Assembly: GCA_022563885.1 (NCBI GenBank)
Contig: JADFMM010000003.1
Location: 1-64,000 of the forward strand
Direction: 5' to 3'
Length of the DNA stretch: 64,000 nucleotides
Origin: Planctomycetota bacterium
Lineage (GTDB): Bacteria > Planctomycetota > Phycisphaerae > Sedimentisphaerales > Anaerobacaceae
The notes below the pieces were generated by a model. The model was given only the letters and a program-made list of their open reading frames with translations, was not told the origin of the DNA and ran no database searches. Of this stretch, positions 1-64,000 are shown piece after piece. The position numbers and the translations under genes were made by a program. Numbering within the stretch: position 1 is the stretch's first letter; each line of letters opens with the position of its first letter.

Positions 1-1
1 C

Positions 2-145
2 GACTACGTCACGAACGCCGGCAATCAAGGGGTGACGTATCGGAGACTGCAGTTTGACGGAACGGTCAACAGTCTCAGCAATGCCAGCAGTGCATGGTTC
101 GACGAGGTTGGTATCAGTTCAGAGAAGATGGGCATCCCAGGTTGA
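2..145 (+). CDS. C-terminal end of an unknown protein (partial)
   Basis: The second frame from the left edge is open to a TGA at 143-145 and gives 47 residues. The residues alternate polar and hydrophobic in a beta-strand pattern (for example YRRLQFDG and AWFDEVGIS), as at the end of a secreted beta-sandwich such as a LamG-like or carbohydrate-binding domain. No family can be named from so short a piece. It is transcribed towards the SGNH hydrolase gene on the other strand, with only 68 bases between the two stop codons and no evident terminator. The start lies outside the window. Confidence 0.5.
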   Translation, partial: DYVTNAGNQGVTYRRLQFDGTVNSLSNASSAWFDEVGISSEKMGIPG

Positions 146-213
146 ATCAGAAGGTCTTCTGTGTCCTCAGATTGCCTCGGTGCCGCTTGGATGGCGGGTG
201 CGGAATCGCCCGG

Positions 214-1212
214 CTATTGCCGTGACGCCAGATGGAACGCAGCGGCCGGCTCGAGGATCTGCTGAAGGACCACATGGCCGCTCGGTGTGAGGTGCCGATC
301 GACCGATCCGTAAACTTGGGTGCCCGCCGCGTGGGCGCGCCGAAATGCGTCGAGGACCGGAACAACCTCGAGTCCCGAGCGCTCGAGCGCCGCTCGAAGA
401 AGGCGGTCCGGCTGATCCAGGTCGAATGTCGTGGGATCCATCCTAAACCCTCGTACGAGTTCCCGAAACGCGTCCGGATCGGTTGAGAACGGCGCCGGAA
501 TGGGCACGAAGAGTGTTGGAACTCCATGCTCCGCCGCCGCGTTGGCGATGTCGGCACAGATCTCAGACGTGAGTTCCCAGCGATGAGATTCGGCTTCCGT
601 GCGAAGCAGGGCCGTGGGCACGTCCTGGGCGGTGAGATCGGCGCGCATCAACAGCGTGTGAAGCCGAATCTTCAGGAAGACATACAAGTGCAAGCGTGTC
701 TCAAGGAAATCGTTTGTCGGATACAGCACGGCGTCGATGATCTCGCCCCAGGCAAGCGTGCGTGGAAAGCGAATCAGGTGCCGTTTGTTCGGTTCACGAG
801 GTGGGATCACGTCCCTCCGCTGCTCCACGACGTCGTTTCCAAGGTACAGGGCGACAATCACGAGATCAAACGGGTACTGGTCGAGGAGCGAACGCGCTCG
901 CATATAGTATTGAGGAGGATCCCACCCGTCGACGCCTGCGTTCCACACCGCGACCGTACGGTCGAGCCGTCGAGTCAACCCAATCTCGAGTAGTCCGGCG
1001 ATACTCTGTTTGTGCTCCACCTGGAGCGCTTGCATGAACGAGTCTCCCAGCAATAGGACTCGTAATTCAGACTCCTGACGGCCAGCGACACCGATGCGGA
1101 GACCCTCGGCGTCGGTGATGATGGCGGTACCCATAAAGGAAAGATGTTTTTTGACAATATACGGGTAGGAACAGGGTTGCCGTCCGTAGACGGCAACGCG
1201 CCAAACCATCAT
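214..1212 (-). CDS. SGNH/GDSL-family hydrolase
   Basis: This is a probable serine esterase or O-acyl hydrolase of the SGNH superfamily. The four blocks are visible in order in 332 residues: GDS at residues 56-58 (nucleophile Ser57), Gly in NAGVDGW near 91-97, GND at 125-127, and a C-terminal DxH block (Asp305, His307, followed by PSGH). The layout resembles AlgX/AlgJ-like and other polysaccharide O-acetyl(ester)ases, but the substrate cannot be read from the sequence. No clear signal peptide is seen, and the first 27 residues look unlike the family, so Met27 (at 1134) is an alternative start and the gene may have lost an N-terminal membrane segment. It stands alone, upstream of no obvious partner. 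Confidence 0.75.
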   Translation of the reverse strand: MMVWRVAVYGRQPCSYPYIVKKHLSFMGTAIITDAEGLRIGVAGRQESELRVLLLGDSFMQALQVEHKQSIAGLLEIGLTRRLDRTVAVWNAGVDGWDPPQYYMRARSLLDQYPFDLVIVALYLGNDVVEQRRDVIPPREPNKRHLIRFPRTLAWGEIIDAVLYPTNDFLETRLHLYVFLKIRLHTLLMRADLTAQDVPTALLRTEAESHRWELTSEICADIANAAAEHGVPTLFVPIPAPFSTDPDAFRELVRGFRMDPTTFDLDQPDRLLRAALERSGLEVVPVLDAFRRAHAAGTQVYGSVDRHLTPSGHVVLQQILEPAAAFHLASRQ

Positions 1213-1233
1213 GGACCCTGATGATGTGCCACT

Positions 1234-1270
1234 CAGAAGGGCCTGCTTCCGGAAGGTGTAGGCCCTTCTG
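1234..1270. repeat. Perfect 11-bp inverted repeat (hairpin)
   Basis: CAGAAGGGCCT at 1234-1244 pairs perfectly with AGGCCCTTCTG at 1260-1270 across a 15-base loop that itself holds TTCCGGAA. A second small hairpin (GCGGC-TTC-GCCGC) follows at 1280-1292. No T-run follows on the plus strand, so a simple rho-independent terminator is unlikely. The hairpins lie just upstream of the SGNH hydrolase start and could belong to its leader or be the remnant of a small mobile repeat. The rest of 1293-1498 shows no supportable gene. Confidence 0.6.
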
Positions 1271-1498
1271 TTGGACTAAGCGGCTTCGCCGCATAACGAG
1301 GCCTTGATCTTGACGCACGCGCAGTCCAATACGGTTTCACCCATCGGCTGCGCGACGGGAAAGCCATATCTATTTCGGCGTTGAACGAAGAATGTGTTTG
1401 CTGCGTGGGGCTTCGTCTTTTTGACGGATGCCTCGATATTCCCCCCCCACGCCGTCACCCTTTAGACCGTTATCTGGCAGTGGAAACCGATTGTCAAC

Positions 1499-2578
1499 CT
1501 ACTCCATGGTCACCCAACTCCCTCTGAAGGTCTTCCGGTCTGCGTCGAGTAAGTGCTTGTTTTGGGCTTTGCCCTGGGGGAGCCAGTGTCCCGGGAGGCA
1601 TTCCTGGGGTCCGCTCACGGACACCAGGCGTGTTCCGTCATCACTCAAGATGTAGAGTCTATCGCTGTCCTCGAAGGCCACCAGGGCCTCCGGCGTGAAC
1701 TCTGCGGCGACATCGTCGAGCGAACAGACACGTCGCGGAGGATCCATATGATCTCCCGACCAACGATACAAGGCAAATCGCTGCTGACTGTCTTGGGGGC
1801 CGGCCACGACGAAGAAGGCCCGGTGGTGGGGTGAGTAGGTCATGGCCCGGATGCCGAGGTTGTCGAGATCCCAGAGCAAGGGCTGGCCCAACCGAGCTTT
1901 TTCCCCTTTCTCGATGACCGCGGCTGGATTTGTCAGGGGCACCACCAGTGCGTGCTCGTCAGGTCGGGGATTGCGAAATCCGATGTAGAGGGTCCGCCCG
2001 TCGGCAGACGCACAGAGTCCTTCGATGTTGAGGCCTTCTCGCTTGGGCGCGAGCCTCTCTCGCTCCGAGCGCGTCCTGCCGGCGGCCCGATCCAGACCCA
2101 ACTCGGTTGCCTCCTTTAGCGCAACCAGGTCCCGCTCCAGGGAGGTGTAGACCCGGCCCTCGGGAACCAGCGTCACCTCTAGGCCCTTCCGTTTGATTTT
2201 GGTGGCGAAGAACCGATGTCGACTGCTGCGGAACTTGCCGCTCTTGTTCCTGCCGTGAGAACTGATCCAATAGACTCGGTCACCCACCCGTACCGCCCCT
2301 TCGATATCGACTTCGGGGTAGCGCGGGTCTACGCCGAGCGACTCGCTCATGTCGAACGTGGCGGTGGGGCGACCGCCTGCAGACGTTGAATAACAGCGTA
2401 AGTGGTTGTTTTCATCGTCTGCTACGAGGATCAGATCCTTGCCGAGGGAGATGGCGGCGGAGGCGTCGCTGGTTCCCCTAAAGAGTTGCACCTCCGCGGA
2501 GGAGGTGCTTGCCAAGGCAAACGCCAGTCCTACCGAGATGAGTCTCGTGGTGTCGATGGGTGGGTCTCCTAAGGACAA
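1499..2578 (-). CDS. DUF3616 family exported protein
   Basis: The 359-residue protein begins with a signal-peptide-like stretch (TTRLISVGLAFALASTSSA), then follows the DUF3616 pattern: a DIEGA motif near residue 91, WISSHGR about 13 residues later, and a second NIEGL block near 184 followed by GRTLYIGFRNPR. The family is thought to form a beta-propeller, and its function is unknown. It is expected in the periplasm or on the cell surface. The start is uncertain: the frame opens with TTG at 2578 without a good ribosome-binding site, although an AGGAG lies just inside the frame. It is 26 bases downstream of the LysM gene on the same strand, so the two may be cotranscribed. Confidence 0.7.
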   Translation of the reverse strand: MSLGDPPIDTTRLISVGLAFALASTSSAEVQLFRGTSDASAAISLGKDLILVADDENNHLRCYSTSAGGRPTATFDMSESLGVDPRYPEVDIEGAVRVGDRVYWISSHGRNKSGKFRSSRHRFFATKIKRKGLEVTLVPEGRVYTSLERDLVALKEATELGLDRAAGRTRSERERLAPKREGLNIEGLCASADGRTLYIGFRNPRPDEHALVVPLTNPAAVIEKGEKARLGQPLLWDLDNLGIRAMTYSPHHRAFFVVAGPQDSQQRFALYRWSGDHMDPPRRVCSLDDVAAEFTPEALVAFEDSDRLYILSDDGTRLVSVSGPQECLPGHWLPQGKAQNKHLLDADRKTFRGSWVTME

Positions 2579-2604
2579 ATGGGAACGTTCAGACTCGCCG
2601 TGGC

Positions 2605-3084
2605 CTACTCCCTTGGGATCACGATTTTCATCCCGGGACGGATCTTGTTGGGGTCGGAGAGGACCTGTCGGTTGGCTTCGAGGAGTCTGCGCCAGTGGCG
2701 GCTGGATCCGAGGTAGTCTTGGGCAATTCCAGACAGCGTTTCTCCCGAGCGGACGATGTGCAGGAGGTTGGTCTTGATCTTCTGACGTGTCTCAACAGGC
2801 GTGTTTCGCAGGGGGGACAGCTCCTGACTGAGGGGAGTCAACGGTCTTTCAGGTGCCTCGAGTTGAGTCTCTTGCGCCGGCGGCGCCCCGGCGTTGTCGT
2901 TTGGCTCGGAGGGAGCAGTGGCGGGCGAGACGCTGTGGTTGAGTCGCTGGCGGCCGAGCAGCTGGGCGTGTGTTTTTTCTAGTCTTGCTTGAGTACCGAG
3001 ACCCTGGCGGGTCGAGAGCCAGACCATGGCCCCCAGCAACGCAACCATGCCCACCATCATTCCAACCTTGAAGTCCTTTTGCAT
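2605..3084 (-). CDS. Membrane-anchored LysM-domain protein
   Basis: The 159-residue protein has one N-terminal membrane segment (about residues 7-23, VGMMVGMVALLGAMVW), a Pro/Glu/Ala-rich spacer (about 45-100), and a single C-terminal LysM domain (about 106-157) with the HIVRSGETLSGIA entry motif and the closing RPGMKIVIP. LysM binds the GlcNAc backbone of peptidoglycan, so the protein probably tethers the inner membrane to the wall. Comparable single-LysM anchors next to other envelope genes are common in planctomycetes. It lies just downstream of secDF on the same strand, after a 148-base gap without an evident terminator. Confidence 0.85.
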   Translation of the reverse strand: MQKDFKVGMMVGMVALLGAMVWLSTRQGLGTQARLEKTHAQLLGRQRLNHSVSPATAPSEPNDNAGAPPAQETQLEAPERPLTPLSQELSPLRNTPVETRQKIKTNLLHIVRSGETLSGIAQDYLGSSRHWRRLLEANRQVLSDPNKIRPGMKIVIPRE

Positions 3085-3232
3085 GACGCACCGGGAATTA
3101 GGCTGCCCGCCGATCTTCTTGGTTCTGATCAGTGACCCGTTTTTGGCCCTAACCGATCGCTGAGGACTGAGGGGACCGACTATCTTCTACTGACTACTGA
3201 TTTAAGATGCGATCGCCCTGGGGTGTACATCA

Positions 3233-6200
3233 CTATCCGTCTTTGGCAGCGGCCTTTTCGCCGATCAACAGGATGGGCGCCGCGATGGCCACGGAGGAAT
3301 AGGTTCCGACGATCACACCGAACCCGATGGCAAAGGTAAAGGGTCGCAGACCTTCGCCGCCGAAGATGTACATGATCAACACAACCATGAAGGTCGTCAG
3401 GGAGGTGAGGATCGTGCGTGAAACCGTCTGGTTGATGCTGGTCGTGATCATCTGCGGAGTCATCTGCGCTTTCTTGCGATTCTCTCGGATGCGGTCGAAG
3501 ATCACGATGGTGTCGTTGAGCGAATAGCCGATGAGGGTGAGAAATGCGGCCACCATGGCCAGGCTGATCTTGAAATCCATGATCAGCAGCAGGTCTCCCA
3601 TCGTGGTGCCCGCAATGTAGGAGCAGGCGGTCACGACTCCCAGCGTGATGCAGACGTCGTGCACCAGGGCGGCGATCGCGGCCAATCCATAACGAAGATC
3701 CCCGAAACGCACCCAAATGTAGGTCACGATGGCCGAAAACGAGAGAAAGATCGCAATCAGTGCTCGCGTTTTTTGCTCATCGCCAATCGAAGGATCGATC
3801 TGAGTCACCTGGGGCAGCGAGCCCTCCAGGCCGGCCGCCGCGAGCAAACGCCTCTCCTCATTGCTCTGGAATCGATCCCACTCGTCCGTGCTCAACTCCC
3901 GCAGCCCCGCATCTGTCGGTAGGCTCACGAAGTGGAAGGTCTGCATCGACTCGTCTTCTTTGGGCTCGGAGAGATCCTTGGTCAGCAGGCGATAGCGGTA
4001 AAAGTCCAGATCGGCCAGGTCGGGCTTGAAGCGGATACTGGAGAGTCGTTCGTGGAGATCCTTGGCGGTGGCTGCCTGACGGAGCTGAACCTCAATCTTG
4101 ATGCCACCCACCGACGCGGCCAGTATGGGATTGGCGTCTGCCAACTCTTGCGTGATTTTTATCACCGGCCGGACGATCTCGGGGCCCAGGTTCGTCTGAA
4201 TCTCCAGTTCGTCACCAAAGGTGGACTTGATCAGGTTGTTCACTACCTCGTTGGTGTTGGGGTCCGAGATCTGCGCTCCCGGGAAGGCCGCCCCCAACAC
4301 GTTTTTGACCAGCGAGGGATTGACCTGGCTGGTACTCACCTCGAGGCTATGGGGCGGCTCCGGTGCTACCTCCACCTTCAGGTTGTTCAACGTTCTGTGG
4401 ACTTTGCTTGCCGCAAGGACGATCTGTTTGCGGGCCTCCTCTACACTGGGTGGGCTCTGCCCAAAGGTCACCGTGGCGACGGTCTTGTTGGTCTCGACTG
4501 TGGTGACTGCAAACATCTTGTCATTGGGATCGTCGCCCACGGTGACAACGTTCGCGACGAGACCCGCCTCGGCCAAGCGCTGCTGGACCAGGCTGCGGTC
4601 GATCTGTATCTCTTCGTCATTCTTGAAGTCAACGGTCGCCGACGTGCCGCCCGTGAATTCGATATCATACTTGTCGGGGGTGATGAAGAAGAGGACGAGG
4701 CCTCCCAGCATGAGACAGGCCGACAGGGGAAAGAACACGCGTCTGAGACCCATCCAGTCGATATTGGGCTGACGAATCAGCCGCAGCATTAAGAGCTTGT
4801 CTTTGATCAAGCCCTTGACGCTCAGGAGGTCGAAGAGCCAGCGGGTGACGAAGAGGGCGGTGAACATGCTGGATCCGATACCCAACATCAACACGATCGC
4901 GAATCCCTTCACCTCTTCGGTGGCAACCGCATATAAGATGGCGGCGGTAATGAAGGTGGTCAGGTTGGCATCAAAAATGGTCCAAAAGGCTCGGTCATAT
5001 CCGTTCTTGATGGCCGTGTTCAGTGCGGCCCCCTTCTCACCTTCTTCACGAATCCGCTCGAAGATCAGCACATTGGCGTCCACGCTCATGCCGATCGTCA
5101 AGATAATGCCGGCGATGCCTGGCAGCGTAAAGGTGGCGTCGATGAAGGCCATGATGCCCAGCACGATCAGAATGTTCATGACGAGGGCGAAGTCGGCAAT
5201 GGCACCGGCCTTCATGTAGTAGATCAGCATGAACGCGAGTACGACCGTGAGGCCGATGATACCGGCATAGACCCCTTTTGTGCGACTCGCTTCGCCCAGG
5301 GAGGACCCGATGCTCTTCTCGGATATGGGCTGAGGAATGAGTCTTGCGGGGAGAGAGCCCGCATTGAGCTTATTGACCAGGTCGTTGACGGCCGTTTCCG
5401 TGTAACTGCCCTGGATGATCCCATTCTTGTAGATGCGGCTGTTGATGTTGGGCGCTGATATCGCCTTATCATCCAAGAGAATGCAGAGGGGCAGATTGAT
5501 GTTGTCCCCGGTCAGGCTCGCAAACTGGACGGCCCCCCGATCATCGAGGGAAAAGGCTATGGCCCGTCGACCCATGTCATCGGTGGTGGGTCGTGATCGC
5601 TCCAGCTTCCACTGCTTCGCTCCGCCGCCGTGCAACATGCACTTGCCCGCTTCGTTGGAGGCCAGGATGAAAAACCGCTCGCCGAATTTTCCGACGATTG
5701 CCCGGGTGCCGGCGGCCCAGTCCTGGATCGACTCATTGCTCGCATCTTCCACTTCGCACCACTTATACTGGGCGTCGGATGCGGCCCTGGGGCCTTCGGT
5801 ACCGAGGGCCGTGACGTAGGCCTGCTGTTGGTCCAAGGTTAATTCTCCACCACCGCTGGTGGGCAGAATCCGGAATTCCAAGACGCCAGCCCCGCGGAGC
5901 ATGCGCTTTAAATCGGCCGGATCGTCCAGGGTGCCTTTGTCCGGTTTGTAGGCATCGTAGGCGGCGATAACGTTGTCGATCAGATCCGCCCGATCTGAAA
6001 AGGAGGACTTGGCTCCCTCTACTTCCTCGTTCCGCTTCTTGGAATCTTTGGGCAGGTCGAGGAAAACACTCACCTTGGCATCTGTCAAATTAAGCTTGTT
6101 CAAATCGCGTCGAGCGTCTTGGAAGGCGGCGGTCTTGCCGGTCTCTCTGTCGGTCAGGGCATTGACGGCATCCGCCCACTGTCGATAGGCGTCCACATAG

Positions 6201-6877
6201 GGCCCGAGGAGATTGGGATCGCCGAAGGGCCGCAGCAGGTCGACTCGCTCCTGATCATTGACGTCGATCCAATTGTCACGCTGGCTCCGGATTCTGCTCA
6301 GGTCATTGCCTTTGGCCTCCATCTGTAGCTCGAAAGCGGCCATCTGTGCGTCATGCTCGTCTCGCGCGGTCACGAGCGCCTGCCATTCGTCATAGGCCCG
6401 GGACAGCGTTTTCAAGATCGCCGTCCGGGGTGAATTGGGATCCCCCTGGCCGTACGCTTCGAAGTCTACCGTGCGGTCCGCTTCATCTTTCTTGAGTGAC
6501 TGACCAATGGCCACCGCGTCGACATTCTTGGCCAATAGAGCGTTCAGTGCCTCTTCATACGCCTTCCTCTTTTCCCGAGTGCCGGCGCTGGCCAGAGGCA
6601 CCTGGACCTCGAACCGTGTGTCGCCGATAGGTCTCCACACAAAATTCATCACGTTGGCAGGATCCACCCGATCCTTGAAGACCCTGATCATCCGGGTGGA
6701 CAGACCGCTGACCTCGGCTGGCGTCAGGCCCTGCGTGTCTATTTCATAGGTCAGGCTGGTGCCGCCCGCCAGATCGATGCCCCACTTGAGTTTTTCCTGG
6801 GGCGGATAGAGCATGAAGATCGCTACGATCACCACGGCCAGGATGAAACCGATTTTCATCATTAGATTCTTGTTCAT
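3233..6877 (-). CDS. secDF: Fused protein translocase SecD-SecF
   Basis: SecDF uses the proton gradient to pull exported proteins through SecYEG on the periplasmic side. The 1214 residues contain a complete SecD (first membrane segment at about 8-24, the GIDLAGGTS motif, a large periplasmic P1 region, then a membrane bundle ending in GMSVDANVLIFERIREE) followed in frame by a complete SecF (FTGGTSATVDF near its start, a second periplasmic region and YSLNDTIVIFDRIREN in its last bundle). Fusion into one chain is known from Bacillus and planctomycetes. The SecD part carries an unusual insert of roughly 150 residues (about 140-300), rich in charged residues, Gln and Ala and probably coiled-coil. 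yajC lies 91 bases upstream on the same strand, the usual partner order. Confidence 0.97.
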   Translation of the reverse strand: MNKNLMMKIGFILAVVIVAIFMLYPPQEKLKWGIDLAGGTSLTYEIDTQGLTPAEVSGLSTRMIRVFKDRVDPANVMNFVWRPIGDTRFEVQVPLASAGTREKRKAYEEALNALLAKNVDAVAIGQSLKKDEADRTVDFEAYGQGDPNSPRTAILKTLSRAYDEWQALVTARDEHDAQMAAFELQMEAKGNDLSRIRSQRDNWIDVNDQERVDLLRPFGDPNLLGPYVDAYRQWADAVNALTDRETGKTAAFQDARRDLNKLNLTDAKVSVFLDLPKDSKKRNEEVEGAKSSFSDRADLIDNVIAAYDAYKPDKGTLDDPADLKRMLRGAGVLEFRILPTSGGGELTLDQQQAYVTALGTEGPRAASDAQYKWCEVEDASNESIQDWAAGTRAIVGKFGERFFILASNEAGKCMLHGGGAKQWKLERSRPTTDDMGRRAIAFSLDDRGAVQFASLTGDNINLPLCILLDDKAISAPNINSRIYKNGIIQGSYTETAVNDLVNKLNAGSLPARLIPQPISEKSIGSSLGEASRTKGVYAGIIGLTVVLAFMLIYYMKAGAIADFALVMNILIVLGIMAFIDATFTLPGIAGIILTIGMSVDANVLIFERIREEGEKGAALNTAIKNGYDRAFWTIFDANLTTFITAAILYAVATEEVKGFAIVLMLGIGSSMFTALFVTRWLFDLLSVKGLIKDKLLMLRLIRQPNIDWMGLRRVFFPLSACLMLGGLVLFFITPDKYDIEFTGGTSATVDFKNDEEIQIDRSLVQQRLAEAGLVANVVTVGDDPNDKMFAVTTVETNKTVATVTFGQSPPSVEEARKQIVLAASKVHRTLNNLKVEVAPEPPHSLEVSTSQVNPSLVKNVLGAAFPGAQISDPNTNEVVNNLIKSTFGDELEIQTNLGPEIVRPVIKITQELADANPILAASVGGIKIEVQLRQAATAKDLHERLSSIRFKPDLADLDFYRYRLLTKDLSEPKEDESMQTFHFVSLPTDAGLRELSTDEWDRFQSNEERRLLAAAGLEGSLPQVTQIDPSIGDEQKTRALIAIFLSFSAIVTYIWVRFGDLRYGLAAIAALVHDVCITLGVVTACSYIAGTTMGDLLLIMDFKISLAMVAAFLTLIGYSLNDTIVIFDRIRENRKKAQMTPQMITTSINQTVSRTILTSLTTFMVVLIMYIFGGEGLRPFTFAIGFGVIVGTYSSVAIAAPILLIGEKAAAKDG

Positions 6878-6968
6878 TGTTGTTCCCTAAAGTGTCAGTG
6901 GGTTGAGCTCCCTCGATCAACGTCCTTGCCGGTCCCCTATCGCGGGGAGAGAAGGAACTGGCGTGCTG

Positions 6969-7394
6969 TCACTCACTGTCTTTCGACATGTTTTTGGCGA
7001 CGGCTGAAGCGCTTATGCGGATTTTCGTATTGGTGGATTCGTCGACTTTTAAGACGACCTCGCTGCCCTTCACTTCAATGACGGTGCCCAGGATGCCCCC
7101 GATGGTGCGGATTCGGTCATTCTTTTGTAGGGCTTGCACCATTTTCTGCTGCTGCTGTTCCTTTTTTCTCGGACCTCGAAATACGAAGAAGTACATCATG
7201 ACCAGCATCAGGCCCCCGTAGATCCAGAGGATGTTGCCGCCAGCAGCAGGAGACGAAGCACTCTCCTCCAGGTCCGACGGCACAAACGTCGAGGTAGAAG
7301 TGCTTCCATCAGCGGAGCTGGACGGCATAGGCTCACTCCTCACTCTGGACACTCCATCCTCTGCAGCCTGTGCGATGATCCACACGTTCTTCAT
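6969..7394 (-). CDS. yajC: Preprotein translocase subunit YajC
   Basis: YajC is the small accessory subunit of the SecDF-YajC complex. In 141 residues there is one membrane segment (about 54-73, ILWIYGGLMLVMMYFFVFRG) followed by the family signature RKKEQQQQKM and the small beta-barrel-like soluble domain (KNDRIRTIGGILGTV). The first 50 residues are a Ser/Thr-rich extension that does not belong to the family core. A GGAAAGGAA stretch precedes the ATG at 7394. It is the first gene of the yajC-secDF unit and is divergent from the Na/Pi cotransporter, so its promoter should lie in 7395-7600. Confidence 0.93.
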   Translation of the reverse strand: MKNVWIIAQAAEDGVSRVRSEPMPSSSADGSTSTSTFVPSDLEESASSPAAGGNILWIYGGLMLVMMYFFVFRGPRKKEQQQQKMVQALQKNDRIRTIGGILGTVIEVKGSEVVLKVDESTNTKIRISASAVAKNMSKDSE

Positions 7395-7606
7395 ATTGCC
7401 TGTTCCTTTCCTGGATTCCAGCCTCTTGGGGCTACCTAAAAGCCTTTGATTGTCAAAGACCCCAGTCCATCTGTCAAGCGAAAACAGAGGCCGCTGAGAT
7501 GTTTATAAACCAGTGCCTGGGAGGAACTTAGAGGTTCGCAAAGCGCGTCGAGAGCTGTGCTCTGTTTGAAAGACTGAGAAAGTTTGTGGAATCCCTGGTT
7601 ATGGCG

Positions 7607-7634
7607 TTGACCCTTTTTGGACCCGAGCTATGAT
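7607..7634 (+). promoter_or_regulatory. Probable sigma-70-type promoter for the Na/Pi cotransporter
   Basis: TTGACC at 7607-7612 and TATGAT at 7629-7634 are separated by 16 bases, one or two mismatches from consensus in each box. Transcription would start near 7641 and leave a leader of about 55 bases before the GTG start at 7695. The rest of the divergent spacer (7395-7606) holds no gene. Confidence 0.6.
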
Positions 7635-7694
7635 ACGGCTCATCTTCAAGGACCCCGGAACGACGGAATTACGGAATGAAGAGGGACGAAAAAC

Positions 7695-9449
7695 GTGACT
7701 GTTGATCTGATACTGCCGATGCTCTTTAACCTCGTGGGCGGCCTGGGTATTTTCCTGCTTGGCATGAAATATATGCAACAAGGTTTGCAGGTCGTTGCGG
7801 GCCCCAGAATTAGAAAAATGATCAATGCCGTGACTTCAAACAGATTTCTGGCGGTTGGCATAGGGGTGTTTGTGACGACACTCGTACAATCCAGTTCTGT
7901 TACTTCCGTCATGGTGATCGGCTTCGTCAACAGCGAGTTAATGGCGCTGAACGGAGCTATCGGCGTCATCATGGGCGCCAACATCGGCACGACGATCACA
8001 GGCTGGATGTTGGCCTTGGACATCGGAAAATATGGCCTCCCGATCGTTGGCCTGAGCGCCTTTGGTTGGCTGTTTCTGAAGAAGGAAAAGTTCCGCTATG
8101 TGGCGCTGGCTATACTCGGCATTGGCATGGTGTTTTTTGGCCTCGAACTCATGAAAGACGGCTTCAGACCGCTCAGGGGGCAATCCGAGTTTGAAGCCCT
8201 GTTTCATGCATTTCAGGCGACGAATTACATTGGCGTCCTGAAAGCGGCTTTTGTGGGTTGTCTGCTGACGGTTCTTGTGCAATCCTCATCGGCAACACTG
8301 GGGATTACAATTGCGTTGGCCAACACGGGTGTCATCGATTTTCACACCGCGGCGGCCTTAGTTTTAGGCGAGAATGTTGGAACGACCATTACGGCTTTTC
8401 TAGCTTCCTTAGGCGTGGAAAAGGTCAATGCCAAACGCGCCGCTTACTTTCACGTGATTTTCAACGTAGTGGGCGTGGTCTGGATTACGGCTCTCTTTCA
8501 TCCAGTGTATATTCCATTCATAACAAAAATAATCATTGGGGCTGATCCTAATACAATGGTGACAGTCATGGGGGCTGATCCTAATACACAAACGGCAACG
8601 GAAACCTTCCCTTATATGACCAGCGCGATCGCTGCGGTGCACAGCGGATTCAACATCGCCAACGTTCTCCTTTTTCTGCCCTTCACCACCTATTTCGCAA
8701 ATCTGTTGACCAGGCTTGTCAAGCGCAAAGGGAAAGCCCAGAGGGACTATTTAACACACCTGGATTTTCAAATCGGAACCTCACCTTTAGCAGCCATAGA
8801 ACAGTCACGCTCAGAGATCAGCCGAATGGATTTCAGAGTACGGGAAATGATGGATAATCTGCGAACCATCATGGTGGATAATGAAGACAGTCGGGACTCT
8901 CAAAAACTGCGTGATCAAGTGTTTGAGCGCGAGGAAATACTCGACAAGGTGCAAATTGAGGTGACCACATTTCTCACCAATCTACTTGCACGCTCTATCA
9001 GTTATGAGTTAGCTGAAGAAGCCAGAGTCCAGCTCAGGTTGGCGGATGAATTTGAATCCGTGAGTGACTACATCACCAACGTACTGAAGCTGCGCCTACG
9101 GTTGCAGGACGCCAACGTTAAATTGTCGAAGGAACAACAAAAGGAGCTGGTGGAATTGCACGATGCGGTGGCGACCTACTACAATTCGGTCCAGAGTGGC
9201 CTACGAAGTGACAGTCGGACTCGATATCTTCGGAGAATTCGAAAGGATAGCAATAAGATCACAGACAGAGTTAGGGGCTTGAGAGATATTCACTGGAATA
9301 GATTATCGACCGAAAAAGTCGAACCGCTCATCAGTACTTCATATATGGATATTGTTGGGGCCTATCGCAGGATAAAGGACCATCTCCTGAACATTGGAGA
9401 AGCGAACCTGGGAGGGCGATCTCTAGACTCCAAGACTTCGGATGGCTGA
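7695..9449 (+). CDS. Na+/phosphate cotransporter with C-terminal PhoU-like domain
   Basis: The 584-residue inner-membrane protein has the two inverted Na/Pi-cotransporter repeats, each with the substrate-binding QSSS motif (LVQSSSVTSVMV near residue 64, LVQSSSATLGIT near 196), followed by an alpha-helical PhoU-like cytoplasmic domain (about 360-575). This is the NptA/YjbB architecture, which imports phosphate with sodium or, for YjbB, exports it. An 11-residue tandem repeat (two copies of GADPNT, encoded at 8538-8588) lies in an extracytoplasmic loop. The start is GTG with GAGGGA eight bases upstream. Its TGA stop directly abuts the rplU stop on the other strand. Confidence 0.92.
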   Translation: MTVDLILPMLFNLVGGLGIFLLGMKYMQQGLQVVAGPRIRKMINAVTSNRFLAVGIGVFVTTLVQSSSVTSVMVIGFVNSELMALNGAIGVIMGANIGTTITGWMLALDIGKYGLPIVGLSAFGWLFLKKEKFRYVALAILGIGMVFFGLELMKDGFRPLRGQSEFEALFHAFQATNYIGVLKAAFVGCLLTVLVQSSSATLGITIALANTGVIDFHTAAALVLGENVGTTITAFLASLGVEKVNAKRAAYFHVIFNVVGVVWITALFHPVYIPFITKIIIGADPNTMVTVMGADPNTQTATETFPYMTSAIAAVHSGFNIANVLLFLPFTTYFANLLTRLVKRKGKAQRDYLTHLDFQIGTSPLAAIEQSRSEISRMDFRVREMMDNLRTIMVDNEDSRDSQKLRDQVFEREEILDKVQIEVTTFLTNLLARSISYELAEEARVQLRLADEFESVSDYITNVLKLRLRLQDANVKLSKEQQKELVELHDAVATYYNSVQSGLRSDSRTRYLRRIRKDSNKITDRVRGLRDIHWNRLSTEKVEPLISTSYMDIVGAYRRIKDHLLNIGEANLGGRSLDSKTSDG

Positions 9450-9779
9450 TTAGGCTTCAATCTTGTCGATGGTAACCGCCAAATACCTCTGCCGATGACC
9501 TATGCGACGTTGGCTGTTTTTGCGTCTGCGAAAGTGGGTAGGATAGAGTTTCTTGCCTTTGACGACCGCCTCTTTGGCCGGGCCGCCAAACGACGCCGTC
9601 ACCTTGGCACCTTCGAGATAGGGAGCACCCACCTTGACGTCTTCGCCATCACTGATGAAGAGCACCTTTTTCAGTTCCAAGGTTTCGGCCTCTGGGTCGA
9701 CCTCGGTGAGATCAATGTCCACCCGGTCGCCCTGAGAGACTTTGTATTGCTTGCCGCCGGTTTCAACCACTGCATACAT
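9450..9779 (-). CDS. rplU: 50S ribosomal protein L21
   Basis: The 109-residue protein matches L21 along its length: MYAVVETGGKQYKV at the start, GAPYLEGAKV in the middle and the FRRRKNSQRRIGHRQRY block that contacts 23S rRNA near the C terminus. L27 (rpmA), which usually follows L21, is absent here; the next gene on this strand belongs elsewhere, so the pair has been split. The gene converges with the Na/Pi cotransporter with no intergenic base, so any terminator would have to lie inside the neighbour. The ATG at 9779 is preceded by AGGGG. Confidence 0.97.
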   Translation of the reverse strand: MYAVVETGGKQYKVSQGDRVDIDLTEVDPEAETLELKKVLFISDGEDVKVGAPYLEGAKVTASFGGPAKEAVVKGKKLYPTHFRRRKNSQRRIGHRQRYLAVTIDKIEA

Positions 9780-9971
9780 GGGTATGTGCCCCTATTTGTT
9801 TCTGGCTTTGTTTTTGTCTCGTAAAGAAAATAAGACCGTCTATAGTAGCCCTTGATGCGTGGCCTGTCAAAGAGAATTGTCGATTTATTTCCGCGCGGCG
9901 CCCGCGTCCGGATTCAAGGGGGGGGGACGTGTGTAGCCCGCGCGGCTCCATGAAAAGGAAGGGTAGACGCG

Positions 9972-10823
9972 ATGCAACTTGCCATGGTTCAAGATACCGT
10001 GATGCCCCTGGAAGATCTGCCTGAGGCCTATCTGGATCGAGGCATGTTCTTCGCTGATGGTGTGTACGAGGTCCTAAGGAGCTACGAGGGGAAACTCTTC
10101 GCTCTGGATCCCCACATGCAGCGTTTCGCGCAGAGTCTGGAGGCGATCGATATTCGAGGTATTGACGTGGATGAGGTCCGCCGTCGGGTGATTGATACCT
10201 ATGCCCAATCGGGAATTGCTGAGGCGAAGGTCTACTTCCACGCCACCCGTGGCCGCAGTTCACGGGACATGATCGATACGCCGGGGTTGAAGCCATCCTT
10301 TTTCATGACCATTACGGAACTTGAGGATTACTCACAGGAGAAGGAGCAGGGCATCTCCGTTTGCGGACATCCCGATTGGCGCTGGAAAAAATGTCACATC
10401 AAGTCTTTAAACCTTCTCGCCAATGTCTTGGCGCGACGCGACGCGCAACGGAGAGGGTGCAGCGAGGCGATCCTTTTCAATGAAGAGGAGGGATTGATCA
10501 CGGAAGGATCCGGGTCTTCATTTTTTGCCGTGTTGACCGACGCGCGGGGCGGACTTACCCTGCGCACGTCGCCCTTGATCGCCAATATCCTACCCTCCGT
10601 GACCAGGACCTACGTCTTGAGGGCCGCAAACGATGTCGGACTGTCCGTCGTGGAAGATGCCCTCACCTGTGCCGAAGCGGCCCAGGCCCGAGAGCTATTC
10701 ATCGCCATGACGACCCATGACATTGTGCCGGTGGTCCGGTTTGAGGGCACGCGCATCGGTGATGGCAGGCCGGGGCGTTTGACCCGGCAACTCATGCGTA
10801 AATTTCGTCAATTTGTGGGATGA
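9972..10823 (+). CDS. Class IV aminotransferase, D-alanine aminotransferase type
   Basis: A PLP enzyme of fold type IV with 283 residues. Lys144 in HIKSLNLLANVLA is the Schiff-base lysine, and Glu178 in LITEGSGSSFF is the glutamate that binds the PLP pyridine nitrogen. The KSLNLL context is that of D-amino acid aminotransferase (D-alanine + 2-oxoglutarate to pyruvate + D-glutamate) rather than branched-chain aminotransferase or ADC lyase, so a role in D-Ala/D-Glu supply for peptidoglycan is most likely. The ATG has GGAAGGG nine bases upstream. It is divergent from rplU and convergent with the methyltransferase gene. Branched-chain specificity is not excluded. Confidence 0.82.
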   Translation: MQLAMVQDTVMPLEDLPEAYLDRGMFFADGVYEVLRSYEGKLFALDPHMQRFAQSLEAIDIRGIDVDEVRRRVIDTYAQSGIAEAKVYFHATRGRSSRDMIDTPGLKPSFFMTITELEDYSQEKEQGISVCGHPDWRWKKCHIKSLNLLANVLARRDAQRRGCSEAILFNEEEGLITEGSGSSFFAVLTDARGGLTLRTSPLIANILPSVTRTYVLRAANDVGLSVVEDALTCAEAAQARELFIAMTTHDIVPVVRFEGTRIGDGRPGRLTRQLMRKFRQFVG

Positions 10824-10832
10824 CCGGGGAGC

Positions 10833-11471
10833 TCAGCGCTGTCCGAGCCAAGTCTTTTCAATCAAGCTATCTAATCCCCTCCTCTTGAAACGGGGTTCAT
10901 TCTCGATCAGCTCCTCGGCGCTGGTGAACTGCAGTCGTTCGCCCCACAGGGTGGCGACTTCCGTCCCAGGGACTGAGTAGGGCGGGCCGTGCATCTGTTG
11001 TTGATCATACTCTAGTGTGACTAGCAAGACAGACGCATTGTCGCTGAGCAAACGCCGGCACCGGTCTGTGTAGCGTCGCCTCTGCTCCTGGGGAAGAGAG
11101 ATCAGGGCTGCTCGATCGTAAAGGGCATCAAAGGGGGACGCCTCAAACTCAAAGAAATCGCCGCCAAAGATGCGGAGCGATTTCTCCCGGGCTCGGTAAA
11201 TGACACCTGTCTCCTGCGTACTCGTTTCATAGTCGATGCCCTGTTCTTCAAAAAAGGCCTCGACGGCAAGCGGCGAAAGCTCGATCCCGGTCACATTGCA
11301 ACCCTGCTCTACCAACCACAGTAGGTCCAACGACTTCCCGCAGAGTGGGACGAGTACGCGGCTTTGGGAGGCCAGAGGCGGCCAATACCGGACCAGGCTA
11401 TCATTGACCTTCGATTGGTGAAAGCCGATGCGGTTTTCTTTCCATCTCTTCAACCAGAAACTGGGATTCAT
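10833..11471 (-). CDS. tpm: Thiopurine S-methyltransferase-like SAM methyltransferase
   Basis: The protein has the bacterial TPMT pattern: MNPSFWLKRWKENRIGFHQ at the start, PLCGKSLDLLWL as the SAM-binding glycine motif, GIELSPLAVEAFF, and YDRAALISLPQEQR in the mid region. In bacteria such enzymes methylate thiol, selenium or tellurium compounds, and the natural substrate here is unknown. The reading frame is open 18 codons further upstream, but the ATG at 11471 matches the family start and has GAGGA upstream, so it is preferred. The length (212 residues) is normal for the family. It converges with the aminotransferase, nine bases apart. Confidence 0.88.
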   Translation of the reverse strand: MNPSFWLKRWKENRIGFHQSKVNDSLVRYWPPLASQSRVLVPLCGKSLDLLWLVEQGCNVTGIELSPLAVEAFFEEQGIDYETSTQETGVIYRAREKSLRIFGGDFFEFEASPFDALYDRAALISLPQEQRRRYTDRCRRLLSDNASVLLVTLEYDQQQMHGPPYSVPGTEVATLWGERLQFTSAEELIENEPRFKRRGLDSLIEKTWLGQR

Positions 11472-11564
11472 GTTGGCGGCTGTCCTCGAGCGACCGCTCC
11501 CTTGGGGACAGTCCTGCGGCAGCACGGGCCTCCCTCACTTGGGCCGCTAAAGGTCTCACATCGC

Positions 11565-12413
11565 TCAGAATTGATTGTTCAAATACTCCGGTTTTCCGTC
11601 ATCGCGGTCGTAGGAGGTGGCGTCGATTTCATCGGTATGCACTCTGATCCGCTTGATGCTCTCCGCTCGCTTGGTGTGGCTGTCGATGGTCACGATGATA
11701 CCGTTTAACTGCACGTCTTCGGTCGCGATGTCAAAAGAACAGGGCATCTGCGTCCGAAACGCTCTAAGCACCTTCTCCTTGTTTCGTCCCAACACCGAGT
11801 CATGGGCTCCGGTCATGCCAATATCTGTGATGTAAGCCATCCCCTGGTCGAGGATTCGCTCGTCGGCGGTGACCACATGCGTGTGGGTGCCAAAGCAGCA
11901 GCTTGCACGTCCGTCTAGGTGGTAACCCATGGCAATTTTTTCACTGGTGGCTTCCGCATGGAATTCTACCAGGATGACATCGGCTTGGGTCTTGAGTTTG
12001 GAGAGAAGACGGTCCGCGGCGCTGTAGGGGCAGTTGGCCGGTTTCATGAAGAGTCTGCCGATCAGGACCACGACCGCTAGGGTGACGCCTTTGGTCTCGT
12101 AGAGGGCATAGCCACGGCCGGTGGCGTGATCGGAGAAATTCGCCGGGCAGGCGATGTTGTCTCTCGTCTCAAGAACCTCGATGATTTCCCGCTTGCGGTA
12201 GGCATGGTCGCCCAACGTGACTAGATTGACACCGTAGCGTAGCAGCTTTTCATAGATTTGCGGGGTCAGACCCGATCCGCCGGCAGCGTTCTCGGCATTT
12301 GCGATCACGCAGTCGATGTTGTGCTCGCGAACTATCTTTTGCAGATGGTCCGCCACGATTCGGCGTCCCGGTCTGCCGACCATATCGCCCGTGCATAGGA
12401 CATTTAGTTTCAC
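11565..12413 (-). CDS. ymdB: YmdB-like metallophosphoesterase (2',3'-cyclic nucleotide phosphodiesterase family)
   Basis: The sequence opens with VLCTGDMVGRPGRR and later shows ANAENAAGGSGLT, the metal-ligand GDHAY, and GTHTHVVTADERIL near the end, the di-metal centre motifs of the TIGR00282/YmdB family. Bacillus YmdB is a cyclic-nucleotide phosphodiesterase that affects biofilm and motility decisions and is encoded next to rny, as here. The frame is open to an ATG at 12524 inside rny, but the GTG at 12413, with GGGAAA upstream, fits the family start and is chosen. The length from GTG is 282 residues, slightly longer than usual (about 265), with a charged C-terminal tail. Confidence 0.85.
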   Translation of the reverse strand: MKLNVLCTGDMVGRPGRRIVADHLQKIVREHNIDCVIANAENAAGGSGLTPQIYEKLLRYGVNLVTLGDHAYRKREIIEVLETRDNIACPANFSDHATGRGYALYETKGVTLAVVVLIGRLFMKPANCPYSAADRLLSKLKTQADVILVEFHAEATSEKIAMGYHLDGRASCCFGTHTHVVTADERILDQGMAYITDIGMTGAHDSVLGRNKEKVLRAFRTQMPCSFDIATEDVQLNGIIVTIDSHTKRAESIKRIRVHTDEIDATSYDRDDGKPEYLNNQF

Positions 12414-12507
12414 AGCTTTCCCATCCAAGTTATTTCGTGGTACTTTAATAATCCTGCTATCGCAGCCAGTATTGTACCACGGAAGCCGCTGTTTTCTTAC
12501 CGGTCCC

Positions 12508-14091
12508 CTACTTGGCGTATTCAATACAGCGCAGTTCCCGGAGCAGGGTGATCTGGATTTCGCCCGGATAGGTCATTTCCAGCTCTACCTTCTGGGCGAT
12601 GTCGCGGGCGGTCTTCATGGCAGCGTCATCCCCCAGCTTGTCCGCGTTGACGATGACTCGGATTTCGCGTCCGGCCTGAATGGCATAGGTATTCACGACG
12701 CCGTCGAATCCGTTGCCGATCTCCTCAAGCTGTTCCAGTCTCTTGACGTAGCGCTCCAGCGTTTCCCGTCGGGCGCCGGGTCGGGACGCGCTGATCGCAT
12801 CTGCCGCCGTGACCAAGGGGGTGTAGGGCGTCTCCGCCGGAACGTCGCCATGGTGAGCTGCCGCCGCGTTGAGGACAATGTTGTTTTCTTTGAACTTCTT
12901 AAGAAAATTGGCGCCGATCTTGGGATGGCCACCCTCTTGATCGTGATCCAAGGCCTTGCCAATATCATGCAATAGACCTGCCCGTCGGGCCATAGCCCCA
13001 TCCAGGCCCAATTCATCCGCCATGGCCTGAGTCAGAAAGGCGACTTCAATGCTGTGACGCAGCACGTTTTGCCCATAGCTGGTCCGGTAGGTGAGGGCCC
13101 CAAGCACGCTCAGGATCTTATTGTTCAAGCCCCGGATGTTCGTTTCGACGGCGGCATCCTTGCCGATCTGGAGAATCTTATTGTTCACATCGATCGTCGT
13201 CTGCTTGACAACCTCTTCGATGCGGGAGGGATGGATGCGTCCATCCTGGATCAACCGTTCCATCGACCACCTCGCCACTTCGCGTCGGACGGGATGAAAG
13301 CCGCTGACCACGATGATGCCGGGCGTGTCGTCAACAATGACGTCCACGCCGGTGGCCTTCTCGAAGGCCCGAATGTTGCGACCCTCGCGGCCGATGATTC
13401 GACCCTTCATGTCATCATGAGGGATTTCAACGGTGGATACGGTTGCACTGCAGGTTTGATCGGCGGCGAATCGCTGGATGGCGATGGTGATGATCTCTCG
13501 GCTCTTTTCATCCACCGTCTCCTTGGCCTGGTCCAGCTTCTGTTTAATGATGCAAGCCATCTCATGTTCGCACTCGTCTTCCAAACGCTTCAACAGCAGG
13601 TCCTTGGCGTCCTCGAGGGACATGGCGGTAATCTTGAGAAGTTGGTTTTTCTGTTGCGCGATGACGCCGGTGAGCTTCTGGTCCTGTAGCTCGAGATTGC
13701 GGATTCGCCGCTGGATCTCACTCTCAAGAGTCTCGATCTTTTTTTCTTGTTGGTGGACAAGCTCGGTTTCCCGTTCGAGGATATCCTCGCGCTTAGCCAG
13801 GCGCAACTCCGTTTCTCGCAGTTCACCGCGAATCTGATTGGCCTCCTCGCCAAACTTCTCTTTTTTCGCTATGGCCTCCTCGGCGGCATCAATCCTGGCG
13901 GCCTTGGTGATGTTTTCCGCTTCCTTCTTGGCTCCGACGATCTGTCTTTCCAGGTCTTCTTTGAATGTGTTCGTTCGGGTGCGACCGATGATCTGAGACA
14001 GGACCGCGACCAGGCAGGCCCCGAGCAAGAAACCCATGACCGACGTTATCCCTGGGTTGTCAAAGAATGAAAGTACCACTGCACTCAACAT
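12508..14091 (-). CDS. rny: Ribonuclease Y
   Basis: RNase Y is a membrane-tethered endoribonuclease that starts mRNA decay. Domains in order: an N-terminal membrane segment (VMGFLLGACLVAVLSQIIG), a long coiled coil rich in Glu/Lys/Arg (about residues 40-170), a KH RNA-binding domain (GRIIGREGRNIRAFEKATG), and an HD phosphohydrolase domain with LRHSIEVAFL and LLHDIGKALDHD. The ATG at 14091 is chosen because AAAGGTGAG lies six bases upstream; the frame is open 14 codons further. The length (527 residues) is typical. ymdB follows, the order known in Firmicutes. Confidence 0.97.
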   Translation of the reverse strand: MLSAVVLSFFDNPGITSVMGFLLGACLVAVLSQIIGRTRTNTFKEDLERQIVGAKKEAENITKAARIDAAEEAIAKKEKFGEEANQIRGELRETELRLAKREDILERETELVHQQEKKIETLESEIQRRIRNLELQDQKLTGVIAQQKNQLLKITAMSLEDAKDLLLKRLEDECEHEMACIIKQKLDQAKETVDEKSREIITIAIQRFAADQTCSATVSTVEIPHDDMKGRIIGREGRNIRAFEKATGVDVIVDDTPGIIVVSGFHPVRREVARWSMERLIQDGRIHPSRIEEVVKQTTIDVNNKILQIGKDAAVETNIRGLNNKILSVLGALTYRTSYGQNVLRHSIEVAFLTQAMADELGLDGAMARRAGLLHDIGKALDHDQEGGHPKIGANFLKKFKENNIVLNAAAAHHGDVPAETPYTPLVTAADAISASRPGARRETLERYVKRLEQLEEIGNGFDGVVNTYAIQAGREIRVIVNADKLGDDAAMKTARDIAQKVELEMTYPGEIQITLLRELRCIEYAK

Positions 14092-14768
14092 ATGGCTCAC
14101 CTTTCCCAATGCAGTCGAACGACTGCCTGCCACTGTGGATCAACAGGGAATGATTGAGGAACATCGGCAGTGAGTGCCAAGAGACTTGGCGCAACAAGCA
14201 TTGACTTGCGAAATGACAAGAACCGGCGCGACGCACCTGTCGCCTCTCTGCGAGAGAGGCGGACCACGTAGTCTCAGCCCTGTGGCATGGATTTATTGGG
14301 CTCAGTTGGTTCTTGGTACATGTACAACTACCCAGGTTTTACCCAATGGATATTGTTGAGAAAGTCTCGTTTCGCAATGACCACACGTGAGTCTTCGCCA
14401 AGTCAAGCAGTCTTAATAAGGATTGGAACGGCTCAGCCTTTCCACCTCTGCAGCATGAACTACCCGAATAGAGGAGATACACTACTCAGTTTCGTCATTG
14501 TGCACGCCGGAAGGCCCCGGTCGAACGGCCTCGATGCTGCCGAGTGCACAGTCCACAATCATAATTGTCAAAAATACGGCAAGACTTTACTCTAAGGGAT
14601 GCCGATGGTCCGGTCAAGAAAAAAGAGGGAGAATGTGTTCTGAGCGGCTGTGTTGGCCCGGTTTGATTTCGTTTGACCTGCCAATGGCGATCTGCGATCA
14701 TGCCTGGCCAAAACTTGGCATCTGGAGCCATCATTACGGGGCGATAGAGACCCTATCGAGGAGACGCA
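14092..14768. other. 677-base intergenic region without a supportable gene
   Basis: The divergent spacer between rny and the ECF sigma gene contains several short open frames, none with a convincing start signal or family pattern. A perfect 8-bp hairpin (CGCCTCTC-tgcga-GAGAGGCG) sits at 14241-14261 without a T-run, and a small TGGTACATGTACAA palindromic stretch lies at 14315-14328. Both promoters, and perhaps an untranslated RNA, could be here. I could not fit 6S RNA, tmRNA, RNase P RNA or SRP RNA to it. Confidence 0.5.
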
Positions 14769-15377
14769 GTGCCCAACGACCTAACCGGCCAGCCTTCACG
14801 GGATGAAGATCTGCTGCAAGCCTGGCGGTGCGGCGATGCTTCCGCGCTGGAGCGGCTGCTGCTCAAGTACCAGAATCGCCTCTACAACGTCGTAGCAAGA
14901 ATCTGTTCAAATCCAGACGATGCAGCGGAACTTACTCAGGATACGTTTGTCAAAATAATTGAAAACATAGACAAGTTTCAAGGAAAGAGCAGTTTTTACA
15001 CGTGGTCGTTCAGGATTGCCGTGAATCTGACCCTAAACCACTGCCAAAGAAGGGCCAAAATCAGGTTCCGGTCTTTCGATTCTGAAGCAGGAGAGCTGGG
15101 AGAGAGTACGACCCAACTCCTTAGGGAATTCATGAGCGATGACAAGTCGCCGGACCCCGAGGACGTGGCAGTGAATCGCGAGTTGTGCGAGGTGGTCTCC
15201 GCCTGCCTGCTGAATCTGGATGAAATGCACCGGACGGTCATCACCCTCCGCGATATTGAAGGGATGAGCTACACCGACATTGCCCAGGTGCTTGATATTG
15301 AGATTGGCACGGTAAGAAGTCGCCTGAGTCGTGCCAGGGCCCGTTTGAGACGGCTCTTGGAGGATGTTCTGGAATGA
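14769..15377 (+). CDS. ECF-type RNA polymerase sigma factor
   Basis: The 202-residue protein has region 2 (about residues 28-95: LLLKYQNRLYNVVARI, DAAELTQDTFVKII, FYTWSFRIAVNLTLNH) and region 4 (about 145-195: HRTVITLRDIEGMSYTDIA, then GTVRSRLSRARARLR), with no region 1 or 3, as in RpoE-like extracytoplasmic-function sigma factors. The GTG start has GGAG six bases upstream. Its end overlaps the next gene (ATGA), a membrane protein whose N-terminal domain looks like an anti-sigma domain, so the pair should form a signal-sensing unit. The target promoters cannot be told from the window. Confidence 0.93.
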   Translation: MPNDLTGQPSRDEDLLQAWRCGDASALERLLLKYQNRLYNVVARICSNPDDAAELTQDTFVKIIENIDKFQGKSSFYTWSFRIAVNLTLNHCQRRAKIRFRSFDSEAGELGESTTQLLREFMSDDKSPDPEDVAVNRELCEVVSACLLNLDEMHRTVITLRDIEGMSYTDIAQVLDIEIGTVRSRLSRARARLRRLLEDVLE

Positions 15378-16318
15378 GCGAAGGGCAAGACCGCGAAGAG
15401 CTACTCAGCAACTTCGTCGACGGCGAGCTTTCCGAGCGTCAAGCCGAGGAAGTTGAGCGCCTGGCAGAGCAGGAGGAAGCCATCTGCCAGAGAATCAATC
15501 AACTCAAGAATCTCAAGAGACTTCTCGCAGCGCTGCCCCGATTTGAAGCACCCCCCGACCTCAATGATGCGCTGAAAGCTCAACTGGCGCGCAATGTGAA
15601 CTTTGACCATGAGAAAGCGGCGCCGGTGGATGCACCCAGACGCCGGCATGCCGTCCTGGGGAGAATTGGCGCAGCGGCAGCCATCGTTGTCATTGTCATA
15701 GCCCTGTGGGCTTTGATCCATTCGACCCGCAAACCGTTCAAGGAGGAGCTTCCTCTAGCCGGACCGCTGGAAATATCTCCGATGGTTCCGGCTGGGCAGG
15801 CCGTCAGCGGAGGATTGGTGGCTAGGCTGGAGTTGGATGTTACCTTCTTTTCCACGGTGGACACGATCATGAATAGGGCCATCGAGTACAATGGGCTGTC
15901 ACCCTACACCGACAAGAAGGTTGAGGGAAGGGTGAAAGTATACCACATTCGGTCTTCACGGCAGGCGCTGATCGCCTTCCTGGAAGATTTTAGTCCGGCG
16001 TGGTCCAAGGTCGAGCGGGCTTCGTTGCGCTTGACGACCGAGGATTCTGGCAATCCTCTGGTCCTGGAATCGCTCTCCGCTGATCAGATGCAACAGATCT
16101 TTCAACGGGAAAGTGCCGGCCAGAGTGTGGATTTCGCACGGCGTCTGGTGGACCGGCTGCAAGAGCTCACTCGTGAACATCTGGACCTAGCAGCGGCAAG
16201 GGTCCCCAATCCCATGCTGACCTCGCGGGAATCCGCGGCTCCGCCGCCGATCGACCTCAGTGGGGCGAGTGGCGAACTAACCGAGTTGACGATTGTACTC
16301 AGGCCGAGCAAGGACTGA
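15374..16318 (+). CDS. Membrane anti-sigma factor (putative)
   Basis: The gene overlaps the sigma-factor gene by four bases (ATGA), implying coupled translation. The 314-residue protein begins with LLSNFVDGELSERQAEEVERL, the helical anti-sigma pattern seen in zinc-finger anti-sigma proteins, but the HxxxCxxC zinc ligands are missing. One membrane segment (about 96-116, GAAAAIVVIVIALWALI) separates this cytoplasmic part from a periplasmic domain of about 190 residues with no recognised family. Inference: the periplasmic part senses an envelope signal and the N-terminal part holds the sigma factor. Confidence 0.8.
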   Translation: MSEGQDREELLSNFVDGELSERQAEEVERLAEQEEAICQRINQLKNLKRLLAALPRFEAPPDLNDALKAQLARNVNFDHEKAAPVDAPRRRHAVLGRIGAAAAIVVIVIALWALIHSTRKPFKEELPLAGPLEISPMVPAGQAVSGGLVARLELDVTFFSTVDTIMNRAIEYNGLSPYTDKKVEGRVKVYHIRSSRQALIAFLEDFSPAWSKVERASLRLTTEDSGNPLVLESLSADQMQQIFQRESAGQSVDFARRLVDRLQELTREHLDLAAARVPNPMLTSRESAAPPPIDLSGASGELTELTIVLRPSKD

Positions 16319-16346
16319 GCGCGATACGCGGGCGACCGAGTCGGAT

Positions 16347-16886
16347 ATGCTAGATACTCAGACCAGCTGTCTCGTTGTCATCGACCTCCAGGGAAAACTG
16401 GCCAATCTGATGCAGGAAAGAGAAAGCCTGTTCAAAGCAACCGCCACTCTCGTTCAAAGTGCACAGCAGCTCAATGTACCCATTCTATGGTGTCAACAGT
16501 GCCCCGATGCCCTGGGTCCCACAATCGAACCCTTACGCGCCTTGCTCGCCGGGGAGACGCCAATCAACAAGTCGAGTTTCAGTTGCTGGGCCAATGAACA
16601 CTTCCGCCAGCGTCTCGCTCAGATCAATCGGCAACAGGTAGTGCTGTGTGGGATCGAAACGCACATCTGCGTGTGGCAGACCGCCATGAATCTACTGGGG
16701 CAACAGTTTGAAGTGGAGGTGGTTGCGGACGCCGTCTCCTCCAGGACTGCAGCCAACAAGCGCCTCGGGCTCGACAGGATGCGGCGTGCGGGGATGGGCA
16801 TCACGAGCTTAGAAATGGTCCTCTTTGAGTGGCTAAAGGATGCGGATCATCCCAACTTTGATCAGATTGCCAAACTCATCAAGTAG
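16347..16886 (+). CDS. Isochorismatase-fold cysteine hydrolase
   Basis: The 179-residue protein (from the ATG at 16347) shows the cysteine-hydrolase triad: Asp13 in VVIDLQGKL, Lys75 in INKSSFSCW, and Cys108 in GIETHICVWQTA. The family includes nicotinamidase, isochorismatase, N-carbamoylsarcosine amidohydrolase and the YcaC-like hydrolases, and the compact form here is closest to the YcaC/isochorismatase-like group of unknown substrate. The frame is open to a TTG at 16293 overlapping the anti-sigma gene, but the family start favours 16347. It may be the last gene of the sigma/anti-sigma unit. Confidence 0.85.
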   Translation: MLDTQTSCLVVIDLQGKLANLMQERESLFKATATLVQSAQQLNVPILWCQQCPDALGPTIEPLRALLAGETPINKSSFSCWANEHFRQRLAQINRQQVVLCGIETHICVWQTAMNLLGQQFEVEVVADAVSSRTAANKRLGLDRMRRAGMGITSLEMVLFEWLKDADHPNFDQIAKLIK

Positions 16887-17006
16887 GAGGGCAGTCATCA
16901 GCAGTCAGGCCAATTCGGTGGCGGTCAAGATGGGATTCTCTGGGTGTTTGGAGAATAGGCTGCTGGCCTTTCGTCCCAAGTCTCTATCTGCCATGGGTCA
17001 CTCTTC

Positions 17007-19238
17007 CTATTTAACCAGTTGGGTCTCGTACAGTCCCTGGTATAGGGAGCAGTCCAGCAACAGTTCATCGTGTGTGCCCTTCGCCACGATCTGTCCCTTG
17101 TCCACAACGACGATCTGGTCCGCAGCAATCACCGTGCTGAAACGGTGGGCAATGATGAGAGTCGTTCTGTGAGCCATGATTTCCTGGATCGCCTTGTGGA
17201 TCTTTGACTCGCTGTCTGCGTCGACTTGGCTGGTGGCCTCGTCAAAGATGAGAATCCTCGGGTTCTTGAGGATGGCGCGGGCAATGACAATTCGCTGCAG
17301 TTGTCCCCCGCTGAGACCGGAGCCCCCTTCGCCGACGATCGTGTCATAGCCCTGGGGGAGCCCCTGGATGAACTCGTGGGCAAAGGCCTGCTTGGCGGCC
17401 TGCACGACTGCCTCGGAGCTGGCATCGGTCTTGCCATAGGCAATGTTTTTCGCGACGGTGTCGTTGAAGGAGATGACGTTCTGAGTGACCATGCCGATCT
17501 GGCTCCGCAGGCTTTCCAGCGTCACGTCGCGGATGTCCTGACCGTCAATGTAGATCTGTCCGGAATCGGGGTCATAGAAGCGGGGCAGTAGGCAGGCCAG
17601 CGTGGTCTTTCCAGATCCGTTCGGGCCGACGATGGCGATGTTTTCGCCGGCACGAATAGTCAGTGTGATGCCACGTAAGGTCAGCTCCGTGTTGCCCGGA
17701 TAGGTGAACACGATATCCTTAAACTGAATCTCGCTCTTGAAGGGCGCTAGTGTCTTGGCGTCCGGGGATTGTGTCTCGACGGGCTGGTCCAGCAGTTCGA
17801 ACACGCGCTCTGCGGCGGCGCTGGCCCGTTGGATCTTGTTCCAGACGTCACTTGCCTTTCTCAAGGCCTCGGCCGAGGCGCCGAGCAATACCAGGAGACC
17901 CAAAAACTCTTCCCCATCGATGCCGGCCTGCGGTTTTTGGATGATCAGCACTCCCACATAAATGGCGACGCAGGCACCTGCCATGCCCAGTATTTCCAGG
18001 ACGGGACTCGTGGCGGCTTCGACCCGCGATATTTCCAGTTGCTGCTTCAGGAGCCGCTTGTTGATCTCCTTGAAGCGCGCCTGTTCGTAGGCCTGCTGAT
18101 TGAATACCTTGACGACCCTCAGCCCGCTGATGGTCTCCTCCAGCTTGGCCAACATCTGCGCTCCCGCCACGAGGGACTTGCGGGTGGCCCGTTTCATGAC
18201 TCTACCGAATTGCCCCACTAAGATTAGGATGAAGGGTCCGCCCAGCATGAAAATAGCGGTGAGTTGCCAGTGGATAATCATGGCAAAAGTCAAAGCGATG
18301 AACGCGTTCATGGGCTCGCGGATTGCCTTGCCCAGCATGACCTTCAACGCTTGACTCATTTCGGCCGTGTCGCGCAAGGTGCGGCTGATGGTGTCGCTGG
18401 GCCGTTCCTTGGAAAAGTAGCCCACCGGCATGAGAGTAATGTGTTCAAACAGATCGTAGCGCAGACGCGTGACGGCAACGAGGACGATCTTTTGGGCGAT
18501 GCTGGCCTGAAAAAACTTGGCGATGCAGCGAAGGACGGTGCAGACCAACATGAGTATCACAATGTAGGTGATGGTCCTCATGATGTTGTCGGGCGTCTTT
18601 TCTCGCGGCAAGCCGCGAATGACCCGTTGCATTAATTCGACCAGGCCCAGCCGGACTCCATAAAATCGAAGAGAAAGCCGTTCACGGAAGGATAGCCCCT
18701 CTCGGCTGATCGCCTCAGGATGCGTCGCAATGTCGATGACGAGGGTCTGGGTCGGTGCGTTCGCTCTGGCCCGTTTGACTTTGAGCGTGAGACTGTCGGT
18801 CGACGGGTTGGCCAAGACCTCCAAGATGCCCGCGTAGGAGAGGTTGGGCTCAATGGGGGACGAAAAGCCGATGATTTGATCCTCGACCTGGAGATCGGTC
18901 CATTCGGCCAAGCTGTTTTGTCTGAGTTTGGCGATGCGAGCCTGTTTTTGGTAGAACTCGATGCCGTAACGAACAGAACAGGCCTCACGCTCGATCCAGG
19001 GGTGGAGCCCCTCCGCATCGGCAATGATGACTTTCAACAGCGGGATGGCCGTTGCGTAGCTCACCGAGAGCAAGAACGCCACGATCAGCGCGCAGGACAG
19101 CGTCAGGAGGATGCGATGCCATTGAGGCCATAGGTACTTAAGGACGCGATTGAAAGCCCTCATCAGGCGAAAGTTCCGCGACTCTGGTTTCGTTTTGGCA
19201 TCATTCCATGTTGGATTGCGACGCGCACGGGTGATCAT
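17007..19238 (-). CDS. msbA: MsbA-like lipid A ABC exporter with periplasmic insert
   Basis: This is a half-size ABC exporter: an N-terminal membrane domain (first segment at about 41-63), a second set of segments from about residue 220, and a C-terminal ATPase with Walker A GPNGSGKTT, signature LSGGQLQRI, Walker B ILIFDEATSQVD and the H-loop IIAHRFST. The dimer would flip lipid A or a related lipid across the inner membrane. At 743 residues it is about 160 longer than MsbA. The extra part lies between the first and second membrane helices (about residues 70-220), in the periplasm, and includes a PDZ-like stretch (DLQVEDQIIGFSS, then SLTLKVKRA). The start is uncertain; Met26 (19163) is an alternative. 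Confidence 0.85.
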   Translation of the reverse strand: MITRARRNPTWNDAKTKPESRNFRLMRAFNRVLKYLWPQWHRILLTLSCALIVAFLLSVSYATAIPLLKVIIADAEGLHPWIEREACSVRYGIEFYQKQARIAKLRQNSLAEWTDLQVEDQIIGFSSPIEPNLSYAGILEVLANPSTDSLTLKVKRARANAPTQTLVIDIATHPEAISREGLSFRERLSLRFYGVRLGLVELMQRVIRGLPREKTPDNIMRTITYIVILMLVCTVLRCIAKFFQASIAQKIVLVAVTRLRYDLFEHITLMPVGYFSKERPSDTISRTLRDTAEMSQALKVMLGKAIREPMNAFIALTFAMIIHWQLTAIFMLGGPFILILVGQFGRVMKRATRKSLVAGAQMLAKLEETISGLRVVKVFNQQAYEQARFKEINKRLLKQQLEISRVEAATSPVLEILGMAGACVAIYVGVLIIQKPQAGIDGEEFLGLLVLLGASAEALRKASDVWNKIQRASAAAERVFELLDQPVETQSPDAKTLAPFKSEIQFKDIVFTYPGNTELTLRGITLTIRAGENIAIVGPNGSGKTTLACLLPRFYDPDSGQIYIDGQDIRDVTLESLRSQIGMVTQNVISFNDTVAKNIAYGKTDASSEAVVQAAKQAFAHEFIQGLPQGYDTIVGEGGSGLSGGQLQRIVIARAILKNPRILIFDEATSQVDADSESKIHKAIQEIMAHRTTLIIAHRFSTVIAADQIVVVDKGQIVAKGTHDELLLDCSLYQGLYETQLVK

Positions 19239-19459
19239 ACCATTCCGCGACCCTCCGCGTGTAGAAGACTTCGTAGTCTAGCGGCCTACGAGATTCAACG
19301 CGCAGCGAGGCATGACAGGGAACCGCGTGTTCACGGGCTAAATCGGCGAGCATGGCGTCTTGGGTCTACCGAGGACGTCGCGACCCAGACTCTGAATGTC
19401 CTGTCCGATTCTGCTTGGCACAAATCGTCCGGGCACCCTAACAGACGGGACATTAGGGG

Positions 19460-21505
19460 TCAAGTAGAAAGGCTCGCCTTGACTCGGTCGTAGCTCCGCA
19501 ACAGTTCTGCAACACTCCAGGCCTGGGCGAAACAGCCCTTGGGCTGCTGCGGTTCGTCGCCGTCGAAAATCTCGGCGACGCTGCCTAGACATCCCTCTTG
19601 ACTGATGTGACTGATGAGAGGAGCGATGAATTTGTACGCTTCTCTCTTAGTGGTTTCGTTGGGGCCGTGGACCTTAAGATAGGCGTCCACAAAGCCACCG
19701 ATGAGATAGGGCCAGACCGTGCCCTGATGATAGGCGCCGTCTCGGTCCCACTGCGGCCCCTGGTATCTTCCTCTGTACGCGACATCCAGGGGACTGAGTG
19801 TTCTCAGTCCGTAGGGCGTCAGAAGATGCGTTTCTACGGCCGTCAGGATGGAGAGTTGTTGGCGGTAGGACAGCGGGGGGGTGAACGGCAGTGCGAGCGC
19901 CAGCACCTGGTTGGGACGCAGGCTTGCGTCCATCACCCCATCCGGGTAGATCGTGTCATTGAGGTGTCCCGTCTCTTCGTTCCAGAAGAGGGCACAGAAG
20001 CTGTTTCCGATTCGTTCGGCCCAAGATTCATAGTGTCGTGCGGCCTGGCGACTGCGCCCCGCGAAGTAGTTGGCAAGCGCACTGATTGCATTGTACCAGA
20101 GGGCATTGATTTCAACCGCTTTCCCATGCCGCGGTGTAAAGGCCACACCGTCGCACTTCGCATCCATCCAGGTCAGCTGCGTGTCGCAGTCGCCTCCTGT
20201 GATGAGGTCGTCTTCATCTGCCCGGATGTCGTAGCGGGTGCCGTGCAGATAGGCATCCACGATGCAGCGGATGACGGGCAGCAGTTTCTTATCGAACGTC
20301 TCGGCATCATCGCTGGCGCCGAGGTACTGAAACGCGGCGTTGACAAACCACAGGGAAGCATCGATACTATTGAAATGGGTGATGTTTTCGCGATCATCGA
20401 AACGATTGGGAACCATCCCTCGGTCAACGACCTCAGCAAAGGTCGTTAGCACGGACTTTGCTTCGCCAAATCGGTTGTTGACGAGTAGCAGGCCGGGCAA
20501 GGAAATGAACGCGTCCCTTCCCCAGTCCGCAAACCAAGGATATCCGGCCAAGATGGTGGCTTGATCGGATTTAGAGCCGGCACGGTTGACGACAAACTGG
20601 TCAGCGGCCAGACAGAGCGTCAACTCTGTGTCACTGGCGGGCTTGGCCGTCTTGAGCGTCTGCTCCTGATGCGTCGTGAGTTCCTCCAGGAGTCGGACCA
20701 GATCCATGTGCTTACCGGATTTGCGTGAGATCTCCCGGCCGAAAGTCGCCCAAAAAACTAGGGTGGTCGGTTCGGTAAGCCGGTATCGGTAGGAGCCTGG
20801 GCTCCAGAGATCTTCGCTGGCCGCCTGACCCCGTTGCCTGTTTTTTTCGTAGGTAAAGTTGAACCACCACTTGGGATCACTGACGAACTCTGCCTCTGGG
20901 CAACTCAAGAGGAGTTGACCCCTTTCCTGCTCCTGGTCGGGGTACAGAATCAATTGCCCCCTCTCGTGGGGCTGGTTCTCCAGCGGAGCGCGGGCGTCCT
21001 GCAGCTCGTGGAAACCCCGGATCGCCACGAAGGGCTTAAGGGTCAGGTCTACCGCCGTATCCAGACGGTGGAAGGCGTAGGTGCAGGCGACGGTGTCACT
21101 GTCAGGCGCCAGATAGATGGACTTGGTCATATCGCATTTGTCGAACCCGTACTCAAAGTGGACGCCGATGTCCTGGCTGAAACGGTTTAGATACTTGAGG
21201 CTGTCATTCTCGACCTCCTCGCCAAACTGAAAGGTGGCGAGATTCACGGTCACATCGTCCATGACAATTTGTTCAAGGCACTGCGACAGGGCCACGACGC
21301 GGTTCGTAGGCGGCGTGAGAGACCCCACCAGCAGTCCGTGGTAGCTAAGGGTGTTGCAGCAGGCAACGGTCGAAGCGATGTAGCTACCGCGTCTGTTTGT
21401 CAGCAACCATTCCTTGGCCAACAGTTCACCGATGGATAGGTTCTTCGTAGCGAGGGAGGTCAGTTCAACGTGTCGTTTTTTGTCGAGGGTTACCACGTGT
21501 GTCAT
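19460..21505 (-). CDS. Glycogen debranching enzyme (amylo-alpha-1,6-glucosidase)
   Basis: The 681-residue protein has the archaeal/bacterial-type debranching architecture: an N-terminal beta domain (KEWLLTNRRGSYIASTVACCNTLSYHGLLV, conserved G-Y/S-H-G) and a C-terminal (alpha/alpha)6 barrel starting with the signature GYPWFADWGRDAFISLPGL. Conserved acidic residues recur in GGDCDTQLTWMDAK and GPQWDRDGAYHQGTVWPYL. The enzyme hydrolyses alpha-1,6 branch points of glycogen-like glucans in the cytoplasm. The GH57 and GT4 genes directly upstream on the same strand (32 bases to GH57) complete an alpha-glucan unit. Confidence 0.93.
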   Translation of the reverse strand: MTHVVTLDKKRHVELTSLATKNLSIGELLAKEWLLTNRRGSYIASTVACCNTLSYHGLLVGSLTPPTNRVVALSQCLEQIVMDDVTVNLATFQFGEEVENDSLKYLNRFSQDIGVHFEYGFDKCDMTKSIYLAPDSDTVACTYAFHRLDTAVDLTLKPFVAIRGFHELQDARAPLENQPHERGQLILYPDQEQERGQLLLSCPEAEFVSDPKWWFNFTYEKNRQRGQAASEDLWSPGSYRYRLTEPTTLVFWATFGREISRKSGKHMDLVRLLEELTTHQEQTLKTAKPASDTELTLCLAADQFVVNRAGSKSDQATILAGYPWFADWGRDAFISLPGLLLVNNRFGEAKSVLTTFAEVVDRGMVPNRFDDRENITHFNSIDASLWFVNAAFQYLGASDDAETFDKKLLPVIRCIVDAYLHGTRYDIRADEDDLITGGDCDTQLTWMDAKCDGVAFTPRHGKAVEINALWYNAISALANYFAGRSRQAARHYESWAERIGNSFCALFWNEETGHLNDTIYPDGVMDASLRPNQVLALALPFTPPLSYRQQLSILTAVETHLLTPYGLRTLSPLDVAYRGRYQGPQWDRDGAYHQGTVWPYLIGGFVDAYLKVHGPNETTKREAYKFIAPLISHISQEGCLGSVAEIFDGDEPQQPKGCFAQAWSVAELLRSYDRVKASLST

Positions 21506-21537
21506 CCCTTATGCGTCATCAGGAGGTGGGTCGAGTG

Positions 21538-22785
21538 TCAGTTTGCCGGGACGTGCGATTCGCCTTTCCTGCCTCGCGAGGTCAGTTCAATTGTTTCGAA
21601 CTGGGCCGCCGCCGCACAGCGGCCACGAAGATTATCCAATACGTTCATGAAATTGATGTAGGAGTCGTAGGGCGAATCGTAAGGATTAAAGTACTTGTGA
21701 ACATCGCCGTCCGCAAAGTACTTGGTGCACATATAGTAGAAGTGGTCGGACACCTGAAGTTTGCGCCAGTCGCTGAGGATGTCCGGGTCTCTACTGGCCC
21801 GGACCGTCCTTTCCAGCCGGTAGAGTTCATGGATGGCATTGGATTGCATGGCATTGCCTAGCCAGGCGGAGAGGTCACGTTCGGTGTCTGCCCAGCTAAT
21901 CAGGTGGGGCACATCGATCACGTCCATGGCCTCATAGGCGTGAATGACTTCACTCGGGGTCTTGAAACTGTTGTCTGAGTGGCGAAGCACGCTCTCGGGA
22001 AGATGGGAAAGAAAGTCAAAGATCCCGGTGTCTGCCCACTGGTGTTCGCCAAAGGTTTCATAGTCCATGAACAGGTTAATGACCTGGCCGTTGCCATTCG
22101 CATCATCGATCCAACTGGCAAATTTTTCGGCTGTCAGGGGCCACTGGCTCCAATCTCGATTGGAAAAGCGAAACGCAATATCGTCACTCAGCGCATAGTT
22201 CTTCAGAAGGAGCTTTAGGTTGTCACAGCCCTGGGGACGGTAGACGAAATTGGGGCTGCGGGACCCCAGGATATGGTCTGCCCCTTCGGCGATCACACCA
22301 TCAAATCGGCCGGTGGTGTCCAGCGCGGCGGCCAGTTGGTTATTGTAGATCAACTCCGTATTGCGGAACACGCGCGGCGTCTGGCCAAACAGGTATTCGA
22401 TCATCTTGGTATGTTTGTCGACCTGCTCGGTGAACTCCACCTGGGAGTAGAGAAAGCTGAGGCTGTGGTAATAGGTTTCTCCCAGGAATTCCACACAGCC
22501 GGTAGCCGCCAGGGCATCAAAGGTGCTCACGACCTCGGGGCAGTAGGCCTCAAACTGCTCAAGCACCACGCCGGTGATGCTGTAGGCGATTCTAAACCGT
22601 CCGTCGTACTTACGAATAAGATCCAAGAGCAGCCGATTGGCAGGCAGATAGCACTTGTGCGCTACCTTTCGACAAATGGAGGCGTTCTTGTGGTCGTCGA
22701 AGTAGTTGTCATTGGAATCGAATACGGTGTAGTGCCGCAACCGCATCGGTTGATGCACCTGGAAGTAGAAACAAACTGACGGCAT
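21538..22785 (-). CDS. Glycoside hydrolase family 57 (alpha-amylase / glucanotransferase)
   Basis: The 415-residue protein opens with CFYFQVHQPMRLR, the GH57 region I (HQP). Glu144 in FRNTELIYNN fits the GH57 nucleophile and Asp241 in MDYETFGEHQW fits the acid/base. GH57 enzymes act on alpha-1,4 glucans as amylases, 4-alpha-glucanotransferases or branching enzymes; this compact form without the long C-terminal helical domain is more like the alpha-amylase subgroup found beside debranching enzymes. It has no signal peptide, so it acts in the cytoplasm with the neighbouring debranching enzyme and glycosyltransferase. Confidence 0.9.
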   Translation of the reverse strand: MPSVCFYFQVHQPMRLRHYTVFDSNDNYFDDHKNASICRKVAHKCYLPANRLLLDLIRKYDGRFRIAYSITGVVLEQFEAYCPEVVSTFDALAATGCVEFLGETYYHSLSFLYSQVEFTEQVDKHTKMIEYLFGQTPRVFRNTELIYNNQLAAALDTTGRFDGVIAEGADHILGSRSPNFVYRPQGCDNLKLLLKNYALSDDIAFRFSNRDWSQWPLTAEKFASWIDDANGNGQVINLFMDYETFGEHQWADTGIFDFLSHLPESVLRHSDNSFKTPSEVIHAYEAMDVIDVPHLISWADTERDLSAWLGNAMQSNAIHELYRLERTVRASRDPDILSDWRKLQVSDHFYYMCTKYFADGDVHKYFNPYDSPYDSYINFMNVLDNLRGRCAAAAQFETIELTSRGRKGESHVPAN

Positions 22786-22901
22786 AGCATGTTACCCGAA
22801 ACATGGACTACACAAGGATCCAACAAAACGTTTCTGCATTTCGTTGGGCGGGTTCTTACAATCTCAGCAACTCTGAATGGAGACCGTTCCGAGTCCGAGG
22901 C

Positions 22902-24215
22902 TCAGGCGGGCACCAACATCTCTTCGTAGATACTGGCGCACTTCCTTGCACTGTCCGTCCAACGCAGCTTCCTTATCTCAAAGTTGCCATGATCTTTAAG
23001 TGTGGACCGCAACTGTGGGTACTTGAGTACTGCAACAATCTTGTTCGCAATTTCATCGACGTCCCAGAAGTCCACTTTTAACGCATGCGTTAAAACCTCC
23101 GAGACACCGCTCTGCTTGCTGATGATGACCGGGACGTCATGATCGAGGGCCTCGAGGGGGGCGATGCCAAATGGCTCGGAGACAGAGGGCATGACGTAGA
23201 GATCGGCCATTTTATAGATTTGTCTGACTTCGTCACCCCGCAGGAATCCTGTGAACAAGACCTTTGAGCCGATGCCAAGGTCCGCGGCGAGTTCGATCGT
23301 TCTGTGCATGAGATCGCCGGATCCGGCCATGACAAATTTGACATTGTCCATGACGCCGAGCACTTTTTGGGCGGCCTGGAGGAAGTATTCGGGGCCTTTT
23401 TGCATGGTAATGCGCCCCAGGAAGAGGACGATTTTTTCGTCGCTCCGGATACGGGTGTCAGAAAACGCCCGGTCGTCGTTCCGTTCGACGCCATTGTAGA
23501 TGACGTCGACCTTTTCGCCGGGAATCCCATAGCGATTGATGACGATGTTGCGGGTGCGGCAGCTGACGGCAAAGACTCTGTGTGCTCGTTCCATGCCGGC
23601 CCGTTCGATATCATAGATCATCTGGTTCACATGCTCACCGCTCCGATCAAACTCGGTCGAGTGCACGTGTACAACGAGGGGTTTCCCGGTTGTGGCCGCG
23701 GCCGCCATCCCCGCGGGATAGGTCATCCAGTCATGAGCGTGAATGATGTCAAATTCCTCTCGAAGGGCCAGTTCTGCCGCGATTGCCGCATAGCGCTGTA
23801 CCTCACCATACATGTCCCGACCGTAGTGTTCCCCGCTGCCGAAATGCTCTGCGCCTTCTCCCAGAGAGGAGAACAGCTCATGGTGATTGGTGCGGATCCG
23901 CTCCAACCGATCGAGGTATTCTTGCGGTGTCGAGTAGGGCTCCAACGTGGAAGGTATCCAGCGGAACTGGACATTCTTGAATCCGGGCGGGCCGGTCTCT
24001 GTTTCGTGACGGGACTCGGGGGTGAGCAGCTTGACATGAGTCGCGTAGTGACCGTGGACCTTCTTGGGCAGGACGAACGTAACCTTTATTCCCAGGGAGT
24101 CCATTGCTCGAGTCAATCCATAGCAGGCTGTCCCCAGTCCACCACTGATGAAGGGCGGGAACTCCCAACCGAGCATGAACACCCGAATTGACTCCCCCTC
24201 AGGATTCAGACTCAT
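22902..24215 (-). CDS. Glycosyltransferase family 4, glycogen-synthase-like
   Basis: The 437-residue GT-B enzyme begins with MLGWEFPPFISGGLGTACYGL, the glycogen-synthase-like donor loop (GGLG), has an HAHDWMTYPAG acceptor-side motif, and ends with the GT4 nucleotide-sugar motif EPFGIAPLEALDHDVPVI (E-x7-E pair). Together with the following GH57 and debranching enzyme it probably builds or extends an intracellular alpha-1,4-glucan from an NDP-glucose donor. Whether it is a true glycogen synthase or a maltooligosaccharide synthase is open. The first gene of the trio, it is preceded by a long spacer that should hold the promoter. Confidence 0.88.
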   Translation of the reverse strand: MSLNPEGESIRVFMLGWEFPPFISGGLGTACYGLTRAMDSLGIKVTFVLPKKVHGHYATHVKLLTPESRHETETGPPGFKNVQFRWIPSTLEPYSTPQEYLDRLERIRTNHHELFSSLGEGAEHFGSGEHYGRDMYGEVQRYAAIAAELALREEFDIIHAHDWMTYPAGMAAAATTGKPLVVHVHSTEFDRSGEHVNQMIYDIERAGMERAHRVFAVSCRTRNIVINRYGIPGEKVDVIYNGVERNDDRAFSDTRIRSDEKIVLFLGRITMQKGPEYFLQAAQKVLGVMDNVKFVMAGSGDLMHRTIELAADLGIGSKVLFTGFLRGDEVRQIYKMADLYVMPSVSEPFGIAPLEALDHDVPVIISKQSGVSEVLTHALKVDFWDVDEIANKIVAVLKYPQLRSTLKDHGNFEIRKLRWTDSARKCASIYEEMLVPA

Positions 24216-24842
24216 AACAGCTCACTTCATCCATAAATCAAGTTGCATGGGCCAATAATTCAGACCAGTTGTCATGTAGGAACAGGACTGACCATAACAG
24301 GCAAACCATCCCAATAAGAATAATACTACACTGTTTTTCATGAACACTCTACTCTTTGTAAAAAAAAAGACGATCCCTCAAGCGTGGCTGGACATGCTTA
24401 TCGGGCTCAGGGGTGTTTGGAGATCAGAAACCTGGAAGAATCCCAATGCATGCCGCTACCATAGCCATGGTTCTTTGGGCGTGCCGTCGTCCCATGACCC
24501 AAACTTTTGAATTCCGTTTCTTGCCTTGTCAAGACCCTCGGAGCGACTGAATTGCCCAGTTTGTTGCTATCTTGGGGAGCGGTTCCAAGCAAGACGTGGG
24601 CGACCACCACGATCAGAACAGAAATATCTTTTAATCAAATCTCTTCGCAGGTCAAACTGCAATGAAACACCGAACCTATCCCCCGTCCGCTGGACCAAGG
24701 GCCCACATCCGTAGTCTGAACACCAGCGCCCGACGAATATCGCTGTGAATTACCTGGGAATAATTAGGTGACTCTTTTGGGCTTCGCCAAGGGCATTGCC
24801 CGTTGGCAAAACAGCATGGCAGGAAAGCTCTGGAGAACGGCG
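24216..24842. other. 627-base intergenic region, one hairpin
   Basis: No convincing gene is seen between the GT4 start and the end of the histone gene. A hairpin at 24786-24807 (GCCAAGGGC-att-GCCCgTTGGC, one bulged base) lies about 40 bases past the histone stop on the minus strand and could end that transcript, though it lacks a strong U-run. A nine-base A-run lies at 24361-24369. The region between is unexplained. Confidence 0.45.
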
Positions 24843-25031
24843 CTACAGATCTTGAGCTTTGACAGTGCTGCGTCGATTGGCCTGAGCCCGCACAATGGCG
24901 TCATCCAGCAATTCGTAGACCTCTTCACTAATGGCGTCAATCGCCTCTGCCGAGGTCATCATGTCTTTGCTCTTGATGTAGGCCTTGATCTTGCTGGCGA
25001 CGACCAAAGACTCTCTTTGCTTCTCTGCCAT
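24843..25031 (-). CDS. Bacterial histone-fold protein (DUF1931 type)
   Basis: The 62-residue protein has the layout of bacterial single-domain histones (the DUF1931 family; HBb, as in Bdellovibrio Bd0055): helix 1 at about residues 8-20 (SLVVASKIKAYIK), loop 1 with MMTS, a long helix 2 at about 26-52 (AEAIDAISEEVYELLDDAIVRAQAN), loop 2 RRSTV, and a very short helix 3 KAQDL at the C terminus. The R-x-T-V-x-x-x-D pattern matches the Arg-Thr pair and the Asp that cap the fold in archaeal and bacterial histones. Such proteins bind and bend DNA as dimers. The ATG at 25031 has GGAG nine bases upstream. The frame is open much further but the upstream part does not resemble the family. It is divergent from an acidic protein gene. 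Confidence 0.88.
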   Translation of the reverse strand: MAEKQRESLVVASKIKAYIKSKDMMTSAEAIDAISEEVYELLDDAIVRAQANRRSTVKAQDL

Positions 25032-25345
25032 TGCATAATTCTCCATGCACGCAAATTCACCATCGGACTCGATCACAACCAAATGATCGATGTTTATCAA
25101 CTTGAGACCCTTGATTACGTCTGGCTGCGGGAATTTGCAACAAAAAAACCTCAGATACTTAATATTTATCTCCATAGGGCCGATAGGCACGAAAGTGTTT
25201 CTCTGAGGGGCTGGTGGCGGATAGCTGTCCAGGCCCTTGACATCGGAATGACCGGCTGAGAGATGCGTCGTTAGCCCGTGCGTCAACGTCTCACACTCCG
25301 GGAAGAGTGCTCTAGTCTGATAATGTTTGTCTTGGAGATGAAAAG
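25032..25345. other. 314-base divergent spacer between histone and acidic-protein genes
   Basis: This stretch separates two divergent genes and should carry both promoters. On the minus strand a weak box pair (TTGATA, 17 bases, TGTGAT) reads towards the histone gene at about 25066-25094. The open frame that continues upstream from the histone start (to 25391) has no family match and no good start signal. Confidence 0.35.
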
Positions 25346-25663
25346 ATGCGACCTTCATCACGTGAAGAGGATCCGTTTGCAGCAGAGACACATGAAAAGG
25401 AGTTCATCGCAGTGGCTGTTGTCGATGACCTGGATCTGGCCAGTAACTACAAGCAGTTGCTCGAGGACAATGACATTCCGGTGGAACTTAAGGTGGCGGA
25501 CGATGCAGACGAGGACCCATCCGTCTCAGTGGCCGTTCCTGAAGAGTACCTTGATGAAGCGCACATCGTCATCGAATCTGAGAATGTATACGAAGACTAC
25601 TTTGACATGACACTGGATGACGACCTCGAGGACTACAGTGAAGTTGCCGATGAGGACTACTGA
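25346..25663 (+). CDS. Small acidic protein with DUF2007-like fold
   Basis: The 105-residue protein has a core EFIAVAVVDDLDLASNYKQLL, then DNDIPVELKV and VSVAVPEEYLDEAHIVIES, resembling the DUF2007 putative signal-transducing domain, in which a short beta-alpha-beta-beta unit ends with a hydrophobic VPEEDLE helix. The last 25 residues are highly acidic (Asp/Glu/Tyr-rich, ending in EDY). GGAG lies eight bases before the ATG. The gene is divergent from the histone gene, and its TGA stop falls inside the inverted repeat of the mobile-looking element that follows. No function is established. Confidence 0.7.
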   Translation: MRPSSREEDPFAAETHEKEFIAVAVVDDLDLASNYKQLLEDNDIPVELKVADDADEDPSVSVAVPEEYLDEAHIVIESENVYEDYFDMTLDDDLEDYSEVADEDY

Positions 25664-25910
25664 GCGACGGATAGAAATAACTTGGACTTTTGAATGCCCA
25701 ATTGCACCCCATCTTTGACCGCTTCTCAATCGCGAAAGCGAGATCCCTCGGCTTCGCTCGGGACAGGCTCCGAACAGCTACGCCTGTGGTTTCGCTTAGG
25801 AGAGCTTGGGAGGGAAAGTTTTCTAAAAGACTTTCCCCCATCCTCGTTTCTACCAAACACGGGGCACACTTGGACCCCAATTTTCCCAACCTATTTATTG
25901 CCGATCCCTA
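25662..25910 (+). repeat. Inverted-repeat element, family A, copy 1
   Basis: One of four copies of a dispersed element in the window. Consensus ends are AGGGACCGGCAAGAAATAA on the left, and on the right, in reverse complement, AGGGATCGGCAATAAATAA. The inside holds TTGAATGCCCAATTGCACC, CTACGCCTGTGGTTTCGCT, a near-palindrome GGGAAAGTTTT/AAAAGACTTTCCC, and GGGGCACACTTGGACCCC. This copy is the longest (about 249 bases) and has an extra segment near 25740-25775. Its left end overlaps the stop codon of the preceding gene. No transposase is encoded, so it looks like a MITE or an ERIC-like intergenic unit. Confidence 0.85.
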
Positions 25911-26023
25911 AGCGGGAGTCCTGGTGGGCTGGGGGTATTTTCATAGACACTGATCCGACCCATTGGCGGGCACCCTCGCCTGGGCCCGGGCGATCGGCGT
26001 GAAATCAGTAAGGATGAATTCAA

Positions 26024-26344
26024 ATGGGCGATCAAGTCAAAGAAGAGAAGAGAAAAAACCAAGAGAGGCGCGGTGTCGTAGACCGTCGGCTGAGTCTGGA
26101 TCGTAGGCGTGGTCCCGGACGCCGCCGCAGCGACGACAGAAAGTCGGCAGAGGAAGGCAACATGTCGGACGAGCAGTTCGACTTTCTGATGGCCATCGAT
26201 CACTACAAGCGAGTCAACGATCGGCCCTTTCCAACTTGGACGGAGGTGCTGGAGGTCATCAAGGCCATCGGTTATCGCAAAGTGGCAGAATCCGAACTGT
26301 CGCCATGCGACACTGACGAAGTGTTGGGTCGTTCCGGTTCTTAG
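26024..26344 (+). CDS. Small protein of unknown function, Arg-rich N terminus
   Basis: The 106-residue protein has a strongly basic first half (RRLSLDRRRGPGRRRSDDR, about residues 21-40) and a compact second half with FLMAIDHYKRVNDRPFPTWTEV and LEVIKAIGYRKVAE, which reads like a small helical domain. An AAGGATG sequence lies about nine bases before the ATG. I do not recognise the family. The basic half could bind nucleic acid, but this is only a guess. Its TAG stop overlaps the left end of a second kind of inverted-repeat element. Confidence 0.6.
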   Translation: MGDQVKEEKRKNQERRGVVDRRLSLDRRRGPGRRRSDDRKSAEEGNMSDEQFDFLMAIDHYKRVNDRPFPTWTEVLEVIKAIGYRKVAESELSPCDTDEVLGRSGS

Positions 26345-26500
26345 GCACTCTAACAAAACCCTCCTGGCGTCGACTGGCTGCAGCATTCATCTGCGGCGTC
26401 GGCCTTCATCGACGATGCTCACATCGCCTGCTTCGGCCTCCTTGCAGTTGGATGCTTCGCTCGGTCATGGGCCGACGCGACGGTTTTGTCAGAGTGCCTT
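26343..26500. repeat. Inverted-repeat element, family B (single copy)
   Basis: AGGCACTCTAACAAAACC at 26343-26360 and its inverted match GGTTTTGTCAGAGTGCCT at 26482-26499 (17 of 18 positions) bound a 158-base unit that encodes no protein. The interior also has matching arms (GGCGTCGACTGG and CATGGGCCGACGCG). The size and ends fit a MITE mobilised by an unknown transposase. The left end overlaps the stop codon of the preceding gene. It is unrelated in sequence to family A. Confidence 0.8.
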
Positions 26501-26577
26501 CATGATCGACCTTGCCTGAGTGCCGATGCCTCTATAGAATGCCATCTGAGGGACGGATTCAGACAGGTTTGACAGAC

Positions 26578-27609
26578 ATGGACATCAAGCACAAGCGGGT
26601 CGCGGTCATATCGACGGTCGCCTGGCGAACGCCGCCCCGAGCCTATGGGGCCTGGGAGACCGTGGCCAGCAACATCACTGAAGGATTGGTCCGCAGAGGC
26701 TGGAGCAATGTAACCCTATATGCCACCGGCGACTCCCAAACGGCCGCCGAGTTGAAATTCTGTGTGGATAGAGGGTATGAAGAGGATGGGTCGGATCGAT
26801 TGCCGCAGGTGTCAACGGTCTTGCATATCTCTCAAGTGATGGAACAGGCCGATCAGTATGACCTGATCCACAACAACTTTGATTATGTCCCATTGACGTA
26901 TTCCCGACTGATCAAAACCCCCATTTTGACGACTATTCATGGTTTCTCTGATCCTGACCTCCTCAGGGTCTACCACAAGTACAGAGACTCTTTTTATGTC
27001 TCCATCAGCGATTCGGATCGAGACCCCGGCTTGCACTATTTGGCGACAGTCTACAATGGTATCGATATAGACGCATTAACGTTCAGGGAAGAGCCGGGAG
27101 AATTCCTGGTCTGCTATGGCAGGATCCATCCGGACAAGGGCGTTCATTTGGCAATTCAAGTGGCCAGACAGAGTCGCAGGCCTCTGATTATTGCCGGCAT
27201 TATCCAAGACCAAGGCTACTTTGACGAGTTCATTCAGCCCCATCTTGACGGAGAGGTGATGCGGTATATCGGTCCGGTCAATCCTCAACAGCGGGACGGC
27301 CTACTTGGAAGGGCCTTGGCCGTGCTCCATCTGAACACCATTCCCGAGCGTTTTGGCTTGGTCTTGGTGGAGTCGATGGCTGCCGGTGTGCCGGTCATCG
27401 CCATGGATTTGGGGTCTTGCGCAGAAATCGTGAAACATGGAGAAACCGGATTCCTGGTCAACGATGTATCCGAGGCCGTGACTGCCGTGACTGAGATTGG
27501 CCAATTGAATCGTGCTGGCTGTCGGCGACATGTCCAGGACAATTTTACCATCGATCACATGGTATCGGCCTATGAACGGGTCTATGAACAAATATTCGCC
27601 CGTACCTAG
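26578..27609 (+). CDS. Glycosyltransferase family 4
   Basis: The 343-residue GT-B glycosyltransferase begins with RVAVISTVAWRTPPRAYGAWE (the donor-loop region; G-A-W-E replaces the usual GG), has DLIHNNFDYVPL and LTTIHGF in the N-terminal domain, VCYGRIHPDKG at the domain junction, and ERFGLVLVESMAAGVPVIA as the GT4 E-x7-E nucleotide-sugar site. The pattern is close to the UDP-glucose:tetrahydrobiopterin glucosyltransferase-like and mannosyltransferase subgroup seen as stand-alone genes, and the acceptor is unknown. The ATG at 26578 is chosen from the family start although the frame opens at 26512. Confidence 0.88.
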   Translation: MDIKHKRVAVISTVAWRTPPRAYGAWETVASNITEGLVRRGWSNVTLYATGDSQTAAELKFCVDRGYEEDGSDRLPQVSTVLHISQVMEQADQYDLIHNNFDYVPLTYSRLIKTPILTTIHGFSDPDLLRVYHKYRDSFYVSISDSDRDPGLHYLATVYNGIDIDALTFREEPGEFLVCYGRIHPDKGVHLAIQVARQSRRPLIIAGIIQDQGYFDEFIQPHLDGEVMRYIGPVNPQQRDGLLGRALAVLHLNTIPERFGLVLVESMAAGVPVIAMDLGSCAEIVKHGETGFLVNDVSEAVTAVTEIGQLNRAGCRRHVQDNFTIDHMVSAYERVYEQIFART

Positions 27610-27694
27610 CCGGGCGAGGGATGACCCTTCGGCATGCGGCCAAATACCTCTAGGACGACTAGGCATGGGCACAGAACGCCGCTAAGCTTCCCCT

Positions 27695-28435
27695 CTACTG
27701 AACGCACAGACCAATCGCAGCCATGAGTGCTAGCAACCGCACGATGAGAGCGAAGACCGCTTCGGGCAACCGGTTGGCCAGATGGATGCCCAGCGCAGCG
27801 CCAACAATGATGCAGGGAAGGAGGCTGAGATTCGTGAGGAAGGACTGCATCGTAATGAGACCCTGCCCCTGGCTGAAGGGGATCTTGGAGAGATTGAGAA
27901 TCCAGAAAAACCAGGCTTGGGTTCCGATAAACTCTCTCTTTTGAAAGCGCATGGCCACCAGGTAGATGATCATAATGGGTCCGGCGGCATTGGCCAGCAT
28001 GCTCGTGGAGCCGGCCAAGATGCCGATGAGTGCTGCGAACAGCCAGTGCTTGGGGATACTTTCATTGGACACTAGCCTCTCTCGGAGCCAAGATCCGGCA
28101 GTCAATACGAGAACCAAGACCCCAATCATCGGTTTGAGTTGGTCGTTCGTGATATGTTCCATCCCTTGGGCACCGGCGATCACACCCGCCCATGTCCAGG
28201 GCAGGAGACGCCCCAGTTGCCTCCAGTTGACATGCCGGCGCCAGTAGAGGATCGCGATTATGTCGGCCATCGCCAACATTGGCAGGACGAAGCCTGTCGA
28301 TTCTCTGGCGGGGAGCATGAGGGCCATGAGAGGGACGATAAGGATGCCGCCACCTGGTAGGCCCGTCTTGCTAATGCCGATGAATGTCGCCCCTACGATG
28401 GCGAGACTCCACTGGAACTGAGTCAAATCTAGCAT
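27695..28435 (-). CDS. TauE/SafE family anion exporter
   Basis: The 246-residue membrane protein has about seven to eight hydrophobic segments and the two repeat motifs of the family, GISKTGLPGGGILIVPL in the first helix pair and AGSTSMLANAAGPIMIIYL in the second. Members move sulfite, sulfoacetate and other small organosulfur anions across the inner membrane. The substrate here is not shown by the neighbours, which are a glycosyltransferase and a repeat element. The length is normal. Confidence 0.88.
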   Translation of the reverse strand: MLDLTQFQWSLAIVGATFIGISKTGLPGGGILIVPLMALMLPARESTGFVLPMLAMADIIAILYWRRHVNWRQLGRLLPWTWAGVIAGAQGMEHITNDQLKPMIGVLVLVLTAGSWLRERLVSNESIPKHWLFAALIGILAGSTSMLANAAGPIMIIYLVAMRFQKREFIGTQAWFFWILNLSKIPFSQGQGLITMQSFLTNLSLLPCIIVGAALGIHLANRLPEAVFALIVRLLALMAAIGLCVQ

Positions 28436-28760
28436 AATGTGTTCTGAATGATGATTGCAGTCGAGGAAAACCGGAAAACAAGCGGTTCTTCTTCGACCCC
28501 GAGGCTCAGACCCCAGGGGAAGCCAGACGAGGGTGCTCCGCCAGACACTAGCGTATCCGACCGGTCAGACGGGCGTCCAGTACTAAAAAGATGCAGGCGG
28601 GATGTCATGGTAGCGGGTAGAGTTGGCAGTTTGCGACTCCCCCATTGAGCTGACCCGGCCCGCTGCCGAGGCCTGAGCCGAGAGGATGATTGTCCCGACT
28701 TTCGGCACACGCTCCCGTCGATGCCCAGGGAGGGGATTGGGTTGACACCACACCATTCTT
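28436..28760. other. 325-base intergenic stretch before the element copy
   Basis: This spacer between the TauE gene and the inverted element copy contains short frames in all directions but none with a start signal or family pattern. Nothing functional could be identified. Confidence 0.4.
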
Positions 28761-28983
28761 CACCGATCGGCAAGAAATTGGACAATTTTGGGTCTAAGTG
28801 TGCCCCATATTGGGTAGAAACTGAGGATGGGGGACAGTCGTTTAACAAGACTGTCCCTTCCAAGCTTTCTCAGCGAAACCACAGGCGTAGCTGTTCTACG
28901 TCGCGGAATTCGTGACTGAGAAGCGATCAACGATGGGGTGCAATTGGGCATTCGAAAGTCCAAGTTGTTTCTTGCCGGTCCCT
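28761..28983 (-). repeat. Inverted-repeat element, family A, copy 2 (reverse orientation)
   Basis: This copy is inverted relative to the other three. It reads from CCGATCGGCAAGAAATTGGAC on the left, through the GTGCCCC block, the palindromic GGGACAGTCGTTT/AACAAGACTGTCCC, the CCACAGGCGTAGC block and GGTGCAATTGGGCATTC, to CTTGCCGGTCCCT on the right. It is about 223 bases. Its arms are slightly degenerate, and it stands in open intergenic sequence between the TauE and cold-shock genes. Confidence 0.85.
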
Positions 28984-29174
28984 CGGCGTGCCCGATCACC
29001 TTTGCCTGCGCCGTGCTGGCTCCGAAAAAAAATGATCCTGCCTCCTTATCAATGTGCTAAGGCAGAGACTAAAAAGGACGCTTTTTTTGGGTTTTTCCCC
29101 TTAAATCGAGTTTTTGCTTAAGTGTGCTAGCCGGTTTTCACGAAAATAAGGTGTCAAGATATTTCTTTATTTAT

Positions 29175-29204
29175 TTGCTTAACGACTGAAAGGTCGGTTA
29201 TAGT
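29175..29204 (+). promoter_or_regulatory. Probable sigma-70 promoter of the cold-shock gene
   Basis: TTGCTT at 29175-29180 and TATAGT at 29199-29204 are 18 bases apart. Transcription from about 29211 would give a leader of about 105 bases before the GTG at 29317, the length range of cspA-type leaders that control cold-shock mRNA translation. AAGGAG precedes the start by eight bases. Confidence 0.6.
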
Positions 29205-29316
29205 GTCCGCCTAATGGAGTGTGCTTGTTTTTCTCTCAGGAGCATGCGTCATATGAATTTTAAAAAGAGAGAGTAAGATGTTGTATGGTCTGTAAGATGG
29301 CCAAGGAGAAGTACTA

Positions 29317-29520
29317 GTGAGTTCAGGCACTGTAAAATGGTTCAATGCGACTAAGGGATTTGGGTTTATCACCCCGGATGATGGTGGAGATGATCTATTC
29401 GTCCATCACTCGGAGATCAAGATGGACGGTTATGCATCACTCGATGAAGGCCAGAAGGTTGACTTCGAAATTGGCGAAGGTCGAAAAGGGCCTTGCGCTA
29501 CCAACGTAGTACCCAGCTGA
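29317..29520 (+). CDS. csp: Cold-shock domain protein
   Basis: A 67-residue single cold-shock domain. RNP-1 (KGFGFI, about residues 13-18) and RNP-2 (DLFVHHSEI, about 26-34) are intact, as are the first-strand GTVKWFN and the aromatic residues that stack on nucleic acid. CspA-family proteins melt RNA secondary structure as RNA chaperones. GTG is the start, placed by AAGGAG and by the family start. The gene has its own promoter, long leader and strong terminator, so it is a monocistronic unit. Confidence 0.97.
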
Positions 29521-29545
29521 GCAGTCTCCAAGGATCACAAATAAT

Positions 29546-29573
29546 AGGCCCTGTCGTTAGACAGGGCCTTTTT
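29546..29573 (+). terminator. Rho-independent terminator after the cold-shock gene
   Basis: AGGCCCTGTC at 29546-29555 pairs perfectly with GACAGGGCCT at 29560-29569 around a GTTA loop, followed at once by a run of five T. It lies 26 bases after the cold-shock stop codon. Confidence 0.93.
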
Positions 29574-29806
29574 GTGCATTTCTGTTGATCGTTCTTTTCT
29601 TAAGACCTGTCTAACGATTGGGATACAGTGTATTTCCCTATCGCCGGGGCGCGGTTTATGGGGATGATCCTTGACTTGGGCGGAGAAGCTCTGTGGCCGC
29701 TCCCACCGCAGGAGTGTGAGCCTATGGCGAAAAAGTCCAGACGGTATCGTGCCCGTGAGGTCGGTCTGCGCGGATGGCTGACAGAGCAAGCTCGAACTTG
29801 CGTGTC

Positions 29807-30706
29807 TCAGAGTTTCTGGGCGTTGTAGATGGCCCCGTAGGACTTATTGTGGACGATGTGCTGCATGATATCTGTTCGGCTGATGATCCCCACCAGTTTC
29901 CCTTGATCCAGGATAGGAACTCGACGGAATTCTTCTCGCACCAACTTATCGCAGATGTCAAGGAGATCGTCGTGGATGTTGAAGCTGACGACATCTGTTG
30001 TCATGAGGTCGCGGGCCATCAGGACTGTACTATTCGGGGCGAAGAGAGAAGCGAGTACGTCCTTTTCAGAGACAATCCCTAGTAGGTTCATGCAGTCGTC
30101 CACAACGGGCAGCGCGGACACCCGTTTCTTTGCCAGGATCTGGGCGATTTCCGGCATAGGGGTTTCCGTACGGACCGTCTGCACGCCCCCCCGCATGACA
30201 TCCGCCGCGAGCAGGCTCTCCTTCTTCAAGGGCTCTCCGGTGGCTGCGTCCGCTGATGAAAAGAAGTATTTTGTGGCAAATCGGATCAAATCTGCCCGTG
30301 AGATAGCGCCTATCGGTCGCCCTTCGAGCAAAATCGGGACTCGCCTGAAGCTATTAGTGGCCAAACAGTTACAGACGGATGATAGGTTGTCAGCGACGTC
30401 GAAGGTAACGACATTGGCAGTCATGAAGTCCTTGACGGTGGCATGAAGAAACTCTTTTCCGAACAGGAACATCAACAGATCCTTGTCCGAGATAATACCG
30501 ACTAACTGCCCATTTTCCACGACCGGCAGGCCGCTTATCTGCTCGTCAATGATGATACTGATAGCACGATGGACAGAGTGGTATTTTTCAATGCAGGGGG
30601 GACCCAACTGCATGGCGTCCACCGCTTTTTTCGACCGCAAGGCCTCGAGTTCGACGGACGGCGTCGGTGACTTTTGCTGAGGGGTCGCTACTTGGACGTT
30701 GCTCAT
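29807..30706 (-). CDS. Four-CBS-domain protein
   Basis: The 299-residue protein consists almost wholly of two CBS pairs. Each CBS unit shows the pattern of a PVV/VPI strand plus GIISxxD: SGLPVVENGQLVGIISDKDL, FRRVPILLEGRPIGAISRADL, SALPVVDDCMNLLGIVSEKDV and FRRVPILDQGKLVGIISRTDI. CBS pairs bind adenosine nucleotides such as AMP or ATP. No enzymatic or membrane domain is attached, so it probably acts as a stand-alone energy sensor on an unknown partner. The neighbours (cold-shock gene, acyltransferase) do not identify the partner. Confidence 0.92.
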   Translation of the reverse strand: MSNVQVATPQQKSPTPSVELEALRSKKAVDAMQLGPPCIEKYHSVHRAISIIIDEQISGLPVVENGQLVGIISDKDLLMFLFGKEFLHATVKDFMTANVVTFDVADNLSSVCNCLATNSFRRVPILLEGRPIGAISRADLIRFATKYFFSSADAATGEPLKKESLLAADVMRGGVQTVRTETPMPEIAQILAKKRVSALPVVDDCMNLLGIVSEKDVLASLFAPNSTVLMARDLMTTDVVSFNIHDDLLDICDKLVREEFRRVPILDQGKLVGIISRTDIMQHIVHNKSYGAIYNAQKL

Positions 30707-30898
30707 GTTTTAACACTCCCCGGATTACTGGATCACGCTCGGTGTCGCTCATTTGAATCGCTTATGGGTCTGCGCCAAACTTCGGTCCGACTGGCGGTGG
30801 CATCGACCGTTCCCGTGGCGGACTTCAGCCAAAAAGGCGGAGAGTCTCCCACAAAAGAGACCTTAGACTTGATCCCGAGCGACGACGTAGCAGAGGAA

Positions 30899-31934
30899 TC
30901 ACACCAGCCAGCGCAGGACCGGTAGTTTTTTTAGGACGACGGTGAGGAAGTAGGACGAGAAGAATAGGACCACCGTGCCTGCGGTCACGTTGATCCAGAA
31001 TGCGCTTTCTACAGGGTCCTTGCCCAGTGCCTCGCCGAGCCCGATGAGGATCGCAATGTGGCACAGATAGATGCCGAAGGTGTTGGGCGACTTTCCTAAC
31101 AAGCCTGTCCACGCTGGGCCAAGGGCGATGTGAGGCTTGCACGGCCCGGAAGACTGCGGACGACAGAAAAATGATTGGAAGGCTAAGAAAACCGAGCACA
31201 AAGCGTCCATTGAAACGGCCTTGATGCTCCAGGTAGGCCCCACTTTGCACCAGCGTATAGGAGAGACACAGCAAGAAGATCAAGGCCAGATGGCGGGCCT
31301 TCGGGCGCCGTGGTATGCTCTCGTGCAGTTCGTGACCCCAGAGATAGTACCCCACGTAGGGCAGAAAAAAGGTCAGGACTGAGCGCTCCCGGTGCCAATA
31401 GACAGGGTTGGCGAGTGCATAGAGGGAGCCGAGGCCCAACAGCAGAGCGATGGTCACCTGCCGTTGAATGGGGGTCGTCGCCAGGACGAAACGCCGGAGC
31501 AAGGGCGTGAGACCGTATAGGATCGCAATCAAAAACAGGAAGTAGGTGTGGTAGGGCGGATTGGCCGCGCTGATGTCCCTGCCGATAGTGTGCCAATCGA
31601 CAGGTTCGTTGTCGAACCGGTACCGGCACACATAGTACAGTCCCGTCCAGACGATCAGGGGCAGAGCGATTCTCTTGGCCCGTTTTCGATAAAAAGAGAC
31701 CCCCGTCTCGCGAGATCGGGATTCATGCAGCAGCAGGGCGCCACTGATCATGATGAATAGGGGCACGCACCACTGCAGCACCAGACAGAGGCTGTGCCCG
31801 CTCCACCAAAGGGCGTTAAACGGTGTCACGAAGCCGACGGCCCCCAACGTTACATGCAGGAGAATAACGGCGAAGGCGGCCAGAACCCGCAGACGGTCAA
31901 GGTATGCGGTCGGACTGATTGAGTCATCTTGCAC
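30899..31934 (-). pseudogene. Acyltransferase family 3 membrane protein, frameshifted
   Basis: The frame from the GTG at 31934 encodes an integral-membrane acyltransferase of the OafA/WecH type: YLDRLRVLAAFAVILLHV at the start with the catalytic His, WWSGHSL, then several membrane helices with RAKRIALPLIVW. Near 31105-31140 the family-like sequence leaves this frame and continues in another frame, with GLLGKSPNTFGIYLCHIAILIGLG and a last helix ending at 30899. One +1 shift restores a normal chain of about 345 residues. The first frame instead runs into 90 residues of Arg-rich noise to 30825. Either the gene is inactive or the assembly has a base error. The GTG start lies eight bases after the mscS stop. 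Confidence 0.8.
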
Positions 31935-31942
31935 GCCGTTTT

Positions 31943-33244
31943 TCAGCCGGGACTCACTGTGGTTTTGCCGGTCCCTAAGCCCAAAGTGGTGATATCCAGT
32001 CCACTGGGTTCCTGGTACACACGCAAGCCAAATTCAGGCATGATGGCGAACAGATGATCAAAAATGTCTGCCTGAATAGCCTCGTAGTTGGCCCAAGCCT
32101 GGTCTCTGCAGAAGGCATAAACCTGGAGGGGGAGGCCCTGCGAGGTGGGCTCCAGGTGACGTACCAACAGGGTCATCTCCGGATTGATCATGGGGTGATT
32201 CTTGAGATAGGCCTCGACATAGGCCCGGAAGGTCCCAATGTTGGTGAGTCGGCGACTATTGATAGGCTCGGTGGTGTCGATTTTTTCGGCGCTGTTGTGT
32301 CGCTCGATCTCCTCTTGCTTGGCTTCTATGTATTGAGTGATGTGTTGAAACTTCTTGAAGCGGTCCACCATCGCCTTATCGCAGAGCCTAATTGAATTCA
32401 TATCGACGTAGAGATTGCGTTTGATGCGTCGGCCGCCGGACTCCTCCATACCTCGCCAGTTCTTAAAAGAGTCACTGATGAGGGCGTAGGCCGGGATGGT
32501 CGAGATGGTCTTGTCCCAGTTTTGTACTTTGACGGTGGTGAGCGAGATGTCGATCACGTCCCCGTCGGCTCCGTGTTTAGGCATCTCGATCCAGTCTCCG
32601 ATGCGGACCATGCGGTTTGCAGACAACTGGACGCCTGCGACCAGACCCAGGATGGAATCCTTAAACACCAGCATCAAAATGGCGGTCATCGCCCCCATGC
32701 CGGCCAGGAGCTTGCTGGGGTCCTTGTTGAGGAGCAACGACAAGACCAGAATGCCGATGGCAATGGCGGCCAGGGTCTTGGCGACCTGAATAAAACTACG
32801 GATGGGGATACGGCGTGCAAAGGCGAAGGTGCCGTAAATTTCGACGACCGCGTTCAAGAAGGCGCTCACCACGAACCAGCCCATCAGCGCCATGTAAAGC
32901 TTCGCCCCGGTCTGCAGTGCGCCCGACCAGCCGCCCGTTTCTGAGGGGAAGAAAACCGCTGCCAGACGATAGATGACCAGGGCAGGGGCCAGATGGGACA
33001 TGCGAATAAAAACACGATGCTTGACGAGTACGTTGTCCCATTGCGTCTTGCTACGATCGGCCACGTGATGTAGCACGCGGACGATCAGACGCTTGGCGAC
33101 CCAGTTCGCTATCCACGCCACGACCAGAATGCCCAGCAATCCCACCGAGGTCGCGATCAGCGCCGCTAGCGTATCCGAGATTCCCATGGCGATGAGATGC
33201 TGTTCCAGATTCAGCAAGAGATCCGCGATTCGTCCGTTTTTCAT
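31943..33244 (-). CDS. Mechanosensitive channel, MscS family (YbdG-like)
   Basis: The 433-residue inner-membrane protein has about five membrane helices, ending in the pore-lining TM3 (KLLAGMGAMTAILMLVFKDSILGLVAGVQL) and the MscS beta domain (MVRIGDWIEMPKHGADGDVIDISLTTVKVQNWDKTISTIPAYAL). The long C-terminal part and the wording of the beta domain resemble E. coli YbdG/MscM. It would release solutes on hypo-osmotic shock. The start at the ATG at 33244 is chosen over an upstream GTG-type extension of 49 residues with no membrane or family character. The acyltransferase gene follows eight bases downstream. Confidence 0.9.
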   Translation of the reverse strand: MKNGRIADLLLNLEQHLIAMGISDTLAALIATSVGLLGILVVAWIANWVAKRLIVRVLHHVADRSKTQWDNVLVKHRVFIRMSHLAPALVIYRLAAVFFPSETGGWSGALQTGAKLYMALMGWFVVSAFLNAVVEIYGTFAFARRIPIRSFIQVAKTLAAIAIGILVLSLLLNKDPSKLLAGMGAMTAILMLVFKDSILGLVAGVQLSANRMVRIGDWIEMPKHGADGDVIDISLTTVKVQNWDKTISTIPAYALISDSFKNWRGMEESGGRRIKRNLYVDMNSIRLCDKAMVDRFKKFQHITQYIEAKQEEIERHNSAEKIDTTEPINSRRLTNIGTFRAYVEAYLKNHPMINPEMTLLVRHLEPTSQGLPLQVYAFCRDQAWANYEAIQADIFDHLFAIMPEFGLRVYQEPSGLDITTLGLGTGKTTVSPG

Positions 33245-33408
33245 GTCCGCATTCCCGGCATAATGATCGATGTCTACAGAGAACAGGCCAGTATAGACAG
33301 TTGTATGATGAGCGGAAGGCGCAAAACCGCGGATACCCGGGCGATCGCATCTGAATGCGGTGTTCGTGTAAGTTCCGGCGTGAAACGTCACTGGTTACCA
33401 ATTACTGA

Positions 33409-34116
33409 TTACCACCTAACGCGACAGCCGATCGTGCAGATGGGGCCGCTGAAGTCCAAGCCGGCGTCCTTCTTGTTGAAGTCGTACTGAAATTCCACCA
33501 ACACATCCAACTGAGAGGTGACCGCCACGTTGACCCCCGCGGTGACGAAGGGGAAGAAGCCCTTGGCCCAGGTCTCGCTGCCTTTTTGAACGTCCGTGAT
33601 GCTGAAGTCGAGTCCCGGCCCGAACGCGTCGACCGTGGTTTCGGTATGCGTGTCCTCCCAGTGATCGACCATGCTGAAATAACCGAAGCCCGCGCCCAAA
33701 TAGGGCTTGACACGCAGATCGTCCACGTAGCCCGTGGGTCCCGGTCCCCGGGGATAGAATCGGGCGGCCAGCCGGAGGTCGTAGAGTATGAGATTGTCTT
33801 CCAAGGTCTCTTCAATTGGGCCGTCATCGTCGAATGCGATGCTGTACTGGGAGACCGTGGCTAAGGAGGAGCCCCCGAAGCCAAGGGCCAGATCCATATA
33901 GTCGTCCGCAAAGAGCGGACTGGCCAGTTCCACCTCAAAACGTGTGCGTGTGCTCCGGTTGCCCGTAATGGGGCTGTCCAGCGTCTGCGAGCCCACCTTG
34001 AAACCCAAGCCCCAACCCCCGCCAGAGCTGGGCGATGACAGTCCTAGCAGCAGGATGAGTGCCGGTAGGACCACATAGATCCAAGATCGTCTAGACGTAC
34101 CTTCTGCGCGTGCCAT
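33409..34116 (-). CDS. Outer-membrane beta-barrel protein
   Basis: The 235-residue protein has a signal peptide (about residues 10-33, SWIYVVLPALILLLGLSSPSSG) and a series of alternating amphipathic strands (YDLRLAARFYPRG, KPYLGAGFGYFSM, FFPFVTAGVNVAV, LDVLVEFQYDFN) typical of eight-stranded OmpW/OmpX-like barrels. It ends in CRVRW, with the terminal aromatic residue expected for BAM-dependent insertion, and the two late cysteines (PICTIGCRVRW) could pair. AAGGAG lies nine bases before the ATG. Function unknown. Confidence 0.8.
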   Translation of the reverse strand: MARAEGTSRRSWIYVVLPALILLLGLSSPSSGGGWGLGFKVGSQTLDSPITGNRSTRTRFEVELASPLFADDYMDLALGFGGSSLATVSQYSIAFDDDGPIEETLEDNLILYDLRLAARFYPRGPGPTGYVDDLRVKPYLGAGFGYFSMVDHWEDTHTETTVDAFGPGLDFSITDVQKGSETWAKGFFPFVTAGVNVAVTSQLDVLVEFQYDFNKKDAGLDFSGPICTIGCRVRW

Positions 34117-34389
34117 GATCAGTGCTCCTTGATTTCCGTGCTCTTCGTCCGCTCAGATAAGGCAGGTCAGAGGGTTTAGGTAACATTGTTTTTGTCCCCC
34201 GGCAGGAGGTCGACTTGGCACGAACCTCTCGCTGCTGTCGTTTCTGTCTTGCTCCTATCGTTCATCGCAGTGGCGTGATAGTATCGGCAGACGATAATGG
34301 AGTTCCAAAGACGCGGCATCATCGGGATCGCAAGGTCGGAAGCAGTGGTGTGGTCTGGGAACACGGTTCGACAGAAGGCACGAACAAGG

Positions 34390-34851
34390 ATGGTCATTGA
34401 GGCTCCCATCAGCAAAAGGACAAAGTTCTGGCTTCTGATCTACGCACTAGGTTTGGTCGGTTTTTCCGGCTGGTTCGCCTATGACGGATTTCTGAACGAG
34501 AGTTTCGCCGAAGACCACACGAATGAGGAGGGGGTGGCGGACTTCACACTGCGGTTTAATCAAAAGTCGCCTCCCTTTTTCTTGGGTGGCGCCCTGCTGA
34601 TGGGCCTGCGTCTCTTCGTCGTTAGCAAGAGACGAATCGTGGCGGAAGAGAGCGATCTGGTCATTCACGATAGGGTTCGCATCCCCTATGACGCTATCCA
34701 GGAGATAGACAAGACTCATTTTAAGACGAAAGGGGTGTTTACCGTGGCCTATGATTCCCCTGACGGAGAGCGCCTGAGGCGCAAGGTCGACAGTCGAGAC
34801 TACGACAACATGACCGCCATCCTGGACCACCTGGTGGAGCAGATTTCCTGA
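34390..34851 (+). CDS. Small membrane protein with PH-like domain
   Basis: From the ATG at 34390 the protein has 153 residues: a first hydrophobic helix (about 11-28, FWLLIYALGLVGFSGWFAYDGF), a second helix (about 60-75, FFLGGALLMGLRLFVV), then a cytoplasmic beta-rich part (DLVIHDRVRIPYDAIQEIDKTHFKTKGVFTVAY) that resembles bacterial PH-like domains. I know of no assigned function. It lies alone between the outer-membrane protein gene and tRNA-Gln. Confidence 0.6.
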   Translation: MVIEAPISKRTKFWLLIYALGLVGFSGWFAYDGFLNESFAEDHTNEEGVADFTLRFNQKSPPFFLGGALLMGLRLFVVSKRRIVAEESDLVIHDRVRIPYDAIQEIDKTHFKTKGVFTVAYDSPDGERLRRKVDSRDYDNMTAILDHLVEQIS

Positions 34852-35073
34852 ATACTTGGAGAATTGGGGCAAAAACACTTGATTTGGCGGGACCATCTCG
34901 GTACGGTAAACCCTTCGATTTTGCTCTGACGCATGGGGTGGATCGCTGAGTTTCGTAGCTTGGGGTCAACCGTTTCACGGCGTCGTTGACTCAGGCCTCC
35001 GCCAGAGCCAAGTCATGCTACTTGGTAGCTTCCGTGACAAATAAGAGACACATGGGGTGTGCCCTGGTTTGAT

Positions 35074-35145
35074 TACCCGATGGTGTAATTGGCAACACAT
35101 GGGCTTTTGGTGCCCATATTCCAGGTTCGAGTCCTGGTCGGGTAG
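35074..35145 (+). tRNA. tRNA-Gln (UUG)
   Basis: A full cloverleaf folds: acceptor TACCCGA/TCGGGTA, D stem GTGT/ACAC, anticodon stem TGGGC/GCCCA with loop TTTTGGT (anticodon TTG), and T arm CCAGG-TTCGAGT-CCTGG, with G as discriminator. CCA is not encoded. It lies 54 bases before the glmU start and may share a transcript with it. Confidence 0.95.
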
Positions 35146-35199
35146 TGCTTACGGCGCTTGAGCCTTATTGTAAGTCTGTATCTTTATCTGAGTCGTTGT

Positions 35200-36246
35200 A
35201 TGAAAGAAAAAGTCGCCATCATCCTAGCAGCCGGTGTGAGCAGCCGGATGAACACCCAGCTTCCTAAGGTGCTCCATGAAGTCAGTGGCAGGCCGATGTT
35301 GGCTCATGTCCTCGGAGCCTGTCGGGCCGTGAACATCAGTCGGATTCTGGTCGTCGTCGGCTTTGGAGCCGACCAGGTCAAAGAGCGCTATGCAGACGCT
35401 CAGGATATTTTTTGGGTGGAGCAGAGAGAGCAGCGGGGCACAGGGCACGCGGTATTGTGTTGTCAGGATCACCTGCGGGAATTTGCGGGCGACACCATGA
35501 TCCTGTGTGGCGACGGGCCGCTGATCAGAGCCGAAACACTGAAGACACTGATCGAGAAACATGATTCCGAGAATTCCAAGGCAACCTTGGCAACGGCCCT
35601 GTTGGAGGAGCCCAGCGGTTACGGCCGTATCGTCCGGGATAGTTACGGAAGTATTCAGGGCATTGTCGAGCATAGCGACTGCACAGCCGAGCAATTAGAG
35701 ATCAAAGAGGTGAACCCAAGCTATTACCTGTTCGACAATCAGCTCCTTTTCAGCCTCTTGGCTCAGGTGAAGCCCGACAATGTGAAGCAGGAACTGTATC
35801 TGACGGATGTCGTTTCCGGAGCCATTTCCTTGGGTCACAGGGTGCTGGCCGTGAGGGCGGTGCGACCGGAAGAGGCGATGGGCGTGAACAGTCGGGCGCA
35901 GCTGAGTGTGGTCAGCAAGATCATGCAGCGTCGGATTCAAGAGGAACTGATGGACAATGGCGTGACGATTGTGGACCCCGACAATACCTGGATCGACGCA
36001 GGGGTCGAGATCGGCCTGGATACCGTCATCGAGCCCTTTACCTATATCCACGGCGATGTCGAAATCGGTGAACGCTGCCGCATTGGTCCCTTTGCCTATG
36101 TGACGGGGGGCACGGTGTTGGAGAATGACGCCCTGTTGGGTGTCTTTATGGAATCTGGATCGGTGGTTTCCCAACGCACTGGTGACGAAATGGGCGATGA
36201 AGTAAAATCGGCCAAGCAGATGGGGGGAGGTGAGGCGCGCGGATGA
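35200..36246 (+). CDS. glmU: UDP-N-acetylglucosamine pyrophosphorylase, short GlmU-like
   Basis: The N-terminal half is a complete nucleotidyltransferase: IILAAGVSSRM, LPKVLHEVSGRPM, QREQRGTGHAVL and LCGDGPLI, the UTP/GlcNAc-1-P site of GlmU. The C-terminal left-handed beta helix has only a few hexapeptide turns (DAGVEIGLDTVIEPFTYI, GERCRIGPFAYV), and the protein stops at 348 residues against about 455 in GlmU. The acetyltransferase active site is therefore missing, and the enzyme probably only makes UDP-GlcNAc from GlcNAc-1-P. The ATG at 35200 follows the family start; no strong ribosome site is seen. It overlaps prs (ATGA), the order glmU-prs-ctc-pth known in Bacillus. Confidence 0.88.
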   Translation: MKEKVAIILAAGVSSRMNTQLPKVLHEVSGRPMLAHVLGACRAVNISRILVVVGFGADQVKERYADAQDIFWVEQREQRGTGHAVLCCQDHLREFAGDTMILCGDGPLIRAETLKTLIEKHDSENSKATLATALLEEPSGYGRIVRDSYGSIQGIVEHSDCTAEQLEIKEVNPSYYLFDNQLLFSLLAQVKPDNVKQELYLTDVVSGAISLGHRVLAVRAVRPEEAMGVNSRAQLSVVSKIMQRRIQEELMDNGVTIVDPDNTWIDAGVEIGLDTVIEPFTYIHGDVEIGERCRIGPFAYVTGGTVLENDALLGVFMESGSVVSQRTGDEMGDEVKSAKQMGGGEARG

Positions 36247-37205
36247 GTTTGAATACGGGTATTCGTATCTTTTCTGGGAGCAGCAACCCTCAATTGGCAG
36301 ATTCCGTGTGTGCCTACTTGGACGTGCCTCTGGGGCGGGTCCAAATTGAGAAATTTCCTGATGGGGAGAAGTGGATTCGGATTGCGGAGGACGTGCGAGG
36401 CAGTGATTGTTTCGTCATTCAGTCGACCTGTCGGCCTGTGGATGAACACCTGATGGAACTGCTGATCTTTCTGGACTGTCTACGCCGAGCGAGTGCGCAG
36501 CGTATTACGGCTGTCATCCCCTACTTTGGGTATGCCCGACAGGATCGCAAGGATGAGGGACGCGTGCCGATCACGGCCAAGCTGGTGGCCAATATAATCA
36601 CCACCGCAGGTGCGGATCGGGTCCTGGCGGTGGACTTGCATGCGAATCAGCTTCAGGGTTTTTTTGATATCCCTGTGGATCATCTGTCTGGCGAACTCAT
36701 CTTGTGCGATTATTTTCGCAAGAAGCACTTCGAAGAGTTGACGGTTGTCTCGCCTGATGTGGGCAACATGAAAATCGCAGCCAAGTATGCGGACGACTTG
36801 GGGGGTGACTTGGCCATCGTGCACAAAAAACGGTTGACGGGGGATGCCGTGGAGGCTTTCATCCTCATCGGCGACGTGGAAGGTCGCTCGGTGTTGATGG
36901 TGGATGACATGATCGCTACGGCCGGGACGATATGCAGTGCCGCCCAAATGGTGAAGGAGCGGGGGGCCAAAAGCGTGACGATCGGGGCGACGCATGGTGT
37001 CTTCGCCGGCCCGGCACTCGAACGACTGGCGCAGGCGCCAATTGATGAAGTCGTGGTGACAGACACGATTCCTCTCAGTAAGGAGGTTGAAAAAATCGGG
37101 AAAATCAAGATTCTCAGCTGCGATGTGATGATTGGCGAGGCCATTCGCAGGATTTACAAGAACGAGTCTGTCAGTAGTCTATTTAAAAAGTCGGCCCGTT
37201 ATTAG
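36243..37205 (+). CDS. prs: Ribose-phosphate pyrophosphokinase
   Basis: This enzyme makes PRPP from ribose-5-phosphate and ATP, the precursor for nucleotides, His and Trp. The 320 residues match the family throughout: FSGSSNPQLADSV near the start, FPDGEKWIRI, the ATP-site block PYFGYARQDRK, VVSPDVGNMK, and the PRPP-binding loop VLMVDDMIATAGTI. Start and stop of prs and glmU overlap by four bases, so translation is coupled. The next gene, rplY, begins about 120 bases later after a small hairpin. Confidence 0.97.
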   Translation: MSLNTGIRIFSGSSNPQLADSVCAYLDVPLGRVQIEKFPDGEKWIRIAEDVRGSDCFVIQSTCRPVDEHLMELLIFLDCLRRASAQRITAVIPYFGYARQDRKDEGRVPITAKLVANIITTAGADRVLAVDLHANQLQGFFDIPVDHLSGELILCDYFRKKHFEELTVVSPDVGNMKIAAKYADDLGGDLAIVHKKRLTGDAVEAFILIGDVEGRSVLMVDDMIATAGTICSAAQMVKERGAKSVTIGATHGVFAGPALERLAQAPIDEVVVTDTIPLSKEVEKIGKIKILSCDVMIGEAIRRIYKNESVSSLFKKSARY

Positions 37206-37223
37206 GCCTGTTGTTTAGGCCTA
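37203..37223 (+). promoter_or_regulatory. Hairpin at the prs stop codon
   Basis: TAGGCCT at 37203-37209 pairs with AGGCCTA at 37217-37223 across a seven-base loop, starting at the prs stop codon. No T-run follows, so it is more likely an mRNA processing or attenuation element than a terminator. Confidence 0.4.
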
Positions 37224-37323
37224 TGGTTAGGTGGACCGTGAGACAATATGCAGAAGGATTCATCTCAATTTTGTGGCAGGTCCCAATGACTCCGGTGGTT
37301 GGCAGCTTGCGGGTGAGGTAACT

Positions 37324-37974
37324 ATGGGAAAAACATTTCTGCTGAAAGCAGAAGTACGCACCAAAACGGGCACCAAGGATGCAGCGAGGATCCGCAAGCA
37401 AGGACGCGTGCCGGCGACGGTCTATGGGCATAAGGAAACACCGACCTCTCTCTCCTTGGACGCACATGATTTCGTACAGGGTCTCCATCAGGGCCATCGG
37501 TTCATGGAGGTTGAGATCGAGGGAAAACTTGAGGCAATGATTGTGAAGGACCTACAATACGATCATTTTGGGCGTAATGTCGTGCATGTCGATTTTATGC
37601 GGGTCGATGTGACCGAACGCGTCAAGGTACAGGTGCCGATTGAACTGAAGGGCGTGGCCAAGGGCACACACGAGGGCGGCATCATTGAAGAACATGCCAC
37701 TCGCGTGGAGGTCGAGTGTCTGGTGGCGAATATCCCTGAAAAAATTGTCGTGGGCGTGAAGGACATCGGCGTGGGCGACGTGCTCCATGCCGGCGCAATT
37801 GAATTGCCGGATGGCGTGGATTTGGTCAGTCCCGCCGAGACGCTCTTGGTGACCTGCCACTTGAAGGCTGCAGCGATCAGTGCGGAGGAAGGAGAGATCG
37901 AAGAGGAACCCGCCACCGCCGGCGGCCCCGAAGTCATCACCGAGAAGAAGACGGACGAGTCATCGGCCGGCTAG
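37324..37974 (+). CDS. rplY: 50S ribosomal protein L25 / general stress protein Ctc
   Basis: The 216-residue Ctc form of L25 binds 5S rRNA through its N-terminal domain (LKAEVRTKTGTKDAARIRKQGRVPATVYG). The C-terminal TL5-type beta domain follows (VRVDVTERVKVQVPIELKG, GVKDIGVGDVLHAG), and the chain ends in an acidic Glu/Ala tail. The ATG at 37324, preceded by GAGG, is the family start although the frame opens 31 codons earlier. Together with pth downstream it keeps the Bacillus ctc-pth order. Confidence 0.95.
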   Translation: MGKTFLLKAEVRTKTGTKDAARIRKQGRVPATVYGHKETPTSLSLDAHDFVQGLHQGHRFMEVEIEGKLEAMIVKDLQYDHFGRNVVHVDFMRVDVTERVKVQVPIELKGVAKGTHEGGIIEEHATRVEVECLVANIPEKIVVGVKDIGVGDVLHAGAIELPDGVDLVSPAETLLVTCHLKAAAISAEEGEIEEEPATAGGPEVITEKKTDESSAG

Positions 37975-38001
37975 TCCGATGGCGGCGTGTGAACGGTTCC
38001 C

Positions 38002-38571
38002 ATGGCAGAGATGAAGATGCTGGTAGGCTTGGGAAATCCCGGGTTGAGATATGCGAAGACGAGACACAATGTGGGATTTGCAGTGGTTGATGCGTTGGCT
38101 CGGCGCTTTGCGGTGGAGGTCAAGCAACAGAAGTTTGGGGCTCGCTACGGCATGGTTGATGTTGAGGCTCATAAGGTGCTGCTTCTGAAACCGTGGCAAT
38201 ACATGAATTTGAGTGGTCAGGCCGTGTCGCTGGCGGTGGGGTTCTATCAATTGCCCTTGGACAATGTGATGGTTTTTTTTGATGATATGGATTTGGAACC
38301 CGGCTGCCTGCGCATACGTTCGAAGGGCTCCGCGGGTGGGCACAATGGCTTGGCCGACATTCTGATCCGGCTGGGCACACAAGAAGTGCCGCGCTGCCGG
38401 GTGGGGATAGGTCGACCTGAGTATTGTGATGGCGTCGGCCATGTGTTGGGGCGACCCTCCCGGCAGGAGCGTATTGTGTTGGACGAGGCGATTGATAGGG
38501 CAATGGAGGCGGCAGTGTGTTGGATGAAGCATGGATTGAACAGAGCTATGACGGACTACAACACCAGATAG
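38002..38571 (+). CDS. pth: Peptidyl-tRNA hydrolase
   Basis: Pth frees tRNA from peptidyl-tRNA dropped by ribosomes. The 189 residues show MLVGLGNPGLRYAKTRHNVGF with the catalytic His of TRHNVGF (residue 23), PWQYMNLSG with the substrate-binding Asn, FFDDMDLEPG with the essential Asp, and GSAGGHNGLADI. The length is that of the E. coli enzyme. It lies 27 bases after rplY and just before rpsF. Confidence 0.97.
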   Translation: MAEMKMLVGLGNPGLRYAKTRHNVGFAVVDALARRFAVEVKQQKFGARYGMVDVEAHKVLLLKPWQYMNLSGQAVSLAVGFYQLPLDNVMVFFDDMDLEPGCLRIRSKGSAGGHNGLADILIRLGTQEVPRCRVGIGRPEYCDGVGHVLGRPSRQERIVLDEAIDRAMEAAVCWMKHGLNRAMTDYNTR

Positions 38572-38624
38572 CCGGTCAAAGATAATAATTGTTTATAGCC
38601 CAGGTTGGCGGGAGGTAATCAGTT

Positions 38625-39299
38625 TTGGAAGAAACCGAAGAAGCAACAGAGATGGTTCTGGACCCCCAAAAGAGACTGTATGAGGCCATGTTCCTGGTCG
38701 ATTCGGCTCAAGCAGGTTCCGATTGGGATGGCATACTGGCCGCGATTAACCGCGTGTTAGAGCGGGCGGAAGTGGACGTGGTGTCCATCCGCAAGTGGGC
38801 AGACCGCAAACTGGCATATGAAATCGGACACAAGGGTCGTGGCACCTACATATTGGCCTTCTTTAATGCGGACCCGCTGAAAATCGCTTCTATCGAGAAA
38901 GATGTCAATCTCTCCGAACAGATCGCGCGGGTGTTGGTTTTGAGCACGGAAGGCCGTCCTGAGGAGTGTATTCGCAGGGACGTGAGCGGGGAGAGCAAGG
39001 CCCCGACCGATTACGTGAGGCCGGGGGAGCGTCCCGCTCGGAGGGATTCAGCGGGTGCTGCCCGGAGCGAGACGGCTGATGCCGCCACTGCGACCCCGCA
39101 GAAGTCGGCTCCAGCCCCCGCTGCGACTGCGGAGAAGACGGCTCCCGCCCCCGCTGCGACTGCGGAGAAGACGGCTCCCGCCCCGACAACGACTGAGTCG
39201 TCGGGGTTGAACAACGAGGCGTCGACCGTCGAGCTCAAAGTCGAGGCTCAATCTCCCCAGGAGGAGGTCGAGGGCCAGGAGAATCAAGTCGACGTGTGA
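38625..39299 (+). CDS. rpsF: 30S ribosomal protein S6 with long Ala/Pro-rich tail
   Basis: Residues about 15-110 form the S6 domain (LYEAMFLVDS, IRKWADRKLAYEIGHKGRGTYILAFF, VLVLSTEGRPEE), which binds S18 on the platform of the 30S subunit. The remaining 110 residues are a low-complexity Ala/Pro/Glu/Thr extension with a 33-base tandem repeat (APAPAATAEKT, twice and a third part-copy, 39108-39197). S6 is normally 95-140 residues, so the tail more than doubles it. The TTG start at 38625 has GGGAGG upstream; the ATG at 38652 is an alternative. Confidence 0.93.
   Translation: MEETEEATEMVLDPQKRLYEAMFLVDSAQAGSDWDGILAAINRVLERAEVDVVSIRKWADRKLAYEIGHKGRGTYILAFFNADPLKIASIEKDVNLSEQIARVLVLSTEGRPEECIRRDVSGESKAPTDYVRPGERPARRDSAGAARSETADAATATPQKSAPAPAATAEKTAPAPAATAEKTAPAPTTTESSGLNNEASTVELKVEAQSPQEEVEGQENQVDV
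39108..39197 (+). repeat. 33-bp tandem repeat inside rpsF
   Basis: Units at 39108-39140 and 39141-39173 differ by one base, and a partial third unit follows to 39197. The unit keeps the reading frame and encodes APAPAATAEKT. Copy number is likely to vary between strains. Confidence 0.85.
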
Positions 39300-39360
39300 C
39301 GTCGACAGTCGAGCGAGCGAAACAGGGGTAGATGACAGGGATGATTTAAAGGAGAAATCA

Positions 39361-39876
39361 ATGGCTGCTTATAATAAAATTTTGTTGATTGGGAACCTAA
39401 CTAGAGACCCACAACTGTCCTATACGCCGAGCCAGACACCGGTCGTTGACTTTGGCTTGGCGACGAACCGCAAATGGACGGGGCAAGATGGCACGCAACG
39501 GGAAGAGACCTGTTTCGTCGACTGCCGCTCGTTTGGGCGCCAGGCTGAGACCATGAACAAGTATCTGACCAAGGGCAGCCCGGTCTTCATTGAGGGGAGG
39601 CTAACCTTCGATAGCTGGACGGCGCAGGACGGTAGCAAACGAAGCAAGCATCGAGTCACCGTCGAGACCTTCCAGTTTCTACGGGGTCAAGGGGGTCAGG
39701 AGGAGAGGCCCTCCGGCTATGAGACACAGGCCGCGGCTCCGGATGTGGAGTCGGCCCCGGCCTCCGCCGCTCCCATGTCGACTCCGTCGGCACCGCCGGC
39801 GGTGCCGGCCCCCGAGGCTGCGCCGGCCCCACAGACTCCGCCGGCCGGTATTCCAGAGGATGAAATTCCGTTTTAA
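39361..39876 (+). CDS. ssb: Single-stranded DNA-binding protein
   Basis: The 171-residue protein has the OB fold of bacterial SSB (YNKILLIGNLTRDPQLSYT, CFVDCRSFGRQAE, YLTKGSPVFIEGRLTFDSW), a Pro/Ala-rich linker and the conserved acidic tip PEDEIPF that recruits partner proteins. AAGGAG lies six bases before the ATG. The position between rpsF and rpsR is the common bacterial order and allows joint regulation of ribosome and replication proteins. Confidence 0.97.
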   Translation: MAAYNKILLIGNLTRDPQLSYTPSQTPVVDFGLATNRKWTGQDGTQREETCFVDCRSFGRQAETMNKYLTKGSPVFIEGRLTFDSWTAQDGSKRSKHRVTVETFQFLRGQGGQEERPSGYETQAAAPDVESAPASAAPMSTPSAPPAVPAPEAAPAPQTPPAGIPEDEIPF

Positions 39877-39900
39877 GTGACTCCATGTGATAGGGTTGTT

Positions 39901-40167
39901 ATGGGAAAGATGCTGAACGACAGAAAACCAAGAAATAACCGAAAACCTAGCTTTGCCGGTGCGCGTGAAACGACGCAATGCAGGTTCTGCAGGGGTTCCG
40001 TCAAGTATATCGATTACAAAGATATCGATACCCTGCAGAAACTGTTGACGAACCGTGGAAAGATCTATTCACGCAAACGCAGTGGCAACTGCGCGGGATG
40101 TCAGCGCAAGGCGCAGCGGGCTGTCAAGCGGGCGAGGTTTATGGCGCTGTTGCCCTACACGACATAG
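39901..40167 (+). CDS. rpsR: 30S ribosomal protein S18, zinc-binding type
   Basis: The 88-residue protein contains CRFC and CAGC, a four-cysteine zinc site (C+ form), around the core YIDYKDIDTLQKLLTNRGKIYSRKRSGNC, followed by the rRNA-binding KAQRAVKRARFMALLPY. Most S18 proteins of well-known bacteria lack these cysteines, while several deep phyla keep them. The ATG at 39901 with AGGG five bases upstream is preferred; a second ATG lies three codons later. Confidence 0.95.
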   Translation: MGKMLNDRKPRNNRKPSFAGARETTQCRFCRGSVKYIDYKDIDTLQKLLTNRGKIYSRKRSGNCAGCQRKAQRAVKRARFMALLPYTT

Positions 40168-40245
40168 GTCTCTCTACGGGTCTATGCTCGTCTTTTTTTG
40201 CCTAGAATCCTGACGCGCCCCATCTAGATATATGAGGTAAAGAAT

Positions 40246-40731
40246 ATGAAGGTGTTGCTTTGTGATGACATTGAAAGGCTCGGTTGGCTTGGTGATGTGG
40301 TTGAGGTCAACGACGGGTATGCTCGCAATTACCTATTACCCCAGGGATTGGCAAAAGTCGCGAGTCAGGGCAATATAAAAGCCATTGCCAAAGAGAAAGG
40401 CGCTCGATCTGAAGAGCGTATCAAGGTTCGTAAGAGATTGGCGGAGGCCGCGGCGAAAGTGGAGGGCGCGGAAGCCGTCGTGGCAGCCAAGGCCAATGAG
40501 CAAGGGCATCTGTTCGGTTCCATTACGGAAAAAGAGATTGCTGCGAACCTCCGCGAGCAGGGATTCGAAGTGGCCGACGAGATCGTCAAGTTGAGCACCC
40601 ACATTAAGGAGTTGGGGACTCATACGGTCGATTTGAGATTCGCGGAAGACTTGACAGCCTCCGTGAGCGTGGTTGTGGTCTCGGATCATCCCGTTGCCGA
40701 AGCCAACGCCACCGGCAGCGATACAGCGTGA
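40246..40731 (+). CDS. rplI: 50S ribosomal protein L9
   Basis: The 161-residue protein has the N-terminal L9 domain (MKVLLCDDIERLGWLGDVVEVNDGYARNYLLPQGLA), the long connecting helix, and the C-terminal domain (GHLFGSITEKEIAANL, LSTHIKELGTHTVDLR). L9 binds domain V of 23S rRNA near the L1 stalk and affects frame keeping. TGAGG lies ten bases before the ATG. The next gene, dnaB, starts nine bases after its stop. Confidence 0.97.
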   Translation: MKVLLCDDIERLGWLGDVVEVNDGYARNYLLPQGLAKVASQGNIKAIAKEKGARSEERIKVRKRLAEAAAKVEGAEAVVAAKANEQGHLFGSITEKEIAANLREQGFEVADEIVKLSTHIKELGTHTVDLRFAEDLTASVSVVVVSDHPVAEANATGSDTA

Positions 40732-40740
40732 AGGAGCGGC

Positions 40741-42180
40741 ATGCCAGACGATCAGACTAGGGATGGGACGGTCCGGGAAGAGCGATCCGTCGAGCGATTC
40801 GGCAAAGCCGCCCCGCAGGCGGGCCACCTGGGCGAAATGCGCCGGATGCCGGAGTCTTTGGCGGCGGAAGCGGCGGTGTTGGGATCTATGATTATTGATC
40901 CGGCCTGTATCGGCGAAGTTGTGGAACTGCTCACACTTGACTCCTTTTATCGGACGGAGCACCGGTTTATCTTTGAAGCCCTGTTGGATCTGTACCAGAA
41001 CCACAGGAGTGAGACGATTGATGGGGTCGTCCTGCGGGACGAGCTGGAACGTCGCAAGCGAATTGAGGCGGTGGGTGGGGTGGCCTATCTCTCCAGACTT
41101 GTCGATTCCGTGCCTTCCTCGGCAAACGTGCGCTACTATGCGAACATCGTTAAGGACAAGGCGATTCTGCGGCAGTTGATTGACGCGGCCACGGCAACAT
41201 TGGATCAGGCCTATGACCAAAGCGCCGATGTGTCCGAAATCCTCGATGAAGCGGAACGTAAGGTCTTTGCTGTCACTGAGACGAAGATCAGCACTGCCGC
41301 GAGCCCGATCAAAGAACTCGTGACCCATGTCTATGAGATCATCGAAAAGAGAGAGGGCACTCATGTCACGGGCGTGCCCACCGGTTTTTTTGAGTTGGAC
41401 GATATAACCTGTGGCTTTCAAAAGGGGGATATGATCATCATTGCCGGGCGTCCCAGCATGGGCAAGACGACCTTCGTCTTGAACGTGGCCGAATATCTGG
41501 GTGTCCGTGAAAAGGTGCCCATTGCCTTCTTCTCGCTGGAAATGGGCAGGCAGATGTTGGCCGAGCGTTTTTTGTGCAGTGTGAGTTCGGTGGATGCCCA
41601 GCGGGTTCGCAAGGGGATGCTGACCACAGAGCATTATCAGAAACTGGTCGAGGCCTGCGGTATCCTGTCCGAAGCGCCGATCTATATCGACGACACCTCG
41701 GCGTTGACTCCCCTGGAACTAAGGGCCAAGGCCCGGCGTCTAAAAAATCTGTATGGGATCGAACTCATCGTCATTGATTATTTGACCCTCATGCATGTGG
41801 GAACTCGGGTCGAGTCGCGTCAGCAGGAAATCAGTCTGATTTCCAGGTATCTCAAGGCCCTGGCCCGAGAACTGGATGTGCCGGTCGTGGTCCTCAGTCA
41901 ATTAAACCGAAGCGTGGAGGGACGTGACGGTCATCGTCCCCGAATGAGTGACCTGCGGGAGAGTGGTAGTATCGAACAGGATGCCGACGTGATTCTTCTG
42001 CTGCACCGTGAGGACTACTATCATCGTGGTGATCTCGAGTATGCTAAGGACAACCTGTCTGAAGTGATCGTGGCAAAGCAGCGAAATGGTCCTACGGGCA
42101 TGGTGAAGCTGGTTTTCAGAGAGGAATGTACGCGTTTTGAAAATGTCTCCCATGCCCCGGAGCAGTCGGTTCCCTTCTAA
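40741..42180 (+). CDS. dnaB: Replicative DNA helicase DnaB
   Basis: The 479-residue hexameric helicase has the N-terminal primase-interacting domain (PESLAAEAAVLGSMIID), the linker, and the RecA-like motor with Walker A GRPSMGKTTFVLN, Walker B IELIVIDYLTLM, and the DRESGSIEQDADVILLLHR region with the arginine finger. The first 35 residues are a charged extension. GAAGGAG precedes the ATG. The rplI-dnaB order is widely conserved. No intein is present. Confidence 0.97.
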   Translation: MPDDQTRDGTVREERSVERFGKAAPQAGHLGEMRRMPESLAAEAAVLGSMIIDPACIGEVVELLTLDSFYRTEHRFIFEALLDLYQNHRSETIDGVVLRDELERRKRIEAVGGVAYLSRLVDSVPSSANVRYYANIVKDKAILRQLIDAATATLDQAYDQSADVSEILDEAERKVFAVTETKISTAASPIKELVTHVYEIIEKREGTHVTGVPTGFFELDDITCGFQKGDMIIIAGRPSMGKTTFVLNVAEYLGVREKVPIAFFSLEMGRQMLAERFLCSVSSVDAQRVRKGMLTTEHYQKLVEACGILSEAPIYIDDTSALTPLELRAKARRLKNLYGIELIVIDYLTLMHVGTRVESRQQEISLISRYLKALARELDVPVVVLSQLNRSVEGRDGHRPRMSDLRESGSIEQDADVILLLHREDYYHRGDLEYAKDNLSEVIVAKQRNGPTGMVKLVFREECTRFENVSHAPEQSVPF

Positions 42181-42323
42181 GTGAGAGTGGTTGCGAAGAG
42201 GAACCCTCGCCACTGAGTTGTTCAAAGAGCTGTATGGAATGGATAAGAGACTCCAGTAGAGCGTGTGCCCACTGCGGGGAGATGGTATTGACCTCGGGGG
42301 GAGCAGCTAGGTGGGGCATCCGC

Positions 42324-44540
42324 ATGCGAACGTCATGTTGTCCAGGGTCCGTCGGACGCTTGCCTGTCTTCGCGGCCCTCTTGCTTGTCTGTCACGTCTC
42401 CCTGGCCGCTGCGAATGGCGCTGTCCCCGGGACACCACTCGACGTGGATGCGGCGACTGACGATGTGACCCTTCGCGGAGATATCGTCCGGTCGATCGAC
42501 TTTCATGGGAATACGCATTTCAAGAAGAAGGTGCTGCGTCAGCGTATCGGCATTGAGTTGGGAGATCAGATGGATCCTTTCTTGGCCGAGGGCGCGCGGC
42601 GCATCCTGGTAGACGTTCATAAGAAAGTGGGTTACGTCTTTGTGGAGGTCCTACAAAACAAAGATCTTCTCTCCCGCGGACGATTGGAATTCACCATTCG
42701 GGAAGGGGCTCGCGTTCGTATCAAGGCGGTTGAATTTGAAGGCAACAAGGCGTACCGAAATAATATTTTGCGGGCGGTCGTCAAAACGAAATCGAAGAAA
42801 ATGTTTGTTCTGCGTTCCTACTACACCGAACAGAGGGTGGAAGAGGATGCCGAGAAGTTGCGAGAGTTTTATTACGATCACGGCTACTTGGGACACAAGG
42901 TGATCGTCAAGACGGCGTTCTCCGAGGATAAGGCCTGGAGCACCGTCACCTTTGTCATCGAGGAAGGGCAGCCCTATCATGTGGAGAGAGTGACCTATTC
43001 CGGGGCCACGCACTTCAGCGAGGAGGCGCTCAGCAAAAACATTGAGGTCGCTTCGGGACAGATCTATCTGCGCGAGCGGGCGGAAAAGGGCAGACGTGAT
43101 ATTGAAGATCTCTATCGAGAAAACGGTTTTATCGACGTGAGGGTGACGCAGCGGCCACGCTTCAAAGAGGATGCGGAGAATCGTACGGTTGTCGTGGATT
43201 TTGTTGTGGTCGAAGGGAGTCAGTTTCGCATTGGCCAAATCGTGGTGAAAGGCAACGAAGGCGTTCAGGACAAGGTGGTGCGCCGGGTGTTGGATGAGTA
43301 CGGCTTTACCCCGGGTAAACTGTACAACGCCAAGTTCGCCCCGGTCCGGGATGACAGTCTCTTGGAAAAATATGTGCAACGGAGTACTCTCGCCGAAGAC
43401 GTCATCATTCAACCCGTCCCCGCCGCCAACGGTGCGCCCGACCAAAAGGATGTCTATGTCGATATCACAGAGGGAATGACCGGCATGATCATGCCGGGCG
43501 TGGGTGTCAGCAGTGATCATGGGATTATGGGGCAGTTGGTCTACCAACAGCAAAACTTTGATATTCAGGATTGGCCTGAGAGTTGGAAGGAGGTGTTTTT
43601 CATGAAGGCCTTTCGTGGGGCGGGCCAAAACATGCGGATCGCCTTGGAACCGGGGACGCGCTTTAGCCGCTATTCTGTCTCCTTCAGTGATCCCTATTTT
43701 CGGGACCGGCCCATCAATCTGAATGTCAGCGGCAGCAGCTATACGCGTTTGTTGGAGAGTTACGACCAAAAGCGCCTCCGGGCCGCACTTGGCTTTGAGC
43801 ATCGCAAGTGGGGAAGATTTCGTAAAGTCTTCAACATCCGCACGGAGCGCGTCGGTGTGCAAGCGTTGGACTTCGACGCCCCCCAGGAGATCCGCGACGT
43901 GGAAGGGGATAACTATATCACCGGCCTCAAGGTGGGGACAGGCAAGACCGTTGTGGACGACATCTACATGCCCCATGAAGGCTATGTCTTCCGAGTGGCC
44001 TACGAGCAGGTCTTTGGCGAGTTTAATTTTGGCATCGCCACGGCCAGCGCCGTTCGCTACTACACCCTGTACGAGGACGTCTTGGAACGAAAAACCGTGC
44101 TGTCGGCCAGCGTCAAGGGCGGCACGATCTTGGGCGATGCCCCACCTTTCGAGAGGTTCTATGCGGGTGGCATGGATAGGTACTCGATTCGTGGGTTTGA
44201 CTTCCGAGGCGTGAGTACTCGCGGGCTCCAGGTCTTTGACGATCCCGCCACGGCGCCGGTCGCCCAGATCAAAGATCCCATCGGTAGCGATTGGGTATTC
44301 ACCGCCAGCGGCGAAGCGACCATTCCCCTGCTGGGGGAGAACTTCGCGCTGTTGGCCTTTTTAGACAGTGGTGTGGTCGATACGGGCGGGTGGCGTTACT
44401 CCGTCGGGACCGGGATCCAGATACTGGTGCCCCAATGGTTTGGCCCCGTGCCCATGCGATTCGAGTTCGCCGTGCCGCTGCGCAAAGATGAAAAGGATGA
44501 CGTGCGTCAGTTCAACTTCACGATGGGACGTCTGTTTTAG
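42324..44540 (+). CDS. bamA: Outer-membrane protein assembly factor BamA
   Basis: BamA inserts beta-barrel proteins into the outer membrane. From the ATG at 42324 (AGGTGGGG upstream) there are 738 residues: a signal peptide (LPVFAALLLVCHVSLAAANG), POTRA repeats (for example VRSIDFHGNTHFKKKVLRQ, RIKAVEFEGNKAYRN, VERVTYSGATHFSEE, FRIGQIVVKGNEGVQ), and the 16-strand barrel with the conserved VRGF-equivalent YSIRGFDFRG in strand-loop 6 and a C-terminal Phe (MGRLF). It heads the bamA-ompH-lpxD-lpxC-fabZ-lpxA unit, as in Proteobacteria. Confidence 0.96.
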   Translation: MRTSCCPGSVGRLPVFAALLLVCHVSLAAANGAVPGTPLDVDAATDDVTLRGDIVRSIDFHGNTHFKKKVLRQRIGIELGDQMDPFLAEGARRILVDVHKKVGYVFVEVLQNKDLLSRGRLEFTIREGARVRIKAVEFEGNKAYRNNILRAVVKTKSKKMFVLRSYYTEQRVEEDAEKLREFYYDHGYLGHKVIVKTAFSEDKAWSTVTFVIEEGQPYHVERVTYSGATHFSEEALSKNIEVASGQIYLRERAEKGRRDIEDLYRENGFIDVRVTQRPRFKEDAENRTVVVDFVVVEGSQFRIGQIVVKGNEGVQDKVVRRVLDEYGFTPGKLYNAKFAPVRDDSLLEKYVQRSTLAEDVIIQPVPAANGAPDQKDVYVDITEGMTGMIMPGVGVSSDHGIMGQLVYQQQNFDIQDWPESWKEVFFMKAFRGAGQNMRIALEPGTRFSRYSVSFSDPYFRDRPINLNVSGSSYTRLLESYDQKRLRAALGFEHRKWGRFRKVFNIRTERVGVQALDFDAPQEIRDVEGDNYITGLKVGTGKTVVDDIYMPHEGYVFRVAYEQVFGEFNFGIATASAVRYYTLYEDVLERKTVLSASVKGGTILGDAPPFERFYAGGMDRYSIRGFDFRGVSTRGLQVFDDPATAPVAQIKDPIGSDWVFTASGEATIPLLGENFALLAFLDSGVVDTGGWRYSVGTGIQILVPQWFGPVPMRFEFAVPLRKDEKDDVRQFNFTMGRLF

Positions 44541-44567
44541 GAATCGTTACGACCGAAAGGATAGACC

Positions 44568-45158
44568 ATGAAGATCAGAACCACGATTGTTCTATGTTGT
44601 CTCTCAGCGCTTCTCGTGCTAGCGATGGGCCACCAGAGTCCCGCTCAGCAGGACTCGGTGGAACCCTGGAACCGCATCGGTGTCGTCAGTGTGATGAAGG
44701 TCATGCAGTTGAGCCAGAAGAATACCGATCATCACAAGAGGGTGAACGCGGAACGGAATGAGCGGCGCGCCGAGCTTCAGAAGAGGGTCCAGGATCTACA
44801 GGCGGATGAGGCTAGTCTCAAGACGATGCGTCGGGGCAGTGAGGACCATCTCACCCAGTACAGGAGCATGCTCCTGAAGCAGGGTCAGTTAGAAGCGCTC
44901 GAAAAGTTTTACAACCAGACGTTCGAGGCTAACAACAACGAATGGTCACAGGACATCTATCAGGAAATACTGCAAGCGGTCAGTCACGTGGCCCAAGAAA
45001 TGGGGCTTAATATGGTGTTCGAACGGACGGAGCCTGAGTTTCCCATGCCGCCCGAACTGCTTGGGCAAACGGTGGGCAGCCACAAGCTGCTTTACCACAG
45101 TGGCCCTATTGATATCACGGATCAGGTGATCGACAAGATTGACGCCACCCAGAACTGA
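44568..45158 (+). CDS. skp: OmpH/Skp-family periplasmic chaperone
   Basis: The 196-residue protein has a signal peptide (TTIVLCCLSALLVLAMGHQSPA), the opening strand IGVVSVMKVMQLSQ, a long coiled coil (about residues 50-150, rich in Arg/Lys/Glu/Gln) and the closing NMVFERTEPEFP and DITDQVIDKID, as in Skp trimer subunits. Skp carries unfolded outer-membrane proteins to BamA, which is encoded directly upstream. The next gene, lpxD, begins three bases after the stop. Confidence 0.9.
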   Translation: MKIRTTIVLCCLSALLVLAMGHQSPAQQDSVEPWNRIGVVSVMKVMQLSQKNTDHHKRVNAERNERRAELQKRVQDLQADEASLKTMRRGSEDHLTQYRSMLLKQGQLEALEKFYNQTFEANNNEWSQDIYQEILQAVSHVAQEMGLNMVFERTEPEFPMPPELLGQTVGSHKLLYHSGPIDITDQVIDKIDATQN

Positions 45159-45161
45159 CCC

Positions 45162-46208
45162 ATGGAATTGACGCTAGAACAACTCGCCGAACACCTGCAG
45201 GCAGCACAGGTGGTCAGTCAGGGTGCGGTCACGACCCTCAAGGCGGTAGCTGCCTTGGATGAGGCAACGGAACATGATGTGACGTTTGTCACTGCCGATC
45301 GTCACCTTGCGGCAGCCGCCGAATGTCGGGCGGGTGCCGTCCTGGTGGTGCGGGCGCGGGATGAAATCTCGGTTCCTCAACTGGTGGTTCAAAACGTGGA
45401 CGCCGCGCTCATTCAGTGCCTGGAGCTGTTCGCGCCCCCTCTTAGGCCCGTTGTGGCCGGAATCCATCCTAGTGCCGTGGTGGCTGACGATGTGACGCTC
45501 GGTCAGGAGGTGTCCGTGGGTCCAGGCGCTGTCATTGATCATGGCGCGCGAATCGGCGATCGCTGCGTGCTCGCTGCCGGATGCAAGATTGGACAAAACA
45601 CCGTGCTCGGAACTCACACACGTCTTGACAGCAATGTGGTCGTCTATCACAACTGCAAGATTGGCAGCAACGTGATCATCCAGGCCAATACCGTCATCGG
45701 GGCGGTCGGTTTCGGCTATGCCACGCTGGATGGGGCCCATCGATTGTTTCCCCACAATGGGGCCGTGGTCATTGAGGATTTTGTCGATATCGGCGCGAAT
45801 TGCTGTATTGACAGGGCGAAATTTGCCAATACCATTGTCGGGAAGGGTACTAAAATGGACAATCAAGTCCAGGTAGGTCACAACGTTGTGATCGGAAAAG
45901 GCTGTCTTATCGCCGGTCAGGTAGGTATCGCCGGTAGTTGCACGCTGGGTGATGGCGTCGTGGTGGGAGGAAAGGCGGCGCTTGCCGATAACATAACGAT
46001 TGGCGCCGGCGCGGTGATTGGTGCTGTCGCGGGTGTGCTGGGCAACGTGCCTGCCGGACAAACGGTTGTCTGGTCTCCCGGGCTAGAGCAGAGCCAAGCG
46101 AAGCGGGTCGTCGGCGAAATCTTGCGCCTGCCGAAGACGGCGAGCCGGGTGAAGCAACTAATAAAGAGGTTGGATAAGCTTGAAGCGGCAGAAAACGATA
46201 AAGGGTGA
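45162..46208 (+). CDS. lpxD: UDP-3-O-acylglucosamine N-acyltransferase
   Basis: LpxD adds the N-linked acyl chain in lipid A synthesis. The 348-residue protein has an N-terminal uridine-binding domain, a left-handed beta helix made of hexapeptide repeats (GARIGDRCVLAAGCKIGQNTVLG, VGKGTKMDNQVQVGHNVVIGKGC), the catalytic His region (QVGHNVVIG), and a C-terminal helix. NVGFGYA-type sequence VGFGYATLDG marks the family. It overlaps the lpxC start by 29 bases. Confidence 0.96.
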   Translation: MELTLEQLAEHLQAAQVVSQGAVTTLKAVAALDEATEHDVTFVTADRHLAAAAECRAGAVLVVRARDEISVPQLVVQNVDAALIQCLELFAPPLRPVVAGIHPSAVVADDVTLGQEVSVGPGAVIDHGARIGDRCVLAAGCKIGQNTVLGTHTRLDSNVVVYHNCKIGSNVIIQANTVIGAVGFGYATLDGAHRLFPHNGAVVIEDFVDIGANCCIDRAKFANTIVGKGTKMDNQVQVGHNVVIGKGCLIAGQVGIAGSCTLGDGVVVGGKAALADNITIGAGAVIGAVAGVLGNVPAGQTVVWSPGLEQSQAKRVVGEILRLPKTASRVKQLIKRLDKLEAAENDKG

Positions 46209-47127
46209 AGGCAAAGTCGCCGGGAAAGGATTGTTTGGAGGGGAGGACGTCAGCGTCGTATTCAAGCCGGCATCCGTGGACACCGGTGTCGTCTTCGTTC
46301 GGGCTGATCTGGACGAACCGGTACGCATCCCCGCCCTTGCGACCCATATTTGCCCCAGTGATAGACGGACGCGGCTCTGCACTGGCAACGTCTCTATCGA
46401 TACGGTGGAGCACTGCCTGGCCGCCATTGCGAGTCTGGAAATTGACAATATTTATATGGATGTTTTTGGTCCTGAATTACCTGCCCCCGACGCCAGTGCG
46501 GCTGAATTCTACAGCGTTCTCAAGGGGATCGGACTGCAGGAACAAGAGGCGCCTCATAAAGAGTTTGTCATCTCTGATCCGATCTCGGTCGTGCAGGGAG
46601 AGTCTTCGATCTATGCCTTGCCGGGTCCGGCGGAGATCTTGGAGATCTCCTACGACTTGGACTATGGTTCCCAGCCGGGCATTGCCCGACAGATTTATAG
46701 CTGCCATGTGACACCTGATGGTTTCGGGAAGCATCTTGCATCGGCCCGAACATTTCTGCTGGAAGAAGAGGCGAAACAGCTGCAGGCACGCGGCATCGGC
46801 GCGCACATCCGTCCGACCGACTTGCTCGTCATCAACGCGGAGGGCCCCATTCAGAATCGCTATCGCTATCCCAATGAGTGTGTTAGACACAAAATTGTGG
46901 ACGTGATCGGAGATCTGGCGTTGGTGGGTCGTTCCATTCGAGGTCGCATCGTGGCGACCAAGAGCGGACACAGCCTGAATCAAGAACTCGCCCGCAAGAT
47001 TCATCGTGAAGTGTTGCGTCGAGATCGCATCGAGAAATTCGGCACGGATGCCCTCCTGGACATCCCGGCGGATCCAAAAGATTTTGCCCCATCGCTACCC
47101 TTTTCTGCTGGTAGACCGGATCGTTGA
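46180..47127 (+). CDS. lpxC: UDP-3-O-acyl-N-acetylglucosamine deacetylase
   Basis: LpxC is the committed zinc-dependent step of lipid A synthesis. The TTG start at 46180 lies inside lpxD, with GAGG ten bases before it and QKTIKGEGKVAGKGLF as the family start. Zinc ligand motifs VEHCLAAIASLEIDN and (R)GHSLNQELARKIH-type ends are present: VEHC near residue 70, KSGHSLNQEL near 264, and the ARTFLLEEEAKQL block in the middle. Beyond about residue 294 (LLDI) the frame loses family character and ends after 20 residues. A +1 shift at about 47064-47066 would fuse it to fabZ, as in the bifunctional LpxC/FabZ of Bacteroidota and Planctomycetota. Confidence 0.93.
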   Translation: MKRQKTIKGEGKVAGKGLFGGEDVSVVFKPASVDTGVVFVRADLDEPVRIPALATHICPSDRRTRLCTGNVSIDTVEHCLAAIASLEIDNIYMDVFGPELPAPDASAAEFYSVLKGIGLQEQEAPHKEFVISDPISVVQGESSIYALPGPAEILEISYDLDYGSQPGIARQIYSCHVTPDGFGKHLASARTFLLEEEAKQLQARGIGAHIRPTDLLVINAEGPIQNRYRYPNECVRHKIVDVIGDLALVGRSIRGRIVATKSGHSLNQELARKIHREVLRRDRIEKFGTDALLDIPADPKDFAPSLPFSAGRPDR

Positions 47128-47491
47128 GATCAACGGGGATATCAGCATCAAAGGGATTAAGAACGTCACCTGCAACGAACATTTCTTTCAAGGGCATTTT
47201 CCGGGGACCCCGATCATGCCCGGTGTGCTCATTGTGGAGGCCATGGCGCAGGTGTCCGGCCTGTTGTTTGCCCAGCGTTTGGAGCATACCGGCAAACTGG
47301 CCGTCTTGTTGGCGATGGATCATGTGAAGCTTCGCAAGGCGGTGGTTCCAGGAGACCAGCTTCTGCTTAGTGCCGAAACCATACGTCTGCGGCGACGAAC
47401 CGCCCATTGCCAGTGCACGGCTACGGTCGACGGCGTCGTGGCAGCCGAGGCCGAGATAAAGTTTATGCTCATTGATGATGAAAAGGTGTGA
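47048..47491 (+). CDS. fabZ: 3-hydroxyacyl-ACP dehydratase FabZ
   Basis: FabZ dehydrates 3-hydroxyacyl-ACP in fatty acid synthesis and competes with LpxA/LpxD for its substrate. The domain reads RIQKILPHRYPFLLVDRIVEI, then HFFQGHFPGTPIMPGVLIVEAMAQ with the catalytic His and Glu, then PGDQLLLSAETIRLRR. As an independent gene its best start is the ATG at 47048 inside lpxC, with only a weak upstream signal (GAGA), giving 147 residues. Alternatively it is the C-terminal half of an LpxC-FabZ fusion reached by a +1 frameshift. Its stop overlaps the lpxA start (GTGA). Confidence 0.92.
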   Translation: MPSWTSRRIQKILPHRYPFLLVDRIVEINGDISIKGIKNVTCNEHFFQGHFPGTPIMPGVLIVEAMAQVSGLLFAQRLEHTGKLAVLLAMDHVKLRKAVVPGDQLLLSAETIRLRRRTAHCQCTATVDGVVAAEAEIKFMLIDDEKV

Positions 47492-48333
47492 CAAAGCCTT
47501 GGTTAAGCGTGAGTAAGGACTTGAAGATAGCAAGTATTCATCCGAATGCAGTTGTTCACGAGAGTGCGCAGCTGGCAGATGACGTATCCGTAGGACCCTA
47601 CTGCGTGGTCGGCGCCGGCGTCCAGATTGGACCCGGTACGACACTGATGGCCAATGTGGTCATTGAGCCGGACGTGGTGATTGGCAGAGATAATCTCTTC
47701 TTTCCCGGCACTGTGATGGGCGCCATGCCCCAGATCCTCGGTTGGGGACTTGATTCTGAGACAGGTCGCTTGGTCATTGGCAGTGGCAATACGTTTCGTG
47801 AGCATGTCACCGTGCACCGGAGCATGAGTCCCAACAGCATCACCCTCCTGGGTGACGAGAATCTACTCATGGTTGGAACGCATGTGGGACACGATTGCAT
47901 CCTTGAAGACAAGCTGGTGATCACCAATGGCGTGCACATGGGGGGACACTGCAAACTTGAAACGGGAGGCTGGGTCAGTGGAATGGTGGGGATACATCAG
48001 TTCGTCACCCTGGGGAAATGGTGTTATATTGCGGGACACAGTACCGTCAGTCGAGACGTGCCTCCCTATATGACCGTCAGCGGCAACTATCCCAGCAGGG
48101 TACGCGGGCTTAACGACCGGGGTGTACAGAGGGCCGGTCTGGGAGACGCCCAGTTAAAGAGTCTTCAGGAGGCTCAAAGAAAACTCTATCGAAACGGGGG
48201 AACACTCATAGAGAACGCGAAACGGTTGGAAAAGCAGGAAGGTTTGGACCCCGCAGTGTACGACATCACCGAATCCATTGCCAGGAGTGCCAAGCACCGC
48301 TATGCCCGTTACCGTGAGCTCTTTCGCCAGTAG
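47488..48333 (+). CDS. lpxA: UDP-N-acetylglucosamine acyltransferase
   Basis: LpxA starts lipid A synthesis by 3-O-acylating UDP-GlcNAc (or N-acylating the 3-amino form). The 281-residue trimer subunit has the hexapeptide beta helix (IHPNAVVHESAQLADDVSVGPYCVVG), the catalytic region NLLMVGTHVGHDC (the E. coli His125 position), GVHMGGHCKLE, VGIHQFVTLGKWCYIAG, and a C-terminal helical part (LKSLQEAQRKLYRNGG). The GTG start overlaps the fabZ stop. Residue 7-11 of the frame precedes the family start, so a later start is possible. The repeat element copy 3 follows 22 bases after the stop. Confidence 0.95.
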   Translation: MTKPWLSVSKDLKIASIHPNAVVHESAQLADDVSVGPYCVVGAGVQIGPGTTLMANVVIEPDVVIGRDNLFFPGTVMGAMPQILGWGLDSETGRLVIGSGNTFREHVTVHRSMSPNSITLLGDENLLMVGTHVGHDCILEDKLVITNGVHMGGHCKLETGGWVSGMVGIHQFVTLGKWCYIAGHSTVSRDVPPYMTVSGNYPSRVRGLNDRGVQRAGLGDAQLKSLQEAQRKLYRNGGTLIENAKRLEKQEGLDPAVYDITESIARSAKHRYARYRELFRQ

Positions 48334-48354
48334 CCGCCATCTCGACCACGAGCA

Positions 48355-48540
48355 AGGGACCGGCGAGAAATAACTTGGATTTTTGAATGCCCAATTGCAC
48401 CCCACTTTTGATCGCTTCTCAATCGCGAAATTCGCGACGTAGGAGAACAGCTACGCCGGTGGTTTCGCTCAATCGGGCGCGACCCAATATGGGGTACACT
48501 TGGACCCCAAATTGTCCACCTTATTTCTTGCCGATCCCCA
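48355..48540 (+). repeat. Inverted-repeat element, family A, copy 3 (short form)
   Basis: The left end AGGGACCGGCGAGAAATAACTTGG and right end CCTTATTTCTTGCCGATCCC match the family. This copy (186 bases) lacks the central palindrome with its GGGACAGTC arms and goes directly from GGTTTCGCT to CGACCCAATATGGGG. It sits between lpxA and the GnnA-like gene. A frame that begins at a TTG in its right part (48500) reads through its end into the downstream gene without a stop. Confidence 0.85.
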
Positions 48541-48553
48541 ATCCGGAGACCTT

Positions 48554-49561
48554 ATGACGAGGATTCGCACAGCCGTCGTCGGCGCTGGAAAAATGGGGGC
48601 GATACACGCCAAGGTGTACAGCCAGATGGCCGACTGCGAATTCGTGGGGGTGGTGGATGTGGATCAGGCCCGCGGCGAGAAGGTTGCCAAGATATTCGGT
48701 TGCGCACACTACACGGAGTGCGAACAGATCGTGGATCGTATCGATGCAGTCACGATCGCCACGCCGACGGTCACTCATCTGCAGTTGGCCAAGCTGTTTC
48801 TGACGCGACGCATTCCCGTGCTCATTGAAAAACCCCTCGCCTTCAGTATTCGGGAGGGCAAGAAGATCGTCGCGTTGGCGAAGAAATATGACACGGTGGT
48901 GGCTGTTGGCCATTCGGAACGGTGCAATCCGGTGAGCCAAGCACTCAAGCGGTTTGACATCGAACCGAAGTTCATTGAAACGCAACGGGTCAGCCCCTAT
49001 CCCTTCAGATCTACGGATGTGGGTGTGGTGTTCGATGTCATGATCCATGACATCGACATCGTTCTTTCGATGGCCCATAGCAAGATCAAAAAGGTGGATG
49101 CCGTAGGTGTCAGTGTCATCGAAGGCGGTGAAGATATCTGTAACGCCCGCATCGCCTTCGAAAATGGCTGTATTGCCAACTTGACGGCCTCCCGCCTGGC
49201 GCTGCGGACGGAACGGCGCTTGCGGGTCTTTTCTCGTCAGGCTTATTTGAGTGTGGACTACTTCAAGAAGACAGGCATCGTGATCAAGGCGGATCCCAAC
49301 ACCAACGTGGTCAAATGGATACAGGAACGCCGTTTGGCGGACGATTTTGACTTTGCAAAGGTCAACTGGCCCGATCTCTTGCATATCGAACAGCTCCAGA
49401 TCGACGACCGAGAACCCGTCCGTCTGCAACAGGAGGCTTTTCTGAGAGCCGTGCGGGATCGTTCGTTTACGCCGGAAGTCAGCGCCGAGGAGGGACTGGC
49501 TGCCATTACCTGCGCGCAGAAGATCGTTCAGCGTCTAAAGAAGCACAACTGGGATAAATAA
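48554..49561 (+). CDS. Gfo/Idh/MocA oxidoreductase, GnnA-like
   Basis: The 335-residue NAD(P)-dependent sugar oxidoreductase has the Rossmann motif VVGAGKMGAIHA at its start, the EKPLAF motif with the conserved Lys, VGHSERCNPV, and STDVGVVFDVMIHDIDI with the active-site Asp/His pair. Family members of this wording are often found next to lpxA. One, GnnA, oxidises UDP-GlcNAc at C3 so that a 3-amino sugar is made for amide-linked lipid A. A GnnB aminotransferase, which that route needs, is not in the window, so the role is an inference. The ATG at 48554 has GGAGA four bases upstream. The frame extends in phase back into the repeat element. Confidence 0.85.
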   Translation: MTRIRTAVVGAGKMGAIHAKVYSQMADCEFVGVVDVDQARGEKVAKIFGCAHYTECEQIVDRIDAVTIATPTVTHLQLAKLFLTRRIPVLIEKPLAFSIREGKKIVALAKKYDTVVAVGHSERCNPVSQALKRFDIEPKFIETQRVSPYPFRSTDVGVVFDVMIHDIDIVLSMAHSKIKKVDAVGVSVIEGGEDICNARIAFENGCIANLTASRLALRTERRLRVFSRQAYLSVDYFKKTGIVIKADPNTNVVKWIQERRLADDFDFAKVNWPDLLHIEQLQIDDREPVRLQQEAFLRAVRDRSFTPEVSAEEGLAAITCAQKIVQRLKKHNWDK

Positions 49562-49588
49562 CAGACACTCACCGACGACTGACAGAGC

Positions 49589-50647
49589 CTAGTCAGCTCT
49601 ACCCGATTCGCCAGTTTCATCTTCCCGGAAGGGATTCCCGTAGGGTGTCAAAGTGGAGGGTGCAGCCTGCTTGTATGGGGGTGCAGCCTTGGTCTGGGTC
49701 TCGCGGGGCGGTTCCCCAAGTCCATCGGGCGTCGATTCAGTTTGCAGCGTTTCAACATCCTCCCGCCTTTTCGGACGAGGGGGCAGTTCCTCGATCGCTA
49801 CCGGTGCCTGCGTCAGGGGGGCAGCATGCTCTACCGGGGCGGCTTCCCTTGCATGGTCTTGACCCATTTCCACAATGAAGCGTGCCACCTGCAAGTAGTC
49901 CTGGGCGCCGTGACAGTCGGAGTCGTACTCGAAGATCGTCCGCCCGTAGCTGGGCGCCTCCGCCAACTTGATATTCCTCCGGATGAAGGTTGGGAGAATC
50001 TGGGCCTGTGACCATGCGCTGTCTCCGTCGCGGGCATTGTCGAGGAACTGTACAATGTCATTCCTGACCTCTTTGGGCAGCGAGGCCCGCGTGTCGAACA
50101 TGCACAGGAGAATACCGGTGACCCTGAGCGTCGGATTGATACGTCTGTTGACCAGTTCGATGGTCTGGAGCAATTTGCCGAAGCCCTGCAAGGCGAGAAA
50201 GTGAGGTTGCAGGGGGATCAACACCTCGCCTGCGGCCGCCAGGGCATTGAGCGTCAGCAGACCCAGGGAGGGCGCGCAATCGATCAAGCAGTAGTCAAAG
50301 GCGTCTTGAACGGTGCTCAGAGCCTCCCGCAAGATGATCTCTCTTCCCACCACACTGACGAGTTCACTCTCGGCGCCCACCAGATCGATGTTTGCGGGAA
50401 GAATCCAGAGGTTGGGTCGGACCAACATCAGATCGTCTGGCAGGCTACTTTCCTGCAACAGGACCCTGTAGACGCCTCCCTCAACGTTTTGAGGTTCCAG
50501 CCCCAAATGAATGGTCAGATGGGCTTGCGGGTCCATGTCCAGGACCATGACCCGTTCGCCCCCCGCGGCCAGCGCGGCGGCCGTATTGGCGACGGTCGTC
50601 GTCTTGCCCACGCCTCCCTTCTGATTTAAAACGGCAATTGTTCTCAT
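49589..50647 (-). CDS. parA: ParA/Soj-family ATPase
   Basis: The deviant Walker A motif KGGVGKTTTVANTAAALA at residues 10-27, the DMDPQAH motif, and LIDCAPSLGLLTLNAL identify a ParA/MinD-type ATPase that uses DNA-bound ATP dimers to position cargo such as the chromosome origin. The ATPase ends near residue 265; the last 85 residues are a Pro/Glu/Thr-rich disordered tail not seen in standard Soj. No parB gene follows, so this may be an orphan ParA working on another cargo. It lies 12 bases downstream of nusB on the same strand. Confidence 0.92.
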   Translation of the reverse strand: MRTIAVLNQKGGVGKTTTVANTAAALAAGGERVMVLDMDPQAHLTIHLGLEPQNVEGGVYRVLLQESSLPDDLMLVRPNLWILPANIDLVGAESELVSVVGREIILREALSTVQDAFDYCLIDCAPSLGLLTLNALAAAGEVLIPLQPHFLALQGFGKLLQTIELVNRRINPTLRVTGILLCMFDTRASLPKEVRNDIVQFLDNARDGDSAWSQAQILPTFIRRNIKLAEAPSYGRTIFEYDSDCHGAQDYLQVARFIVEMGQDHAREAAPVEHAAPLTQAPVAIEELPPRPKRREDVETLQTESTPDGLGEPPRETQTKAAPPYKQAAPSTLTPYGNPFREDETGESGRAD

Positions 50648-50659
50648 AGGTCCACTCTT

Positions 50660-51070
50660 CTACATGCTCCGCAGAATGGCATCCAGCACGCCATTGACGA
50701 AACCGGGTGACTTTTCTGAACTATATTTTTTCGCCAGTTCGATGGCCTCATTGATGACCACCTTCGGCGGAATGCTCGTGCAAAACTTGAGCTGATAAAC
50801 AGAGAGACGCAGTGTGCTCTTGTCCACGGGCGAGAGTCGGGAAAACTGCCAGCCAATGATGGCCGGACTAATGAGTTCGTCGCAGCTCTCTAGATTCTCC
50901 CAGGTCCCTTTGACCCATTCAAAGGCAAGTTTTTGGACAAAGTCGTCGCAGCGGCTTCCCTCACGAAACTGGGTCGGCAGTTGTTCGAGTAGCTGGTCGC
51001 CCTGGACATCGAGTTGGTACAAGGCCTGCATTGCCAATTCTCTGGCAAGTGTCCTTTTGTCCGCTTTCAT
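50660..51070 (-). CDS. nusB: Transcription antitermination factor NusB
   Basis: The 136-residue helical protein matches NusB: RTLARELAMQALYQLD at the start, FVQKLAFEWVKGTWEN in the middle, LSPVDKSTLRLSVYQL, and PPKVVINEAIELAKKYSSEKSPGFVNGVLDAI near the end. With NusE (S10) it binds boxA RNA and promotes rRNA transcription. ribH lies about 100 bases upstream on the same strand, the usual ribH-nusB order. Confidence 0.96.
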   Translation of the reverse strand: MKADKRTLARELAMQALYQLDVQGDQLLEQLPTQFREGSRCDDFVQKLAFEWVKGTWENLESCDELISPAIIGWQFSRLSPVDKSTLRLSVYQLKFCTSIPPKVVINEAIELAKKYSSEKSPGFVNGVLDAILRSM

Positions 51071-51172
51071 GCTCTTGTCCGATATCGTTTAATCCAAGAG
51101 CCAGGAGGAGGGTAGCATGAGGCGTACTCCCCCTTGCAGCCACCTGTTCGCTCCAGATGCTTCCGATGGGTG

Positions 51173-51637
51173 TTAGATTTGTCCCAGTAGACTTACCATT
51201 TCCATGGCAGTGAGCGCCGCGTTGGCTCCAGTATTTCCCATTTTAACGCCTGATCGTTCGAGTGCCTGTTCCAAGGTGTCACAGGTTAGAATGCCGAACA
51301 CGGCAGGGACCTGCGTGTCGTAGTTGATCTGACCCACACCACGGACGACCTGCTGGCAGACCGCGTCGTAGTGCGTTGTCTGGCCCCGCAGGATGGCACC
51401 CAAGCAGATGACGGCCGCGTAATCTTGGCTCATAGCCAGTTTCTTTGCGACTTGGGTAATCTCGCAAGCCCCGGGGACCCAAACGACCGTGATCTGTTCA
51501 TCACTGGCTCCGTGCCGTTGCAAGGTGTCAATGGCGCCTCCCAGGAGCTTGGAAGTCACAAACTCGTTGAATCGGCTAACCACAATTGCGTAGCGGCCGC
51601 TCCCCACTACGATCTGGCCCTTGACCTCATGCACCAT
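51173..51637 (-). CDS. ribH: 6,7-dimethyl-8-ribityllumazine synthase
   Basis: This enzyme condenses the ribityl-pyrimidinedione with 3,4-dihydroxy-2-butanone 4-phosphate, the penultimate step of riboflavin synthesis, and assembles into a capsid-like or pentameric shell. Motifs: VVSRFNEFVTSKLL, WVPGACEITQVAKKLA, CLGAILRGQTTHYDAVC with the catalytic His, and FGILTCDTLEQALERSG. The ATG at 51637 is chosen because GGAG lies nine bases upstream; earlier ATGs at 51646 and 51697 are in frame. No FMN riboswitch pattern was found upstream. Confidence 0.95.
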   Translation of the reverse strand: MVHEVKGQIVVGSGRYAIVVSRFNEFVTSKLLGGAIDTLQRHGASDEQITVVWVPGACEITQVAKKLAMSQDYAAVICLGAILRGQTTHYDAVCQQVVRGVGQINYDTQVPAVFGILTCDTLEQALERSGVKMGNTGANAALTAMEMVSLLGQI

Positions 51638-51971
51638 AACACGCATCTCCAAGAGTATCAGGCCTCCTCCGCGTTGGTGTGAATCCTCATCATTCACCGC
51701 AGGGAACAGCCTCTTTCTGGCACGGCTATTATAAGACGATATCTGGCTGTGTGCCAGAAAAAGAGTGTCCCGCTGGAAGCGTAGTGCCGGGGGTGGAGGC
51801 TGCTGTCAGGTCAGGCAAGCCCTGTCGATGATAAAGGGTCCGCGGATCGGACCTTGGCCGAGCATGCCATGCGTCATTTGCCGAAACCTCCTAAGGTCCC
51901 TGTGGGCATTGGACGATACCGCTCCTACGGTGGTATTAAAGCAGAAGCTCCCTATGCGAGAAGGTTGTCAT
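51638..51971. other. Divergent spacer with a 13-bp inverted repeat
   Basis: This 334-base spacer between ribH and the TPR gene holds CTCTTTCTGGCAC at 51711-51723, which pairs with GTGCCAGAAAAAGAG at 51751-51765 (two extra bases in the right arm) across a 27-base AT-rich loop (CTATTATAAGACGATATC). It could be an operator overlapping the divergent promoters or a small element remnant. The rest shows no gene. Confidence 0.5.
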
Positions 51972-53408
51972 ATGTTTTCAGAGGGTATGGAATTCGGGTT
52001 CTATGACAAGGCGGAACGTACGGCCAACAAGGCTCAAGAGTTCTACGAAGAAGGGCAGATGTCGCAGGCGCTAGAGGCGCTGGATACGGCGCTGGAGATC
52101 AATCCCACCAACAGCGCCTGGCACTTCGATAAGGCCTTGGCCCTGGACTCGGTCCATCGGTTCGAGGACGCCATAGCCGAATATGAGCTGGCGCTGGGGC
52201 TAAACCCGGAGGATCTGGAGATCCTCAACTCCTTGGCGGTGGACTACACCCGCACGGGTCAGTATGACCGAGCCATTGAGATGTTCGAGCACATTGAGCA
52301 ACTTGATGTGAGCTACGAACCGAGTTACTGCAATCGCATCATCGCCTACACCGAGATGGGACTGCACGATCAGGCGGAAGAGATGTTCTATATGGCCCAG
52401 CAGGTCAGCCCCGGCTGCGCCCTCTGCTATTACAACGTGGGGAACAGCCTATTCGTGCGTGGGCTCTATCAGAAAGCCATCGGTTGTTGGATCAAAACCG
52501 AAGAGTTGGAGCAAAGTCATCCGCAGATCAACTATCGTATTGCCCAGGCCTATTGGTATGAGGGCGAGATGTCGCAGGCCCGCGAGCGATTCCTGTCGGA
52601 ATTGCGGCTGAATCCGGGTGATGTCGATGTCATTTTTGACTATGGTCTGTTTCTGCTCGAAAACGATGAGGTTGAATCGGCCAAGGAAAAGTTCAACCGG
52701 GTCCTGGAGTTTAGCCCCAGTTTTGCGCCGGCCCTCTTCTACCTCGGTGAGATTGCGCTGAACTGTGGCATGGCCCAACAGGCCCTTGAGAAATACAACG
52801 CAGCCCTCCACAGCGACGATACGCTGGCCGGCCCCTACTACCGTTTGGCTCAGCATGCCTTGATGCAGAAAAAGCTAAAAAAGGCGCGCGCCTACCTCAT
52901 CTCGGAGTTGCGCAATAGCCCGGAGGATGCTGCTCTGCTGCTGTCCATTGGGGCCATGTTCCTGACGATCGAGACCCACACGGCGGCGGAAGATGTATCG
53001 ATCTCTACCGGTAAAGACCAAGCCTTACCGATGGGTGTGTGCTCTGATTTGGACCACGCGATGCACTGCCTGCTCAGGGCCGTGGATGCGGATCCAACCA
53101 ATCCCGAGACCTATCACGCACTGGGTGTGGCCAGTGCGATGCGCGAGGCTTATGAAGACGCCGGGGAGTTCTTCTCACATGCGCTGGAAATAAAACACGA
53201 TTACTTTGATGCCCTGCGCGACTCTGGACTGGTCCTTGGTAAACAGGGCAAATACGAAGAAGCCATTGAGTTGATGCGTCGGGCCAAGGCCTACGCAACG
53301 GGCAATCAGTCCGTTGGGGGACATGTCCTGGACATGAGGATCCATCAGGCCATGGATAGAGTGGCGAAACTGACCAATCCCCTACGACACTTTCTAAGAC
53401 GCCACTAA
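51972..53408 (+). CDS. Tetratricopeptide-repeat protein
   Basis: From the ATG at 51972 (GAGAAGG upstream) there are 478 residues, nearly all made of TPR helix pairs, about twelve by eye. Examples are AQEFYEEGQMSQALEALDTA, LALDSVHRFEDAIAEYELAL, ILNSLAVDYTRTGQYDRAIE and LGVASAMREAYEDAGEFFSH. No signal peptide or membrane segment is seen, so it is probably a cytoplasmic scaffold. The frame is open upstream to 51765 without family character. The partner is unknown. tRNA-Leu follows. Confidence 0.88.
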   Translation: MFSEGMEFGFYDKAERTANKAQEFYEEGQMSQALEALDTALEINPTNSAWHFDKALALDSVHRFEDAIAEYELALGLNPEDLEILNSLAVDYTRTGQYDRAIEMFEHIEQLDVSYEPSYCNRIIAYTEMGLHDQAEEMFYMAQQVSPGCALCYYNVGNSLFVRGLYQKAIGCWIKTEELEQSHPQINYRIAQAYWYEGEMSQARERFLSELRLNPGDVDVIFDYGLFLLENDEVESAKEKFNRVLEFSPSFAPALFYLGEIALNCGMAQQALEKYNAALHSDDTLAGPYYRLAQHALMQKKLKKARAYLISELRNSPEDAALLLSIGAMFLTIETHTAAEDVSISTGKDQALPMGVCSDLDHAMHCLLRAVDADPTNPETYHALGVASAMREAYEDAGEFFSHALEIKHDYFDALRDSGLVLGKQGKYEEAIELMRRAKAYATGNQSVGGHVLDMRIHQAMDRVAKLTNPLRHFLRRH

Positions 53409-53583
53409 TGCCGCACTTGCTTCGGGCGGGATGACCTCTGCGCTAGCGCCTTAGCCTAGAATTCTCTGGGCAGATCTCACCCTTCTCCCTATACTACCCG
53501 TCTGCCAGGCTGTGTCAGAAACTCGATTTGGCACGCCCTCGCTGGTACCGTGACCCGGCAAGGGTCGCGTCACGACGGGGCAG

Positions 53584-53666
53584 GGCCGAGTGGCGGAATG
53601 GCAGACGCTGGGGACTTAAAATCCCCTGCCCGTTAGGGCGTGTGGGTTCGACTCCCACCTCGGCTA
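53584..53666 (+). tRNA. tRNA-Leu (UAA)
   Basis: A class II tRNA folds: acceptor GGCCGAG/CTCGGCT, D stem GCG/CGC, anticodon stem GGGGA/TCCCC with loop CTTAAAA (anticodon TAA), long variable arm TGCCCGTTAGGGCGT, and T arm GTGGG-TTCGACT-CCCAC, with A as discriminator and no encoded CCA. It lies 83 bases before the thrC start and may be read with it. Confidence 0.95.
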
Positions 53667-53749
53667 ATCCGTCTGTATCCGAAACAGCAATACGTTGGGC
53701 GACTGTGTGCAGCGCCTTAGACTTTCCGCGCGGGGATGAAAGGCCTTCC

Positions 53750-55096
53750 GTGAAGAAGGACGTCGCCTATCAAAAGTGCATCAATCCCCAGTGTGGGGCC
53801 GAGTATGATTGCGCCCAGACCCTGGTGACCTGTTCCGCTTGCGGCGAACTCTTAGACGCCCAGTACGACTGGGATCGAGTCTCCGTTCCCGACTCTATGG
53901 AAGCCTTTGCAAAGCGCTGGACGACGCGCAGCAGACGGCTGGATTTTTCGGGTGTTTGGCGTTTTCGCGATTTGCTCGACTTCTGTCCGGATGACCAGAA
54001 AGTCTCTATTGGTGAAGGGCAGACCATCTTAGAGAAGAATGACCGCGTTGCCCAGCACTTGGGCATGGATCCGGGCAGTGTGTACCTGCAATACGAAGGC
54101 CTCAATCCCTCCGGTTCCTTTAAAGACAATGGCATGGCCGCGGCGTTTAGCCATGCTAAGATGGTGGAAGCCACCTCCTGCGTCTGTGCATCGACTGGCA
54201 ACACCTCTGCATCGGTGGCCCTCTACGCCCATAGCTGCGGGCTCAAGTGCACCGTCCTCATCGGTACCGGGCGAATTGCCTTTGGCAAACTCAGTCAGGC
54301 CATGGATTATGGTGCGCAGACGATCCAGATCAACGGAGACTTTGACGACTGTATGCATCAGGTCCAGGCCGTCTGCCAACGTCTGGGGCTCTATCTCATG
54401 AACTCTCTGAATCCCTTCCGCCTGGAAGGCCAGAAGACCATCATGTATCGCATTATCGAAGGCCTGGGGTGGGAAGTTCCCGATTGGATCATCGTTCCTG
54501 GGGGCAACCTGGGCAACTCGAGTGCGTTCGGTAAGGCCTTTATGGAACTTAAGCAACTCGGTCTTATCAACAAGGTGCCGCGCTTGGCTATCGTCAATGC
54601 AACGGGAGCGGATACCCTGACCGAGTTGGTGAATAACAGAGGCCTAAGTTGGAATGATGGCCGCGTTGACCAGGGGATCATCGATGACTACTACGCGGAT
54701 CTGACCGCGCGAGAATTCTCGCCACGGACCTGCGCTTCCGCGATTGAAATCTCTCGTCCCGTCAATCTGAAGAAGTGCCTACGCGCGCTGGAGGTGTGTC
54801 AGGGTGTGGTCTTGGCGGTAACCGACCCCGAAATCTGCGACGCCCGGGCCTTGATTGGTCGCTATGGGCTCGGGTGTGAACCGGCCTCGGCCGCAACCAT
54901 CGCCGGGCTGAAACACCTGCTGGACGAGGGGGTCATAAATCCGGGGGAGAGGGTGGCCTGCGTACTGACCGGTCACGTGCTGAAGGATCCCGATGTCACC
55001 GTAAACTACCACAAGCAAAAGCAGGGCGTTTTCAGCAACGCCCCCGTGGAGGTCGAGAATGATCTGGAGGCGATCATTCGTCTGATTCAACGCTAG
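53750..55096 (+). CDS. thrC: Threonine synthase
   Basis: This PLP enzyme converts O-phosphohomoserine to threonine. The GTG start at 53750 has AAAGG six bases upstream; the open frame that reaches back through tRNA-Leu is not used. Residues 10-31 form a four-cysteine zinc ribbon (C10, C15, C28, C31). Lys125 in [11 protein letters not shown] is the PLP lysine, and [14 protein letters not shown] and [16 protein letters not shown] bind the cofactor and phosphate. The length of 448 residues fits the family. A repeat-element copy separates it from the HAD gene. Confidence 0.95.
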
Positions 55097-55161
55097 ACGG
55101 TCTACCGGTACCCGACGATGATTGCCGGTCAGAATGGATGGTCGCTCTCAGAATCGTATCT

Positions 55162-55385
55162 AGGGACCGTCAAGAAATAACTTGGACTTTTGAATGCCCA
55201 ATTGCACCCATCTTTGATCGCATCTCAATCGCAAAATCCGCGAGGTAGAACGGCTACGCCTGTGGTTTCGCTAAGAACGCTTGGAAGGGACAGTCTTTTA
55301 AAAGACTGTCCCCCATCCTTGTTTCGACCCAATATGGGGCACACTTGGACCCCAAATTGTCCAACTTATTTATTGCCGATCGCCT
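55162..55385 (+). repeat. Inverted-repeat element, family A, copy 4
   Basis: This 224-base copy has clear ends (AGGGACCGTCAAGAAATAACTTGG and TTATTTATTGCCGAT) and a perfect 26-base palindrome at 55287-55312 made of GGGACAGTCTTTT and its complement. That palindrome could act as a two-way terminator for thrC and for readthrough from the other side. A frame starting at the TTG at 55345 reads out through the right end in phase with the HAD hydrolase gene. Confidence 0.88.
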
Positions 55386-55407
55386 ACCTGCTTCGAATGA
55401 GTCTCGC

Positions 55408-56037
55408 ATGTTGAAATACAAGCTCGTCATTTTTGATTTTGATGGCACCTTGGCCGACACCTACCACTGGTTTACGAGCATCATGAACCAGGTGGCGGAC
55501 AAGTACAAATTTCGTCGTGTGGCACAGAACGAGTACAAGACGCTACGGGAGTTGAGTGCCAGACGGGTCATGCAACACCTGGGCATTTCCATGTGGAAAA
55601 TGCCCTTCATTTCGAACCATGTGCGCCGCCTGATGGCCCGAGACCTGCTTAGGATTTCCCTGTTTGCCGGCGTAGACGAACTCTTGGAGCGTCTCTCTGG
55701 CATGGGTGTCGCCTTGGCGGTGGTCAGCTCCAATTCTTCCCAGAATGTCCATAGCGTTCTGGGTCAAAAGAATACGGCCCTCATCTCCTACTACGAGTGT
55801 GGTGTCTCTATTTTCTCCAAAACGGGCCGACTGAAAAAAATCATCCGGAGCAGTGGCCTGGCCAGAAGTGAGACCCTGTATGTTGGGGATGAGATAAGGG
55901 ACCTCGAGGCCGCCCGGAAGGCGAACATCGCCTTTGGAGGCGTCTCCTGGGGCTACAATAAGGCCGAATCGTTGGCAGAACGTTCGCCGGGTGAGCTGTT
56001 CTCCAGCGTGCAGGAGATAGCGGAATGCGTTACCTAA
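55408..56037 (+). CDS. HAD-superfamily hydrolase, phosphoglycolate-phosphatase-like
   Basis: The 209-residue protein has HAD motif I VIFDFDGTLADT (nucleophile Asp, about residue 9), motif II VVSSNSS, the motif III Lys (RLKKIIRS), and motif IV YVGDEIRDLEAA. The cap between motifs I and II is a four-helix C1 cap, as in phosphoglycolate phosphatase and related sugar-phosphate phosphatases. The substrate is unknown. The ATG at 55408 has no good ribosome site, and 21 codons of open frame reach back into the repeat element. Confidence 0.9.
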   Translation: MLKYKLVIFDFDGTLADTYHWFTSIMNQVADKYKFRRVAQNEYKTLRELSARRVMQHLGISMWKMPFISNHVRRLMARDLLRISLFAGVDELLERLSGMGVALAVVSSNSSQNVHSVLGQKNTALISYYECGVSIFSKTGRLKKIIRSSGLARSETLYVGDEIRDLEAARKANIAFGGVSWGYNKAESLAERSPGELFSSVQEIAECVT

Positions 56038-56049
56038 CGCGATGGGTTG

Positions 56050-58029
56050 TCATGGATTGACGGATATCTTCATCTCAAAGTAGGGGGTATCATCGTGGGT
56101 GGCCAGCAACGTGTCAAGATGGAGTGACAAGTCCCGCCGAGATTCTTGGCCATTCAAGTCGAACCGAATCGTGAGTCTTCGAACAGACCCGGCCCCGAGT
56201 TGGCCCGGGAATTCCTGGACCGGTTGGTAGTCCGCGTGGAAGTCGGTAATGAAGGGGGCAATCAGGTCGAATTCGTCCCATGCGGCATCATCGAAGATCG
56301 GTGGCGATTCGTCTTCTCCCAGGATCCAAATGACTGCACCGGTGTCGGTGTGCAGGCTCAAGTGATCCCATAGCAACCAGGGGTTGGGCTGCTTGTCGTT
56401 GGCCAATTCCAGCACCAAGACGTTCTGGCCCAGTCTCAGGTGATCTTTGTCGAGGGTGATAGTGCGTTGGGGAGGGTAGGGCGTGTTTTCGGAACCGAAA
56501 CGATAGAACCCGATGACGGGCGTGATACTGACGCCAACAGGATTGGGCGTATACTCAGTGATGGCGTAGAGAGAGGCCAAAATCTGTGCGACGCTGTTCT
56601 CATATCCCGGCACGCCAGCGGCCATACGATAGAAGGTGGGCTTGCCCTCGTCGAGCTGCAGACAGGTGAACATCGACAAGGTGGCGTAGGCGTGACTGAG
56701 TGTTTCGAAGACCCATCGTCCGCCGTCCGCACCCTGGTAGGGGGAATCCCTAAATGGACTGGCAAGTACTTCAAATCCAAAGGGCGTCGCCCCCGCGCCG
56801 TGAAAGTAGCCGGCCGAATCGACCGTGAGCTGCTTTATGTAGGTGAAGAGTTGGTCTCGAAGGCCGGGCTCAAGATCGGGGCCCGCGCAGAAGGGGACGA
56901 AGAAGGCGTGGGGCATAACGTGGCCGGGCAGGGTTTCTGGCACTTCGTAGTTTAGATTGGCGGGGGTAAAGCGGTCCGCCAGGGGGATCCCGTTCGCTGT
57001 CTGGGTGAGGGCATCGGAGAAGGCGGGGTAGTCCACGCCCAGGCATGCGCCATATGCCAGGTGAGTCCGTACCGCGGGTACAAAGGAATCTCGGCTGAAA
57101 TAGGACTGGATACCCGGGGGGCCTTCAAAGGCACCGATAGGAAGGCCGGCCAGCGATCGGAGCGACCAGACGGACATGGTATTGTAGAAGGGGGCTTCCC
57201 GCACCAGGTGGCGGACGTCTGAGCAGGACTGCCAGATACGGGGCTCGCGAGAGTGCGCCCTAGTTATCTGGCGAAACTCATCGTAGCTAATGGCCCCGGA
57301 GAGGTAGGCGATCCAGGTCACAACACCGCCTTCATCGGCATAGACGTCCCAATGGGCAGCCTGACCAAGACCGGTATCTGCATCAAGCGCGCGGGCCAAC
57401 TTAGGTCCGGACGCGTGTGACACCAGAAACGCGCGCAAGCGCATGCGCCCCATCACGGAGTCGGCCAGGTCTTGCAAGTACCCGTCGCCGATACGCCGTG
57501 CCCAACCCTTGGTTATCGTCAATGAGGCATAGAATAGGGCGTTGTCTAAGCTGGGGATCAGGAGCTTATGGTCATGATAGGGAGCGGTAAGGTCGTTTCC
57601 CTGCCAGTCCCTCAGCACGTAGGAGGCGTAGAAGAGCCCCCGATGGTTTTGAGAAGAGTCTAACTGCAGCAACTGCAGGGTGCGCAGCGCAGTTTTTATC
57701 TGAAGCCCCGCCTGGTAGGGCGACCAGATGTTTCGTTCTGCGGCCGCGATCCAGGCCTGGATCGTGTAACCCCACTGGGCCGGGCCCGACGACGCGTATC
57801 GGGTGCGCGCGCCATACCGGTACGCGCTCATGGGAAGGCCCGAACTTGCGATAACGTCAGAACTGCGAAAGTAGTTCATGTGAATGCGGAATTGTGCATC
57901 CAGGAGGGTGCGCTGTCCTTCGCTGAGAAAGGCGGTTTCCGCCAGACAAGTCCCGGCAAAGAACTGGACTATCCCTACTACACCGATACTCAGCAGAGTC
58001 ACGGGCGAGAGAATTCGTTTCCCGTACAT
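56050..58029 (-). CDS. Exported protein, putative (alpha/alpha)-toroid glycosidase-like
   Basis: The ATG at 58029 has AAAGGAG six bases upstream. A signal peptide follows (ILSPVTLLSIGVVGIVQFFAGTCLAE), then about 420 residues rich in helices with motifs such as GPAQWGYTIQAWIAAAER, GLFYASYVLRDW, SLDNALFYASL and DVYADEGGVVTWIAYLSG. These recall the PF10091/GH144 glycoamylase-like fold. A C-terminal beta-rich domain of about 180 residues follows. I would call it a periplasmic or secreted sugar-active protein only tentatively, since catalytic residues cannot be assigned. It is convergent with the HAD gene, 12 bases apart. Confidence 0.65.
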   Translation of the reverse strand: MYGKRILSPVTLLSIGVVGIVQFFAGTCLAETAFLSEGQRTLLDAQFRIHMNYFRSSDVIASSGLPMSAYRYGARTRYASSGPAQWGYTIQAWIAAAERNIWSPYQAGLQIKTALRTLQLLQLDSSQNHRGLFYASYVLRDWQGNDLTAPYHDHKLLIPSLDNALFYASLTITKGWARRIGDGYLQDLADSVMGRMRLRAFLVSHASGPKLARALDADTGLGQAAHWDVYADEGGVVTWIAYLSGAISYDEFRQITRAHSREPRIWQSCSDVRHLVREAPFYNTMSVWSLRSLAGLPIGAFEGPPGIQSYFSRDSFVPAVRTHLAYGACLGVDYPAFSDALTQTANGIPLADRFTPANLNYEVPETLPGHVMPHAFFVPFCAGPDLEPGLRDQLFTYIKQLTVDSAGYFHGAGATPFGFEVLASPFRDSPYQGADGGRWVFETLSHAYATLSMFTCLQLDEGKPTFYRMAAGVPGYENSVAQILASLYAITEYTPNPVGVSITPVIGFYRFGSENTPYPPQRTITLDKDHLRLGQNVLVLELANDKQPNPWLLWDHLSLHTDTGAVIWILGEDESPPIFDDAAWDEFDLIAPFITDFHADYQPVQEFPGQLGAGSVRRLTIRFDLNGQESRRDLSLHLDTLLATHDDTPYFEMKISVNP

Positions 58030-58438
58030 ATCGACTCCTTTCATTGACAAGGCCCGTAAATTGCCGAAGGATTAAGGCGTGGTCAGAATTCACCCAGGGC
58101 CGGATGACGACATCTGGAGATGCCGCGATAATCTGGGGATTACTTCCAACTCACTTTTTAGAAGCACCTCCGAAAACGTGGCCTCACCGACCCTGCATCC
58201 AGTGCATCACATTCGCGTAGATCCAATAAGTAGGATACACACTATGGGTATTTATGCAATAGATTATTTGATTTAATTTAGATCAAATAAAAAGTTTTGG
58301 AAGACTTCCTGGGAATACATAGAGAAACGAGTAAGGTTTTTGGTAGGGACGAATAAAAGTGTTCTCTATGGCCACCGCTGAAATGAGAAGGAGCGTCTGG
58401 AGGCTGATTCTGGATCGTCGGCCGGGAGGGGTTGCGCC
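58030..58438. other. 409-base intergenic stretch without a gene
   Basis: The spacer between the ald stop and the exported-protein start is AT-rich around 58220-58300, with an imperfect dyad ATTTGAT-N9-ATCAAAT at 58265-58287. It probably carries the promoter of the exported-protein gene on the minus strand. No terminator for ald and no RNA gene were recognised. Confidence 0.4.
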
Positions 58439-59524
58439 TCAGAGCTGGAAGGCATCGGCTACCGCCGTGCAGAGGACCTCGCTCCTGCGCATATTCAGGG
58501 CGGCGGCCCGGCCAGGACTCTTGGACGTAAAGTCGTCGATACCCAATGCGGCCAGTTCACGGCAGTAGGGTAGCGTGGCGTTGCAGAGGGCCTGGCTACT
58601 GGTTCGCCCCACGGCGCCGGGCATGTTGGCGACGCAATAATGGACCACATCTTCCACAATAAACACGGGGTCACTGTGGGTAGTCACATGACTGGTCTCG
58701 CAGCAGCCTCCTTGGTCGATACAGACATCGACTAGGGCCGCCCCCTTCTTCATCTCTTTCACGGTTTCGCGGTTGATGAGTCTCGGTGTCTTCGCACCGG
58801 GGATCAACACCGCCCCCACCACAAGATCCGATAGGCGGGCATGCTGCGCCACGGCATGAGGGTCGCAGTAGACGGTAGTGACATTGGGCGGCATGGTCTC
58901 CTCTAGATAGCGGAGGCGCTTTAGATTGATGTCCATGATCACGACCGAGGCGCCCAACCCGGCGGCCACACGGGCGGCGTTGGTCCCCACCACGCCGGCG
59001 CCAATGATCAGCACCTTGGCGGGCTCTACGCCTGCAACGCCTCCCAAGAGGATCCCGCGTCCCATCATGGGTTTCTCGAGACACTTGGCGCCCTCTTGAA
59101 TCGACATCTTGCCCGCTACCTCGCTCATCGGCGTCAGTAGGGGTAGTTGCCCCTGTTCGTCGCTCAACGTCTCATAGGCCACCGCCACAATACCTCGATC
59201 GAGACAGCCTTGGGTTAGTTGTCGGGACCCGGCGAAGTGAAAATAACAAAACACGATCTGATCGGGCCTCAGCAGGGCAATCTCTTCGACCTGAGGCTCC
59301 TTCACTTTCATCACCAGTTGGGCCTGATCGTAGATCTCAGCGGCGCTGTCGATGAGTGTGGCGCCCGCCTGGGCGTAGCTCGCGTCGTCGTAGCCGCTGC
59401 CCAGTCCGGCGCCCTTCTGCAACAGGACCCTGTGACCGTCTCCGGTCAGGAGCTGCACGCCCACGGGCAAAACCGCGACGCGGTACTCGTCCCGTTTAAC
59501 CTCGCATGGAATACCGATGATCAT
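58439..59524 (-). CDS. ald: Alanine dehydrogenase
   Basis: Ald interconverts L-alanine and pyruvate plus ammonia with NAD. The 361 residues open with IIGIPCEVKRDEYRVAVLP and show the substrate Lys near 74 (MKVKEPQ), catalytic His96 in YFHFAGS, the Rossmann motif VLIIGAGVVGTNAARVA, CIDQGGCCETSHVTTHSDP, and VANMPGAVGRTSSQAL with the NAD-binding Asn. The length matches the family. Alone or with the D-alanine-type aminotransferase at 9972 it would link alanine to cell-wall and nitrogen metabolism. tRNA-Pro lies just upstream on the same strand. Confidence 0.96.
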   Translation of the reverse strand: MIIGIPCEVKRDEYRVAVLPVGVQLLTGDGHRVLLQKGAGLGSGYDDASYAQAGATLIDSAAEIYDQAQLVMKVKEPQVEEIALLRPDQIVFCYFHFAGSRQLTQGCLDRGIVAVAYETLSDEQGQLPLLTPMSEVAGKMSIQEGAKCLEKPMMGRGILLGGVAGVEPAKVLIIGAGVVGTNAARVAAGLGASVVIMDINLKRLRYLEETMPPNVTTVYCDPHAVAQHARLSDLVVGAVLIPGAKTPRLINRETVKEMKKGAALVDVCIDQGGCCETSHVTTHSDPVFIVEDVVHYCVANMPGAVGRTSSQALCNATLPYCRELAALGIDDFTSKSPGRAAALNMRRSEVLCTAVADAFQL

Positions 59525-59553
59525 GGTCTCATTAAGAATCCTGGAAAACTAAG

Positions 59554-59627
59554 TCGGGGTGATAGGATTCGAACCTACGGCCTCCTGGTCCCAAACCAGG
59601 CGCTCTGCCAAACTGAGCTACACCCCG
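59554..59627 (-). tRNA. tRNA-Pro (UGG)
   Basis: On the minus strand the acceptor CGGGGTG/CACCCCG, D stem GCTC/GAGC, anticodon stem CCTGG/CCAGG with loop TTTGGGA (anticodon TGG), and T arm GTAGG-TTCGAAT-CCTAT fold fully. The discriminator is A. CCA is not encoded. It is 29 bases before the ald start. Confidence 0.95.
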
Positions 59628-59780
59628 ATCGTCACCCTTGTGGCCGAAAATCTGAAGTCTAGCGAACTGAGCCGGCCAGTGCAATGCATTCACGCAAAAA
59701 TGCGGCGGTCGGGCAGGGGACTGCTCAGAGGCGGAAATGGCCACACCCAAAAGAATTTTGAAAAGCCAGCCGTTTTTTGA

Positions 59781-59809
59781 TTGACAGTGGCCGCGTTTGG
59801 GGAGATACT
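59781..59809 (+). promoter_or_regulatory. Probable sigma-70 promoter
   Basis: A perfect TTGACA at 59781-59786 is followed after 17 bases by GATACT at 59804-59809. It would drive the small frame starting at 59869 and possibly the exported-protein cluster further downstream. Confidence 0.6.
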
Positions 59810-59868
59810 GTCTTCATGGACTGGAGGTTGACTCCAGACCGGTGTAACGATTGTCAGGAGGACGGTCG

Positions 59869-60111
59869 ATGAGAATGGATGCTCAACCTATCAAAAAGCT
59901 GCTCAGTGCATGTCCCGCCCTGTTGGGTCACGACTTCAAATTTCCCCGTGCGCCGCTTGCCGAAGGGGATTGTTTGTATCGTGGGAGGTTTTCACGACCG
60001 CCGTTTGCAGGGCTCGGGAAAATCGGAGTGCACGAGGCTGTCACGTCCGAGCGTGGTCGCTCAAAACACGCATCTCAAACACTCATCTCTTGTTCTCTAG
60101 AACTAACCTGA
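59869..60111 (+). CDS. Possible small protein of unknown function
   Basis: An ATG at 59869 has AGGAGG seven bases upstream and a good promoter 60 bases before it. The frame of 80 residues has mixed composition (start MRMDAQPIKKLLSACPALLG), no signal peptide and no family I know. Because signals upstream are strong but the coding character is weak, it may be a real small protein, a leader peptide or a decayed gene. Confidence 0.4.
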   Translation: MRMDAQPIKKLLSACPALLGHDFKFPRAPLAEGDCLYRGRFSRPPFAGLGKIGVHEAVTSERGRSKHASQTLISCSLELT

Positions 60112-60506
60112 GCGTTCAGTCTGTCTGACACGGTGGTTCCACGGTCAGGTTCTACGCCCGACACCGAGACGCTGGGTGACTGAGCGTTTGTCACTGTCTA
60201 TGGAAGGATGTGATGATGAGAAGTTTTTGTTAGCGTGTGATCCACATGAGAACGCCGGCCCGCAAAATTGAGATGGAGTAGGGCCCCTCAAGGAACTCAA
60301 TGCCGGGTGTTCTCTAGGATCGGAGGGTTGTCCCTGTGGGACTCGCAGCAGGAGTGAGGACTCCGTCGAGAGTGTGACGTTTGGGTTGAGAATGCGCCCG
60401 GATGGCATCGTTCTGGGCATGTGGCGTTTGGCGGACAATTCTGCCGGGAGTAGGAGCCGCTTTGGATGTGTGATGAAAAGGAAGAAGACCATTATTAAGG
60501 AGAATA
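60112..60506. other. 395-base spacer before the exported-protein cluster
   Basis: No gene is supportable here. Short frames on both strands lack start signals. An AAGGAG directly before 60507 belongs to the next gene. The promoter of the cluster could lie here, though no box pair close to consensus was found. Confidence 0.4.
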
Positions 60507-61652
60507 ATGATGAAAAGGGTGATGGATGTATTGATGGTGGGAGCCCTCTGCTGGGGGAGCGTCGTAACGGCACAGTCGACTGTAGACGTCGCTAATCGGG
60601 TGAACTCGAATTTGGCGCAGACCACCAGTGTGGTTGGCGGAGGCGATTCCAATTCCGACTCGGATGCGATCGCTATTGCCGAAGGTGGCGTGGGTATCGG
60701 CTTGAGTGATTCATTCTCGAATTCCGGAGTGAGTATCAGTACCACCACCAACGTAAGGGGTAGGACCTTTCCTCTTGGCACGGTGCCGGCCTATTTGCCC
60801 CTGTGGCAACACGGAGGCTGGGGTACGGTGAAGGGCTACTTTGCCAATGGCCCGACCTCCGAAGATAGGGTCTACGAACGAACCTTTAATCCCGGCGATG
60901 CCGAAGACATGGATCAGTTGAGGGGGGTGCTGACCGCCATTCCGCACACGGGTGTGTTTTCAATGGCCGGCGGTCTGTGGAACGGCGTCACGAAGATGTT
61001 CGGGGGTCCGGATCGCTTTCACCACGGACGCGGGTTCGAGATCGCCAACTCGATCATACGTCACCGTCGCCATCACGGTAAGCCACTGATGGTCTTCATT
61101 GACAGCGAGATCGACAAGAAGATCCTGTTTAAGGCGGGCTATGCCTACATTGGGAAGATCAGCGTCGAAGGCAAGTACAGTCGCAACTGGGACCAGGTCT
61201 ACAACGCCGCGATCGCGGAGGCCCTTCCCTGGAATGTCGACATCCTGCTGGTTTCCGGTGGCATGAAGGGTGTGACCGTGGGCTCCAATTCCGCCTATCC
61301 GAATGCCTCGATGGGCTACAGTCAGTTGAACTACTCCCTCTCTCTGGGCGGCAGCCATGCCAAAGGCGTCACCGAGGGTAAGGGCAAGCCCGTGTTGAGT
61401 GCCGAGGCATTTCGCTTTAGTCCCCGCTTGGGACGCAAGCAGAGATTGCCAAGGCAGTTCTATAGCAGGCTGGTGGCCCGATACGCGAAGGCGCAGGAGA
61501 AAAGCCTTCAGGTGCCTTCGGCCTATGTGACTCCGACGACAGGCATCCGTGGAGTGGCCATCAGCAACGAACTCATGCAGATGGCTGGGTTCAAGCAGAG
61601 TGAGGCCCAGCGGATCGACTATGTCCAAGCGACTCAACAAGCTCAACCTTAG
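60507..61652 (+). CDS. Exported protein of unknown function, cluster gene 1
   Basis: AAGGAG precedes two successive ATGs (60507 and 60510). The 381-residue protein has a signal peptide (VMDVLMVGALCWGSVVTAQ), a Ser/Asn/Asp/Gly-rich section of about 60 residues (NLAQTTSVVGGGDSNSDSDA, IAIAEGGVGIGLSDSFSNSG), then a folded-looking domain with YLPLWQHGGWGTVKGYF, IANSIIRHRRHHGKPLMVFI, DQVYNAAIAEALPWNVDILL and VSGGMKGVTVGSNSAYPNAS. I do not recognise the family. The two following genes encode low-complexity exported proteins, so this larger one may be their accessory or anchoring factor. Confidence 0.75.
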   Translation: MMKRVMDVLMVGALCWGSVVTAQSTVDVANRVNSNLAQTTSVVGGGDSNSDSDAIAIAEGGVGIGLSDSFSNSGVSISTTTNVRGRTFPLGTVPAYLPLWQHGGWGTVKGYFANGPTSEDRVYERTFNPGDAEDMDQLRGVLTAIPHTGVFSMAGGLWNGVTKMFGGPDRFHHGRGFEIANSIIRHRRHHGKPLMVFIDSEIDKKILFKAGYAYIGKISVEGKYSRNWDQVYNAAIAEALPWNVDILLVSGGMKGVTVGSNSAYPNASMGYSQLNYSLSLGGSHAKGVTEGKGKPVLSAEAFRFSPRLGRKQRLPRQFYSRLVARYAKAQEKSLQVPSAYVTPTTGIRGVAISNELMQMAGFKQSEAQRIDYVQATQQAQP

Positions 61653-61816
61653 AATAGCTGACATGAAGGGTATGATAATCCGCCTATGTGCGGTCCTGGG
61701 GGTGGAGAAAGGAGGATGCGTGCCAAGCAGTCTTGTGAGTTGCATGCCTGTCGCGAAAACGCAGTAGCGTCGGGTAACTTATTAGGAACGTTTCACATTA
61801 TCAAAGGAGTATGACT

Positions 61817-62416
61817 ATGTCACGAGTAACGATTGCAGTATTGACAGTATTGTTGATGTCCTCTGCGGCCTCGGCCCAGGGATCTATAAGTCAGGCTCAG
61901 CTTCAATTAGGTGAGCTTGAGAACCTGGTTGCCATTAGTCACGGCGCGAGCGGGTTGAGCGTCACGAGTCTGGATATTGGCAACCACCAGATAATCGATG
62001 CTTTTCACGACACATCTGCGAGTCAATCCCAGACTGGCTTCCTCCTGCAAGTCGCCAATGCCGAGGCCGACAGCGGATTAATCGTTGTCCTTCAGGCGCT
62101 TGGCACTGGAGGTCTTCAGGCTCAGGTGGTTGGCATTGGTCACGCGTCCATGGGGCAGGCCCAGACCCAAAGCCTGTTCGGTGTGCAGTCGGTCGCTAAG
62201 GATCCAATATCTGGTGCCGCCAGCGGCACAGCGTTTCAGGTCGGGACTCTCCATAGCTCTCAGTTTGGCGAAAACACCGCTGCTGTGTCGCATCAGACTT
62301 CGAATATTACCACCTTCCAGGTCTCCACTTACGTGGGTGATGCCGGCGACGGGGGTGTCGTCGGAAGCAGCGTGCTTGGGTTCACTGAGCAGACGCAATC
62401 AGTTTCAGTACTGTAA
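61817..62416 (+). CDS. Exported low-complexity protein, cluster gene 2
   Basis: The ATG at 61817 lies eight bases after AAAGGAG; an ATG two codons earlier is too close to it. The 199-residue product has a signal peptide ending in SSAASAQ and a mature part rich in Gln, Gly, Ser, Ala and Val, with no cysteine and few charged residues. Several stretches resemble the curlin pattern Q-x-G-(x)-N-x-A-(x)-Q, best seen in QFGENTAAVSHQ (residues 149-160) and QLGELENLVAIS (30-41). It also shares a GLSVTSLDI motif (46-54) with the next gene. It may form extracellular fibres, but this is inference. Confidence 0.75.
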   Translation: MSRVTIAVLTVLLMSSAASAQGSISQAQLQLGELENLVAISHGASGLSVTSLDIGNHQIIDAFHDTSASQSQTGFLLQVANAEADSGLIVVLQALGTGGLQAQVVGIGHASMGQAQTQSLFGVQSVAKDPISGAASGTAFQVGTLHSSQFGENTAAVSHQTSNITTFQVSTYVGDAGDGGVVGSSVLGFTEQTQSVSVL

Positions 62417-62611
62417 TTTATGATGTCTGCAAGGGCCACGGCCCATGCAGTCGTCGGTGGGGGAGCCCGGGATCCGGTCCTTGATAGATTAAGGGTCGAG
62501 ATCCTGGGGGACTCCCCTCACCCCTGTCGTGAAGGCTGGCTGGTCCCCATTGAGCGTGGTGGCCACAGCAGACGAAGCGAGAGAGGGTTTTTGATGAAAG
62601 GAGTGACAACA

Positions 62612-63142
62612 ATGCACAAAGTATTTTTATCTCTCATGCTAGTGCTCTCATTATCCACGGTGGTCTCCGCGCTGGTCAGTCAAGACCAGGTGGTAAGTAT
62701 AGGGGCTGCCAACGGTGTCCTCATCGGAGGTCCCGACTTTTCCTTGGGGACCAGCACGAATCTCGTCCAAGTCTCAGCCCTACAGCAGACCAGTTCTGCC
62801 AATGACCGTACTCACCTATTCCAGTATGAAGATGGCACGCTCTATCAGACCGCCTATGCTGCGGGTTCGGGTGGCGTCTTCGGTGCGAACCAGGTCGGCA
62901 ACGCCCTTGGAGCTCAGGCCCAGCAGCAAGATGGTTCGGGCTCGGCAGACCAGGACCAGTTTCTGGGCGCGGCGCTCTCTCAGGGATTGAATGTGAGTGG
63001 ACCAGGGGCACAAGGGACCGTCGGCGCCATCGACGGCTATGTGGGTCATCAGGTTCAGGTGGCCGTGAGTCGAACGGGCATGAGTCTGAACATCTCCACG
63101 CTTGAAATCAGGGAGGCCGGCTCGATTCGTGTCGGATTTTGA
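62612..63142 (+). CDS. Exported low-complexity protein, cluster gene 3
   Basis: AAAGGAG lies eight bases before the ATG at 62612. The 176-residue protein has a signal peptide (FLSLMLVLSLSTVVSA) and a mature part rich in Gln, Gly, Ala and Ser (GANQVGNALGAQAQQQDGSG, SADQDQFLGAALSQGLN), with no cysteine. The GMSLNISTLEI motif near residues 156-166 echoes GLSVTSLDI of the preceding protein, so the two are probably distant paralogues. The composition suits a self-assembling surface protein. Two terminators follow. Confidence 0.75.
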   Translation: MHKVFLSLMLVLSLSTVVSALVSQDQVVSIGAANGVLIGGPDFSLGTSTNLVQVSALQQTSSANDRTHLFQYEDGTLYQTAYAAGSGGVFGANQVGNALGAQAQQQDGSGSADQDQFLGAALSQGLNVSGPGAQGTVGAIDGYVGHQVQVAVSRTGMSLNISTLEIREAGSIRVGF

Positions 63143-63172
63143 CCTTCCGTCGAAAAGGCGATGTGCGAGCAT

Positions 63173-63215
63173 AAAACAGGTCTTGAGGGGGGCGTCTTCT
63201 CAAGGCCTGTTTTGG
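63173..63215 (+). terminator. Terminator 1 after the exported-protein cluster
   Basis: AAAACAGGTCTTGAG at 63173-63187 pairs with CTCAAGGCCTGTTTT at 63199-63213 (15 pairs with one G-U) across an 11-base loop, and T-rich sequence follows (TTTTGGGTTTT). The flanking A/T arms would allow termination in both directions. Confidence 0.85.
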
Positions 63216-63320
63216 GTTTTGGGCATGCCGCGGCACGCGGTAAATTGGCGGGAAGACGGGCCGGGAGACCTCTCTCTCTCACCCTGCAATACATCACCGC
63301 TTTGAGCGACAACGTGAAGA

Positions 63321-63357
63321 CAGACCTTGAGGAATCCCCTCGAGGTCTGCCTTTTTT
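63321..63357 (+). terminator. Terminator 2 before smpB
   Basis: CAGACCTTGAGG at 63321-63332 pairs with CCTCGAGGTCTG at 63338-63349 around a five-base loop, and six T follow two bases later. It lies 105 bases after terminator 1 and about 70 bases before smpB. Either it is a backup for the cluster or it ends a short transcript that starts between the two. Confidence 0.9.
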
Positions 63358-63424
63358 GGGGCTGCGATGCACGTTCAATTTTGCCGAGCTTGCAAAAAAA
63401 ACGGCGTGCCGCTAGACTGTTTTC

Positions 63425-63904
63425 ATGGCAAGACCGAAGAAGGACAACAACAAGAAGTCTTCCGTGACGGTGAACAAGAAGGCCTACCGAAACTTCGAGA
63501 TCATTGACAAGTATGAAGCCGGCATGTCTTTGACCGGTAGTGAGGTCAAGTCGCTGCGCGCCGCAGCGGCGGACTTGGATGGGGCCTATGCCCGCATTCA
63601 AGGCAATGAGTGCTGGCTGGTCGGGGCCACGATAGCTCAATATGAACAGTCTGGGATCTACAATCATGAACCGACGCGAAAAAGGAAACTCTTGCTGCAC
63701 CGCAGGGAAATCGCCAAGATTCGGGTCAAGTTAGAACAACGGGGCTTTACCTTTGTGCCCCTCAAGATCTACTTCAATGATCGTGGCCTGGCCAAGACTC
63801 AAATCGCCTTGGTCCGCGGCAAACGACAGTATGACAAGCGTCAGACCCTGGCAGAGCGTGACCAGAAGCGCAGCCTCGATCGGGCTATGAAGAAGTACAG
63901 ATGA
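63425..63904 (+). CDS. smpB: SsrA-binding protein SmpB
   Basis: SmpB brings tmRNA to stalled ribosomes in trans-translation. The 159-residue protein has the OB-fold motifs KKAYRNFEIIDKYEAGMSLTG, GSEVKSLRAA and QYEQSGIYNHEPTRKRKLLLH, and the basic C-terminal tail (KRQTLAERDQKRSLDRAMKK) that enters the empty mRNA channel. No tmRNA gene was found in the window. The ribosome site is weak. Confidence 0.97.
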   Translation: MARPKKDNNKKSSVTVNKKAYRNFEIIDKYEAGMSLTGSEVKSLRAAAADLDGAYARIQGNECWLVGATIAQYEQSGIYNHEPTRKRKLLLHRREIAKIRVKLEQRGFTFVPLKIYFNDRGLAKTQIALVRGKRQYDKRQTLAERDQKRSLDRAMKKYR

Positions 63905-63926
63905 TATTTACGAGGCAAGGAGCACG

Positions 63927-64000
63927 ATGGGGATGGCTCAAGAAAAGAAATTGATTATTGACGATGACTGGAAAGAGGAGGCCAGAAAGGAAAAAGAGGT
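63927..64000 (+). CDS. Start of a DUF1844 family protein (partial)
   Basis: AAGGAG at 63917-63922 precedes ATGs at 63927 and 63933. The 24 visible residues contain KLIIDDDWKEEARKEKE, the usual opening of DUF1844 proteins (Ile/Val-Asp-x-Asp-Trp-Lys followed by a charged helix). These small proteins are common in planctomycetes and Deltaproteobacteria and have no known function. The gene leaves the window. It lies 22 bases after smpB and is probably cotranscribed. Confidence 0.65.
   Translation, partial: MGMAQEKKLIIDDDWKEEARKEKE

Follow-up and report, generated by a model that had tools for sequence, protein, structure and literature searches.

The window analysed here, a 64,000-nucleotide stretch of DNA from an uncultured planctomycete of class Phycisphaerae, encodes on its minus strand a 62-residue protein that is most probably a chromosomal face-to-face (FtF) alpha-3 histone, expected from its sequence and by analogy with HLp of Leptospira perolatii to assemble as a tetramer and wrap about 60 bp of DNA. 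The protein is a new member rather than a new kind, since FtF histones were previously known in Planctomycetota (PMC11390915) and their persistence in the phylum has been reported (PMC10627809); its conserved locus, its promoter-like element and its clean loss from one lineage are features that we did not find described. Within one planctomycete order, FtF histones approach core-gene status, hold a fixed position, have a conserved promoter-like element and coexist with HU.

Gene, start site and promoter-like element

The histone gene and its upstream signals lie at the following positions.
25031 to 24843, minus strand: gene for an FtF-type histone of 62 aa, ending with the stop codon 24843-24845, assigned on coding evidence, homology and signature residues
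25041 to 25044, minus strand: GGAG, the ribosome binding site, lying 9 nt ahead of the histone ATG
25112 to 25150, minus strand: promoter-like element, comprising a T-tract, TTGCAA (25135-25140), a 17-nt spacer and TAATCA (25112-25117)

The open reading frame has 62 codons and translates as MAEKQRESLVVASKIKAYIKSKDMMTSAEAIDAISEEVYELLDDAIVRAQANRRSTVKAQDL, followed by the stop. A first-pass annotation had placed a 62-residue protein at 24843-25031, which is borne out on the minus strand; the plus-strand reading of the same interval is not this protein. In the list of open reading frames the frame extends upstream to a GTG at 25391, a longer version that was ruled out as the histone gene. The start is instead assigned to the ATG at 25031 because GGAG precedes it by 9 nt, because the N-termini of the relatives coincide with it in the alignment, and because the promoter-like element falls inside the longer frame. 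Relatives carry CATGGAGGA at the position equivalent to the ribosome binding site, and 74 of 75 locus copies have a Shine-Dalgarno-like motif ahead of the corresponding start. Between the window histone and its same-genus orthologue, dN is 0.19 and dS is 1.8 (near saturation). With dN far below dS the gene is under purifying selection, and these values, together with the 100 relatives found by scanning genome contigs, place the open reading frame far beyond chance.

The promoter-like element, which in sequence resembles a sigma-70 promoter, lies about 105 nt upstream of the histone start. Its T-tract and TTGCA recur in 67 of the 75 locus copies and in 1 of 14 other copies, with 0.05 of 75 expected by chance from mononucleotide shuffles. 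They are found 75-175 nt before the start, mostly at 100-118, and TTGCA is usually followed 17 nt later by an A/T-rich hexamer such as TAATAA.

Class assignment and predicted fold

The hallmark residues of FtF histones are R48, N52, R54, T56 and D61, and bacterial dimer histones lack R48 and N52 (PMC11390915). The window histone carries the complete signature at identical numbering, HLp has all five residues, and none of the five varies among the 89 distinct relatives. Among solved structures, the top phmmer match was 9qt0 (HLp; E = 2.9e-17), with weaker matches to HBb (3.3e-7) and HTkC (2.7e-6), and it is on HLp as the best solved relative and on the five signature residues that the protein is filed as FtF. 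The helix-1 lysine of this class is present as K16 and is nearly invariant in alignment A1. An AlphaFold2 monomer model of moderate confidence (pLDDT 78.6, pTM 0.47) places helices at residues 3-21 and at 27-53, with a short turn over 59-61, in keeping with the short helix 2 and the helix 3 truncated to 3-4 residues of FtF histones; the sequence ends at QDL. The model agrees with the earlier description of a helix 2 of 26 residues and a truncated helix 3, but helix 1 is not especially short as had been stated. The motifs MMTS (residues 24-27), RRSTV (53-57) and QDL (60-62) are present as described. Foldseek searches with the lone monomer model returned no matches, as can occur for the isolated half of a handshake dimer.

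As of December 2025, HBb and HLp were the sole bacterial histones characterised both structurally and functionally, and HLp (PDB 9QT0-9QT2) is a tetrameric FtF histone wrapping about 60 bp (PMC12701072). The window histone resembles it in length, fold layout and signature, and keeps its tetramer residues R49, N53 and R55 (HLp numbering is that of the window histone plus one). HLp residues R59, K21, K15, S14 and K17 are reported to account for 52% of its DNA-binding energy (PMC12701072); S14, K15, K17 and K21 are matched by S13, K14, K16 and K20, and R59 alone is exchanged, for K58. The two differ in phylum, in core net charge (+2 in HLp, -1 here) and in locus, HLp adjoining SMC and methionine aminopeptidase (PMC12701072). 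Leptospira is reported to have one histone and no HU (PMC12701072), whereas the present host has two FtF histones and four HU-family genes over the cut-off, a coexistence that contrasts with the Leptospira case. HTkC (PDB 9F2C; PMC11390915), which forms a tetramer torus in the crystal, shares the FtF class and signature but is archaeal and a weaker sequence match.

The protein is a bacterial histone, as first proposed; its initial placement in a joint DUF1931/HBb class merged two different families and does not stand. DUF1931 proteins (PF09123; 1WWI, 1R4V) share the histone fold and a weak profile similarity, but they are pseudodimers in which two folds are fused, have roughly double the length and are reported to lack DNA-binding residues (PMC12701072). 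The DUF1931 profile search that had been suggested gave 15.8 bits against a gathering cut-off of 21.8 for this single fold of 62 aa, so membership was rejected, and nothing in the whole host genome matched DUF1931 over the Pfam cut-off. Of the organisms originally offered for comparison, Leptospira proved apt, HLp being the best match, and Bdellovibrio largely did not, HBb/Bd0055 (PDB 8CMP) matching far less well and having serine at 48 and aspartate at 52.

A DNA-bending dimer of the HBb type nevertheless has points in its favour, as HBb belongs to the alpha-3 histone family and shares with the window histone the short helix 2, the truncated helix 3 and the RxTxxxxD loop. We consider such a dimer quite improbable, given that R48 and N52, absent in bacterial dimers, are invariant among the relatives and that the E-value for HLp is ten orders of magnitude better than that for HBb. 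As an FtF histone, two chains would form a handshake dimer, and the residues R48, N52 and R54, located where helix 2 ends and in loop 2, would join two dimers into a rigid torus, so that a homotetramer is expected by analogy. About 60 bp of DNA, as in the HLp model, would be wrapped around the outside without sequence preference and held by S13, K14, K16, K20, R53 and K58. Made from its own promoter, the histone would act as a nucleoid protein beside the HU-type proteins, at an abundance that we infer from HLp.

Conserved locus and neighbouring genes

Five neighbours define the histone locus in the window.
25346 to 25663, plus strand: 105-aa divergent acidic protein with a DUF2007-like domain and an acidic aromatic C-terminal tail
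26024 to 26344, plus strand: 106-aa conserved protein, the second of the divergent pair, with an N-terminal half rich in arginine and without a Pfam family
22902 to 24215, minus strand: glycosyltransferase family 4 / starch-synthase-like gene (Pfam match), conserved neighbour downstream of the histone
21538 to 22785, minus strand: downstream gene in conserved position, presumably GH57-like
19460 to 21505, minus strand: downstream gene in conserved position, which we take to be glycogen-debranching-like

The two small divergent genes adjoin the histone in 73 of 89 distinct loci, usually with the three glycogen-type genes downstream, and second histone copies lie mostly outside this locus. A single-gene organisation has been described for alpha-3 histones, and the accessible literature on histone synteny makes no mention of the planctomycete arrangement. 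The acidic neighbour remarked on in the first-pass annotation is real and conserved beside the histone. DUF2007 was matched by 31 of 31 acidic-neighbour members, the window member itself scoring below the cut-off, and the tail is rich in D/E with F/Y and commonly ends in [DE][DE][FY]; Foldseek returned only weak ACT-like, PrgK and SPOR fold matches for this protein (best E 0.05). The arginine-rich protein occurs class-wide in Phycisphaerae (124 of 150 genomes), combining a RRLGLDRRRGPGRR-type block with a conserved RPFPTWTEVLEVIKALGYRKV-type part, and is a candidate uncharacterised nucleic-acid binder.

Eukaryotic histone chaperones carry acidic aromatic motifs that are comparable in principle to the acidic tail, and one could picture the histone, the DUF2007 protein and the arginine-rich protein as a functional chromatin module, the acidic-tailed protein serving as histone chaperone or level sensor. 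We find this very doubtful. The co-occurrence test does not support a chaperone role, because relatives of the two upstream proteins are found in numerous histone-less Phycisphaerae genomes, including those of genus g152, which retains both. Conversely, three genomes of family f3 (G018, G059 and G065) have the histone and lack both upstream proteins, and no co-mention of 'DUF2007' and 'histone' was found in the papers searched.

The window also contains copies of a roughly 220-bp dispersed repeat, at 25673-25910, 28764-28983, 48355-48552 and 55162-55386. Repeats of mobile appearance had been pointed out earlier in the histone's neighbourhood, and they do belong to an element dispersed genome-wide, with 69 matching pieces at about 78-95% identity to each other; no indication of a connection with the histone was seen, and no repeat family was identified for them.

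Distribution and loss

Of 80 loci retained from the scan of genome contigs, 76 are labelled as planctomycetes, two as 'uncultured bacterium', one as Deltaproteobacteria and one as Nitrospira. The last two (L053 and L061, respectively), on metagenome contigs, carry close FtF histones outside the conserved locus, which could reflect transfer or misbinning. In a survey of the class, the histone was present in 33 of 150 genomes, comprising 26 of 26 from the host order and 7 of 124 others. A wider set from the host order had it in 132 of 161 genomes (59 of 66 of good quality), and the FtF histone is nearly universal in this order, with most relatives carrying a single copy.

Within the host family, the histone is absent from nine genomes of genus g152, seven of them at least 90% complete. 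All five g152 loci examined (L109-L113) keep the histone's neighbours, and no histone-like or replacement frame was present in the gap at these loci, by which a diverged histone or replacement gene was dismissed; the genus has undergone a clean loss of the histone alone from the conserved locus. The T-tract is still in the gap at four of the five loci, one of which also has TTGCA, and it may for this reason also serve the divergent gene. With its neighbours intact, g152 offers a natural knock-out for studying the purpose of a bacterial FtF histone.

The locus bears on a further reading, in which the histone-fold protein has no chromosome role and acts, for example, as a local regulator of the adjacent glycogen-type genes, beside which its position is fixed in most loci. 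This reading is extremely improbable: the DNA-binding residues are conserved, the histone has its own promoter-like element and paralogues located elsewhere, several loci (e.g., L072, L077, L079 and L083) have the histone without the glycogen-type genes, and the histone-less genus retains those genes.

Histone repertoire and core charge

The host genome (G000) encodes a second FtF histone on contig C374 (3985-4248; L092), extended at its N-terminus by a lysine-rich tail of some 26 residues, MAKKKAKKKVGNKKAGRKKSMGQ. Charged tails on bacterial FtF histones are already known (PMC11390915). The tailed histone differs from its orthologue in G198 by only four amino acids; the G198 contig stops short of the position of the window histone. 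In a histone core tree of 55 columns, the tailed copy falls in a supported clade (97/95) with tailed histones of family f3, and this grouping makes a recent origin by duplication of the window gene look unlikely; the window protein has no supported placement in the same 55 columns.

At -1, the net charge of the window core (24846-25031) ranks lowest among the 89 relatives (mean +5.0, SD 1.5), which is unusual and may mean a lower DNA affinity. One testable reading is a specialised role as a weak or partner histone, in which the acidic core would make the protein act mainly in mixed tetramers with the tailed paralogue, tuning the grip on DNA. Consistent with this, the genome's tailed paralogue combines a core charge of +5 with the same tetramer residues, the lysines common among relatives at positions 23, 37 and 50 are replaced in the window histone, and G197, of the same genus, likewise pairs a tailless with a tailed histone. 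All main DNA-contact positions are retained in the window histone, however, most relatives manage with one histone, and the core charge of the same-genus orthologue is +3, so we regard a chiefly partner role as unlikely. The chromosomal FtF histone that we favour might itself mix with the lysine-tailed one, and with a tailless and a lysine-tailed histone present together in a single genome, the existence of mixed bacterial histone tetramers can be put to the test.
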